DNA of 44,590 nucleotides, taken from assembly GCA_022446825.1 (NCBI GenBank), contig JAKVBY010000029.1:1-44590 (forward strand), read 5' to 3'. The DNA is from Pirellulaceae bacterium (lineage in GTDB: Bacteria > Planctomycetota > Planctomycetia > Pirellulales > Pirellulaceae). Positions 1-44,590 of this stretch are shown in pieces; positions within the stretch are counted from its first letter, which is position 1; every line of letters begins with the position of its first letter. Made by a program: the position numbers and the translations under genes. The notes beneath the pieces are model-generated. The model made no database searches, was not told where the DNA came from, and saw only the letters and a list, made by a program, of their open reading frames with translations.

Positions 1-674
1 ACCGTTTCCCGCAAGGCAATCGATTCATCGACCCAATCCAATATTTGAGTATCTTGCCAAGCCTTAATTTCTTCTGATGTGATCTTATTATTCACGAACA
101 CCGCGAGTTCTGTGAAACTCAGTTTTGTGCTCTCGATAATCCCCTCGTCCCACAACCAATGCAGTGTTTTTTCCTCACCAAACCAACGGATATCGATTCG
201 ATTGCCTCCCGCATCACCCCCTCTACCAATATGCAATGGTTGATGGATATCTCCGACCAAATGAACGACCCATTTAAGCGCGTTGCGCCGTTTCAGCAAG
301 GGGGCTGCTGTATCCTCTAAGGTCCTTAGGTAACCGCGCAAGGCCGCCACAATATCACCCTGTGGATTCTTGCGGCTCGATTCGTAATTGTCACCATCTT
401 CCACTGTGGCATAATGAAACGTTCTTGCATGATCCCAATTCGGATCCGAGCGGATTTCATCAGCCCACGTCGACACTTCTGCCAAAGTCTCCGTTCCAAG
501 CAACGCTTGGATTGCGACCGCAGCCGATTCCGAAAGCTGCAATTCGGCAAGGCGTCCAATGGTTCGATGGCCTGTTTTACCGAACGCACAAACCGATCGT
601 GGGGTGGCCACCAAGACCAACAGAGCGGCTATGGTCCACGCACCCCAAGTCCGTCTTTGTTCTCGCAAATTCAT
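1..674 (-). CDS. S1/P1 nuclease family protein, 3' end beyond window
   Basis: Reading the complement from the ATG at 674 gives an open frame to position 1 (224 codons), so the C-terminus is missing. The start is followed by a basic residue cluster, a hydrophobic stretch and a signal cleavage site around Ala-25/Phe-26. Landmarks of zinc-dependent S1/P1 nucleases are visible: GKTGHRTIGRLAE just after the cleavage site, WADEIR, FHYA, and the zinc-ligand block HLVGDIHQPLH followed by GGNRID. These enzymes are exported phosphodiesterases that cleave single-stranded DNA and RNA and release 5'-mononucleotides using three zinc ions. The gene lies 53 bases downstream of the DUF1501 gene and may be cotranscribed with it. 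Oddity: the mature N-terminus, whose first residue (usually Trp) coordinates zinc through backbone atoms in P1, appears to be Phe. Family call is secure; export and activity are inferred. Confidence 0.9.
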   Translation of the reverse strand, partial: MNLREQRRTWGAWTIAALLVLVATPRSVCAFGKTGHRTIGRLAELQLSESAAVAIQALLGTETLAEVSTWADEIRSDPNWDHARTFHYATVEDGDNYESSRKNPQGDIVAALRGYLRTLEDTAAPLLKRRNALKWVVHLVGDIHQPLHIGRGGDAGGNRIDIRWFGEEKTLHWLWDEGIIESTKLSFTELAVFVNNKITSEEIKAWQDTQILDWVDESIALRET

Positions 675-727
675 CGTTAAACAACCCAAATCAAGTTTGT
701 CGGAAGACTATTAAATTTCCGCCAATC

Positions 728-2113
728 TTAGAACAATTCTACAATCGGCTTACCACTCGGCAAAGTTGCGATGGGGCGGCCGGTGTTGTCCAGGTAATGG
801 GTATTGGGATTCACTCCGAGGTGGCGATAGACGGTCGCCAGCACATCGGGTGGACCTTGCGGATTGTCAAGTGGGAACGCACCTTTGGCATCAGACGCAC
901 CCACAACACGCCCACCTTGAATACCACCACCTGCCATTGCCGCACTGAAGACATGCGGGTAATGATCACGACCACCTGTGCTATTGACACGGGGGGTTCG
1001 ACCAAATTCTCCCCAAGCGAGAACCATCGTTGATTCCAATAAGCCTCGCTGTTCAAGATCCTCGAGCAAAGCAGTGAAAGCTTGATCCCAACGACCGAGA
1101 AAACCGTCGCGCATCGATTCATAGCCCTTCACGTGTGTGTCCCACCAGCGGCAATCCACCGTTACTAAGCGAACACCCGCCTCGACAAGACGTCGGGCCA
1201 ACAAGAATCTTTGACTCCAAGCCGGTGCCCCACAACGATCGGGCGTCGGCGCCTTATAGGGTGCCATAAATCCATAACGTTCTCGAATGGCTGCTGGCTC
1301 TGCATCCAAATCAAATGCGTTGCGTGCTGCTGGATTTGTCACAATCTCCCAAGCGCGTTGCTGAAAGCGGTCGACCGCGTCGACCTCTCCCGTACGCTCA
1401 ACCGCCAACTTCACACTGTCCATGTCTTTCAAGAGTGATTTACGATCGTCAAGACGGCGTAACGAAAGCCCTTTAGCGAGCGCCAAATTCGGAATTTGGA
1501 ACGGTCCCCTGATCGCCGGATCGGCCTTCGTCTCAAAAGCTTGAAATGTCGGCCCCAGATAAGCCGGGCCTGTACCAGGTACGTTGCGGGGAATCATGAC
1601 ATATGCTGGCAGCCTGGGGTTCTGGTGCTGCAATTGCTCGGCCACAATGGAACCACAACTGGGCCGTGTATTCGTGACAGGATCACCCTCGTTAGGATAG
1701 CCGGTAAAACAGTATTGATCGGCAGCCGAATGTCCAGCGTCTTGATGATGAAGGCTACGAATGATCGACCACTTATCCATCATTCCAGCACTCATTGGCA
1801 AAAAATCGCAAATCTGAATGCCGGGAACGTTGGTTGCAGTCGTGTCAAAATACCCGCGCCATTCTACCGGGGCGTCGGGCTTGGGATCCCATGTTTCATG
1901 CTGGCTCGGGCCTCCTCGCATCCACAAAATAATGATCGAATTCTGACGTGTTTCTTGGGATGCGTTTGCGTGTGCTTCACTGCGCAACACATCTGCCAGC
2001 GACAAACCACTCGCCCCCAGAACACCAATTTGCAAAAGGTTACGGCGCTTGATCAGTCTGCATGATCTGCGATACTCTGCGCAGCCCATTCGATTCGGTT
2101 GCAATGCAGTCAT
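728..2113 (-). CDS. DUF1501 domain protein (sulfatase-like fold), Tat-type leader
   Basis: A 461-aa protein. The ATG at 2113 is chosen because it has an AGGGAA ribosome-binding site about 8 bases upstream; a longer frame to 2215 only adds an unlikely leader. The N-terminus carries the arginine pair of a Tat-like leader (IKRRNLLQIG) and the hydrophobic run typical of planctomycete DUF1501 proteins. Family landmarks are IILWMRGGPSQHETWDPKPD near the N-terminus, WWDTHVKGYESM, and the C-terminal WGEFGRTPRVN and GGRDHYPHVFS. The family shares the alkaline phosphatase/sulfatase fold and is exported; its substrates are unknown. DUF1501 genes usually follow a DUF1549/DUF1553 partner in this phylum; here the upstream neighbour is the divergent dehydratase gene and the downstream neighbour an S1/P1 nuclease. 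Confidence 0.9.
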   Translation of the reverse strand: MTALQPNRMGCAEYRRSCRLIKRRNLLQIGVLGASGLSLADVLRSEAHANASQETRQNSIIILWMRGGPSQHETWDPKPDAPVEWRGYFDTTATNVPGIQICDFLPMSAGMMDKWSIIRSLHHQDAGHSAADQYCFTGYPNEGDPVTNTRPSCGSIVAEQLQHQNPRLPAYVMIPRNVPGTGPAYLGPTFQAFETKADPAIRGPFQIPNLALAKGLSLRRLDDRKSLLKDMDSVKLAVERTGEVDAVDRFQQRAWEIVTNPAARNAFDLDAEPAAIRERYGFMAPYKAPTPDRCGAPAWSQRFLLARRLVEAGVRLVTVDCRWWDTHVKGYESMRDGFLGRWDQAFTALLEDLEQRGLLESTMVLAWGEFGRTPRVNSTGGRDHYPHVFSAAMAGGGIQGGRVVGASDAKGAFPLDNPQGPPDVLATVYRHLGVNPNTHYLDNTGRPIATLPSGKPIVELF

Positions 2114-2334
2114 TGACAGATTTCCCTTTCGGACAGGTTCGAATGGCTGCTGAAGCTTATCAAGCGAACACTCACAGGGCAATGCTTTTCTCCACCTTGA
2201 ACCTCTCTCAAGCAAGACAATTGAACAGGATACTCACCAGACAATTTCACTCGGAAAATGCTCGACACTGAACCTATTCAACCCAATAAACTTATCGGCC
2301 TCATTCCTGAACCACGAATTTAAGGAGGTGCAGT

Positions 2335-3342
2335 ATGGCCCTTCGAATACCTACTATTGAAGACGTACAAAAAGCCGAAACCGTCATCCGCCAGCACATC
2401 TCTCCCGTGCCCTTGATCCGCTCATACGATCTCGAAAAACACCTCAACCTGCCACCAGAGCGTCGCGTCTGGCTAAAAGATTATGGCTGGACACCAGTCG
2501 GCTCATTTAAAATGTTCGGCGCGCTCAACTGGATGGCAAACAATTTAACCGCAATCGGGGAGCGTCCCGTCGCAGCCCACTCGTCAGGCAACTTCGCCTC
2601 TGGGATTTCTTATGCAGGAATGCGTTACAAGAAAAAAGTGATCGTCGTAATGCCAGAAAGTGCTCCCCAGATCAAATTCGAACGTACCCGCTCGTTCGGC
2701 GCAGATGTCCGCACTTATAACATTGCCGAAGACCAAAAAACCGGTATCCGCGATCAACTCACACGACAGATTGCAGAAGAAGAAAACGGCTTGGAAGCTT
2801 CCCCGTATGACGACCCAGAAGTGATTGCCGGCAATGGCGTTGGTGCTCTGGAAATCGTGCAAGAACTCACACGAGCCTCACGAAGTTTATCGCATTTCTT
2901 TTGTCCGGTTAGTGGCGGGGGGCTGATGGCGGGCCAATGCTTAGGGATCAGCAGCGGCTTTCCTGATGCACAGATTATCGGTGCGGAGCCCTCTGGTGCA
3001 GCAGATTTCCAGCAGTCCCTCCAAACCGGTCAACGCGTGCGGCTGGAGCGTCCTCAAAGCATCTGCGACGGCTTGCTCTCTTATGACGTCGGTGAACACA
3101 ACTGGCCTCTCCTCAAAAAGCACGTTACGGCCTCACTCAACCTTCCCGATACGGCAACACAACAGGCGATGAAATGGCTCTACGAGCACCATGGCCTGCG
3201 CACGGAACCCTCGGGAGCCATTTCCGTCGCAGCACTCCTAGCGAGCGAAAGCAATCTTCAGGGAACCGGCGACATCGTCTGCGTTATCAGTGGTCGCAAC
3301 GTCGACGAGGACCGATTTTACGATTGGATTCAATCCGTCTAA
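2335..3342 (+). CDS. PLP-dependent threonine/serine dehydratase-like enzyme
   Basis: A 335-aa fold-type II PLP enzyme. The ATG is preceded by a near-perfect Shine-Dalgarno AAGGAGGT (2322–2329) at 5-base spacing, which fixes the start and predicts strong translation. The PLP-binding lysine is Lys-59 in GSFKMFGA; the substrate loop SSGNFASG and the glycine-rich phosphate loop PVSGGGLMAG are present. There is no C-terminal ACT regulatory domain, so it resembles short catabolic-type threonine dehydratases, serine racemases or hydroxyaspartate dehydratases rather than full-length biosynthetic IlvA. The expected chemistry is beta-elimination from a hydroxy amino acid to a 2-oxo acid and ammonia, in the cytoplasm. 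It is transcribed alone, divergent from the DUF1501 gene. The exact substrate cannot be read from sequence. Confidence 0.9.
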   Translation: MALRIPTIEDVQKAETVIRQHISPVPLIRSYDLEKHLNLPPERRVWLKDYGWTPVGSFKMFGALNWMANNLTAIGERPVAAHSSGNFASGISYAGMRYKKKVIVVMPESAPQIKFERTRSFGADVRTYNIAEDQKTGIRDQLTRQIAEEENGLEASPYDDPEVIAGNGVGALEIVQELTRASRSLSHFFCPVSGGGLMAGQCLGISSGFPDAQIIGAEPSGAADFQQSLQTGQRVRLERPQSICDGLLSYDVGEHNWPLLKKHVTASLNLPDTATQQAMKWLYEHHGLRTEPSGAISVAALLASESNLQGTGDIVCVISGRNVDEDRFYDWIQSV

Positions 3343-3960
3343 GCGTTCCAGCCCGAGCTCTTCACCGCCTACCAGGTCCGACATACCAAGTCCGACATGC
3401 CGGGTCCGAAACGACTCTAAAAAATTAATTCTGGCCCAGTCTTGGCAGCCGGGTGAAACCACGTGCGGTGGTTGGGAAGTTCGTTCAGATATCGGTCCTA
3501 CACATTTTTTCTGGAAATGCATGCTCTCTGCTCCGGAGCGAAAGGCCTCATAAAACGGCTCTTCCGAAAGCATTTCGTCACGACGTTAAACAGGGGAAAT
3601 AGCAAGGTAGACGAAAAACAAGCAACGCGTGGTTCGTCACGCTCGAAGAACAGCTGACGTGCGTTGCCTACGCATCACCGGAATCGTTACAGCAAATATG
3701 GCCCAAAGGCTTGAACCTCGGCTTGTCAATGAAAGGTTCATTACGGAGGTTCACACAATCAGGAAACAGCGTTTTAAAGTGGAAATCCAAGTAATCTTAG
3801 TGGCAACCTTCGTTTCTCCAAAACCTAACAGATCGTCGTTAGTCGTCCACGAACTCAATCGACAGGGTTGTTTCATTGAGCATATCTAGCCAGATGGTTA
3901 GAATGCGTAAGCTTCCATATGCCTCATCTCTGATCATCTAAAGTTCTCTTTAAATCGCAT
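3343..3960. other. Gene-poor intergenic stretch
   Basis: About 620 bases between the dehydratase stop and the hairpin before the large operon. Short overlapping open frames occur here (the longest, 3629–3889 plus, would encode 86 aa), but none has a convincing ribosome-binding site, recognisable motif or protein-like composition. A three-unit 14-base tandem repeat sits just after the dehydratase stop. No clear terminator or RNA gene was seen. Confidence 0.6.
3374..3415. repeat. Three tandem 14-bp units (GTCCGA core)
   Basis: Units at 3374–3387, 3388–3401 and 3402–3415 share the core GTCCGA. The first two differ at only two or three positions and the third has diverged in its second half. It starts 32 bases after the dehydratase stop codon. 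It could be a small iteron-like or protein-binding cluster, or a chance local duplication; nothing else supports a function. Confidence 0.4.
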
Positions 3961-3983
3961 GCACCAGAGATTTTCTCTGGTGC
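3961..3983 (+). promoter_or_regulatory. Perfect 10-bp hairpin in the leader of the eight-gene operon
   Basis: The arms GCACCAGAGA (3961–3970) and TCTCTGGTGC (3974–3983) are exact reverse complements around a TTT loop. The hairpin ends 18 bases before the ATG at 4002 and has no T tract on either strand, so it does not look like an intrinsic terminator. In RNA it would lie directly beside the ribosome-binding region; as DNA it is a dyad a dimeric regulator could bind. The structure is seen directly; the role is inferred. Confidence 0.6.
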
Positions 3984-4001
3984 TGGAAATCCGGATAAGA
4001 C

Positions 4002-6620
4002 ATGACTGAGCCTCGGAACATTTCTCCCTTTTTTCCGTACGGCTTTTCCTTGCCTCAAATCACGATCAGGAATTCGACCTATAGGTTTCTCTTGGGCATC
4101 GTCTTCACTTGCGCGGCGCATTGCTCGGCAGCGGATGTTTCGACCATTGAACAACTCTTTAATCAAGGAAACTACGAGGAATGCACACGCGCCGCGCGTG
4201 TCGAAGTCGAACGTGGAGTGTGGAACGAGCGCTGGCCGCGTCTCCTGATGCGCAGCTTATTGGCGACGGGCGAATATACCGAAGCGCTTGCTCGTTACGA
4301 GCATGCGTTGAAACGATATCCCAAAAGCATTCACCTGCGTGTCTTAGGTGCCACAGCCTTGCGATTTAACAACCATATCCTGCGCGCCAAACAAGAAGAG
4401 AACGCCATTCTGGAGATTGTCAGACAAACACCGTGGCGTTACTCCAAGGCCGAAGATCAAATTGCTTTAGGTCGGCATTTCCTTGCACAAGGTGAAGATG
4501 CCAAGCAAGTGCTTGAGCTATTTTTTGACCGTGCCCGCAAAGCACAACCCGAATTCATTGAGTCGTATATCGCTACGGCAGAATTAGCTCTCGACAAGCA
4601 TGATTATCAACTCGCAGCGGAAATGTGCTCCGCAGCCGAAAAGCTGCAACCCAACAACGCCCAGGTAGCTTACTTGATGGCACGTGCATGGTCAGCAAGC
4701 GAGCCTGAAAAATCTCTAGAATCTCTCCAGCAGGCATTAAATTCTAATCCGCGCCATATACCAACCCTGCTATGGCAGGTAGATCATTTCATCGATGCAG
4801 AAAGATATTCCGCAGCGAAGGATCTACTGACATCGATTCTGGAAATAAATCTCTACGAACCCAAGGCTTGGGCTTACCTCTCTGTCATAGCTCACCTCAG
4901 CGGGCAATACCAAGCGCAAAGCATGCTGCGCAAAGCCGCCCTTTGTCGCTGGCCGATGAATCCAGAGGTGGATTACTTGATCGGCACCAAACTTTCTCAA
5001 AAATACCGCTTCGAAGAAAGTGTCATTCATCAACGTCGGGCATTAGTTTTAGATGATTCGTTCCGGCCAGCGAAATTCCAACTGGCTCAGGATTTGTTGC
5101 GACTTGGCGAAGAAGCCGAAGGCTGGGCCCAAGCCCAGGAAGTCCATAGCAATGACGCCTACAACGTGGTTGCTCACAATCTAGTCACGCTTCATGATCA
5201 AATCAGCAAGTTTACCACCATCGAACAGGATGGGTTTATCGTTCGCATGGACAGCCGTGAAGCCAGGATTTACGGCAACCGTGTTTTAGCTTTGCTGCTG
5301 GAAGCCCGCTCCGCGCTTTGTTCCAAATACGATGTAATTCCGCGCGAACCAATTGTGATTGAAATCTTTCCACAACAGAAAGATTTCGCCATTCGTACTT
5401 TTGGACTACCGGGAGGCGCTGGTTTTCTTGGTGTCTGCTTCGGTCGCGTGATCACCATGAACAGTCCGGCTTCACAGGGTGAAACGCCGGCAAACTGGCA
5501 ATCCGTTCTCTGGCATGAGTTCTGCCACGTCGTGACCCTGGAGAAAACTCGCAACAAAATGCCGCGTTGGCTCAGCGAGGGCATTTCCGTATATGAAGAG
5601 CGGCAAAAGGATCTGCGTTGGGGGCAAAGCATGACTCCCCAGTATCGCGAAATGATCTTCAGCGATGCCCTGACGCCTGTCAGCGAACTCAGTAGCGCCT
5701 TCCTAAATCCACCCACGCCCTTACATTTACAATTCGCTTATTTTCAATCATCACTGGTGGTCGAATACTTAATAGGGCAGCACGGACTCGATGCCTTGAA
5801 GCGAGTACTCGAAGATTTAGCACTCGGGATACCAATTAACGAAGCGTTAGAGCGCTCCGTGGGGTCGATGACAGCGTTGAATAACGAGTTTTTCCGTTAC
5901 GCGCGAGAAAAGGCCGCTGCCCTGGCCGCTGATGTCGACTGGAGCCGCGAGCATTTGCCCACACGTCCTAGTCTCGATGAATGGCGCACATGGCTTGGCG
6001 ACCACCCCAACAATTTTTGGGGGTTGCGAGCTTACTCCCTGGCGTTGATCGAAGCGCAGGATTGGAAGACAGCACAAACCGTACTCGAACAGAGAATCAG
6101 GCTGTTTCCAGCAGATCGAGGGCCTGGCAATCCACTTGAACTACTCGCGCAAGTGTATCGAGAACGTGACAATTTGGAGCAAGAACATGTGACCCTTAGG
6201 CAATTAGCAGAACTGAAGGCCGACTCGGTTTCACTTTACCGACGTCTCGCTGAACTTGCCCTGGCAGGTGAGAAGTGGGCTGACGTGTCAACGCATGCAG
6301 AAAGTCTCCTAGCCATCAATCCTCTACTGTCGACAGGGCATGAGTTATTAGCCCAATCAGCGGAACACTTAGGACGTTACCGTGATGTCGCTGTCTCTCT
6401 TCAAGCGCTTGTCGAAATGGATCCTGCCGATCCGGCAAAACTTCATTTTCGTACTGCAACGGCCTATCACCACTTAGGAAACCATCCTGATGCCAAACGC
6501 GAAGTACTCAGAGCCTTAGAAGAAGCGCCGCGTTACCAGGAAGCGCAACATTTGCTGCTGCAGTTGGTGACTGAGGAAACAGAAGTCTCCACGCAAAGCA
6601 CAGGAGCTGGCAAGCCGTGA
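4002..6620 (+). CDS. Exported TPR protein with HExxH metallopeptidase core
   Basis: An 872-aa protein. A positively charged N-terminus and hydrophobic segment ending near ...CAAHCSAADV (about residues 27–44) suggest export. Residues ~45–390 are repeated helical pairs of the TPR type. The middle holds a zinc-peptidase signature, HEFCH at residues 505–509, followed about 20 residues later by LSEGISVYEE, whose glutamate fits the third zinc ligand of gluzincin/peptidase MA-like enzymes. More TPR-like repeats run to the C-terminus. It is the first gene of the operon and overlaps the next start by four bases. A role as an envelope peptidase or as a TPR docking protein is inference; the complete HExxH plus downstream Glu argues for catalytic capacity. 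The start has only a weak ribosome-binding site (GGAT). Confidence 0.85.
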   Translation: MTEPRNISPFFPYGFSLPQITIRNSTYRFLLGIVFTCAAHCSAADVSTIEQLFNQGNYEECTRAARVEVERGVWNERWPRLLMRSLLATGEYTEALARYEHALKRYPKSIHLRVLGATALRFNNHILRAKQEENAILEIVRQTPWRYSKAEDQIALGRHFLAQGEDAKQVLELFFDRARKAQPEFIESYIATAELALDKHDYQLAAEMCSAAEKLQPNNAQVAYLMARAWSASEPEKSLESLQQALNSNPRHIPTLLWQVDHFIDAERYSAAKDLLTSILEINLYEPKAWAYLSVIAHLSGQYQAQSMLRKAALCRWPMNPEVDYLIGTKLSQKYRFEESVIHQRRALVLDDSFRPAKFQLAQDLLRLGEEAEGWAQAQEVHSNDAYNVVAHNLVTLHDQISKFTTIEQDGFIVRMDSREARIYGNRVLALLLEARSALCSKYDVIPREPIVIEIFPQQKDFAIRTFGLPGGAGFLGVCFGRVITMNSPASQGETPANWQSVLWHEFCHVVTLEKTRNKMPRWLSEGISVYEERQKDLRWGQSMTPQYREMIFSDALTPVSELSSAFLNPPTPLHLQFAYFQSSLVVEYLIGQHGLDALKRVLEDLALGIPINEALERSVGSMTALNNEFFRYAREKAAALAADVDWSREHLPTRPSLDEWRTWLGDHPNNFWGLRAYSLALIEAQDWKTAQTVLEQRIRLFPADRGPGNPLELLAQVYRERDNLEQEHVTLRQLAELKADSVSLYRRLAELALAGEKWADVSTHAESLLAINPLLSTGHELLAQSAEHLGRYRDVAVSLQALVEMDPADPAKLHFRTATAYHHLGNHPDAKREVLRALEEAPRYQEAQHLLLQLVTEETEVSTQSTGAGKP

Positions 6621-7462
6621 GTATAAAACGCTTCGCTCTATTTGTTTTTCTTGCGACCGGCCTGATCGCAATTTCTGGAGTCGTTGCCCAACGTAACACG
6701 TTTCGTGGTGGACGCGACTTTGAATGGCAACAGCTGGGCCGCAACGGTGTGCCCGATTGGTCTAGTGATGGTCACTTCGAAAGCGACGTTTTCACTTTTG
6801 TGCGCGTAAAATACGATTCGCACGGCTACGGTCACGGTGGCGGATGGGCCACCGACTTTCGAGATTGTGAGTTAAATTTTTCCTTACGACTACAGCAACT
6901 AACCTCCCTTAAAGTTAACCCCGAGCCCATCGTACTGGAACTCACAGACCCAGACCTCTTCGACTTTCCGTTCATTTACATAATCGAACCAGGTGCCTTG
7001 TTCTTCCGCCCGGACGAAGTCACAGCCCTGCGACGTTACCTGCTTAATGGTGGATTTCTCATGGTCGACGATTTTTGGGGCGAGATGGAATACAACAACT
7101 TCTATGAACAGATCAAACGGGTTTTTCCTGATCGAGAGCCAGAAGAGGTTCCCTTGTCACACGAGATTTTTCACTGCGTGTACGACCTACCTCAAAAACC
7201 ACAGATCCCATCGATCAACGTTGCCCACTGGGGGCAACGGCAAGGAATTACTTGGGAACCGAGACCAACGGATACAAGTACCCCACACTACCAAGCGATT
7301 AAAGACAACAACGGCCGCATCATGATCTTCATTTGTCACAATACAGACCTCGGTGACGGCTGGGAACGAGAAGGCGACAACCAATGGTATTTTGAGGAAT
7401 TCTCCGTCAAGAAAGCATATCCCTTGGGAATCAACATCGTGACTTATGCGATGACCCATTGA
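6617..7462 (+). CDS. DUF4159 domain protein, exported
   Basis: A 281-aa protein beginning at a GTG that overlaps the TGA of the previous gene (GTGA), so translation is probably coupled. A signal peptide (hydrophobic residues ~7–22, ending VVAQ) precedes a DUF4159 domain: LELTDPDLFDFPFIYI, then RRYLLNGGFLMVDDFWG, typical of this glutaminase-amidotransferase-like fold found beside MoxR/vWA genes. The Tyr/Trp-rich region VKYDSHGYGHGGGWATDF near the N-terminus is characteristic of planctomycete homologues. No catalytic Cys–His–Glu triad is evident in the conserved block, so a structural or ligand-binding role is likely. A 52-base gap separates it from the MoxR gene. Confidence 0.85.
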   Translation: MSIKRFALFVFLATGLIAISGVVAQRNTFRGGRDFEWQQLGRNGVPDWSSDGHFESDVFTFVRVKYDSHGYGHGGGWATDFRDCELNFSLRLQQLTSLKVNPEPIVLELTDPDLFDFPFIYIIEPGALFFRPDEVTALRRYLLNGGFLMVDDFWGEMEYNNFYEQIKRVFPDREPEEVPLSHEIFHCVYDLPQKPQIPSINVAHWGQRQGITWEPRPTDTSTPHYQAIKDNNGRIMIFICHNTDLGDGWEREGDNQWYFEEFSVKKAYPLGINIVTYAMTH

Positions 7463-7502
7463 AGCAATGCAGCCGTGCAGCATTCCCCCGCAGACATAAT
7501 CT

Positions 7503-7507
7503 AAGGA
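7503..7507 (+). promoter_or_regulatory. Ribosome-binding site deciding the MoxR GTG start
   Basis: AAGGA lies 7 bases before the GTG at 7515 but only 3 bases before the ATG at 7511. The ATG opens a frame of just nine codons ending at 7540, so GTG is the true start. The two starts are interleaved (ATGAGTG). Confidence 0.6.
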
Positions 7508-7514
7508 ACAATGA

Positions 7515-8531
7515 GTGAGCAGTCAGATTCAAACTTATGAAGACGAGCAGGAAGTGGTCGAGTTAATTCGAGCTAGTCGCGAACAACTAGACTTTGAGTT
7601 ATCTAAAGTAATCGTGGGTCAAAAGGAGGTGATCGAACAACTCTTTATCAGCTTATTCGCCGGGGGCCATTGCCTGATCACGGGCGCTCCCGGCTTAGCA
7701 AAGACATTACTCGTTCAGTCCATTGCGCAGATATTTCACTTAAAATTTCAACGAATTCAATTCACCCCTGACCTGATGCCAGCGGACATTACTGGCACTG
7801 AAATACTTAGCGAATCTAGCCAAGGCCAGCGTGCGATGGAGTTCATTAAAGGCCCGATCTTTGCCAATGTTATTTTGGCGGATGAGATCAATCGTACACC
7901 GCCGAAAACACAAGCAGCGCTTCTGGAGGCGATGCAAGAACATCAAGTGACAGCCAATGGAACTCGCTTTACCTTGGAAGAACCTTTTTTTGTTCTAGCA
8001 ACCCAAAACCCCATCGAAATGGAAGGGACTTACCCTCTCCCCGAAGCACAACTTGATCGCTTCATGTTCAATGTCTTCATTGACTACCTTCCTATTGACG
8101 ATGAAGTGGCTGTCGTGATGCGCACCACCTCGGAAACGCCCGAGCCAATCAAACCGCTGTTTACTGCAGACGATGTCCTGCGTTTCCATGAGGTTGTTCG
8201 GCGGGTACCCATTGCCGAAGACGTCATTCGTTATGCGGTACGCCTAGCAGCAGCCAGCCGCCCTGGCACGGAAACTGCCGCGGACTTCGTAAATCAATGG
8301 GTGAGTTGGGGGGCAGGGCTGCGAGCCGCACAGACGCTTGCTCTCGGCGCGAAGGCTCGCGCGCTACTGACCGGTCAATCTCACGCTTCCATTGAGGACA
8401 TCCAGGCTTTAGTCCACCCAACTTTTCGCCACCGTATTCTAATCGGCTACAAGGCCGAAGCCGACGGCGTAACAGTGGATGATGTAATCGATCAACTCCT
8501 CGAAACCGTTTCATGCACTCAGGTTGATTAA
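7515..8531 (+). CDS. MoxR-family AAA+ ATPase
   Basis: A 338-aa cytoplasmic ATPase of the MoxR family. Walker A GAPGLAKT is at residues 57–64, Walker B ILADEIN around 120–126, sensor 1 in LATQNPIEMEGTYPLPEAQ, and the QLDRF arginine-finger block follows. The lid helix carries WGAGLRA in place of the usual GASPRA sensor-2 motif; the sensor arginine is kept. MoxR proteins act as chaperone-like remodelers or assembly factors for partners that bind through metal-dependent vWA domains. Here three vWA-type genes follow immediately, the classic MoxR–DUF58–BatA order. The next gene starts three bases after this stop. Confidence 0.95.
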   Translation: MSSQIQTYEDEQEVVELIRASREQLDFELSKVIVGQKEVIEQLFISLFAGGHCLITGAPGLAKTLLVQSIAQIFHLKFQRIQFTPDLMPADITGTEILSESSQGQRAMEFIKGPIFANVILADEINRTPPKTQAALLEAMQEHQVTANGTRFTLEEPFFVLATQNPIEMEGTYPLPEAQLDRFMFNVFIDYLPIDDEVAVVMRTTSETPEPIKPLFTADDVLRFHEVVRRVPIAEDVIRYAVRLAAASRPGTETAADFVNQWVSWGAGLRAAQTLALGAKARALLTGQSHASIEDIQALVHPTFRHRILIGYKAEADGVTVDDVIDQLLETVSCTQVD

Positions 8532-8534
8532 AAG

Positions 8535-9527
8535 ATGGCAGATGACGCCGCAACCATCGATCGGTCAATGCCTGATCAGTTTGACCGTGTCTCGCTGATT
8601 GATCCTGCCGCCTTGATGCGCATTAAAAATTTACAGCTCCGAGCGAAAGTTGTTGTGGATGGGTTCTACAACGGGTTGCATCGCAGCCCTTTTCACGGAT
8701 TCTCTGTAGAATTCAGTGAATATCGGCAATATACACCGGGTGACGACCCGCGATATCTCGACTGGAAATTATTCGCCCGCAGTGATCGCTACTACATCAA
8801 ACGCTTTGAAGATGAAACAAATCGCCGCTGTCATTTGTTGCTCGACATTAGCCGGTCGATGGAGTTTGCTTCGATTACCTACACGAAAGCCGAATATGCC
8901 CGCACACTCGCCGCAACCTTGGCATACTACCTGACCCTCCAAAGAGATAGTGTGGGATTATTGACCTTTGACAATGCCGTTGCCGAATTCATTACGGCAC
9001 GCTCACGCCCTGGCCATCTGCATCACCTTTTGGTTGGCCTGGAACGGGCGAGCCAAGGTAACGGAACCGATTTAAATGCTCCCCTTGAACAAATCGCGTC
9101 ATTCGTAAGCAAACGAGGTCTGATTATTTTCATTTCTGACCTTTTGGCTCCTGTTGATTCTCTTCAGACCAATCTTGGTTACTTGCGTTCTCGCGGACAC
9201 GATGTTTTATTGATTCGCATTCTCGACCCGGCAGAAATTGCCTTGCCACTTAAAGACGCTTCTGTATTTCTAGACTTGGAATCCAAACGGGAAATGTATG
9301 TCGATCCTGAAACCAGTCGGTCTGAATATCGTTCGCGTTTTCAAGCACACGATGAGCAGGTGCAAACGGCATGCACCACACTGGGTATCGACTACACCAC
9401 CCTGCTAACGGATCAGCCACTTGAGCAAGCTTTATTTGACCTTCTCGCCGCTCAACTACGGCAAGGTCGCGTCGCGCGAAGACACCTCCCCACGAGACAC
9501 GCGCAAAGGGGGCATAGCACCTCATGA
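8535..9527 (+). CDS. DUF58 protein with intact MIDAS (vWA-like)
   Basis: A 330-aa protein. The DUF58 signature is clear: GFSVEFSEYRQYTPGDDPR followed by LDWKLFARSDRYYIKRFE. The following vWA-like domain has a complete metal-ion-dependent adhesion site: DISRS (Asp-104, Ser-106, Ser-108), Thr-178 in GNGTDL, and Asp-202 in FISDL. There are no transmembrane segments, so it is expected in the cytoplasm as a partner of the upstream ATPase. The start lies 3 bases after the MoxR stop; the end overlaps the next gene by ATGA. Family knowledge supports an adaptor role between MoxR and membrane vWA proteins; that link is inferred here. Confidence 0.93.
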   Translation: MADDAATIDRSMPDQFDRVSLIDPAALMRIKNLQLRAKVVVDGFYNGLHRSPFHGFSVEFSEYRQYTPGDDPRYLDWKLFARSDRYYIKRFEDETNRRCHLLLDISRSMEFASITYTKAEYARTLAATLAYYLTLQRDSVGLLTFDNAVAEFITARSRPGHLHHLLVGLERASQGNGTDLNAPLEQIASFVSKRGLIIFISDLLAPVDSLQTNLGYLRSRGHDVLLIRILDPAEIALPLKDASVFLDLESKREMYVDPETSRSEYRSRFQAHDEQVQTACTTLGIDYTTLLTDQPLEQALFDLLAAQLRQGRVARRHLPTRHAQRGHSTS

Positions 9528-11632
9528 GCTTTCTTGCCCCTCTCTACGCATTTGCCGCCTTGGCTATCGGTCTGCCATTCCTGTTCCATCTCATCCAGCG
9601 ACGGCCCAAAGGACAAACCCCGTTCAGTTCGTTACTTTTTTTGAACCCCTCGCCACCGCGGCTCACACGACGAAGTCGGCTTGACAATTGGTTGTTATTT
9701 GTACTCCGAGCACTCGCGATCCTGCTACTCGCCACAGCGTTCTCACGGCCTTTATGGCGTTCGCTTACCTTACAATCCGTCACCACCACAGCACGACGCA
9801 CCGTTTTTTTAGTCGACACCAGTGCCAGCATGCAACGTGAAGATCTCTGGCAGCAAGCAACCGCAATCATTGATGAACATCTCCAAGATCTACAACCATC
9901 TGACGAAGTTGCCTTATTCACTTTCAATACAACCGTCCAACCGCTCTTTCTATTTGAAGATTCACGTCGCCTCGAATACACGCAACGAGCAGCTGCAATT
10001 CGCGCTGCCTTGGCCGCAGAAAAACCGGGCTTCGCAACCACCGACCTGGGCGATGCTCTGATGACCGTTGCGGACCTGCTAACGGCAGAACCTGAGAACC
10101 TTAGATCACAAGGGTCCTCGTCACCAGATATCGTTTTAGTGACCGATCTTCAGCAAGGAAGTCAATTAAAACAACTGGAGGGATATCGATGGCCGCAGAA
10201 TATTGCTGTAGACATCCGGCAGCTAAAAGTACGCCAGACCAGTAATGCCAATGCAACGGTAGTCCAAGATTCGGAAGCCATTCAAGCAGCCACAGAAGCA
10301 ATATCCGTTCGCGTACAAAATGCGGCAAATTCTGAGAAGCAGCAATTTCAACTAACCTGGTCTGACCAGGCGGGCGAGCTCACTAAGGCAGCGAGCTATG
10401 ATGTTTTCGTCCCAGCGGGCGAAAGTCGTATTGTGCGCGTAACCAAACCTAAACTAGCCTCCTATCAGCTTCAGTTGATGGGCGATGATCAACCGTTTGA
10501 CAACACCTATTATATTGCCGAACGCGAGGCAGAGGAAAAAACTTTGCTACTTCTGGGTGATCCTTTGCAGGCAGCAAACCGCGAGAGTGCTTTCTACTTT
10601 TTAACGCAAACGCCTTTAAGCACTCCCTTCCAAATTGTCACTCCCCAAGTTGAAGATCCCTCGGCGTCTTTATCCGATCTGAATCCGATCCAAACACCAC
10701 TCGTCGTGACAAATGTGGCATTACCATTGGAATCGGTCGCTCGATTAAAAGACTATTTGGAGAATGGTGGAAACCTCTTGGTGGTCCTAGATCACAAATC
10801 AGATCATTGGCAACCGATGATAGACACACTGCAAATACTGACGGACACTCCAAGTCTGCAGATCGAAGAAACCAAGATTATAGACTATGCGATGCTATCC
10901 AAGATTGATTTCCAACATCCGGTTTTTCAACCATTTGCCGAACCTCAATTTCGAGATTTCACAAAAATTCGATTTTGGGAGCATCGTGAATTGAGCGTTT
11001 CCGAGAAGAGCGACTGGCAAGTTATCGCAAGTTTTGATAACGGTTCCATCGCCTTAGTAGAACAGCGTCAAAAGGCTGGCCACGTATGGATCATGACCAG
11101 TGGTTGGCAGCCGATCCAAAGCCAACTAGCCCTTTCCTCCAAGTTTATTCCCTTACTCGCTGGCATGCTAGAACGAACTCGCAGCCGGTCGCAGTTATTG
11201 ACAAACTATGAAGTGGGGACCGCCGTCACCATGCCTTCTTCAGCAGTCGCGTTGCAGGTTGCAAGCCCACAAGGGAAGCCTACAAATCTTCGCAGCGATG
11301 AGGTCTTCGCAGAGACACGGGTACCAGGCATCTACCACATCACAAGCCCAACCACTCAAAAATCATTTGCCGTAAATCTCGCCGGAGAAGAAAGTCGCAC
11401 CGAGCCTTTGGACGTCACCGAACTCGAAAAGTTCGGAGTGAAACGTCGCACCTCAGAATCGCTTGCCACTCTCCAAGAACGTCAACGAAAAATGCGTGAC
11501 ATGGAACTCGAAACTCGGCAGAAACTTTGGCAGTGGTTGCTATTGATCGTTCTCGTTATTTTAGCAACTGAAACTTTGCTCGCCGGACGTTCGATTAATC
11601 GTCCGAACCTAACAGCAGAGGCCTCAAGCTAG
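9524..11632 (+). CDS. BatA-like membrane vWA protein
   Basis: A 702-aa protein. The N-terminal BatA domain has a first membrane helix (residues ~5–24), the HLIQRRPKG loop and a second helix (~55–75). A vWA domain follows with the MIDAS motif DTSAS at residues 98–102 and a matching aspartate in VLVTDL. The middle is a beta-rich extracytoplasmic-type region, then a DUF4159/amidotransferase-like segment (LKDYLENGGNLLVVLD, HPVFQPF). The C-terminus has a last membrane helix (WQWLLLIVLVILATETLLAGR). It overlaps the DUF58 gene by four bases and ends 12 bases before the next gene. Probably inner-membrane anchored, interacting with MoxR through its vWA domain. Confidence 0.9.
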   Translation: MSFLAPLYAFAALAIGLPFLFHLIQRRPKGQTPFSSLLFLNPSPPRLTRRSRLDNWLLFVLRALAILLLATAFSRPLWRSLTLQSVTTTARRTVFLVDTSASMQREDLWQQATAIIDEHLQDLQPSDEVALFTFNTTVQPLFLFEDSRRLEYTQRAAAIRAALAAEKPGFATTDLGDALMTVADLLTAEPENLRSQGSSSPDIVLVTDLQQGSQLKQLEGYRWPQNIAVDIRQLKVRQTSNANATVVQDSEAIQAATEAISVRVQNAANSEKQQFQLTWSDQAGELTKAASYDVFVPAGESRIVRVTKPKLASYQLQLMGDDQPFDNTYYIAEREAEEKTLLLLGDPLQAANRESAFYFLTQTPLSTPFQIVTPQVEDPSASLSDLNPIQTPLVVTNVALPLESVARLKDYLENGGNLLVVLDHKSDHWQPMIDTLQILTDTPSLQIEETKIIDYAMLSKIDFQHPVFQPFAEPQFRDFTKIRFWEHRELSVSEKSDWQVIASFDNGSIALVEQRQKAGHVWIMTSGWQPIQSQLALSSKFIPLLAGMLERTRSRSQLLTNYEVGTAVTMPSSAVALQVASPQGKPTNLRSDEVFAETRVPGIYHITSPTTQKSFAVNLAGEESRTEPLDVTELEKFGVKRRTSESLATLQERQRKMRDMELETRQKLWQWLLLIVLVILATETLLAGRSINRPNLTAEASS

Positions 11633-11644
11633 AAGGATACTTCT

Positions 11645-14600
11645 ATGGATACTCGCTTGCTCCGCCATATAAACTCCGTGATGGCACGGTTTCGAGCCAT
11701 TCGTTTGTGCGTGGGTCTAGGTATCGTCTGGGCAATTACAGCTATTATTGGGGGTCTACTCTATTCGTCGTCCGAGGAATCATACCTTACCCCACAAGTG
11801 CCTTGGTTAATTCTCGCCGCTGCCGGTGCAATGGGCGTTCTAGTGATTGCGTTCGCTTGGAAATCGTTTCATGACCATCACTGGATCGCCCAACAAATCG
11901 AACGGAAATATCCCGAGTTGAGTGAACGTCTGCTCACCGCAATCGCACTACGGCCGACAGAAGCCGATGGCCAATTTACCTTCTTGCAACGAGAGGTGAT
12001 CGATGCGGCTGTCAAACACGCCTGGGCGCATCCTTGGAAAAAAACTGTCTCTAACAAGCGACTTTTGGGGAGCCACGCTTTCCACCTCATCAGTTTAACT
12101 AGTGTCATTGCCAGCATGACGCTCCTCCTCGGAGCAAAGCCTCCTGCGCCTGAATTCCTTACTGCACAGGGGCCTCAGGAACAAATTCCAGCATCCTTTG
12201 AAATTCTCGTTACACCTGGCAACGCTGAAATTGAACGAGGCTCCAATCTCTTGATCACCGCCAAGTTCTCGGAACGAGAAAATGTGCCTCGTGACGTTTC
12301 CTTAGTCATCCTGCCCGAGGATGGAAATGAAACACGCACGCCAATGGCACAAGGACTTGATGATCCATTATTCGGTGGACACGTTGCAGAAGTTGTCGCT
12401 CCCTTTCGGTATCGCATCGATTTTGCCGATCGCCAATCAGAATCTTACTCGATTGGTGTTTTTGAATTTCCCGAAATGTTGCGAGCGGATGCCCAGCTCG
12501 AGTTTCCAAGTTATCTCAATCTCGCTGACAAATTAGTCGAAGACACGCGCCGCATTAGTGCCGTGGAAGGTACCAAGGTCACCTGGATATGTCAGCTCAA
12601 TAAAATCGTCGCAAGTGCCGCACTTGTAACACAACAAGGGGATCAGCTACCGCTGGTATTGTCACAGTCCACACCACATCAGTATTCAATCAGTGTGACA
12701 TTACAGAAGTCTACACGCTGGACCGTACAACTGACCGATCACGAAGGCCGTGCGAACAAACATCCACCAGAACTCATCGTTAAAGTGCTGCCCAATCGCG
12801 TACCAGAAGTCAAGTTAGTATCCGCTAGTGACACCCAGGTTTCACCGATCGAAGAATTGCTTGTCCAAGCAAGTGTCCAAGATGACTACGGCCTAAATCA
12901 ATACGGCATCTCCTACGGCCTTGCCGGAACACCGCTAAATAACGTCGTCTTAGGAGAAGCGACCGCGCGAAAAGAACGCCGGGACATAGAGCATTTATTG
13001 GATTTTGAGGCCATGCATGCCGAGCCCGATCAGCTCCTGTCCTATCACTTTTGGGTCGAGGACTTTGGGCCGGACGGCGCTATCCGGCGCGTGCTCAGTG
13101 ACATCTTTTTTGCTGAAGTGCGACACTTTGAAGAAATATTTCGGCAAGGCGAACAACCACCTGCTGAACAACAACAACAACAACAACAATCCGACAGCCA
13201 GAATCGCCAACAGGCACAGCAATTAGGAGAGCTGCAAAAACAAATCATTAATGGCACATGGAACGTTATCCGACGCGAACTCGCGGATTCCCTGACCGAC
13301 AAATATACGGACGACGTGGCGTTACTGCTCGAATCACAAACCGCGGCCATACAGCAAGTCGAGGAACTTGCCTCGCAAATTGAAGATGCCGAATCACTTC
13401 AACACGTCGATAGCGTTCGAGGGCATATGCAACAAGCGATTGCCGAATTAAAGAGCGCTTTAACACCTTCATTCGAAAATCTAGAGTTGGCCTTAGCAGC
13501 GGAGCAAGCAAGCTATCAAGGATTACTCAAACTACGTGCACGGGAGCATGAGATCATAGAGAGTCAAAGCTCGCAATCACCGAATAGCAGTTCGAGTAGT
13601 GCTTCTCGCCGCTCGCGCGAACAATTGCAGGAATTAGAATTAAAAAATGACGACAATCGTTACGAAACGGAACGACAAGCAGAGACCGAGGAGGACGAAA
13701 CGCAACGAGAATTGCGTCAAATTCTAAGTCGCCTCCGCGACCTAGCTCGACGGCAAGAAGATATCAATGAGCAACTAAAAGAACTCGAAGCTGCGTTGGA
13801 AGCAGCCGAAACTGAAAAAGAGGAAGAGGAACTTCGGCGGCAGTTAAAACGACTGCGCGAGCAGCAGGAAGAAATGCTGCGAGATACGGACGAGTTGCTC
13901 GATCGCATGGATCAAGCGGACAATCAGCCACAAATCGACGAATCACGCCAACAACTCGAAGAAACGCGAGAGAACGTCCGACAATCAGCAGAATCCATGG
14001 AGGAGCAGGACGTTTCCCAAGCGCTTTCTGCTGGTACACGTGCTGAGCGCGAATTTGAAGATATTCGAGACGAATTTCGACAGGAAGCGGCAAGCCAATT
14101 CGAGGATGTCATGCGCGACATTCAACAACAAGCGCGAACGCTTGACGAAAATCAAAAGACCATCGGTCAGCAACTTGCCGAGTTGAATCGCCCTCAAGAA
14201 GCAAGCTTGCGCGATCCCAGCCAACGTGAACAAATCCGTCAAGGCTTTGAGCAACAACAACAGCAACTGAATGATTTGCTAGAGCAGATTCAAGATACCG
14301 TTCAAGAAGCAGAAGAACCTGAACCACTACTTGCGCAGAATTTGTACGATTCGTTTCGAAATACAACACAAGAACGTACGCAAAACAACCTCGAGGCCGC
14401 AACCGACTTAATACAACGGGGGTTCGACTCACAAGCGAAGCAGTTGGAAGAAGCCGCTCGCGAAAGCATTTCTACTTTACGAGAGGGAATTGAAAAAGCG
14501 TCAGACAGTCTTCTCGGTGACCCTACGGATGCTCTCCGGCAGGCCGCTTCAGAACTCGACAAACTTACACAACAACTGAACGAAGAGATCGATCGATCGG

Positions 14601-15364
14601 ATCCTCAGAGGCAAGACACCGGAGATGCGCGACGACAGTCGCCAGCGAGTCAGCGTGCGGAGGACCGTGAGCTCGCCGAAAATGCTGACTCCGTTCAAGA
14701 AGAATCCACCGAGTCTGCGTCACCGAGTACGGAACCTGCCAACCAATCGGATCCCAACAAGGAAACTTCCGATCCACAAGAGTCCAGTCGAACGGGCGAA
14801 AATCCATCGCAAACTTCAGCGGAATCGGAATCGGAGCAACCCACGGCAGGGCAGGGGAGATCGTTAACAGATCCCCCATCGACCACGAACCCTCAAAACA
14901 GTCCAGAATCAGCGCCACTTCAGGAAACACCTAACTCGGAAAATCGCTTGCCACCTGGCTCTGTCGCGCCACGACAGAACAGTGAAGGATTTGAAGGCTT
15001 TGCTACCGACACCCAACGTTTGGCGCCCTTAACCGGCGACAATTATCGTGACTGGACCGACCGATTGCGAGATGTTGAGGAAATGATCGAAGACCCCGAG
15101 TTACGCGGCGAGGCCGCGCGGATACGCGATCGAATGCGTGGCTTCCGGCAAGAGTTCAAGCGACATTCAGAAGAGCCGCAATGGTCTCTCGTACGAAAAA
15201 TGGTTGCTCAGCCTCTGGAGGAACTGCGAGGACTGGTTGCGGAGGAATTGCTGCGGCGTTCAGCAGAACGCCAAGAACTCGTCCCCATCGACCGTGATCC
15301 TGTACCTCAAGAATTCACGGACCGTGTTCGCCTCTACTACGAACAACTGGGGATTGGCAACTAA
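11645..15364 (+). CDS. Large membrane protein with DUF4175-like N-terminus and long coiled coil
   Basis: A 1239-aa protein, the largest in the window. Two hydrophobic segments (residues ~20–42 and ~52–72) bracket a short loop, and a third lies near 152–172. The stretch IERKYPELSERLLTAIAL between the second and third resembles DUF4175-type proteins. Residues ~180–480 look like extracytoplasmic beta domains. From ~500 to ~1000 the sequence is Glu/Gln/Arg-rich with heptad-like character, including eight consecutive Gln. A Ser/Glu/Pro/Asn-rich linker (~1000–1110) leads to a compact charged C-terminal domain. It ends TAATG, sharing one base with the next start. A scaffold linking membrane to periplasm is likely. 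Function is unknown; the DUF4175 name is tentative. Confidence 0.8.
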   Translation: MDTRLLRHINSVMARFRAIRLCVGLGIVWAITAIIGGLLYSSSEESYLTPQVPWLILAAAGAMGVLVIAFAWKSFHDHHWIAQQIERKYPELSERLLTAIALRPTEADGQFTFLQREVIDAAVKHAWAHPWKKTVSNKRLLGSHAFHLISLTSVIASMTLLLGAKPPAPEFLTAQGPQEQIPASFEILVTPGNAEIERGSNLLITAKFSERENVPRDVSLVILPEDGNETRTPMAQGLDDPLFGGHVAEVVAPFRYRIDFADRQSESYSIGVFEFPEMLRADAQLEFPSYLNLADKLVEDTRRISAVEGTKVTWICQLNKIVASAALVTQQGDQLPLVLSQSTPHQYSISVTLQKSTRWTVQLTDHEGRANKHPPELIVKVLPNRVPEVKLVSASDTQVSPIEELLVQASVQDDYGLNQYGISYGLAGTPLNNVVLGEATARKERRDIEHLLDFEAMHAEPDQLLSYHFWVEDFGPDGAIRRVLSDIFFAEVRHFEEIFRQGEQPPAEQQQQQQQSDSQNRQQAQQLGELQKQIINGTWNVIRRELADSLTDKYTDDVALLLESQTAAIQQVEELASQIEDAESLQHVDSVRGHMQQAIAELKSALTPSFENLELALAAEQASYQGLLKLRAREHEIIESQSSQSPNSSSSSASRRSREQLQELELKNDDNRYETERQAETEEDETQRELRQILSRLRDLARRQEDINEQLKELEAALEAAETEKEEEELRRQLKRLREQQEEMLRDTDELLDRMDQADNQPQIDESRQQLEETRENVRQSAESMEEQDVSQALSAGTRAEREFEDIRDEFRQEAASQFEDVMRDIQQQARTLDENQKTIGQQLAELNRPQEASLRDPSQREQIRQGFEQQQQQLNDLLEQIQDTVQEAEEPEPLLAQNLYDSFRNTTQERTQNNLEAATDLIQRGFDSQAKQLEEAARESISTLREGIEKASDSLLGDPTDALRQAASELDKLTQQLNEEIDRSDPQRQDTGDARRQSPASQRAEDRELAENADSVQEESTESASPSTEPANQSDPNKETSDPQESSRTGENPSQTSAESESEQPTAGQGRSLTDPPSTTNPQNSPESAPLQETPNSENRLPPGSVAPRQNSEGFEGFATDTQRLAPLTGDNYRDWTDRLRDVEEMIEDPELRGEAARIRDRMRGFRQEFKRHSEEPQWSLVRKMVAQPLEELRGLVAEELLRRSAERQELVPIDRDPVPQEFTDRVRLYYEQLGIGN

Positions 15365-17736
15365 TGTTGGACGACGGATTCTTTCGCTTACTCCCGAACG
15401 AAATCGGCGCCCCGGACTGGGTCATTCCTGCCGTAGTCGTTGCGTTTGTGATCGCAGCAATCACCTCTTGGAGTTATTGGAGAACCCAGGCGGCTTCCCT
15501 TCCGATCAAAGGATTTGCAGCCAGCGCCAAAATCATCGGTGTAGCCATCATCTGCCTTTGTCTCGTCAACCCTTTAAATCGCGATCTCCGTCCACGTAAA
15601 GGAGAGAATGCTTTCGCGATCTTGGTCGACAACAGCAAAAGCATGCGGATCACACATCCCGACAATTCCGCTGACGCTGCAGGCGAGATTAGTGCAATGT
15701 TAAAACAAACATCTCCTTGGCGGGCAAGGCTCGAAGAAGACTTTGACGTGCGCACCTATGCCTTCGATGCCCGCGTCCAGGGCATTACTGAAAACGTTCC
15801 CTTGAACTTTGACGGAAACGTATCTTCATTGCGTGAATCCCTACAAACCATTACCAAACGATTTACCCGTTTACCGCTCTCTGGAATCTTGTTGTTTAGT
15901 GATGGCAATGCGACCGATCTTACGGGAAACGTCAATCCCTGGGAAAACATGACTGTACCGGTTTTTCCTGTCATCAGGTCATCTGTAGCAACTCTGCGAG
16001 ATGTTGGCATTGAGAATATTTCAACAAGTCAAACGAATTTCGAAGCAGCTCCCGTCACCATTGACGTCACAGTTCGTTGTCTAGGAGTGAAGGACCACCG
16101 AATCATCGTACAGCTCATCGATGATCAAAAAACGGTCGTCCAAGCAGAGTCTGTCACACCAACCACGGCGGATGAAAGACTTGAGGTTCGATTTCGATTT
16201 CGCCCACAAGCCGGCACTGTCAGTTTCTATCATGTACAAGCTTTTCTGAAGTCTGAAGAAACCACTTTTCAGACCAACACCTCTCAAATCGAAGTAACCC
16301 TGAAAAACAACTCCCGCCCCGTCGTCGTCGATCGTGGGAATGGACCATTTCGTGTCCTTTATGTTGCCGGTCGCCCGAATTGGGAATTCAAATTCATTCG
16401 TCGTGCCCTGCAGGAAGACGACGAAATCCAATTGGTCGGTCTGTTACGAATTGCGCGCCGAGAAGCAAAATTCAGTTTTCGAGACAAATCTGTCGACTCA
16501 GCAAATCCGCTGTTCCAAGGATTTAAGCGTGATGATGAAGAGAGCGAAGGCTATGCGGAACCCGTGCTCGTTCGACTGGGGATCGAAAATGACGACGAGT
16601 TACGCGGGGGCTTCCCTAAATCTACCGATCAGTTATTTGCCTACCATGCCATCATCCTGGATGATATCGAAGCGGAATTCTTCAACCCCGACCAATTACA
16701 ATTGTTGCGGCAGTTTGTGAGTACTCGCGGCGGTGGGTTATTGATGTTGGGTGGCCAAGAATCGTTTGTTAACGGTGGCTACGCCCAAACTCCGCTCGGT
16801 GAACTGTCACCCGTTTACCTGGACAAGAACTCTGACCAAGCGGCGGCAGGGCCTTATCGTTTTGACCTGACACGCGAAGGGTGGCTGCAGCCATGGATGC
16901 GAGTCCGCTCAACGGAAACTGCTGAACGAAAACGACTCGCAGGAACGCCCCAGTTTGAAACCTTGAACCCAGCCAGCCAAATCAAACCTGGGGCATCGGT
17001 CCTCGCAACGGTTCAGACAACCAACGGCACGCACTTCCCTGCTTTAGCAGTTCAACGATTTGGCAAAGGTCGTTCTGCCGCACTTCTTGTCGGTGACATG
17101 TGGCGTTGGGCAATGCACCGCCAGTACGATGACGATCGCGATTTGGAACAGGCTTGGCGACAGTCCATTCGTTGGATGGTCGCGGACGTTCCTCGTCGAA
17201 TGGAAGTTCGCGTCAAGCAAACCGACAAGCCTGACCGTCCATTGAGTCTCGAGCTGACTCTGCGGGATGAAGAATTTGAACCGCTGAACAATGCCACGGT
17301 TCATTTCACTATTACCAATCCAAATGAAGAAATAGTCGATCTTTCCGCAGAAGCCAGTGACCGTGAAGCAGGCCTCTATGTAGCTCAGTTCTGGCCACAA
17401 GATTCGGGCGCTTATCACCTTCGTGCTTCAGCCGTTGGAGCGGATGGTGCAGACCTCGGCACCCGCCAAACTGGATTTGCCGCCGAACCGGATGCGGAAG
17501 AATTGCACTCCCTGCAGACCAATCGAAAAATACTCGATACGCTGGCAACGCAAACCGGTGGTGAAATCCTCACTTCGAATGAATTAGACACTTTCGTCAC
17601 AGAGTTGCCACAGCGAGAGAATGTGGTTACTGAACATTGGGTTTCCCCGTATTGGCACCAACCCTGGGTGCTAACGCTCGCTATGGTGCTTCTGTGTGCA
17701 GAATGGGGGTTAAGACGTTGGAAGGGATTACCATGA
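15364..17736 (+). CDS. Membrane vWA protein with amidotransferase-like region
   Basis: A 790-aa protein with two N-terminal membrane helices (residues ~18–38 and ~55–70), then a vWA-like domain with DNSKS (89–93) and SGILLFSDGNATDL. Beta-sandwich sequence follows. Residues ~425–485 (AIILDDIEAEFFNPDQLQ, then GGGLLMLGGQESF) match the class I glutamine-amidotransferase-like fold seen in many planctomycete vWA proteins, without an obvious catalytic cysteine. A final membrane helix lies at the C-terminus (WVLTLAMVLLCAEWGLRRW). The start overlaps the previous stop by one base and the end overlaps the next start by ATGA. It probably forms a membrane complex with the BatA-like and coiled-coil proteins. 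Confidence 0.9.
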   Translation: MLDDGFFRLLPNEIGAPDWVIPAVVVAFVIAAITSWSYWRTQAASLPIKGFAASAKIIGVAIICLCLVNPLNRDLRPRKGENAFAILVDNSKSMRITHPDNSADAAGEISAMLKQTSPWRARLEEDFDVRTYAFDARVQGITENVPLNFDGNVSSLRESLQTITKRFTRLPLSGILLFSDGNATDLTGNVNPWENMTVPVFPVIRSSVATLRDVGIENISTSQTNFEAAPVTIDVTVRCLGVKDHRIIVQLIDDQKTVVQAESVTPTTADERLEVRFRFRPQAGTVSFYHVQAFLKSEETTFQTNTSQIEVTLKNNSRPVVVDRGNGPFRVLYVAGRPNWEFKFIRRALQEDDEIQLVGLLRIARREAKFSFRDKSVDSANPLFQGFKRDDEESEGYAEPVLVRLGIENDDELRGGFPKSTDQLFAYHAIILDDIEAEFFNPDQLQLLRQFVSTRGGGLLMLGGQESFVNGGYAQTPLGELSPVYLDKNSDQAAAGPYRFDLTREGWLQPWMRVRSTETAERKRLAGTPQFETLNPASQIKPGASVLATVQTTNGTHFPALAVQRFGKGRSAALLVGDMWRWAMHRQYDDDRDLEQAWRQSIRWMVADVPRRMEVRVKQTDKPDRPLSLELTLRDEEFEPLNNATVHFTITNPNEEIVDLSAEASDREAGLYVAQFWPQDSGAYHLRASAVGADGADLGTRQTGFAAEPDAEELHSLQTNRKILDTLATQTGGEILTSNELDTFVTELPQRENVVTEHWVSPYWHQPWVLTLAMVLLCAEWGLRRWKGLP

Positions 17737-18731
17737 GAGGTGTGATTCATCTGTTCCGTGGTTTGGCAACCCTGTGGGTTGGTGTCGTAGTCAATGGTTT
17801 GACATCGTACCCCGTCGCTGCCGGTGAACAGCAAAACGCTGAGATAATGGTCATCGTCGGTGCCTCGGGTGCGCCGGAATACGCGAAACCGTTTCAAACA
17901 TGGTCGGAACGTTGGCGTCTTGCAGCCGAGGCCGGCAACACCACCTTCCATAAAATTGGCAACTCCACCGACAGCGACACATCAGATCACACACAGCTCG
18001 AGCAGTTCCTCAAGAAGGCTACAACTCTTGAGAGTAAGGCACCTTTATGGCTCGTCCTCATCGGACATGGAACTTTCTTTCGTGACACCGCAAAATTCAA
18101 TCTTCGTGGTCCCGACATATCGGCCAAGGAATTGAATGAATGGCTCAAATCTCTCCAACGCCCCTTGGTAATTGTGAATTGTTCGTCAGCAAGCGGACCT
18201 TTTATCAATCAGCTTTCTGCAACAAATCGTGTAATCATCACCGCAACCAAAAGTGGCGCAGAACACAATTACTCTCGGTTTGGTGACTATTTATCCCAAG
18301 CCATCACAGACATGGCAGCCGATGTGGATCATGATCAACAGGTGTCATTACTCGAAGCTTTTTTGAGCGCTGCACATTCCGTAGCGCGTTTTTATGAAAA
18401 TGATTCACGTTTGGCGACTGAACACCCGTTACTCGAAGACAACGCCGATGGCATGGGAACCCCTGCCAACTTTTTTCGTGGCATTCGTGCGGTACGGTCA
18501 GCGAAACAAGGGGCACAAATTGATGGTACGTGGGCGCACCAATTTCATCTTCAATTAACGCCCGACTCAATACCCTTTAACCCCGAACAACTCGCCGAAA
18601 GAAAACATCTCGAATCACAAATTGAGGCACTGCGGCAAAAGAAATCGCAAATGAGCGAAGACGCTTACTATGCGGAACTCGAGGCGTTCCTGTTACCTCT
18701 AGCTCAGCTATACGCCAGCAGTAAAAAATAA
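17733..18731 (+). CDS. Small secreted caspase-like (clan CD) putative peptidase with Ca-loop-like motifs
   Basis: A 332-aa protein. The ATG at 17733 overlaps the previous stop (ATGA) and has GGAAGGGA upstream, preferred over an upstream in-frame ATG inside the preceding gene. A signal peptide (residues ~1–30) is present. The core resembles clan CD cysteine peptidases: IMVIVGASG, then LIGHG with His-112, then a hydrophobic strand running into VIVNC with Cys-150 and SSASG. Residues 197–208 (DVDHDQQVSLLE) fit an EF-hand-type calcium loop with acidic ligands at 1, 3, 5 and 12; DNADGMG (236–242) is a second loop-like acidic motif. The C-terminal ~75 residues are helical and charged. It closes the MoxR–vWA operon. 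Fold and catalysis are inferred from motifs only; a non-peptidase caspase-fold protein is possible. Confidence 0.7.
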   Translation: MRGVIHLFRGLATLWVGVVVNGLTSYPVAAGEQQNAEIMVIVGASGAPEYAKPFQTWSERWRLAAEAGNTTFHKIGNSTDSDTSDHTQLEQFLKKATTLESKAPLWLVLIGHGTFFRDTAKFNLRGPDISAKELNEWLKSLQRPLVIVNCSSASGPFINQLSATNRVIITATKSGAEHNYSRFGDYLSQAITDMAADVDHDQQVSLLEAFLSAAHSVARFYENDSRLATEHPLLEDNADGMGTPANFFRGIRAVRSAKQGAQIDGTWAHQFHLQLTPDSIPFNPEQLAERKHLESQIEALRQKKSQMSEDAYYAELEAFLLPLAQLYASSKK

Positions 18732-18763
18732 GATCGCCCTGAGTCCTGTCTCACCAAAGTAAT

Positions 18764-18786
18764 GCCTCAAGACAGAGGCCTTCTTG
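18764..18786 (+). terminator. Weak candidate terminator after the eight-gene operon
   Basis: GCCTC (18764–18768) and GAGGC (18775–18779) form a 5-bp stem around a 6-base loop, followed by CTTCTT. It lies 32 bases after the last stop of the operon. The stem is short and the T run broken, so it may be only a partial stop or may need another factor. Confidence 0.3.
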
Positions 18787-19310
18787 AATCTCACCGCAGC
18801 TGCGTTATTGATGGTATTCATTTTGCAATACCTCGACGTTTCTCTCTACCAATGTTTCAGTCTGCGCTGCAACCAGTCGCTTGACTCCTCTGAAGCCTCG
18901 AACCAAGGCAAGTATTTTGATCGCTCACAGTTCTCCATTGCGACAAATCAGATATCTGTTTCAAGCGGCGAAACCCTCGTGCCCCCCGCCCTTGGCAGAG
19001 CATAGGAAACGCACGCGACGTCTTCTCTTTACCTTAACCCCGGCCAACGTTTTTCTTCGACAGGCCATTTTTCGGCTCCTTCATGGTGGCCCACCTGATC
19101 CAAGCAATGCAAACGCATGAACACACCTTCAGGGCAACTTTTGGAAGCGAAGTGAGACGAAAAGAATGTTTCTCATTCGGTGCGAGGCAAAAGTGAAAAA
19201 CGTCCAGAACCAAGGAGCGTTACCATCCTCTTGACCGCTACGGAACACGCCGCAACGCAACATCTTTGCCCTCTCATGGGGACGGCTGAAACCAATATGG
19301 CTGCGAGCGT
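18787..19310. other. Intergenic stretch between converging operons
   Basis: Roughly 520 bases separate the plus-strand MoxR–vWA operon from the minus-strand redoxin operon. A 73-codon plus-strand frame (18784–19005) and an overlapping 79-codon frame (18881–19120) show no ribosome-binding site or motif. I see no RNA gene, repeat or clear minus-strand terminator. Confidence 0.5.
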
Positions 19311-19928
19311 TTACTTTTTACGGCGGCGTTGGCGTTCTAAACGGATCCGACAACCAATAGCGACCGTTTCTTGCACTTCCGGCATCTGATCCTTAAGCGT
19401 CGCAGTAATCGCTGACTCCAGATATCGTTTCTTCACTTTTTTGAGGTCAGCGTTATCATCCAACGCCCCCATGTAAACAACCTGACGCTCGCGATTAAGC
19501 AGAAACACTTCAGGAGTGTAGGTCGCTCCATAGGCGCGAGCTGTTTGCTGTGTTTCGTCAAACAAATACGCGAAGTTAAACTTCTTCTCGGTAGCTCGCT
19601 CTTTCATTGCCGGTAGCAAATCTTCTTCGACTTTATTCACGTTGATCGCGACCAAAGCAACATCACTTGCGGCGAATTTCTCCGCAAACGCAATCAGGCG
19701 GTCTTCGTAATCAACTGCATACGGACAGCTATTACAAGTAAATACCACGACAATCGCTTGCTTATCTGCCAAATCCTCGAAGGAATGCTCCTTATTATCA
19801 GTCCCTGGCAAGTTCATCCATTGAGGTGCCGCGTCACCAATATTGAGTACAGGGTTGTACTCCCCAGCCAGCACAGTCGAGGGCAACAAAAAAATAGCCC
19901 AGCAGATCATTCGCAGGATCAACGCCAT
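19311..19928 (-). CDS. Exported redoxin / thioredoxin-fold protein (CxxC)
   Basis: A 205-aa protein. The ATG at 19928 is chosen because GGAGA lies 7 bases upstream; a longer frame adds only a hydrophobic leader. The signal peptide ends near VLAGE (residues ~1–22). A thioredoxin-fold redoxin domain follows: DAAPQWMNLPGTDNKEHSF, then VVVFTCNSCPYAVDYE with Cys-65 and Cys-68, then YGATYTPEVFLLNRERQVVY, which contains the cis-proline strand. Such proteins reduce disulfides or peroxides in the periplasm. It is the last gene of a three-gene operon, 20 bases after the preceding stop, so it may protect or mature the secreted partners. The basic C-terminal tail (RLERQRRRKK) is unusual. Confidence 0.9.
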   Translation of the reverse strand: MALILRMICWAIFLLPSTVLAGEYNPVLNIGDAAPQWMNLPGTDNKEHSFEDLADKQAIVVVFTCNSCPYAVDYEDRLIAFAEKFAASDVALVAINVNKVEEDLLPAMKERATEKKFNFAYLFDETQQTARAYGATYTPEVFLLNRERQVVYMGALDDNADLKKVKKRYLESAITATLKDQMPEVQETVAIGCRIRLERQRRRKK

Positions 19929-19948
19929 TCTTAGATCTCCAACTTGAA

Positions 19949-21775
19949 TCAGTCCGACAAGGAGTAACGAAAACGCCAATAGTCGATTTTAATTTTCTGG
20001 AACTCCGGAAAATTCCCAGCCCCCCAACCTTTGCCGCCAACATTGCGTCCCGTAAAGGAAACTAGGCAGGGATACGACAACATGGTAATCGGTCCGAACG
20101 CCGTTGTCGCATCGAAGGTACTCGAAAAAAACCAGGGGTTGTCGGCCTTATTTTTAAAACCAACGCGTACATGCGTCTGGTCACGAAACTGCAAAAGCAT
20201 GAAAAGAGGCGAGCGGCTCAATACCTCCTGCGACATTTCCACGGGAAATTGAAAATTCGTTAGAGGATTTGTCTGAATTGCATCCGGTTCGAGTTGCCAG
20301 ACATCAAAATAACGCACGCTACCATCGGGAAGCCGCTTGACCCCAGGTTGCCAACTATGCATCTTTTTATCTTGATCGTAGAACCCCACATTCCACCAGA
20401 GATTCCAGGGCGCTGAACCGGCCGGTGGAATGAAGGAAATCTCCAATTCAAACGGCGGCTCACGATGTTCAAAGTTCACCCCCCCATCTCGTAAGATGGG
20501 ACACATGGCCCAACTGCTATTGGTTCCGTACAGTGTCGCTGTTAAATATCCAGGATTGGAATGCGTTTCACAAATCGCATTTCCTTCAACATAGTACTTT
20601 TGATCCGCCAAAAATCCGGGGATGTCAAACTCCTCGGAAAGATGTTCGATATTGTCGGGACCGTTTCCATAAAAAACTGCATAGTCGACAAAATATTGGA
20701 ACTGGGGATTGGGTGAATCGATTTCAAAATTGCTGGCCAATTCTTCCGCCTGCTTTTTCTGCAGTTGCTGGGTTTCTTCAGGCGTTCCCACACTCAGAAC
20801 TCGTTGTCGCTGTTTAAAGCTTTCCAACCACTCCGGCTTGCTCAGGTCAAGGTCTTTGGCCAATGTGTCAGGAATCCAACGATCCAAAGAAATGATCGGA
20901 CCAATTTCCCAGATCCCGGTGATATTGCCGAATTTTGAGAGGTCGACGACCCGCTGTCTCCAGCCTGGATGATCGCCATAGCCCACTCCCACAATTAAGG
21001 AGTTGGGACTGAGCATACTGACCCGGAATCGTATAAACGGGTGCGCTGGCCCGCCACGTTTGGACCAAGTACCGGCGTCCGAGGGATCGGTACCAACCCA
21101 GGTATAACCCATGTTCCAGTTACCGTTCAGGTTCTCCGCTAAATCGCCACGTCCATAGACCCAATAAGCTTCTGGTGAATGATCGAATTGATTCAGCGGT
21201 GTACGTTTTAATTGAGGTACGCCCTGCCGATAATTCTCGCCGATGCTTCCGAGGTGTACGACAAACACCTGACTGGAATGCGTGTCAGGAGGCAACTTCG
21301 TGCGATCCTCAGGCCATTGGCTGGGGTCCGAAAATGTCACCACAAGATTCAAACCAATGGCATAATTGATTTGGCCCTCGCTCAGTCCTTTACGGGCCAA
21401 GCAATTCTGCACCATGCCGAGATGAAACTCCCAAGGCAGCGGATAATCCGAGATTTTAATCGGCTTCTCGAGAAGTCCTTTAATGTCCTGTCCATTGCCT
21501 GCCTCCCAAAGGGTCACCATTCCTGGATGCTCGTCGGCAGAGAGTTCGCGGATGTTACTAGCAGGCAAGAATTGCCAGGGCCCAAAGTCACCAGAGGGAT
21601 TCGTAAAGTGGCTGCTCAAGGAACGGATGTCTGGTGACTCGTCAGCTACCAACCGGGAACTCCACAGCGCACTTCCCCCCAACAAAGTACCGCTCGTCAG
21701 TAAGCAAATGAACCCTAGGCAAGTTCTCCAGAATTGCCCGCAAAACTCCGCTTTAGAGCCACGTTCATTCATCAT
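19949..21775 (-). CDS. Secreted protein of unknown function
   Basis: A 608-aa protein I do not recognise. Tandem ATGs at 21775 and 21772 overlap the end of the preceding gene by 11 or 8 bases, suggesting translational coupling. A long signal region (hydrophobic residues ~17–45) leads to a mature protein rich in Trp, Tyr, Pro and Gly, a composition typical of secreted beta-rich, carbohydrate-associated proteins. Visible segments include FGPWQFLPASNIRELS, WNMGYTWVGTDPSDAGTW and, near the C-terminus, a second beta-rich part with FELEISFIPPAG and FWRYDI-like Trp/Tyr content. Its position between a DUF1080–sugar dehydrogenase gene and a redoxin gene suggests a role in extracellular carbohydrate binding or oxidation, which is inference only. 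Confidence 0.75.
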   Translation of the reverse strand: MMNERGSKAEFCGQFWRTCLGFICLLTSGTLLGGSALWSSRLVADESPDIRSLSSHFTNPSGDFGPWQFLPASNIRELSADEHPGMVTLWEAGNGQDIKGLLEKPIKISDYPLPWEFHLGMVQNCLARKGLSEGQINYAIGLNLVVTFSDPSQWPEDRTKLPPDTHSSQVFVVHLGSIGENYRQGVPQLKRTPLNQFDHSPEAYWVYGRGDLAENLNGNWNMGYTWVGTDPSDAGTWSKRGGPAHPFIRFRVSMLSPNSLIVGVGYGDHPGWRQRVVDLSKFGNITGIWEIGPIISLDRWIPDTLAKDLDLSKPEWLESFKQRQRVLSVGTPEETQQLQKKQAEELASNFEIDSPNPQFQYFVDYAVFYGNGPDNIEHLSEEFDIPGFLADQKYYVEGNAICETHSNPGYLTATLYGTNSSWAMCPILRDGGVNFEHREPPFELEISFIPPAGSAPWNLWWNVGFYDQDKKMHSWQPGVKRLPDGSVRYFDVWQLEPDAIQTNPLTNFQFPVEMSQEVLSRSPLFMLLQFRDQTHVRVGFKNKADNPWFFSSTFDATTAFGPITMLSYPCLVSFTGRNVGGKGWGAGNFPEFQKIKIDYWRFRYSLSD

Positions 21776-23648
21776 CGATTCTTTCAAAGCGATAAACTCC
21801 ATTTCCCGACGGGGTAACAATCGTAAAGTAAACTTCTCCTGCTTCATCTTCACCAAAACCAGTCACGTTGAGTGATTCACTGGCCACCGTATGGTTGGAA
21901 ATCACTTTATTTGCCTGAGCATCGTACCTGAGAACCCAGAGCTTCCCAGAAACAAAATCACCGTAGAGATACGCGCCCTGAAGTTCCGGCAGACGCTCCC
22001 CACGATAGACGACGCCCCCTGTAATCGATTTTCCAGCCGTGTGGTCATAAGTGAAAATAGGCTCGATTAAATCGCTTCGCAAGTCTTGCCCCTCGGCACT
22101 AAACACCTTGTCCGCCTCACGCATACTCCAACCGTAGTTTCCTCCGGCTGTAATGATATTAATTTCTTCCCAAAGGTTTTGCCCAACGTCCGCACACCAC
22201 AATGCTCCCGTCTTTCGATCAAAAGCAAGTCGCCAGGTGTTGCGTAATCCATATGCCCAGATCTCTCCTCGCGCACCATCCATTTTCACAAAAGGATTGT
22301 CTTTTGGAACCGCGTAGTGCTTCCCTTCATCTCGGTGATCCACATCAATGCGCAGAATAGAACCGAGTAACGTTTCGAGGTTTTGTGCGTTTTTAAATAT
22401 ATTGTTGGCTTTCCCACCATCGCCAAGTCCGATATAGAGCATTCCATCAGGACCGAAAGCTAAAGTCCCCCCATTGTGATTCCAGAAAGGCTGCTTGATC
22501 CGCAATAATTCTTCTTCAAATTCCGCATCTGCAAGGTTGGGATTCTCGGCAGATACACGCCGTCGTGCAATCACCGTTTGATGCGGAGGATCGGTATAAT
22601 AAATATAAAATTCGCCGTTTTCCTCGTAGCTAGGATGGAAAGCAAGTCCTAACAAGCCCTCCTCAAATTCCCGGTCGATATAGGTTGTCTGTGGCCGAAT
22701 GTCCAAGAATATTTTGGCCTCTTGAGGCTGATCCGGGTCGATCACATAAGCGACACCGTGTTGTTCCACCACAAAAATACGGTTCGATCCATCTCCAGCA
22801 TTCGTGACATAAATGGGGCGCAAAGCAACTTGACGTCCTTCATCATCGACAGGCTCCCACCCCTCCCAGGTAATTTCTGGAAATGCCAATACTGGTTGCA
22901 AGGCGAGGGCTCCCTCCTCAGGACCAATCACACCTACCGGTTGGCTGGCATCCAAATGACGAACTTTAATGCTGCGATAAGCGACTTCATTACCATGATC
23001 TTGGAGACAAATGTGCCCGGTCGTCGGTTTCCCAAAGTTTTCAAATGCAGCAAACTTGCTTTTGGCAACACGTTCATTCCAATCATCGCTCCCCTTTTGA
23101 AAAGTGGGATACTTGAATCCATTCATATAGATTTCGCTGCCATCCGGATGGATGCGGAGGTGCAAATAATTCCATTCGCCTGCAGGCCGCGTGGCATCCA
23201 TTTTTGCCGGATAAAGTTGATAGAGCCAACCGGCTTTCTCCGGATCGTGCCCATCGACATTATCTTGAATCTGAATTTCAGGCCCAGTCCAGGCAGCATT
23301 CGAATCTGTCTCTGTCACGTGAAAGAAAAGCCCACTATTTCCTCCTTTGGAAATTTTCCACTCCAAGGACAATTCGAACGCTTCGTATTGCTCGGTGGTG
23401 ATGATATCACCGGCATCACCACCCGCACGCGTTAAGGCACCTTCGATCACTTGCCAGCCAGCGGCGACATCATCCTGCTTGTAATTGCGCCAACCCTTAG
23501 TCGTTTTACCGTCAAACAATAACTTCCAACCTGCCAATTGCTCGCTCTTCGACAACTGATTCGGGCCGGGCGACTCGGCAGACACCAAACCAGCAAAACA
23601 AGTGATGGTAAAAACCAAAATAAACGACAGGCTGCGCATCATCGACAT
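21765..23648 (-). CDS. DUF1080 (3-keto-disaccharide hydrolase) fused to glucose/sorbosone dehydrogenase-type propeller
   Basis: A 627-aa secreted protein; GGAGAA lies 8 bases before the ATG at 23648. A signal peptide (residues ~1–24, ending LVSAE) is followed by a DUF1080 domain (~35–235): WKLLFDGKTTKGW, SGLFFHVTET, GPEIQIQDN, all typical. Residues ~265–620 form a six-bladed propeller of the PQQ-dependent sugar dehydrogenase family: FEEGLLGLAFHPSY, NHNGGTLAFGPDGMLYIG, YGLRNTWRLAFD and ADVGQNLWEEIN. DUF1080 proteins include concanavalin-like enzymes acting on 3-keto sugars, and the propeller family oxidises sugars, so one polypeptide may couple oxidation to cleavage. No cytochrome c domain is present. 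First gene of a three-gene operon. PQQ use cannot be confirmed. Confidence 0.93.
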   Translation of the reverse strand: MSMMRSLSFILVFTITCFAGLVSAESPGPNQLSKSEQLAGWKLLFDGKTTKGWRNYKQDDVAAGWQVIEGALTRAGGDAGDIITTEQYEAFELSLEWKISKGGNSGLFFHVTETDSNAAWTGPEIQIQDNVDGHDPEKAGWLYQLYPAKMDATRPAGEWNYLHLRIHPDGSEIYMNGFKYPTFQKGSDDWNERVAKSKFAAFENFGKPTTGHICLQDHGNEVAYRSIKVRHLDASQPVGVIGPEEGALALQPVLAFPEITWEGWEPVDDEGRQVALRPIYVTNAGDGSNRIFVVEQHGVAYVIDPDQPQEAKIFLDIRPQTTYIDREFEEGLLGLAFHPSYEENGEFYIYYTDPPHQTVIARRRVSAENPNLADAEFEEELLRIKQPFWNHNGGTLAFGPDGMLYIGLGDGGKANNIFKNAQNLETLLGSILRIDVDHRDEGKHYAVPKDNPFVKMDGARGEIWAYGLRNTWRLAFDRKTGALWCADVGQNLWEEINIITAGGNYGWSMREADKVFSAEGQDLRSDLIEPIFTYDHTAGKSITGGVVYRGERLPELQGAYLYGDFVSGKLWVLRYDAQANKVISNHTVASESLNVTGFGEDEAGEVYFTIVTPSGNGVYRFERIDDE

Positions 23649-23948
23649 CGCGATATTCTCCGAATATTTTTCAAGGTGTTCTCTAATCAGTTATCTCATA
23701 GCACTTCCGGAACTGCCATCGTAACGAGAATTTTGGACCGTGCAATGGATTACAGTGTTCATGACGTAGAACGCCCTCTCAATAGTTTCGCGCAGCCACA
23801 AAAACTTCCATAAAACGGCCACGACGAACAACAAGCAACCCGCGCCACAAGTCTGGAAATGATGCCGCTGCGGAGGTGGCAACCCAGCGTTTCATAGCAA
23901 GTAGTATCCCTGTCCAAGTCACCAGATCGTGACCCTGCCACCGACGGA
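23649..23948. other. Intergenic, no gene seen
   Basis: Three hundred bases between the PD40 gene and the DUF1080 fusion gene, both on the minus strand. It should hold the promoter of the three-gene operon. Short open frames on both strands lack motifs or ribosome-binding sites. No clear terminator or promoter could be assigned. Confidence 0.5.
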
Positions 23949-24851
23949 TTAATCTACTTCGACCATATAGAGATCATGACTTCCCTGACGCTCCGAAATC
24001 ATCACCAAATGCCGACCATCGGGATGCCAAGTCGGAAAGTCGTCGCGTTCCGGGTGATTGGTAACGCGTTGGAGATTGTCACCATTCGTATCCATCAGGT
24101 AAATCTCGAAATTACCATCACGATGACTTGTGAAAGCAATCCGTTTTCCGTCCGGAGAATACTGAGGCCGCACATCTTGGAAAGGGTGATTTGTGAGTCG
24201 CACAACCTCAGAGCCATCGGGCTTCATCCGATAGATCTCATAATTTCCATCACGAGTCGAACCGAAAAGCAATTGTTCGTCACTGGGTGAGAAACTGGGC
24301 CAGTAATTCATCCCATTGTTTTGAGTGTGTTGCTGCCGGTCTTCACCTTGAAGATTCACTGAGAAAATGTCTTGGCGACCATCTTCAGCATAGGAAAAAA
24401 CAACTCTTTTTCCGTGGCGGAAAAACGCGGGTGTGCGAAATCCGCAAAAACCGTTGGCCGGCGGCACGATCGCCTCAGTTTTTTCGCGTTCATTACGAAT
24501 TACCAGCTCTACACTTAGCGCGCCACGAGCTCGCAAAAAAACGCAGTAGACGCCATCGTCTGAGAAAGCCGGTTCCAATTCTTGAGACTTAGCATCGGTA
24601 TGCAAAGGCTCGATCGTGCCGTCACGCAAGTTCATTCGGAGAATCGATGTCAGCTCTGGCTTGGCGAGATCAACAAAAATCAATTCCTCGTCATCGAGAA
24701 ACGTGGGCCCCATTTTGATCCGCCCATCGTACGTCAAACGCTGGGGTTCTGACCCCTCCACCATCGCGACCATAAGGCACGCCCAGACGCCAGTAACAAT
24801 CGTTAAATAGCCGTTTGGAAGTTTCGTGATCGCCATATTCGAGAAGTCCAT
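23949..24851 (-). CDS. TolB-like PD40 beta-propeller, exported
   Basis: A 300-aa protein starting one base after the stop of the DUF1501 gene, so the two are surely cotranscribed. A hydrophobic N-terminal segment (residues ~14–33) is a signal peptide or anchor. The rest is WD40-like (PD40) repeats: FSPSDEQLLFGSTRDGNYEIY, then YSPDGKRIAFTSHRDGNFEIY, then WHPDGRHLVMISERQGSHDLY, each with the S-x-D-G-x-x-I/L-Y pattern of TolB propellers. Such short propellers usually bind partner proteins. Nothing here points to the Tol–Pal system itself, and pairing with DUF1501 suggests a dedicated partner. Confidence 0.9.
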   Translation of the reverse strand: MDFSNMAITKLPNGYLTIVTGVWACLMVAMVEGSEPQRLTYDGRIKMGPTFLDDEELIFVDLAKPELTSILRMNLRDGTIEPLHTDAKSQELEPAFSDDGVYCVFLRARGALSVELVIRNEREKTEAIVPPANGFCGFRTPAFFRHGKRVVFSYAEDGRQDIFSVNLQGEDRQQHTQNNGMNYWPSFSPSDEQLLFGSTRDGNYEIYRMKPDGSEVVRLTNHPFQDVRPQYSPDGKRIAFTSHRDGNFEIYLMDTNGDNLQRVTNHPERDDFPTWHPDGRHLVMISERQGSHDLYMVEVD

Positions 24852-24852
24852 C

Positions 24853-26199
24853 CTATAGCAGTCCTTGAATTACCGTACCACCATCAAGAACTTCCATTTC
24901 TGCGCGCGACTGGGCATCCATTCCAGCAAATTCCGCGATGGTTGTACCAACCATCAATGGGGTAATTGGGTCCGAGAGAGGATGTTCTCCCAAACGGTCA
25001 CTTTCACCAATCACGCGTCCTGGCTCAATACCAGCACCAGCCCACATCGAAAAATAACATGGGGGCCAGTGATCACGAGCGGCGCGGTTATTAATTTTGG
25101 GAGTGCGACCGAATTCCCCCATACAAATAACGAGCGTGTCCTCCAGCAGTCCCCGTTCATTCAAATCATCTAAAAATGCACTGAACGCGCGATCAAAAAT
25201 TGGGCAATGCAAATCTTGTAGCAAGTCGAAATTGTAGATATGGGTATCCCAGCCGAACTCAAAACCAGGCGTGATCGCTTCGACATGTCGACTATAATTT
25301 AGCTGTATGTAAGGCACCTCTGCTTCGACCAAACGACGGGCAAGCAAGGCACTTTGACCGAACACCGATTGCCCATAACGCTGCCGGGTCTGAGGCGATT
25401 CTTTGGTCAGATCAAAGGCATTGCGTGCTTGGGGGTCCATTAACAAGCCATAGGCAGCTTGGGCCGTACGATTCCAATCTTCGAGGCCCGCCGCCTCTAA
25501 GTTTTGTGGAATTGCATCCAATTGGCGAATCAGTGTCCGGCGATCACTGATCCGCGTTGGCTGTAAACCATCGAGCAACTGCAAGGAGGGAATCTGCACC
25601 TCACCAGTCTCCGAAGCCCCTGCCAAGAATGGATCATACGCTTTTCCGAGTGTGCCGCCGCCATATCCTTCGAGGATTCGTCCACCGTCCATAACGGCCC
25701 CGCGAGCAACGGAAATGAACGCTGGCAAATTTCCTGACTGGCCTCGATCTTTGGCAACGATCGAACCGAAATTGGGCTTCACCGGTAAAGGCCGCTCAGG
25801 AAAGCCAGTCAAGGCATGCGTGCCACCATCGGGATGTCCCGGTGAGGTGGTAACATGGCTGCGGACTAAGGTAAACAAATGACTTCGCTGAGCAATTTGC
25901 GGAACGAGTTCAGTGAAGTGAACCCCTGGAGTCCGTGTTGGAATGACTCCAAACGGACCACGGTATTCGGCTGGCGCGTTGGGCTTGGGATCCAAGGTGT
26001 CGAGATGGCTTGGTGCGCCCCAATTAAAAACGAACACCACCGACTTTGCCCGAGGTGCTCTCGACACCGCACCCTCTACAATTTGTGCCGCCGTCCCCAA
26101 ACCAAGTATCCCCGGCAGAGAGGCACCAAGTCGTAAGAATCCACGCCGTGTGGGACCCTGACAAGTCCGCGCCTTGAGGTCGCCAATTTCAAGCACCAT
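24853..26199 (-). CDS. DUF1501 domain protein, Tat-type leader
   Basis: A 448-aa protein, second DUF1501 member in the window. The ATG at 26199 has GGAG 4 bases upstream and is followed by the Tat-like motif TRRGFLRLGASL; an upstream ATG at 26244 would leave the Tat motif far from the N-terminus. Conserved blocks are VFVFNWGAPSHLDTLDPKPN, GHPDGGTHALTGF, WDTHIYNFDLLQD, CMGEFGRTPKIN and ARDHWPPCYF. The protein is probably exported folded and shares the phosphatase/sulfatase superfamily fold. The usual DUF1549/DUF1553 partner is absent; the PD40 gene directly downstream replaces it. Confidence 0.9.
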   Translation of the reverse strand: MVLEIGDLKARTCQGPTRRGFLRLGASLPGILGLGTAAQIVEGAVSRAPRAKSVVFVFNWGAPSHLDTLDPKPNAPAEYRGPFGVIPTRTPGVHFTELVPQIAQRSHLFTLVRSHVTTSPGHPDGGTHALTGFPERPLPVKPNFGSIVAKDRGQSGNLPAFISVARGAVMDGGRILEGYGGGTLGKAYDPFLAGASETGEVQIPSLQLLDGLQPTRISDRRTLIRQLDAIPQNLEAAGLEDWNRTAQAAYGLLMDPQARNAFDLTKESPQTRQRYGQSVFGQSALLARRLVEAEVPYIQLNYSRHVEAITPGFEFGWDTHIYNFDLLQDLHCPIFDRAFSAFLDDLNERGLLEDTLVICMGEFGRTPKINNRAARDHWPPCYFSMWAGAGIEPGRVIGESDRLGEHPLSDPITPLMVGTTIAEFAGMDAQSRAEMEVLDGGTVIQGLL

Positions 26200-26325
26200 T
26201 GCACTCCACAATTTAAGTCGTTGACACTTGAACCATCGTACCATGACTGGCTTGGAACCAAAAATGACGCGATCTTATCTTGTGGCACCCTCGCCGGTCA
26301 GGCGCACCAGTCAAGCTGGAAAGCC

Positions 26326-28527
26326 CTACTTCGACAAGAGCCACTCCACCGCCGCATCGGAAACGTTCTGAAGTGGAGATACCGTTACACCAGCAGGATT
26401 TCCGCTCGCCGCAAACGCCTGACCGACGATGCTTGGCAGACCATCCGCGTCACCACCAACCCACAGGGAATTTGGCGCCGAAAGCGCGAGCACACTCGGA
26501 AAGTCACCATACTTGACAGCACCAGGCAAGAAATTTGGATCAAGGTAAGTCGCTAATTTTTCAAATCGAAAGCCGCTTGAATCGATCGCAGCCAGATCGA
26601 TTGCCTTGCCGCTGATCGCACGTGCAAGAGCGGCTATGGGACCGCCGCCATTCACACCGACGAGGTTCACACGTTTCGGCGCATGCTCATCAAATTTAAC
26701 CCATGAGATGACCGTAAGAATATCATGTACACGTCGTACCAGCAGAGAATCGTTGTAGCAAAAGGTGTATGCTGCCACGTCTCGAGTCGGATTGACGTCA
26801 CGTTGTTTTTCCAGCCTCTGATTGCCTGCTAGGAACTCACCTTGCTGAAATAGATCGACCCCAACAACGCTCCTGCCACCGTCGAGCAAACGTTGTACCT
26901 CGCTGTGCACAACACCCGCGTCATCAAACATGCCACGTTTCCCGGCCCCGTCGATCCAAATAACAACGTCTCCATTCCAAGCCGTACTTTTCGGAAACAA
27001 GGAGATAACAGGCAACTCCTCGCCGCGAGACTGAAGACGAATTCTGTCTGCAAAAACCAGAGCTCCGCCGAGTTCTTCTTTGGCAACCTTCGTGCGCTGA
27101 ATATCGTCGTAAGCGGGAACCCCGCGACCAACAATCGCTTGAAATGCTCCGCCAATAATTTCCCGAAATCTCTGCAATGAAGTCGCATCGTTGGGTGCCA
27201 CAGCTTCCAATTGTTTCTTTGACACATCTGCCATATATCGCATCAAAGTAATTTCATAATCGTCCCCCCCCTCGGGACTAGGGTGGTCGTCATTCCAAAC
27301 ACTGTATTCTGCCGGAGATAACAACTGATAATCGGTTTCCTCGATCGGCTCTTGGTGTCCCAAATCAAGGTGTTTGTTAAACCAAGCATACATCGTTTGT
27401 CGCGTGGGATAATTGTAGTTATGGGGAAATTCCAACATCTCGCGACAGTAAACATTCTCTTTAACGCCCAGCATTTCATAAAGCTGTTGCAACTCTGGAT
27501 AACCACTGGTCATCATATCCTTCGTCCAGTCATTGACTGCCGTCATGGCTTGTGGGCGCGGCGCAAACAGTGCAGCTAATTCAACATTGCCAGAATCAAC
27601 ACGCAAAAGGCTACAGTTTTCACACATACATCCCCCTTGCATCGATGTGGAAACCATGCCATTGGGAAATGCGGCAATCGGCCGTTGGTCCACCGCACCG
27701 AGCAAAATTGTTTGTGTCCCACCTCCACTACCCCCGGTAACAGCAAGTCGCTCTGGGTCAACATCCGGAAGTGACTGCAAAAAATCGAGCCCGCGAATTG
27801 AATTCCAGGTTTGAATGCTAAAGATGCTCTGCAGCCGGAGTTCGGCCTGAGTACTATACAGACCCCAATTCTCTCGACCATTCTTTTCTGGCTTGAGACG
27901 TTCCATGCGATGAGCCACAGCATAAGAGATCTGTACGCTATCGGCATATCCAAGCATGTCATAAATGAAAACAACACATCCCATACGAGCAAGTTGTGCA
28001 CACCTGGCGAGTTTCGGAAAACGTCCCGATTCAAGAAACTTCTCCCCACCAGACTCAATGAGCTGCTCCATCTGATCCGCACCGTAATCCTGCAAACGTC
28101 CGCCGTGGCCATGCGGACATAGAACGGCAGGCCGCCTTTCGTTTTCCTCTCCTCCCAACGGTCGGTAGAGCAAGCCAGTCACAAAATGATTGGGCATGCT
28201 TTCGAAGTAGACCTTTTCAACAGAAAATCCCGGGCGTTTAACTTTTCCGTGAATGACCGTATTCAAGGGCGTCCGTTTCGGTAGTGGCCATAATCCGGTC
28301 GCCACGAGAACGCGACGTCGCAGTTCGGCAGCTCGAGCTTCCCAAGCCCCGCGACTGGCAGGAACCTGGAAGGGAAAATAGCCATTCAAATTCCTCAGTT
28401 CGCCGAGCCGGGCATCATTGGGTTGCTGACCGGGGGGATAAACACGTAAATCGTTGGCCAGAATCACCCCCGAAAACATCGTCAAGATCCCGGCTATGCA
28501 ACCACGGGCGGCAGATTGTCTGAACAT
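26326..28527 (-). CDS. Tandem alpha/beta-hydrolase, acetylxylan-esterase-like; second domain apparently inactive
   Basis: A 733-aa secreted protein. The ATG at 28527 has AAGGA at about 9-base spacing and is followed by a signal peptide (residues ~1–25); an ATG at 28563 is less likely. The first half is an alpha/beta-hydrolase similar to acetylxylan esterases and Abhydrolase_7: VLCPHGHGG oxyanion region, nucleophile elbow GGSGG with Ser-267, likely acid Asp-333 in VNDWT and His-369 in EFPHNY. A C-x-C-x2-C cluster (300–305) follows the elbow. The second half (~490–733) repeats the fold in degenerate form: VIWIDGAGKRGMF, then GVNGGG with Asn-626 where the nucleophile should be. A substrate-binding or structural role for the second domain is likely. 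Confidence 0.85.
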   Translation of the reverse strand: MFRQSAARGCIAGILTMFSGVILANDLRVYPPGQQPNDARLGELRNLNGYFPFQVPASRGAWEARAAELRRRVLVATGLWPLPKRTPLNTVIHGKVKRPGFSVEKVYFESMPNHFVTGLLYRPLGGEENERRPAVLCPHGHGGRLQDYGADQMEQLIESGGEKFLESGRFPKLARCAQLARMGCVVFIYDMLGYADSVQISYAVAHRMERLKPEKNGRENWGLYSTQAELRLQSIFSIQTWNSIRGLDFLQSLPDVDPERLAVTGGSGGGTQTILLGAVDQRPIAAFPNGMVSTSMQGGCMCENCSLLRVDSGNVELAALFAPRPQAMTAVNDWTKDMMTSGYPELQQLYEMLGVKENVYCREMLEFPHNYNYPTRQTMYAWFNKHLDLGHQEPIEETDYQLLSPAEYSVWNDDHPSPEGGDDYEITLMRYMADVSKKQLEAVAPNDATSLQRFREIIGGAFQAIVGRGVPAYDDIQRTKVAKEELGGALVFADRIRLQSRGEELPVISLFPKSTAWNGDVVIWIDGAGKRGMFDDAGVVHSEVQRLLDGGRSVVGVDLFQQGEFLAGNQRLEKQRDVNPTRDVAAYTFCYNDSLLVRRVHDILTVISWVKFDEHAPKRVNLVGVNGGGPIAALARAISGKAIDLAAIDSSGFRFEKLATYLDPNFLPGAVKYGDFPSVLALSAPNSLWVGGDADGLPSIVGQAFAASGNPAGVTVSPLQNVSDAAVEWLLSK

Positions 28528-28693
28528 GATGTCTATCCTTTTAAGATCTTTTTGACCGAACAAAACATTCTAGAAATGTCGTCACTGGTAAATCGCCCCG
28601 TAGAGGTATGAAGTATTACGGATCGACTTGGGGCAATAGTGTACCATGAGATGCAACGCTTTCGACTCTTTTCACCGCCAGGAAAACTCCAAA

Positions 28694-30199
28694 ATGCGGT
28701 CCATTTGCTTCTCTCCTCCGCTACCCGGCCCCGCTCTACGGGCCCTGACAGCGTTGCTCTCACTCCTTGGCCCCCTTGCCGAGATTTCTCGGGGTGAAAG
28801 AGAGGCCGTAGGACACCTTCAGGGCGAAATGGCCGGAGAGGTCACAGCCTCCACAGTGATTCTGCAAACTCGCCTGACCAAAACGCAAGTCAATCACGCA
28901 GGCGATTTACTAGGGAGCTCTGGAATAACACGTTTCCAGTGGGCTAACAACGATCGGTTTGAAAATGCACAGCATACGCCCTGGCGCCACGCCCATGCAG
29001 AACAGGATTGGATCGTAAAAACAAAAATCTCCGGACTCGAAGCCAATACGACTTACTTTTATCGTATTGAGTTTGGGCCCGATCAAAAGCAGGCCAAGCG
29101 AGGTGAAACGCGGGAATTTCAGACACTCTGCTCACCTGACACAATTGCCCGACACCACTTTGTCGTTGTCACCGGCATGAACTACGCTTTCTTTCACCAC
29201 GGGGACGGAAAAAAGCGACCAGCCTATAGCGGAAAGGACAAACACCTAGGCTACCCAGCCCTCAAGAGCATTCTAGATTTACGTCCCGACTTTTTTGTTG
29301 GCACGGGTGACAATGTGTATTACGACCATCCACAATCCGGCCGCGCCCAAACCGCACAAGCAATGCGTAAAAAGTGGCATCAGCAATTTATCCAGCCTCG
29401 CTTCGTGAACCTCTTTGGCTCGCTGGCAACCTATTGGGAAAAAGATGACCACGATTTTCGTCTGAATGACAGTGACAACTCCGGCGATTATCTCCCAGAT
29501 CGAGATCTCGGAATCGCCATATTTAGAGAACAAGTGCCAATCGTCGAGCCCAACGACCGGACGGCCACAACTTACCGCACGCATCGCGCTGGAAAATTAC
29601 TGCAATTGTGGTTCACGGAAAACCGTGACTACCGCAGTGATAACAAGCTACCTGACAATGCCAAAAAAACGATCTGGGGAGACAAACAAAAGAAATGGCT
29701 TCAGCGCAGCTTGCTGGCATCGGACGCCACTTTCAAAATCCTTATTTCACCAACACCGATGATCGGTCCAGACGGCGCTTCTAAAATTGACAATCACTGT
29801 AATTTCAATGGTTTCCGTCATGAACGCGATACCTTCTTTGCATGGGCCAGCAAACACAATCTGTTAAATCGCGGCTTGTATCTGATCTGTGGAGATCGCC
29901 ATTGGCAATACCATTCTATCGATCCAAGTGGAATGGAAGAATTTTCTTGTGGCGCCCTGATCGATGCAAATTCCAGACTGGGAATCAAGCCAGGCATTGC
30001 GAAAAGTACGGACCCTGAGGGACGGGTCCGACAACCCTACACATCCCGTAACCCTTCGGGAGGATTCTTGAGTGTCGTCATAGAGCCAAACCCTAAACAA
30101 GCGGTGGCAACTCTCCGTTTTGAATTTTATGACGAGCATCGCAAGCTGTTGCACAGTGTCGAAAAACGGCGAGCTTACACAAACACACCTACTGAATAA
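28694..30199 (+). CDS. PhoD-like metallophosphatase, exported
   Basis: A 501-aa protein. The ATG at 28694 lies 9 bases after AGGAAAA and opens a signal peptide with a long hydrophobic stretch; an ATG at 28646 would add 16 polar residues. An N-terminal Fn3-like PhoD domain (~35–140, EVTASTVILQTRLT, GLEANTTYFYRIEFG) precedes the metallophosphatase domain. Metal-binding motifs are GTGDNVYYDHP, WEKDDHDFRLNDSD and CGDRHWQYHS. PhoD enzymes hydrolyse phosphodiesters and monoesters using Ca/Fe. The gene is divergent from the hydrolase and is followed by an SGNH-like gene 47 bases later, possibly in one transcript. Phosphate acquisition is the likely role, though no Pho box was identified. Confidence 0.9.
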   Translation: MRSICFSPPLPGPALRALTALLSLLGPLAEISRGEREAVGHLQGEMAGEVTASTVILQTRLTKTQVNHAGDLLGSSGITRFQWANNDRFENAQHTPWRHAHAEQDWIVKTKISGLEANTTYFYRIEFGPDQKQAKRGETREFQTLCSPDTIARHHFVVVTGMNYAFFHHGDGKKRPAYSGKDKHLGYPALKSILDLRPDFFVGTGDNVYYDHPQSGRAQTAQAMRKKWHQQFIQPRFVNLFGSLATYWEKDDHDFRLNDSDNSGDYLPDRDLGIAIFREQVPIVEPNDRTATTYRTHRAGKLLQLWFTENRDYRSDNKLPDNAKKTIWGDKQKKWLQRSLLASDATFKILISPTPMIGPDGASKIDNHCNFNGFRHERDTFFAWASKHNLLNRGLYLICGDRHWQYHSIDPSGMEEFSCGALIDANSRLGIKPGIAKSTDPEGRVRQPYTSRNPSGGFLSVVIEPNPKQAVATLRFEFYDEHRKLLHSVEKRRAYTNTPTE

Positions 30200-30246
30200 T
30201 GCCCCTGACCATTTTCCTGACGTTTTAATTGATTCCAATCTTGCAC

Positions 30247-31275
30247 ATGTCCAACCGCCGCAAAATCTTGCACCGCATTTCCGCCTGTTTGTGCGGCTGC
30301 TTGCTTTCATTGGTCTGCGTCGAAACATGGCTCCATTTCTCCGGTCATTCCTCCATAGAAGACAAAGCAAGACATGACCACACAGCACTCCACACACCAG
30401 ATCCAGTCCTCGGATGGAAAAGCAAGCCTGGAGTTCTCACGACACCCGGATTTTCGAGTGACGCGAATGAAATCCGCTATACCTTCCATTCCGACAGCGC
30501 GCGTGCCACTTCGGTCAGCAACCCGCACAGCCACCATCAACTGGTTACTATTGGCGGATCTTTCACCCAAGGCTGGGCAGTTTCTGACGAAGATTCTTTC
30601 CCGTGGCAATTGCAGCAACAATTAACCGAAACCAATATCCTCAACCTCGGAACCGGCGGCTATGGTACCTACCAGGCGTTGCTTTCTTTGCAAGCCGCAT
30701 TAGACCGCGGAGAAACGCCGCATACCGTCGTCTATGGTTTTATTGGCCCTCATCAGGAACGGAACGTTGCTACCGCGTGGTGGCTGCAAACCTTGGCAAG
30801 AAACAGTCGTGACGGAAAGGTTGCATTACCCTATTGCCAACTCAACAACCAAGGCAAACTCATCACCTTTCCGCCCCAGAGCTATCCCTCTTGGCCTCTC
30901 AGCAATCAGCTGGCCAGCATTCGCTTACTGCAAGATTCTTACGTTCATTTCACTACCCGGAAGCGGCAATCGCAAAAGGTCTCTGTCACGGAACAACTGC
31001 TTGTAGAGATCAACCAAGTCGCTCGCCAAGCCGGTGCCAAGTTGGTAGTGGCGATCATGTGGGCATCTCCCGCAACTTTGCAACACTACTTGAATTTCTG
31101 CAAGCAACAGGAAATCACCGCCCTTGACTGCCATTTGGATCTAACCGAGGAGTACATTGTGGCGGGCGAAGGGCATCCCAACCGAGCTGCACACCACATC
31201 TGGGCGGTTAGCATTGCGCGGGGCCTGATTCAGCGCGAGCTCGTTCTTCAAGGCCTGGAAGTGTCAACTCCATAG
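30247..31275 (+). CDS. SGNH-hydrolase-like protein, membrane anchored or exported
   Basis: A 342-aa protein. The ATG at 30247 begins MSNRRK followed by a hydrophobic, Cys-rich segment (residues ~8–30), a signal peptide or anchor. No good ribosome-binding site is visible, and a TTG six codons upstream is an alternative. The SGNH features are GGSFTQG (block I serine; Gly replaces the usual Asp before Ser), NLGTGGYGT (glycine block), and the C-terminal EGHPNRAAH, where Glu stands near the usual catalytic Asp and His is kept. The family removes or adds acyl groups on glycans or lipids. It may share a transcript with the PhoD gene. Catalytic competence is uncertain. Confidence 0.75.
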   Translation: MSNRRKILHRISACLCGCLLSLVCVETWLHFSGHSSIEDKARHDHTALHTPDPVLGWKSKPGVLTTPGFSSDANEIRYTFHSDSARATSVSNPHSHHQLVTIGGSFTQGWAVSDEDSFPWQLQQQLTETNILNLGTGGYGTYQALLSLQAALDRGETPHTVVYGFIGPHQERNVATAWWLQTLARNSRDGKVALPYCQLNNQGKLITFPPQSYPSWPLSNQLASIRLLQDSYVHFTTRKRQSQKVSVTEQLLVEINQVARQAGAKLVVAIMWASPATLQHYLNFCKQQEITALDCHLDLTEEYIVAGEGHPNRAAHHIWAVSIARGLIQRELVLQGLEVSTP

Positions 31276-31296
31276 CGTCACCAGGAACAATCTCGA

Positions 31297-32904
31297 TCAG
31301 ATCTTCATTTCCAAGATAGAATAGGATTGAGCAGGTAAATCGATTGTCATCTTAGTCCCTGGAGAGGGTGGATCGAGCACGTGAGGTGACACGTTGTCGG
31401 GATCCTCTCGTGTATTTGTCGCTTTCAGATCTGCACCAGTCAATGTCAGCGAAGTCGTGATCGCTTGAGGCTCGAGGTCACGCCATACCAATTCGAGTTG
31501 ACGATCATGTTCCAAATCGCGGTTAAGAATGAACAAACAAAGGCGGCTACGAGTTTCATCGATAGTGGAAGCAACATCGAGATAACCAACCGGTCCCAAG
31601 TCCGCGCCGTCAAAGGTCTCTACACGGAGCCCGAGGTCCATAACTTGCCCGCGTGCATACTTCAAAGCCCACGCATAAGGATAGTAGATCGTCTGACGCC
31701 ACAATCCTTCATCATGAGTCATGATCGGAGCGATGACATTGACAATTTGTGCAAGGCAACCAACTTTCACACGATCCGCACTGCGAATCAAAGTATTGAT
31801 AGCCCCCCCCACTAAAAGGGCATCCTCTAAGTTGTAGACTTCTTCAAGCAAGTGCGGAGCAACCTTTTGCCCACCATCAAATTCACGGGCCCGATACCAC
31901 ACATTCCATTCGTCGAACGATAGCCACAGTTTCTTGCGCGATCGCAAACGTCCGCGAACATAGTCGGCTACAGAAGCCACTTCGCGAATTTGCTTTTCCA
32001 TACTAAGATTCATGGCGAGATATTGCTGGCTATCCCCTCCGGTGTCGTCCGTATTGTTGAAATATCGATGCAGTGAAATTGCGTCGACTTCATGGTAGCA
32101 CTCCTCTAACATTTCCTGATCCCACTTTAAATAAGTAGGAATGGTCGTGTTACTCGATCCACAGGCAATGAGTTGAATCGATCGATCGGTACGCCGCATC
32201 TGCCGCGCGGCATCAGCTGCTTTCATGCCATATTCACGAGCGGTCATATGACCTATTTGCCAAGGTCCATCCATCTCATTTCCCAAGCACCAGGATTTGA
32301 CTCCGTACGGTTTTTCGTACCCGTGTTCACGGCGCAAATCAGCCCACTTGGTGCGCGAGTCAAGGTTACAGTATTCCAGAAGCGCGGTGGCAGTTTCCGG
32401 CGTACCAGTTCCAAGATTAACGGCCATCAAGGGTTCGGTTCTGACCTTGCGACACCACCTCATGAACTCGTTGGTCCCAAATTGATTGGTTTCCAGAGAG
32501 TTCCACGCCCGCTCTAGTACACGCGGCCGCTCCTCAAGCGGCCCAACTCCGTCGAGCCAATTGTAGCCACTAACAAAATTGCCGCCCGGGTAACGGATGA
32601 TCGGCACTTCCAAGTCACGAATTTCTTCCAACACATCGCTCCGGATACCATCCTCATCAGCGAATGGAGATTCGGGATCGAAAATTCCGTCGTATACCGC
32701 TCGGCCCATGTGTTCGAGAAAAGAACCAAACAGACGTCGATCAATTTTGGTGTGACGACGTTCGGAATCGATAATTAAACGAGCTGGCATCTTGGTTCTC
32801 GTCTGCGACTCGTCCGGCCGCACTGCCGGAGTCAAAGCTGCTAAGGCTAGTCCGCTAGAAACGCCGGAAAGAAATTGTCGTCGAGAAACATCGGCACGTT
32901 GCAT
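31297..32904 (-). CDS. Alpha-L-arabinofuranosidase, glycoside hydrolase family 51
   Basis: A 535-aa protein with a Tat-like leader (SRRQFLSGVSSGLALAAL) and a (beta/alpha)8 barrel followed by a beta-sandwich. The acid/base glutamate is Glu-210 in SWCLGNEMDGPW and the nucleophile Glu-332 in SFDEWNVW, both in the expected GH51 contexts; FGSFLEHMGRAVYDGI and RYPGGNFVSGYNW are further family blocks. GH51 enzymes are retaining and remove terminal arabinofuranose from arabinan or arabinoxylan. Most GH51 enzymes are cytoplasmic; a Tat leader suggests this one is exported, fitting a planctomycete that degrades plant or algal polysaccharide outside the cytoplasm. The gene stands alone, converging on the SGNH gene with 21 bases between the stops. 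Confidence 0.95.
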   Translation of the reverse strand: MQRADVSRRQFLSGVSSGLALAALTPAVRPDESQTRTKMPARLIIDSERRHTKIDRRLFGSFLEHMGRAVYDGIFDPESPFADEDGIRSDVLEEIRDLEVPIIRYPGGNFVSGYNWLDGVGPLEERPRVLERAWNSLETNQFGTNEFMRWCRKVRTEPLMAVNLGTGTPETATALLEYCNLDSRTKWADLRREHGYEKPYGVKSWCLGNEMDGPWQIGHMTAREYGMKAADAARQMRRTDRSIQLIACGSSNTTIPTYLKWDQEMLEECYHEVDAISLHRYFNNTDDTGGDSQQYLAMNLSMEKQIREVASVADYVRGRLRSRKKLWLSFDEWNVWYRAREFDGGQKVAPHLLEEVYNLEDALLVGGAINTLIRSADRVKVGCLAQIVNVIAPIMTHDEGLWRQTIYYPYAWALKYARGQVMDLGLRVETFDGADLGPVGYLDVASTIDETRSRLCLFILNRDLEHDRQLELVWRDLEPQAITTSLTLTGADLKATNTREDPDNVSPHVLDPPSPGTKMTIDLPAQSYSILEMKI

Positions 32905-33093
32905 GATCTTACCTTCATTTGATCAATTGCTAAAGCAAACCACGGACACGTTGCTACAGCCACTATAACTCAAGGATATTGCCGCTTCTATAAATTCGCT
33001 TTAGGCTCAAGGATCGGGGCCCAAATTTTCCCAGACGGATTGAACAAAGTTGCTTCTACAACCGCACAAACAGCGTTTAGGAAGCGGCGACAA

Positions 33094-34407
33094 TCATTCT
33101 CCGAGAAGGGCTAGTGCCCGCTGGGCGGTCACGTCACCCGCACGAAATTTAAGCACAAGGCGATAATGTTTTTTTGCCTCCTCTCGATCTCCTAATGACT
33201 GGAGCGTTTGAGCCAAACCAAGGTGAGCGTCCGTAAAGTCCGGCCGTGCGGCCAGTGCCTGACGAAATGCGTGAGACGCCGCTTCAAGTTCCTGAGATTC
33301 TTGCAGCAGAAAACCGAGGTACAAGTAACCCTGAGCATAATCCGGCTTGACCTGAACCGCACGTTCCAAGGAACTTCTCGCGGCGATCATTTGCCCGCTG
33401 CGTGCTAAAATGAGCCCCAAATTAAGGTGTGCTCTGGCAGACTCTGGAAACTGTTGCGTAGCCTCTTGCAACAGTTCAATCGCCTTTTGTGCCTGCCCGA
33501 GGTCACCAATGGCCGTTCCTAGATTAACCGCCGGTGTCGCATAGTTCGGCTGCAACTCCACAAGTTTTTCCGACGCAACAATCATGGCTTGCAAGTCACC
33601 TTCTCGAACCGCACGATCCGCCTCACGAGATACTCGTACAAACTCATGCACCGTTTGGAATGCCTCGACACGTGCCAGGATGGGATCGTGAAGCGAGAAC
33701 TCAGTGCCCCGACAGTCGGCCAACAATTGCTGATGCTCTGCCGCTTTAAATTGATTACCAAGTCGGCTAAATATCTGAATCAGTAGGATATGGGCTTCGC
33801 GCTGCGAGGGCTCACTAAGAACCGCTTGCTGTGCTGCCTGCCGCGCCTCCTGCAAATTATTTTTCCCCATCGCAATCCGCGCCAGCCCTAATTGGGCCGC
33901 ATAATTTTTCGGCTCCAGCTCCAGAACCCGTCGCCAATCCCTTGCTGCGAATTCGTCCTCACCCATCGCCTCGTGGCACAACGCTAAACGCGCATAAACC
34001 GGCGGATATTCTTGGTGCAGCAGAACAGCTTCCTCAAACGCTTGCTGTGCCCCAGTAGCATTTACTGACTCCAAAGCGATGCCATGCAAATAATGCCGTT
34101 CCCAGCCTGCTTCCAATCGAATCGCCGCCTCATAGCAATGGGCGGCTTGAACAAAAAAACGATTTGCCAACAGACACGCCGCAAGCTCGGTCCAGGCGTC
34201 TGCTGAACTCGGCTGACGGTTCACCAACGATTGAGATGCCAGAATCAGCTCTGCCATTTCATCCGGAGCACCTGTCAAATCAACGAGCGGGACGACCGAC
34301 TCAGATGTGAAAACAAAATTGCGATAAGCAACAAAGCCTCCGCTGAGACATGCAAAAACAAAAATGATCAATCGGACGCGATTGCGATATTTGTCAAATT
34401 TTGCCAT
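33094..34407 (-). CDS. TPR-repeat protein with N-terminal membrane anchor
   Basis: A 437-aa protein. The ATG at 34407 begins MAKFDKYRNR followed by a hydrophobic helix (residues ~12–30), so the repeat domain is likely outside the cytoplasm. About nine to ten TPR units follow, for example AIRLEAGWERHYLHGIAL, VLELEPKNYAAQLGLARI, AVQVKPDYAQGYLYLGFLL and ALAARPDFTDAHLGLAQTL. It follows the FG-GAP/UnbV gene on the same strand by 127 bases; this TPR plus UnbV pairing recurs in planctomycetes and related bacteria. Its function is unknown beyond protein–protein interaction. The start has only a weak ribosome-binding site. Confidence 0.88.
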   Translation of the reverse strand: MAKFDKYRNRVRLIIFVFACLSGGFVAYRNFVFTSESVVPLVDLTGAPDEMAELILASQSLVNRQPSSADAWTELAACLLANRFFVQAAHCYEAAIRLEAGWERHYLHGIALESVNATGAQQAFEEAVLLHQEYPPVYARLALCHEAMGEDEFAARDWRRVLELEPKNYAAQLGLARIAMGKNNLQEARQAAQQAVLSEPSQREAHILLIQIFSRLGNQFKAAEHQQLLADCRGTEFSLHDPILARVEAFQTVHEFVRVSREADRAVREGDLQAMIVASEKLVELQPNYATPAVNLGTAIGDLGQAQKAIELLQEATQQFPESARAHLNLGLILARSGQMIAARSSLERAVQVKPDYAQGYLYLGFLLQESQELEAASHAFRQALAARPDFTDAHLGLAQTLQSLGDREEAKKHYRLVLKFRAGDVTAQRALALLGE

Positions 34408-34534
34408 GAGCTTTAGCTTGATTTCTTGAACATTTTTCCTTGGCTCACAAGCCTGCACACTTGCTCCACAAAACATCCTATTTCACAGTCCCAAGGGTCC
34501 TGACTAGCTGCCACAAAGACCTAGCCGCAGGCAT

Positions 34535-36385
34535 CTATTCCAACGGGTCAATATCCGATAATCCCTGCCCTCGTGAAAGTACAATGTGCTGTCCCATCTC
34601 ACACCCAGGAAATGTTTCTCGCCTGCCACCAGGCCAAACAACGGCAATTCTTTCGACACGCCTAGAAATGCCCAAGCCAAAATGACATCTTGCATCGTGA
34701 GCGCTGGCATAACTGCCTCCTCGCTGTACGATCCGCTTGAAGACGCCAATGTCGGTCATTACTTCAACCACAGCTCCAATAGCAGCCCTACTTAACTCCG
34801 GCAAGACCGCCGACACGCTCAGCCACTCTCCCGCCTTAGCCAAATCGTTGCGGAATAAATAAGGTGCCCCAATCCCTTTTGAGATCAGCAAATCAATATC
34901 ACCATCACGGTCAATATCCCCCGCAGCCAAGCCGCGGCAGAGATTCGGTCGCTCTCCCAAAACACCGGTTATCTCTGTTCTGTCAACGAATTTTCCAGCA
35001 CCGTCATTTATGAAAAATGAACTCGGCTCCAGATAGGGATCCCAAAATGCCCCAGCAGACTCCTCCGAACGAACTTCTCCACGGCGCACACGACCATTGG
35101 CAATCGGCAAATCTAAGTTCCCGTCGTGATCCATGTCGATGAATTGGGTGCCAAATCCCGTCCAAGGTGTCGAAGATAATTCTAACATCGCTCCGACGCT
35201 ACCATCTTCAAAGAACCCATCACCTTGATTCACGTAAAGCGTGTGCGATTCTTGCGCATTGTGTGTCACAAAAATATCAAAGTCTCCATCGTTATCGAAA
35301 TCACCAACCGTCACTCCCATCCCGGCTTCCTCTTGACCCAAGCGGTTGTAAGCGCAACCCCGCTGCAAAGCTTCATCAACAAAAGTTCCATCCGGTTGAC
35401 TCATCCAAAGAAAATTAGGACGCATATCGTTAGCAACATAAATATCGGGGCGCCCATCGCTGTTGAAATCAGCAGAGGCAACACCGAGGCCAGTTCCAGC
35501 GGCAATGATAATTCCCGACGAATCCGTTACATCGCCGAAGCGAATCGACAGGGAATCTTCGTTTTCATCAACATCACCTAGGTTTCTATACAATCGATCA
35601 ACTGTGGATTCAAAATTAAGTGGAGCGCAAAAATCATCGTCCGTACCTTTTTTGGTCAAACATCTTAAGTTGCGGAAGTAATCCACATAGTTGACGACAT
35701 AAAGATCCAGCCAACCGTCGTTATCGTAGTCCAAAAAACACGCCGAAGTTCCCCAACTTGGGTTGTTGATTCCCGCCCCCACGGTGATGTCATCAAAAGT
35801 GCCGTCGCCGTTATTTTGGTAGAGGGCGTCCGGGCCGTAATTGGTGACATAGACATCGAGATCACCGTCATTGTCGACGTCCCCTACAGCGACCCCCATG
35901 CCATAGCCCGCATCACCTAAACCAGAGGTTTCTGTAACATCGGCAAAGCTACCATCAGGCTGCTGAGAAAAAAGACGATTTCGTGCAGTGTCACGCGGCT
36001 CATTTGCAGAAATCATGGCTGGATCGGAACCGCTTTGAATCAGATAAATATCAAGGTCACCGTCGTTGTCAAAATCAAAAAAAGCGCAGCCAGATCCCAT
36101 GATGTCCGGCATGAAGTAACTCCTCGGCGCGTCAACCTCACGGGAAAATTTCAAACCGACGAGGTCAGCAATATCGACCAACGCGGCCGGTTCCAGAGAA
36201 TCGTTGCCTGCTGGGACAGCTTCCTCAACAGCGCTGCGGTTACCACAGCCATAGCAGGAACTGAAGGCAATCCCGACAACCGTCAGCGCGATTGTCAAAA
36301 ACGCCTTCTCGCAACTAGTGACAAATAATACACGCACTTGGGTTCTATCGCCTTCCACGACTGAGAAAACCGGTCTCCACTCCAT
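34535..36385 (-). CDS. FG-GAP/VCBS repeat protein with ASPIC/UnbV C-terminus (CRTAC1-like)
   Basis: About 616 aa from the ATG at 36385; a GTG at 36337 is an alternative. A hydrophobic N-terminal segment (residues ~28–45) ending near SSCYGC may be a signal peptide or atypical lipobox. Multiple calcium-binding FG-GAP repeats follow: FFDFDNDGDLDIYL, VGDVDNDGDLDVYV, FLDYDNDGWLDLYV, VGDFDNDGDFDIFV, FIDMDHDGNLDLPI and AGDIDRDGDIDLLI. The C-terminal domain (~530–610: IGAVVEVMTDIGVFKR, HFGLG, ERIAVVWPGGRRETF) is ASPIC/UnbV. The architecture matches CRTAC1-like proteins, predicted seven-bladed calcium-binding propellers at the cell surface. A partner is probably the following TPR protein. Substrate unknown. 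Confidence 0.93.
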   Translation of the reverse strand: MEWRPVFSVVEGDRTQVRVLFVTSCEKAFLTIALTVVGIAFSSCYGCGNRSAVEEAVPAGNDSLEPAALVDIADLVGLKFSREVDAPRSYFMPDIMGSGCAFFDFDNDGDLDIYLIQSGSDPAMISANEPRDTARNRLFSQQPDGSFADVTETSGLGDAGYGMGVAVGDVDNDGDLDVYVTNYGPDALYQNNGDGTFDDITVGAGINNPSWGTSACFLDYDNDGWLDLYVVNYVDYFRNLRCLTKKGTDDDFCAPLNFESTVDRLYRNLGDVDENEDSLSIRFGDVTDSSGIIIAAGTGLGVASADFNSDGRPDIYVANDMRPNFLWMSQPDGTFVDEALQRGCAYNRLGQEEAGMGVTVGDFDNDGDFDIFVTHNAQESHTLYVNQGDGFFEDGSVGAMLELSSTPWTGFGTQFIDMDHDGNLDLPIANGRVRRGEVRSEESAGAFWDPYLEPSSFFINDGAGKFVDRTEITGVLGERPNLCRGLAAGDIDRDGDIDLLISKGIGAPYLFRNDLAKAGEWLSVSAVLPELSRAAIGAVVEVMTDIGVFKRIVQRGGSYASAHDARCHFGLGISRRVERIAVVWPGGRRETFPGCEMGQHIVLSRGQGLSDIDPLE

Positions 36386-37039
36386 ATTTTACGATAAACG
36401 AGACCCTGGAGAACCCGTGCGACGGCACCAATGGCTAAGCGAGGCTCGAAAACTGTAGCAACCGCAGACTGAGGCAATGAATTCTCGCCGCGTGGTGACA
36501 CACTATTTCCAGATAATGCTTCGCTGCCCTCCTAAAACCACAACCGCCATTTCGTGAATCTTAGAACGGCATGCCTCATTTTGCTGGCGCACATCCCGAG
36601 GCATGCACCCAGCTCATTCCTCCTGCACGAATCATTCAAATCCCGCCGGCCCGAACTTCGCTCGAAATATCACCAAATCAAACTCGGTGAACGCAATTGG
36701 CAGTCTCACAGTAGCCTCTACTTTAGCACTCCTAATTCGCAGATATGATGTCATGCTGTTTCAATTTCGTGTCGCGCGTCTCAGAGCGTCGACTACTTTT
36801 CCTCTCACCACGATTCTATCCATCACACCCGTAGGACCATGACCGCAGGCGTTTTTTCCTGTCATGCCCGCCACAAAGCTTGATTTACCTGGGCTTATTC
36901 CGTGAGCATCCATGATTCCTTGCAATCCGAGATAACCCGGCAACCTTGGGTTTGGAAAGAATCGCCCGGCACAGGTGTGGATCACTCAACAGACCGGTGT
37001 AGAATGTCGCAACATAACAATTCGCAAGCGAAAACCGGT
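36386..37039. other. Gene-poor intergenic region between divergent genes
   Basis: About 650 bases between the UnbV-protein gene (minus) and the ABC permease gene (plus). Overlapping short frames (up to 79 codons) exist on both strands, but none has a ribosome-binding site or recognisable motif. The 74-codon minus frame at 36761–36985 is Gly-rich and could be a decayed fragment, without support. TTCGCAAGCGAA at 37021–37032 is a short palindrome. Confidence 0.5.
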
Positions 37040-37063
37040 CGGCAAAAGATGTTTTCCGTTTTT
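37040..37063 (+). terminator. Terminator-like hairpin in the ABC permease leader
   Basis: CGGCAAAA (37040–37047) can pair with TTTTCCG (37052–37058) with one bulged C around GATG, followed by five T. It faces the permease gene 48 bases downstream. It could end a short upstream transcript or act as an attenuator. The stem is A/T-rich and weak. Confidence 0.3.
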
Positions 37064-37110
37064 AAAATTGTCGCTCGCCCCCTTTCGTTTTTCTGCTGAA
37101 CGCAATCCAC

Positions 37111-38745
37111 ATGTATCTGTTCGAAAATCCCGTACTGCAACGCGAGCTACTCGTTAATCTACGCATGCCGCGTGCCTTTGTCTTGCTGCTTTTGTACCAA
37201 GCACTTCTGGCGATGGTGGTTTTGCTGGCGTGGCCACAAGACACCCGGTTAGACGTTTCAGAAAAGCCGCAAGACGCGACACAATTAGTCGACCTTTTTT
37301 TTCTCGGCCAATATATTCTCGCCTCGATGATGGCACCTAGTTTTGCCGCAGGAGCTTTGACCGGCGAAAAAGAACGCAAGACCTACGAGATGTTACTGGC
37401 CAGTCCATTGCGACCAGCAGCAATCGTCCTGGGAAAGTTGATCGCGTCCTTAACGCACCTCGCCGTACTCGTTTTCGCGTCTTTGCCAATCGTCATGATC
37501 TGCCTGCCACTGGGTGGCTATTCCTTCTATGAAGTTTTGGCAGCCTACCTTGCCCTCATCATCTCCGTGGGCACTTTTGGAATGATCAGTTTAGCATGCA
37601 GCAGCTACTTCAAAAGGACTGCCGCATCATTAGTTGTCTCGTACCTATTAATTCTGCCATTGGCAATTATCGGTGTGCTATTTTGGTCATGGACGGGAGC
37701 CGAAGGCTCCTTTCGTTTAATGATTTCCATCACCGCCCTACCCGCAGCAGGCTTAGCAATCTGCCTGGTCTTGTTTTCCAACACTGCCGCTCGTTTACTT
37801 CATCCTCCCGATGTGGGAAGTGAAGGTCAGGAGGTTGTTGACCTGGAGCAAGAATCGCAAGAGGCCGTCGGGCTGATTATCCAACGAGATCAGTTTCCCG
37901 ACAAACTTTTTGCGCCCGGAAAAAGGGAAACTCTTTTGCAAGACGGTGTAAATCCTGTCTATGACAAAGAAATACGCAGTGAGATTTTTAGTCAAGGGAC
38001 ATTAATGCTGCGTCTAGTGATTCAGGTCAGCATGCTGTTGGCTATTCCCTTGATGGCCGCCTGCTTGTACATCTGGCCGACATACGCTCCCTGGTACATT
38101 GGATATGTTGTACTTTTTAACATGCTCGTAGGTCCCGTTTTTTCAGCGGGCAGCGTAACAAGCGAAAGAGAACGGGAAACTTTGGATCTTTTACTAACAA
38201 CAACAATCACCCCCTGGACTATCTTATGGGGGAAATTAGTTGCTGGGCTGCGTGTTTCAAGCGTTCTAACGATGTTTTTATTGTGGCCCCTAGCCTTAGC
38301 TTGCCTAATGGTGTCAGCCTATTGGAGCAATCTGGCTGCAGTCGCGGCCTACATTGGCATCGTGCTCCTTACCTGCTTAACCACAGCAATGCTCGCGCTT
38401 TTCTGTAGCGTTTTGTTTCAAAAATCATCCATCAGTCTGATGTCAACGTACTTCCTAATCCTCGTCTTATTTTACGTTCCACTGGCCGTTAATTATTTCA
38501 GCGAAACTTACTTCCCAGATCATGCCATAACAAAGCAATTAGAACATTGTCGCATGAGCAGTCCGATTGCAGCAGCTTTTTCAATCCCTCTCAATGCCGA
38601 CGTCACACAGACGACGGAAGAGTTCCAAGAGGAGAAAACCTGGTGGCTGTTCGCGGCGTTTTCAGGCTTCACGCTCATTCTCAACAGCTGCCTCTTGGCC
38701 ACCATGATCTGGATGTTCAACACGCGTTGGCGCATTGCTGCCTGA
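37111..38745 (+). CDS. ABC-2 type transporter permease with internal duplication
   Basis: A 544-aa integral membrane protein with about twelve hydrophobic segments. It is two tandem ABC-2 permease units: residues ~80–112 (GALTGEKERKTYEMLL, then ASPLRPAAIVLGKL) match ~347–378 (GSVTSERERETLDLLL, then TTTITPWTILWGKL), the conserved ABC-2 block; NPVLQREL near residue 6 matches NPVYDKEI near 280. A charged linker (~230–280) joins them. One chain may thus supply the whole membrane core of an exporter. No ATPase gene lies in the window, so the partner is elsewhere. The start has no clear ribosome-binding site. It converges on the small lipoprotein gene with eight bases between the stops. Confidence 0.9.
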   Translation: MYLFENPVLQRELLVNLRMPRAFVLLLLYQALLAMVVLLAWPQDTRLDVSEKPQDATQLVDLFFLGQYILASMMAPSFAAGALTGEKERKTYEMLLASPLRPAAIVLGKLIASLTHLAVLVFASLPIVMICLPLGGYSFYEVLAAYLALIISVGTFGMISLACSSYFKRTAASLVVSYLLILPLAIIGVLFWSWTGAEGSFRLMISITALPAAGLAICLVLFSNTAARLLHPPDVGSEGQEVVDLEQESQEAVGLIIQRDQFPDKLFAPGKRETLLQDGVNPVYDKEIRSEIFSQGTLMLRLVIQVSMLLAIPLMAACLYIWPTYAPWYIGYVVLFNMLVGPVFSAGSVTSERERETLDLLLTTTITPWTILWGKLVAGLRVSSVLTMFLLWPLALACLMVSAYWSNLAAVAAYIGIVLLTCLTTAMLALFCSVLFQKSSISLMSTYFLILVLFYVPLAVNYFSETYFPDHAITKQLEHCRMSSPIAAAFSIPLNADVTQTTEEFQEEKTWWLFAAFSGFTLILNSCLLATMIWMFNTRWRIAA

Positions 38746-38753
38746 AGCCTTGC

Positions 38754-39248
38754 CTAGGGCGACGGCGCGAGTGGGCCTAAGGTGGCCGTTAACACATCGT
38801 CAAAAACACTTGTGGCGTCTTGCGTGATTTTCAAACGGTCGCCGGCATGAACGGCATAGTCAGTGCTGGCCTCAATGTTGCGCCGATTGGGGTCCAGTTC
38901 CACCTCCATTTGAAACCAAGATGCCCCATCATCGGCCAGACGCAGGAGTTGGATGTCTTCACGCCGAAATTGCTTCAATGCGCGGCTCTCTTGAATTAAC
39001 TCACTGACAAACATTCCTTGTCGATAAGCAACCCGTTGCCGCTTGGCTTTTCCGTTGGAAGTGTGGAATTCAACCCATACCGTCTGTTCAGGATTCCGAT
39101 CCGAGATATTCGCTCGTACCGCAGAGTCACTCTCATCTCCCGAAAGGACAAAGGACTTCGGAGCTGTACTCTGACATCCACTACCAATTAAAACTGCTAG
39201 GGCGGTCACAATATCGATATATCGTCGAGTCGGTGAAGACTGCGTCAT
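38754..39248 (-). CDS. Small putative lipoprotein
   Basis: A 164-aa protein. The ATG at 39248 has AAAGG 9 bases upstream; two more in-frame ATGs lie further upstream (39257, 39287). The N-terminus MTQSSPTRRYIDIVTALAV runs into LIGSGCQS, a signal peptide with a loose lipobox at Cys-25. The mature part is mixed alpha/beta and charged, with VWVEFHTSNGKAKRQRVAYR and a C-terminal HAGDRLKITQDATSVFDDV. I recognise no family. It is the last gene before convergence with the ABC permease. It could be an envelope accessory protein; function unknown. Confidence 0.7.
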   Translation of the reverse strand: MTQSSPTRRYIDIVTALAVLIGSGCQSTAPKSFVLSGDESDSAVRANISDRNPEQTVWVEFHTSNGKAKRQRVAYRQGMFVSELIQESRALKQFRREDIQLLRLADDGASWFQMEVELDPNRRNIEASTDYAVHAGDRLKITQDATSVFDDVLTATLGPLAPSP

Positions 39249-39357
39249 CCTTGACATCCTTTCCAGATTCAGCGATTGAGCGCGCAAGTTTCTCTAAACT
39301 TCCTAATTGCTACCGTCGGAAGCATCGGCCAAGATTGAGGCGATCTTTAGTTAAAAT

Positions 39358-39388
39358 CTGAAAAACAGAGCGAATCTCTTGTTTTCAG
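39358..39388 (-). terminator. Candidate terminator downstream of the GGDEF gene
   Basis: CTGAAAA…AGAG and CTCT…TTTTCAG form a stem of 7 plus 4 bp with a 2x2 internal loop and a CGAAT apical loop. On the minus strand it is followed by ATTTTAAC. It begins 37 bases after the GGDEF stop codon and lies before the lipoprotein gene on the same strand. Confidence 0.4.
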
Positions 39389-39397
39389 AATGCCTCC

Positions 39398-39429
39398 TTA
39401 AGCATGGCCACAGGACCATACATGCTTAA
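39398..39429. repeat. 9-bp perfect inverted repeat spanning the GGDEF stop codon
   Basis: TTAAGCATG (39398–39406) and CATGCTTAA (39421–39429) are exact reverse complements with a 14-base spacer. The stop codon of the GGDEF gene lies inside the right arm. The left arm overlaps CCTCCTT (39393–39399), which on the minus strand reads AAGGAGG, a strong Shine-Dalgarno match with no ATG at usable distance. Confidence 0.5.
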
Positions 39430-40283
39430 TCGTCCGCTGAGCAAGATTGGTCTTTGCCACGAGCCTTAGCAATGCGCAGCGCCGTGTCGGCCGCAGCCAC
39501 CAACCCGGCCGCATCCGAGGCGACTTCCGGGGCAGCTGCAAAACCCGCGCTCGCTGTCATCCCCATAAAACCAAGCGATTCACCCGCCCTAGCGACACAA
39601 AGCCGGACTTCTTCAACCCTTTCCGGGGCCCAATCATTCTCACGAAGCGGTAATAACACACCGAATTCGTCACCACCAATGCGTGCCAGGAGGTCCTGCT
39701 CGCGAAGGCCTTGCCGTAAAAAACGCGCTACCGACACCAACAACTGATCGCCTTGAGGATGGCCATGATTGGCATTAATTTGCTTAAAATTATCGATATC
39801 GATGATCGAAAGCACCAAACGACTATTGTTTCTACAGCAACCTTGTAGTTTTTTTGGTAAATCAACATCCCAACTGCGGCGATTTGACAATCCGGTCAGA
39901 GAGTCCCGCAACGCAAGTTTTTCAAGAAATTCCCGGCTCCTTCGTTCTCGCCCTTGCTGATAGCGTAGTTCGAGAACTTGCCACAACAGCTGGCCAGCCA
40001 GCTTTAATTCACGCTCCGTCACATCCGCAGGCAGACAAACATCCGCGTCGTTCCCCGTAGCGATCGTCATAAGGCCAATTTGTTTTTGATTCAGTTGCGG
40101 ATGGTCCGCCAGATATTGGCGGGTCACCTCCAAATCATCGGTAACAAGGATCAGACAGCGTGCGATTACCTGGGGGTCGAAGGAAGAAAATTCGGTGACG
40201 CAGTCATGCTCGAAGGCCGCCCAGCATTTTCGAGTTAATGCGGTATTCGAGATTATTAATAAAATAGAGGAAGGGCCGTACAT
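39426..40283 (-). CDS. GGDEF diguanylate cyclase with receiver-like N-terminus
   Basis: A 285-aa protein. The N-terminal ~100 residues (SILLIISNTALTRKCWAAF, then CLILVTDD) look like a degenerate response-regulator receiver fold without a clear phospho-acceptor aspartate. A helical linker (EFLEKLALRDSLTGLSNRRS) leads to the GGDEF domain: IDIDNFKQIN with metal ligands and GGDEF at residues 203–207. The inhibitory site RxxD is present as REQD (194–197), five residues before GGDEF, so product feedback by cyclic di-GMP is expected. The enzyme converts two GTP to cyclic di-GMP in the cytoplasm. The gene diverges from pyrB with less than 90 bases between the likely starts. Confidence 0.93.
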   Translation of the reverse strand: MYGPSSILLIISNTALTRKCWAAFEHDCVTEFSSFDPQVIARCLILVTDDLEVTRQYLADHPQLNQKQIGLMTIATGNDADVCLPADVTERELKLAGQLLWQVLELRYQQGRERRSREFLEKLALRDSLTGLSNRRSWDVDLPKKLQGCCRNNSRLVLSIIDIDNFKQINANHGHPQGDQLLVSVARFLRQGLREQDLLARIGGDEFGVLLPLRENDWAPERVEEVRLCVARAGESLGFMGMTASAGFAAAPEVASDAAGLVAAADTALRIAKARGKDQSCSADD

Positions 40284-40370
40284 AGTACTTTGAATTATAC
40301 CTTCATCATGGGTCGAAGGAGAAAGGGGCCATCCCTAAGAGAACGCTTGAAATTCAACCCCCAGGTTGGT

Positions 40371-41831
40371 ATGAAAGGATGCATGCTGCGGAATGTTGTC
40401 TCGATCGACGACCTAACAAACGAAGAGATAGAGTCGCTCTTCCGTTTAGCCGATGAGTTTCTTGAAAAAATGTCCGTTCCCGGACATCCTCACCGGCTCA
40501 CGGGGCGCAATGATTTAGCTCAAGGGCGGATTCTGGCAACGATCTTTGCCGAACCCAGTACACGCACACGTTTGTCGTTCGAATCGGCGATGTTGCGTCT
40601 GGGCGGACAAGTCATTTCATCGGCAGATGCAAATACAAGTTCGGCCGCCAAAGGTGAGTCAATCGCAGACGCGGTCCGAGTGGTAGAAAACTATGCGGAC
40701 CTGATTGTTATCCGACATTCTTTTGAAGGTGCCGCAAGGGCAGCTGCTGACTACACGTCCATCCCAGTCATTAATGCCGGGGATGGCAGTCACGAACACC
40801 CGACACAAACCCTCTGCGACCTCTATACCTTACGCATCGCTCGCAAAACCAAGTCCGGGGAAATTCAGACGGACGCCTTACGCGATCTCAACGTCGTGTT
40901 GCGTGGCGATTTACACGATGGTCGTACCGCCCATTCACTTGCTTTTGCCTTGGCGAGATTCGGATCGCAAATTCTTCCTGACCCAGCACCTGGCTGTGAT
41001 TTCCCAGAACATGTACGACGACGTCTCGCTCGAGATTACGGTTGCTTTCCCTTGATTTCCAGTGATGTCGACAACTTGCCACAAGGTGCCTTCCCTGCAG
41101 ATGTCGTCTATGTAACTCCCGAAGAACCGCATCAATTAGCTCTCCTTCCCGATGTTGACAACGTCTGGGTTCGCTTAAGCAAACGCCAGCAAAAATCAAT
41201 TCGCGGGATGAAACACGTCGACGCCTTTTATGCAACGAGGCTTCAGTTAGAACGCATTCCGCCCGAACATCGCGATCAAATGCGCAAGCAGTACGGTTCC
41301 ATTGACGCCAAGTTTCTCAACGAAAAAAAATATCGCCACAGCCGCGTTTTGCATCCCTTGCCTCGAACGGACGAATTAAGTTACGAGTTGGACCGCGATG
41401 AACGCGGCGTATACTTCCAGCAGGCGGCCTATGGTGTTCCCGTGCGGATGGCCTTGATCGCAGCACTGCTGGAATTACAGCCAGGACTTCTCAGCCCCGT
41501 AGAGGCACCAGGAAAGTATGCGGAATATCAACACCCTCAGGGCATTCACTGCGGTAACAAACGCTGCGTGACACGTCAGAAAACCGAAATGCATTACTTA
41601 GTCCCCAAATTTTGGATCGTTGACAATCAGCCACTTACAACGCGTTGCATCTATTGCGACTTTGAAATTGAGCCAAAAATTGTGGCGCAAGCTTCGACAC
41701 GCCGTTTTACCGATGCAACAAGCACTTGGCGCGAGATCGACCTCAACGACATGGTGATTTTTGACGACGAGACATCTGCCGTCTCCGCTGGATATCAACG
41801 GAACCAAGTCATGCTTTCGCAAAAGCCGTAG
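40371..41831 (+). CDS. pyrB: Aspartate carbamoyltransferase fused to a PyrI-type zinc domain
   Basis: About 486 aa. I chose the ATG at 40371 (AGG 5 bases upstream); the ATG at 40383 with AAAGGA 3 bases upstream is nearly as good, and both align with PyrB N-termini (VVSIDDLTNEEIE). Upstream TTG/ATG starts at 40290 and 40308 would leave almost no room for the divergent promoters. Catalytic motifs are STRTR near residue 63, HPTQ at 143–146 and HPLPR at 328–332. The last ~100 residues hold Cys-394/Cys-399 (CGNKRC) and Cys-426/Cys-429 (CIYC), the four-cysteine zinc site of E. coli PyrI, but the PyrI nucleotide-binding domain is missing. It makes carbamoyl aspartate in pyrimidine synthesis. Confidence 0.92.
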   Translation: MKGCMLRNVVSIDDLTNEEIESLFRLADEFLEKMSVPGHPHRLTGRNDLAQGRILATIFAEPSTRTRLSFESAMLRLGGQVISSADANTSSAAKGESIADAVRVVENYADLIVIRHSFEGAARAAADYTSIPVINAGDGSHEHPTQTLCDLYTLRIARKTKSGEIQTDALRDLNVVLRGDLHDGRTAHSLAFALARFGSQILPDPAPGCDFPEHVRRRLARDYGCFPLISSDVDNLPQGAFPADVVYVTPEEPHQLALLPDVDNVWVRLSKRQQKSIRGMKHVDAFYATRLQLERIPPEHRDQMRKQYGSIDAKFLNEKKYRHSRVLHPLPRTDELSYELDRDERGVYFQQAAYGVPVRMALIAALLELQPGLLSPVEAPGKYAEYQHPQGIHCGNKRCVTRQKTEMHYLVPKFWIVDNQPLTTRCIYCDFEIEPKIVAQASTRRFTDATSTWREIDLNDMVIFDDETSAVSAGYQRNQVMLSQKP

Positions 41832-41917
41832 TCGCCCAATGCCTCACCCAACTCAATAATCGCATTGCCATCACGAGTGCTGCTAAATCAGATTTACTGC
41901 TGTTTTCCAAAACTCCT

Positions 41918-41924
41918 AAGGTGG
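41918..41924 (+). promoter_or_regulatory. Ribosome-binding site deciding the NYN gene start
   Basis: AAGGTGG lies 5 bases before the GTG at 41930. An earlier in-frame GTG at 41921 sits inside this sequence and so is not a plausible start. Confidence 0.6.
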
Positions 41925-41929
41925 ACACT

Positions 41930-42559
41930 GTGGCGTTAATTATCGACGGCTACAATCTTCTTCATGAGTCTGGAATCATCGGCCGCAGTCGTCACCACAG
42001 TGCGTTGCAAAGGTCGCGCCAAGCGTTACTTAACGCGTTGGCAAAATCAATCTCCAGCGACGAGTTGTCGCAAACGCAAGTGGTATTTGACGCCAAACAA
42101 GCCCCCTCGGGACTTCCGCAGACCCTCAATCACCAAGGAATCGAGGTCTTATTTGCCGTAGATTACGAAGAAGCCGACGATCTCATCGAAGAACTGATTC
42201 GCAAGCACCCCACACCACGCAAGCTAATCGTTGTCTCCAGCGACCATCGCATCCAACGCGCCGCTCGACGTCGCCGCGCCAAGGCCATCGACAGTGGTGC
42301 TTGGCTTGATGACTTGCTGCATCCATCGCAACCATCGGCAGCAAGCCGCCAATTGCCAGCAGAAAAAGAGCAGAATCTCACCTCAGAGGAAATCGACCAC
42401 TGGTTGGAACAATTTAGTGATCGGCAAATCGATGCGTCAGCAGATACAACTCCGAAGACGGCAGACTCTCCGCCCTTGAAGCCTGGTCTACAGGAACTAG
42501 AAAATCCTTTTCCACCTGGCTACGCCGAGGACTTATGGGATGACGACGGATCCTTCTGA
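41930..42559 (+). CDS. YacP-like NYN domain ribonuclease
   Basis: A 209-aa protein starting at GTG 41930, giving MALIIDGYNLLHESG, the conserved N-terminus of the YacP/NYN family. The PIN-like acidic residues are visible in IIDGYNLL, EEADDLIEELI and VSSDHRIQRAARRR. These cytoplasmic proteins are metal-dependent RNases, and in Firmicutes the family is tied to rRNA processing. The C-terminal ~70 residues are acidic and Pro-rich, probably disordered. It lies about 100 bases after pyrB on the same strand and converges on purD with seven bases between the stops. Confidence 0.9.
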   Translation: MALIIDGYNLLHESGIIGRSRHHSALQRSRQALLNALAKSISSDELSQTQVVFDAKQAPSGLPQTLNHQGIEVLFAVDYEEADDLIEELIRKHPTPRKLIVVSSDHRIQRAARRRRAKAIDSGAWLDDLLHPSQPSAASRQLPAEKEQNLTSEEIDHWLEQFSDRQIDASADTTPKTADSPPLKPGLQELENPFPPGYAEDLWDDDGSF

Positions 42560-42566
42560 TGGCCTC

Positions 42567-43871
42567 TTATGAGTCGTTGATAACCGTCAGCGCCTTGTCA
42601 GAAATATCTTTACGACACCAAGCACCTTTCCAACGAATTTTTTTCACCCCACTATAAGCCCGTAATTTGGCGGCGGATACAGAATCCCCCAGCGCCGTTA
42701 CACCGAGTACTCGCCCCCCATTGGTGACAACATCACCTTCGCTGCTGGCCGTACCAGCATGGAAAACTTTGACGTCCTTCAATTCTCCTGCCTCGGAAAG
42801 CCCTCGAATCACGCGCCCTTTTTCGTAACTTCCAGGATACCCTTCACTCGCCATGACCACACAAACGGCCGGTCGTTCATCCCATTCGGGGAGTGTGATT
42901 TCATCTAACTTTCCATCCACCGTACCTTCCAAAAGATCCATCACGTCACTTTTCAGACGCATCAGCAGTGGCTGGCATTCGGGGTCACCAAAACGAACAT
43001 TGAACTCCAGAACTTTGGGACCTTGGTTCGTGAGCATAAGACCCGCGTAGAGAACTCCACGAAAGGGATTTCGCGAGCGTTTCAGAGCGTGGACTGTAGA
43101 TACTAGAACATGCTCTTCAACCTCGCGAAGTGTCGCCGGAGAAACTAAGGGAGTCGGACAATAAGCACCCATGCCACCGGTGTTCGGTCCCGTATCACCA
43201 TCGTAAGCCGGTTTGTGATCTTGAGCGGGCGGCAGCGTCACAATCGACCGGCCATCGGTGAAGGCTAAAACGCTCGCCTCCTGGCCGTCTAAACGCTCTT
43301 CAATGACAAGTCGACTTCCTGCCGCTCCAAATTCACGGTCGCGGGCAATGCGTTCGATCGCCAACAGCACTTCCTCTCGCCGTGAACATACGATCACCCC
43401 TTTTCCAGCAGCCAATCCATCGGCCTTCACAACGACCGGCACGTCCTCCACATCCGACGGGTACCGTTCCTCAATGTGGTGCCGCGCACTATCGGCATCA
43501 TCGAAAACTCGGTAATCAGCTGTCGGAATGTCAGCGTGACGCAGCAAATTCTTACAGAACACTTTGCTACCTTCGAGTTGCGCTGCAGCTTTCGAGGGTC
43601 CAAAAACTCGCAAACCCTCCGCAGCAAAAACATCGGTAATCCCTTCGGCCAATGGTATTTCTGGCCCCACAACGGTCAACAAAATTTCATTTTGCTTGGC
43701 AAATTTAATCAGTTCCCCAAAGTCAGTAGCAGGAATTGCAACATTTTCGGCATCTATCTCGGTTCCCGCGTTGCCAGGCGCCACGAAGACACGATCCACA
43801 CGTGAACTTTGCGCAATTTTCCAACTCAAGGCATGCTCACGGCCACCGTTGCCAACCACCAAAACATTCAT
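42567..43871 (-). CDS. purD: Phosphoribosylamine–glycine ligase (GAR synthetase)
   Basis: A 434-aa cytoplasmic enzyme of purine synthesis that joins 5-phosphoribosylamine and glycine using ATP. The ATG at 43871 has GGGAGA 5 bases upstream and gives the standard MNVLVVGNGGREHAL start; a longer frame to 43916 is not needed. ATP-grasp features are VVVKADGLAAGKGV, AYDGDTGPNTGGMGAY and VLEFNVRFGDPECQ. Length and motif order are normal for PurD. It is transcribed alone, divergent from the gene at the right edge. Pairing with the nearby pyrB gene gives a small nucleotide-synthesis neighbourhood rather than an operon. Confidence 0.97.
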   Translation of the reverse strand: MNVLVVGNGGREHALSWKIAQSSRVDRVFVAPGNAGTEIDAENVAIPATDFGELIKFAKQNEILLTVVGPEIPLAEGITDVFAAEGLRVFGPSKAAAQLEGSKVFCKNLLRHADIPTADYRVFDDADSARHHIEERYPSDVEDVPVVVKADGLAAGKGVIVCSRREEVLLAIERIARDREFGAAGSRLVIEERLDGQEASVLAFTDGRSIVTLPPAQDHKPAYDGDTGPNTGGMGAYCPTPLVSPATLREVEEHVLVSTVHALKRSRNPFRGVLYAGLMLTNQGPKVLEFNVRFGDPECQPLLMRLKSDVMDLLEGTVDGKLDEITLPEWDERPAVCVVMASEGYPGSYEKGRVIRGLSEAGELKDVKVFHAGTASSEGDVVTNGGRVLGVTALGDSVSAAKLRAYSGVKKIRWKGAWCRKDISDKALTVINDS

Positions 43872-44253
43872 CTTTTTCTCCCGAGTTCCCCTTAGAAACG
43901 CCGTCCTTGCCGTCACATTTCACTACCAGCCCAGTCGTTTTGTACACCCTCGCGTTACGTTAACTTATGCCAAGCCAAGTGGCGACGATCCAGGGAGGAT
44001 TTTAGGACAGGCGCCGTCCGGTGGATAGACACAGGAAAAACCAGTTGGGCGGGATGACGTACAGCGCGTATTCGGTTAGATTTCTGACATGAAGTTTGTC
44101 GATAGGCAAGCCATTCCCCCCCGGCTCCAATTTGGCGGTCCAAAGCCAGGCGTACGTATCGCTCAATAGGCTGGAATGACGAAGACGCGATCAGCAGACC
44201 TCTAAAACGCCAAAAAAGGCCCGCAATAAGTCAAGGTGGTAGGCAAAGGGATC
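43872..44253. other. purD upstream region, no gene seen
   Basis: About 380 bases upstream of purD before the promoter-like elements of the right-edge gene. It must hold the purD promoter on the minus strand. No PurR-type box, riboswitch or open frame with a ribosome-binding site was recognised. Confidence 0.45.
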
Positions 44254-44283
44254 TTGACAAAATGGGGCTTGGCACGCGAGAAT
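44254..44283 (+). promoter_or_regulatory. Candidate sigma-70-type promoter
   Basis: TTGACA (44254–44259) matches the −35 consensus exactly. GAGAAT (44278–44283) is 18 bases downstream and matches four of six −10 positions. Transcription would begin near 44290, just before the palindrome at 44293, and leave a leader of about 165 bases before the ATG at 44457. Confidence 0.35.
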
Positions 44284-44292
44284 TGGGGATAC

Positions 44293-44312
44293 CTTGTGAA
44301 AAAAATCACAAG
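44293..44312. promoter_or_regulatory. CRP/FNR-superfamily-like operator
   Basis: The palindrome CCTTGTGA-A6-TCACAAGG (44292–44313) contains TGTGA-N6-TCACA, an exact match to the CRP consensus, with symmetric flanks extended to nine bases per arm. It lies about 145 bases upstream of the ATG at 44457 and about 420 bases from the purD start. In RNA the same bases could form a hairpin with an A6 loop. Its position just after the candidate promoter would favour repression from that promoter, or activation of another one further downstream. Confidence 0.55.
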
Positions 44313-44456
44313 GTCTGTCTGATTAATTTAAATCATTGCATGCAAATAGTTTACAGCTCAGACAGTAGCCCCCTTTATTTACGGAAAGACAAGCTCAAAG
44401 GCAGTCCCAGCTTCTGTATTTGTCTTGGATGAACGCTGTGTTTGACGGGAAAAGAT

Positions 44457-44590
44457 ATGGCTGACAAAGACTCGATGTCGGTCGACGAAATAATTGCAGC
44501 TTGCCGTGCTGCCGATGGCGGAGCGGAGGATGGTTCCGTCCCCGCTTCGGATGTGGGTGCTGGCGCGGACGCGGCGGGCGCAACGGATAC
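44457..44590 (+). CDS. N-terminus of an Ala/Gly/Asp-rich protein, cut by window edge
   Basis: Forty-four codons are open to the right edge from an ATG with GGGA 6 bases upstream. The sequence MADKDSMSVDEIIAACRAAD is followed by a low-complexity Gly/Ala/Asp/Glu stretch. GC content rises sharply here, as expected for an Ala/Gly-rich linker. The MSVDEIIAACR motif reminds me of the long Ala-rich N-termini of some planctomycete respiratory iron–sulfur (Rieske-type) proteins, but this is memory of a family style, not proof. The catalytic part lies outside the window. Confidence 0.55.
   Translation, partial: MADKDSMSVDEIIAACRAADGGAEDGSVPASDVGAGADAAGATD

Follow-up and report, generated by a model that had tools for sequence, protein, structure and literature searches.

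We asked whether the last gene of a MoxR-vWA operon in a Pirellulaceae bacterium encodes an active protease, and if not, what its product may contribute to the proteins encoded beside it. An earlier note, made from the letters of the window (the whole stretch of 44,590 nucleotides that was analysed), had proposed a secreted, calcium-controlled caspase-like enzyme with a His-112/Cys-150 dyad, and had taken it for a new type of regulated bacterial protease. The placement of the gene was correct. In a Pfam scan, with domains assigned by Pfam models only, the operon order was TPR/peptidase-MA, DUF4159, MoxR, DUF58, BatA, DUF4175-like, GATase1/vWA and, last, the caspase-like gene. From DUF4159 onward, the genes are the following:

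6617–7462, + strand: DUF4159 protein, upstream of MoxR on the same strand
7515–8531, + strand: MoxR AAA+ ATPase
8535–9527, + strand: DUF58/vWA protein
9524–11632, + strand: BatA-type vWA membrane protein
11645–15364, + strand: large coiled-coil membrane protein, weakly DUF4175-like
15364–17736, + strand: membrane protein that combines a GATase1-like domain with a vWA-like motif (DNSKS) and immediately precedes the next gene, with an ATGA overlap
17733–18731, + strand: predicted exported caspase-fold pseudoprotease of 332 aa, last gene of the module (open reading frame bounds exact)

The ATG of the caspase-like gene overlaps the TGA of the preceding gene within the ATGA at 17733–17736, an arrangement that looks like that of a translationally coupled operon. 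The DUF4159 gene likely belongs to the module as well; a literature search of titles and abstracts found no paper that treats DUF4159 together with MoxR. The DUF4175-like protein is 1239 aa long, rich in glutamine and acidic residues, and has no good family model. Just upstream of the DUF4159 and MoxR genes, positions 4002–6620 of the window encode a TPR protein with a Peptidase_MA_2 domain, which from its domain content is a possible candidate for the active protease of this neighbourhood.

The association of these genes extends well beyond the source genome (6.17 Mb in 153 contigs, 94% complete), in which no second copy of the caspase-like gene was found. Among loci from planctomycetes and verrucomicrobia with enough upstream sequence, 68 of 73 have the GATase1/vWA gene directly upstream on the same strand. 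Across 60 related genomes, the caspase-like, GATase1/vWA (E<1e-100) and DUF4175-like genes are all present in one set of 33 and all missing from the other 27 (Fisher p 1e-17, a value that ignores the shared ancestry of the 60 genomes). BatA was found in the same 33 genomes, plus one extra weak match, and a close MoxR (at least 68% identity) is listed in 31 of the 33 carriers and in none of the others. We had considered that co-occurrence might be peculiar to the pair formed with GATase1/vWA, and rejected this; since the DUF4175-like and BatA genes co-occur as well, the unit is the whole module. In a genome assembled as one contig (G010), the caspase-like gene lies about 500 kb from GATase1/vWA and both are still present. 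Because the module is co-inherited even where its genes have moved, the caspase-like gene is a standing part of it, a constant component of a MoxR-DUF58-BatA-DUF4175-like-GATase1/vWA module that is gained and lost as a unit.

The protein itself carries the features listed below, with residue counts taken from 132 distinct homologues unless the earlier set (n=81) is named:

17733–17828, + strand: N-terminal signal-like region, residues about 1–32 (pLDDT <50)
18063–18071, + strand: GHG with His-112 (His in 132/132)
18180–18182, + strand: Cys-150 (Cys 95, Thr 19, Ala 7, Gly 7, Ser 3, Asn 1)
18186–18188, + strand: Ser-152, the clan CD nucleophile position (Ser 117, Ala 14, Pro 1, never Cys)
18192–18194, + strand: Ser-154, counterpart of the Ser in C-x-S-G (132/132)
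18321–18356, + strand: EF-hand-like loop DVDHDQQVSLLE, residues 197–208, then helix 206–223 (from prediction and conservation)
18438–18458, + strand: second acidic loop DNADGMG, residues 236–242 (Asp-236 and Asp-239 invariant in 81/81 of the earlier set)
18582–18728, + strand: C-terminal helical hairpin (helices 284–302 and 309–331), outside the clan CD core in the predicted structure

All the motifs described by the earlier note (LIGHG with His-112, VIVNC with Cys-150 followed by SSASG, the 197–208 loop and DNADGMG) are present where it had placed them, and they are not chance resemblances, because His-112, Ser-154 and the loop acids are near-invariant among the homologues. Its prediction of secretion also held, in that 71 of 74 homologues with complete starts have a hydrophobic, signal-like N-terminus by a crude hydropathy test.

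The expectation of a clan CD fold was confirmed by structure prediction and comparison. An AlphaFold2 model built on a 53-sequence alignment (pLDDT 85, pTM 0.81) is a caspase-like alpha/beta sandwich, with beta-4 at residues 145–152 and the next helix starting at 155. The nearest solved folds in VIA-align were metacaspase-4 (Z 17.3; 204 residues, 3.0 Å) and legumain (Z 17.2; 193 residues, 2.7 Å), with caspases too among the matches listed, and the top Foldseek match was the caspase Dronc (E 2.8e-7). Identity to legumain and metacaspase-4 is about 12–13% over the aligned core, and unlike these two enzymes the protein has no active-site Cys. Sequence models were far less informative. The protein passed no model in Pfam or NCBIfam, and PADLOC likewise returned nothing. 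Its score against Peptidase_C13 (PF01650), the legumain family, was under the curated cut-off (13.5 vs. 22.8 bits, E 0.053), and Peptidase_C14 (PF00656) gave no match. Searches of PDB sequences with either the protein or the family alignment as query found no true relatives; in the PDB, metacaspases were reached only when distant relatives, or a profile built from their group, served as query. One of these distant relatives, the Cys-bearing L147, does pass the Peptidase_C13 cut-off (28.4 vs. 22.8).

Homologues were found in 33 of the 60 related genomes, the source genome counted (E ≤ 0.001), mostly at 40–53% identity, and a scan of genome records with the family alignment gave at least 526 matching stretches. 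The best 80 of these loci are, by record title, mostly from planctomycetes (Planctomycetales, Pirellulaceae, Phycisphaerales, Sedimentisphaerales) and verrucomicrobia (Pedosphaera, Opitutaceae and others). A quick tree placed 26 sampled members in one clade (SH-aLRT 100). Judged by these matches, members occur in both planctomycetes and verrucomicrobia, and neither Pfam nor NCBIfam has a name for the family; no paper on it or on its MoxR/BatA module was found among titles and abstracts.

The central question is then which residue occupies the nucleophile position. A search of the phylum yielded distant relatives with intact motifs, namely SACGSDGF (L147), SACCSDSF (L148), MCGSDGL (L152) and NPCHSGGF (L153). 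When the family was aligned by hhalign to the L146–L152 group, in whose profile the first member (L147) carries the Cys, the match was strong (E 6.7e-38) and VIVNCSSASGPF fell opposite ALIHSACGSDGF without a gap, so that Ser-152 stands opposite the Cys of the relatives. The L146–L152 profile, and L153 alone, in turn align to Arabidopsis metacaspase-4 with the nucleophile position opposite Cys139, which is changed to Ala in structure 6w8r (C139A). Ten clan CD relatives that carry the Cys, aligned separately, gave the same register (hhalign E 7e-12), with C-x-S-G opposite S152-x-S154-G155 and a one-residue gap at 151. We had also considered Cys-150, which seems plausible on inspection, as the nucleophile on the basis of the Pfam C13 match and rejected it, as the profile-profile alignments point to 152. 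His-112 was correctly recognised by the earlier note as the catalytic-type His, in an H-G motif after beta-3. Alignment of homologues thus upheld the His and the loop acids of the original proposal and failed Cys-150 as a dyad partner, which is Thr, Ala, Gly, Ser or Asn in 37 of 132. Active clan CD peptidases have a Cys at the end of beta-4; here, that position is Ser, Ala or Pro in every homologue. Since none of the 132 has a Cys at 152, the protein is best read, from its sequence relationships, as a pseudoprotease lacking the catalytic Cys, and the claim of protease activity was not sustained. The case shows how readily a Cys close to a His can make a bacterial caspase-like protein pass for a protease.

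The reading that we favour (probability roughly 0.7) is that the protein is an exported, Ca2+-bound clan CD pseudoprotease and a constant component of the MoxR/BatA membrane module. The ancestral catalytic Cys at position 152 would have been replaced by Ser or Ala, and the His-loop, conserved groove residues and one or two calcium-type loops would have been retained. The predicted calcium loops may bind Ca2+ and stabilise the domain, and the old substrate groove may still hold a peptide or partner segment without cleaving it; we infer that the dead active site could act as a peptide-binding adaptor for the module. The C-terminal helical hairpin (284–331) might dock, from the periplasm, onto the membrane proteins of the module, with MoxR remodelling the complex from the cytosol. 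The protein would in that case serve in the periplasm as a subunit for recognition or assembly, and the MoxR/vWA machinery would sense or remodel its state. MoxR/BatA modules occur widely, and little is known of what they do at the molecular level; an exported subunit with a dead caspase fold that is always present would offer a concrete handle on them, through what the retained groove holds.

The invariance of His-112 despite the lost Cys is unusual and counts against a purely structural relic. A bolder proposal, which we regard as improbable, is that the protein is, throughout planctomycetes and verrucomicrobia, a Ca2+-dependent peptide-recognition subunit by which the module senses or assembles envelope proteins, or else a non-cysteine Ser-His enzyme; the latter would be out of the ordinary in clan CD. 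With a Ser in the nucleophile position beside an invariant His, activity is conceivable in principle, against the pseudoprotease reading. It seems rather unlikely, however, that Ser-152 (or Ser-154) and His-112 form a dyad that replaced Cys-His in a serine-based hydrolase. Such a dyad would fit the complete conservation of His-112 and Ser-154 and the Ser found at 152 in 117 of 132 homologues, but position 152 is Ala or Pro in the other 15 with the His kept, and the 14 members with Ala argue against a Ser nucleophile. Moreover, Ser-154 corresponds to the Ser of C-x-S-G, which is present in most Cys-bearing relatives too, and clan CD peptidases normally lose their activity when the Cys is mutated to Ser.

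Less probable still is a role outside the module, in which the protein would regulate a genuine clan CD protease of that cell in a dominant-negative manner. The logic is known for cFLIP-L and TbMC4 (PMC6426788), but no Peptidase_C14 or Peptidase_C13 match was detected in the source genome (94% complete), and the gene tracks the MoxR/BatA module instead. It is very unlikely that His-112 and Cys-150 form the dyad of an active, calcium-controlled cysteine protease: the clan CD fold, the invariant His and the Cys kept in 95 of 132 homologues are compatible with such an enzyme, but Cys-150 is lost in the remainder with His, Ser-154 and loop acids intact, and the alignments place the nucleophile of Cys-bearing relatives at 152 instead of 150.

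In the favoured pseudoprotease reading, the loop at 197–208 would retain a binding role, and it is strongly conserved. Positions 1, 3, 5, 9 and 12 are Asp in 132, Asp in 131, Asp in 130, Ser in 132 and Glu in 132 of the 132 homologues, respectively; these ligands stood, and position 7, also proposed as a ligand, is partly degenerate (Gln in 107 of 132). The pattern D-x-D-x-[DN]-x-x-x-[ST]-x-x-E and the subsequent helix in the model are those of an EF-hand-like loop. Comparison with other proteins showed that this loop is no evidence for a new regulatory type, as all ten Cys-bearing clan CD relatives have an EF-hand-like loop in register with 197–208 (e.g. DANRDGKITLLE and DTNSDGMVALSE). Bacterial clan CD proteins with such a loop (among them L186, L188, L190, L191, L194–L196, L198) differ from the present family in keeping Cys at 152, in C-x-S-G or close variants. 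Since the loop is common to bacterial clan CD proteins, the predicted Ca2+ site is more likely to have a structural role than to act as a dedicated switch. For some orthocaspases of archaea, too, EF-hand motifs have been described (PMC6426788).

Neither pseudo-orthocaspases nor dead caspase domains in MoxR-vWA systems are new as concepts, and the present family is a variant of them. Kaur et al. (2020, PMC7159879) found that about 70% of the effector-position caspase domains in MoxR-vWA systems are catalytically inactive, and suggested peptide-binding or dominant-negative roles for them. Their ternary (VMAP) systems resemble ours in placing a caspase-superfamily domain in a MoxR-vWA setting. 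However, the caspase domain there occurs mostly as a fusion with VMAP or vWA proteins, whereas the protein described here is stand-alone and exported, and those systems are named by a third component (VMAP, iSTAND, FtsH or beta-propeller) in contrast to the BatA/DUF58/GATase1 module; the main text of that paper makes no mention of DUF58, BatA, DUF4159, C13 or legumain. Cyanobacteria and other bacteria have pseudo-orthocaspases, and the pseudo-metacaspases TbMC1 and TbMC4 are reported to carry HS and YS substitutions (PMC6426788). Our protein shares with these a clan CD p20-like fold with a substituted catalytic residue (Cys to Ser) and presumed inactivity. The pseudo-orthocaspases of that report have Tyr/Ser, whereas our family has an invariant His and Ser or Ala in place of the Cys; the main text of that report does not refer to planctomycetes.

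Four sister-group proteins (L147, L148, L152 and L160) retain Cys-152. In the three loci read upstream (L147, L148 and L152), the same GATase1/vWA gene lies directly upstream, which suggests that some versions in loci of this type may be active. L152 and L160 keep the Cys and have lost the calcium-loop acids, so that Cys and loop can be lost independently in that group. A second related group (L031–L035, L169 and L202) has GH[SA] and T-P-x-S-G or similar, no Cys, and intact acidic loops. Its member L032 adjoins a second MoxR-DUF58-BatA set, L034 is near a GATase1-like gene, and L031, L033 and L035 are near WD40 or DUF1501 genes. Finally, weak profile matches (E 1e-6 to 1e-8) at G252:C31:65815-66117, G296:C15:10499-10789 and G349:C150:3619-3915 fall in very long open frames of about 1400–1520 aa, and are perhaps fused caspase-like domains.

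Follow-up and report, generated by a model that had tools for sequence, protein, structure and literature searches.

We found that the palindrome at 44293-44312, which lies close to the right edge of the window (the whole 44,590-base stretch of DNA analysed here), is very probably the operator through which Rex, the NADH/NAD+-sensing repressor, acts on the promoter of a cytochrome bc operon, as judged from sequence comparison. The window is the beginning of contig C76 (130,566 bases in all), up to base 44,590, and the operon was read beyond its edge. Named orthologues put the organism among Pirellulales-like Planctomycetota, and its own row stands in the cytochrome b tree described below. Read directly from the window sequence, 44293-44312 is CTTGTGAAAAAAATCACAAG, and the dyad as a whole spans 44291-44314 with arms of 9 bases each, ACCTTGTGA-N6-TCACAAGGT. 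It agrees with the Rex binding consensus TTGTGAA-N4-TTCACAA, as given in the available excerpts of PMC2883068 and PMC5355995, at 13 of the 14 specified positions. The features discussed below are collected in Table 1.

Table 1. Coordinates of the candidate operator, its surroundings in the window and related palindromes in another genome
Feature	Position	Strand	Description
purD-like reading frame, divergent neighbour	42567..43916	-	Putatively purD-like, named from its N-terminus; not thought to be part of the system
Predicted sigma-70 promoter	44254..44283	+	TTGACA 44254-44259, 18-base spacer, GAGAAT 44278-44283
Operator	44291..44314	.	24-bp dyad ACCTTGTGA-AAAAAA-TCACAAGGT; candidate Rex operator
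Operator core TTGTGA-N6-TCACAA	44294-44311		1 mismatch to TTGTGAAN4TTCACAA
Predicted 5' untranslated leader	44315..44456	+	Placed by position, between operator and start codon
Rieske iron-sulphur protein gene (start)	44457..44590 in window	+	First gene of cytochrome bc operon; PF00355, E 8.7e-10
CRISPR-leader palindromes of genome G020	2001-2018 of each of L274, L275, L276 and L277		Pirellulaceae genome

The original prediction described an exact TGTGA-N6-TCACA palindrome with symmetric flanks, and this was borne out. The pattern matched exactly only once within the window, at 44295-44310; the other matches (8/9) carried two mismatches and lay below the shuffle level. The longer TTGTGA-N6-TCACAA occurred once in the window and in 0/100 shuffles. 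Genome-wide, a lone exact 18-mer is not decisive, because this genome (94% complete) holds two copies and the chance control, the reversed pattern counted in the same relatives' genomes, occurs 0.20 times per genome in Rex-positive and 0.31 times in Rex-negative relatives. The second exact match of this genome (C89:37765) showed no promoter context and is seemingly inside a short open frame whose end is CDGSH-like; it was set aside as a regulatory site since it is probably a coding coincidence. The window site is meaningful because it is conserved at orthologous loci.

The gene that begins downstream of the palindrome encodes a Rieske protein and ends past the window, at contig position 45641 (stop codon to 45644). 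It is followed by a cytochrome b/b6-type gene (PF00033, E 2.3e-40), a third gene for a subunit with a cytochrome b C-terminal domain (PF00032, E 1.1e-4) and a fourth for a multihaem cytochrome c protein of 1742 residues. The Rieske, cytochrome b-type and multihaem c genes together make up a bc-type (complex III-type) operon; the earlier guess that the gene at 44457 belongs to a respiratory complex was thus correct, with the Rieske gene heading the operon. At its N-terminus the Rieske protein (P0002) is extended by a long Ala/Pro/Lys-rich stretch in which a short MSVxEMLAAARG-like motif occurs three times (residues 7, 68 and 111); the first copy is N-terminal and conserved across relatives.

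The predicted promoter in the window matches 10 of 12 consensus bases. Judging from its -10 box, transcription is expected to start near 44290, and the operator would cover about +1 to +24, directly downstream of the -10 element. Among 40 non-redundant operator-aligned bc rows, exact TTGACA was present in 36, and in 35, the window row included, it lay 38-44 bases before the operator; elsewhere within 150 bases of the operator TTGACA was found in none of the 40 rows. The aligned bc rows also have an A/T-rich -10 box about 16 bases 5' of the operator, and TANNNT occurred in 17/40 rows in its best three-offset window and in at most 5 elsewhere outside the site. A fixed -10 hexamer, scored by average, was not distinctive; the TANNNT and TTGACA counts were. 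The operator overlaps the promoter or transcription start, as is looked for in a Rex operator, the promoter being predicted and conserved and the start deduced from the -10 box. This placement, on the predicted start and immediately 3' of a conserved promoter, would suit a repressor.

Conservation of the site was assessed at 80 named orthologous bc loci, 73 of which were scored, the other 7 having too little upstream DNA. Scanning by distance from cytochrome b, we found a site with at most two mismatches in 47/73 loci (26 with at most one), against 1/73 for the reversed pattern; this supports the earlier view that the operator-like palindrome did not arise by chance. In the cytochrome b tree, Schlesneria, Planctomyces and Planctomicrobium fall in a clade of 22 rows (bootstrap 100); 18 of these rows lacked the site, 1 had it with two mismatches and 3 were unscorable. 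Outside this Schlesneria-type clade, and with our own locus included, the site was present in 47 of the 55 scorable rows and absent from 8. The bc sites have a flavour of their own, T[T/C]GTGAAAAA-N2-TCAC[A/G]A, and generally, as in the window, are one base off the strict Rex consensus. Their outer positions co-vary (TTGTGA/TCACAA in 15/42 and TCGTGA/TCACGA in 12/42 non-redundant rows), which is expected for a symmetric dimer and to which shared descent contributes too. At one locus (L199), two identical perfect operators stand in tandem upstream of the bc operon, 44 bases apart.

The pattern TTGTGA-N6-TCACAA was present in 47/60 relatives. Orthologues were found by protein, independently of the site. 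For nuo and nqr, each protein used as a query was taken from a locus that itself has a site, which puts one such locus in each set. Upstream of nuoB/nuoA, 27/30 loci carried a site with no more than one mismatch (21 exact; 30 fetched of 32 orthologues at ≥76% identity). Upstream of nqrA, 26/28 loci carried a site (15 exact, 9 at one mismatch and 2 at two). The sequence is TTGTGAA-N4-TTCACAA or a single base off it in most of the nuo and nqr sites. In this genome, nqrA has TTGTGAAAAATTTCACAG (one mismatch) about 340 bp 5' of its start codon, a second site near a promoter of the kind proposed as a check in the original prediction. In a few genomes ATP synthase genes had a site nearby (PF00119 in L005, L268, L279 and L281), and one (L269) had a site before a menaquinone gene pair; of the further sites that we inspected, several fell beside unrelated genes or within genes, in line with the chance rate. 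Because relatives share the operator before nuo/nqr, bc and some ATP synthase genes, the window site appears to be one member of a respiratory Rex regulon, which we read as order-wide.

Two other settings of the operator were observed. In five genomes (L020, L025, L266, L278 and L280) it was near the gene of a small two-CBS-domain protein, a possible further Rex target. In G020, the leaders of four CRISPR arrays each carry one and the same palindrome, a perfect one of the Rex type (TTGTGAAACTTTTCACAA or its complement). In three of the four the first repeat is about 70 bases away, and redox or CRP-type control of these leaders is a possibility.

We found that this genome encodes a Rex protein (P0008, contig C67) with both Rex Pfam domains. 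Its best PDB match is a Rex, 3ikv (E 1.3e-45), which we take to be that of Thermus aquaticus. For DNA contacts, P0008 was aligned to Thermotoga maritima Rex as described in the available excerpts of PMC8836258, which also report a crystal of that Rex with an operator containing ATCACAA. P0008 keeps 8 of the 12 contacts (Arg12, Ser33, Gln46, Arg48, Lys49, Gly58, Gly61 and Tyr64), including Arg48 and Lys49, the key major-groove residues of T. maritima Rex in the same excerpts, and differs at 4 (Glu34, Lys43, Ser52 and Arg60). The NAD-site positions Asn92, Ala96 and Tyr100 align to Asn, Ala and Tyr in P0008; operator and a Rex with DNA-reading and NAD-binding parts are thus found in the same genome. 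As to self-regulation of rex, no site with at most one mismatch was present in 30 rex loci of relatives (about 1.5 kb on each side), and a scan of 12 longer rex loci to two mismatches gave one-mismatch sites in L070 and L071 and two-mismatch sites in L066 and L074. In 13 genomes (G017, G131-G140, G143 and G144) a CRP-type HTH is encoded on the same strand as rex, some 1.3-1.5 kb past the rex start, pointing to a rex-crp pair in some of the family; the G017 frame with this HTH contains a cNMP domain as well. No CRP-type HTH adjoins rex in the window's genome.

We then compared the distribution of the site with that of both proteins in 296 genomes of the class, 295 of them at least 96% complete plus our own. 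A Rex match was found in 173 and the exact site in 189. Closely related genomes enter these counts many times, as they do the following: the 173 Rex-positive genomes had 281 sites vs 34 for the control (1.62 vs 0.20 per genome), and the 123 Rex-negative genomes 60 vs 38 (0.49 vs 0.31). With a strong CRP-type HTH (E ≤1e-8) site density was 1.51 in Rex-positive genomes, and without one 1.73; the corresponding densities in Rex-negative genomes were 0.52 and 0.45. Family f25, which we infer to be the Schlesneria-type clade of the tree, lacks Rex in 92/93 genomes and is near background in those 92 (43 sites vs 37 control); a strong CRP-type HTH is present in 53/93. The site excess depends on Rex and not on the CRP-type HTH, with some exceptions: 12 Rex-negative genomes outside f25 keep exact sites, such sites are missing from 5 genomes in families f8 and f17 that do match Rex, and G014 has no Rex match yet carries sites at bc and nuo.

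The enterobacterial CRP operator has the core TGTGA-N6-TCACA, which the window contains exactly, and the original prediction assigned the site to a CRP/FNR-like regulator. Such a regulator, activating or repressing the bc operon, might be expected from the PF00027 proteins of 57/60 relatives and from the CRP-family gene directly after rex in some of them, and with this genome just 94% complete its gene could have been missed; we nevertheless consider this unlikely. PF00027 (cNMP-binding) had 0 matches in this genome vs 10/14 control genomes matching, and HTH_Crp_2 (PF13545) gave a single weak match (E 2.8e-4). The original prediction had held that a genome without a CRP-family protein would speak against it, and for CRP, within a 94%-complete genome, this is what we found. 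CRP control is unsupported because no CRP-family protein was detected, while a standard Rex is encoded. Two genomes without PF00027 keep sites (G003 at bc and nuo, G025 at nuo), Rex-positive genomes with a strong CRP-type HTH have no higher site density than those without, and Rex-negative genomes with a strong HTH have 0.52 sites vs 0.32 for the control. CRP usually activates from binding positions upstream of the start; here the operator is over the predicted start. A CRP/FNR operator was therefore rejected as the main reading, so that the palindrome and the respiratory gene of the original prediction stand and its regulator does not.

It is also conceivable that Rex shares its sites with a second regulator, for example the CRP-family protein encoded beside rex in some relatives, or that a further regulator with Rex-like specificity uses them. 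Some genomes in which no Rex was detected retain sites and the bc sites show their own sequence flavour, but undetected Rex may reflect assembly loss and the overall dependence on Rex is strong, and we regard such sharing as very unlikely. The probability that the palindrome is fortuitous, or a terminator or attenuator hairpin, seems to us practically nil. Exact matches of the reversed control do arise at the per-genome rate given above, but conservation at the same place in 47/73 orthologous loci vs 1/73 contradicts chance, as do the 0/100 shuffles, and a terminator scan gave no terminator-like match at the operator (its match falls elsewhere).

Together, these results point to Rex. Binding, repression and release by NADH are known from the Rex family and are carried over to this operon. 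At low NADH, Rex would sit over the start site and hold the bc operon down; as NADH rises, Rex would bind it and move its DNA-binding domains away from the operator, and the electron-transport genes would be made. These planctomycetes thus probably tune their respiratory chain to redox state via Rex rather than a CRP-type regulator. More tentatively, it is possible, though we would not yet expect it, that a single NADH-responsive repressor controls the greater part of the oxidative chain together throughout the Pirellulales: NADH entry through Nuo or Nqr, the bc complex and ATP synthase, plus menaquinone synthesis in places. In some lineages Rex would then act with a CRP-family protein whose gene immediately follows rex, and its operator would have moved into CRISPR leaders. 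If true, NADH/NAD+ would serve as the master signal that sets respiratory capacity.

Little, to our knowledge, has been described of how genes are regulated in Planctomycetota, and the present reading gives a named regulator, a signal, a precise candidate operator and promoter, and a conserved respiratory target set. It adds the cytochrome bc complex to the likely Rex targets and corrects a natural misreading, in that a perfect CRP-type palindrome is best explained by Rex in this clade. Rex and its operator are already known; we did not find a planctomycete Rex regulon, or the bc complex as a target, in print. Among the matches listed, which cover non-subscription papers, none concerned Rex in Planctomycetota or the bc complex as a Rex target; a comparative Rex study reportedly published by Ravcheev et al. 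in 2012 may mention them.

The enterobacterial CRP operator has its core in common with the window site, and is set apart by the lack of a detected CRP-family protein here, by the repressor-like position and by a distribution that tracks Rex. The Staphylococcus aureus Rex operator TTGTGAAW4TTCACAA, as given in excerpts of PMC2883068, shares with the window site 13 of 14 specified positions and an A/T-only centre; its targets in these excerpts are anaerobic and fermentative genes, whereas here they would be oxidative respiratory complexes. In Streptomyces avermitilis, according to the available excerpts of PMC5355995, the Rex targets listed are cyd, hem, hppA and ndh2, while in the present case sites are found at nqr and at the cytochrome bc operon; we found no match to qcr or cytochrome bc1 in that paper's text. 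There rex-hem is autoregulated (PMC5355995, in excerpt), whereas 30 rex loci of relatives, in a different phylum, have no site with at most one mismatch. What Streptomyces shares with the present case, on the same excerpts (PMC5355995), is an operator of the TTGTGAAN4TTCACAA type that overlaps the promoter or transcription start, together with target operons for NADH dehydrogenase and ATP synthase. The footprinted S. avermitilis operators (PMC5355995, in excerpt) include TTGTGATACGGTTCACGA and TTGTGACCTGCTTCACAT, which leave the consensus at the half-site position where the window site does too, and the cydA1 footprint, from -3 to +25, is similar to the predicted position of the window operator.
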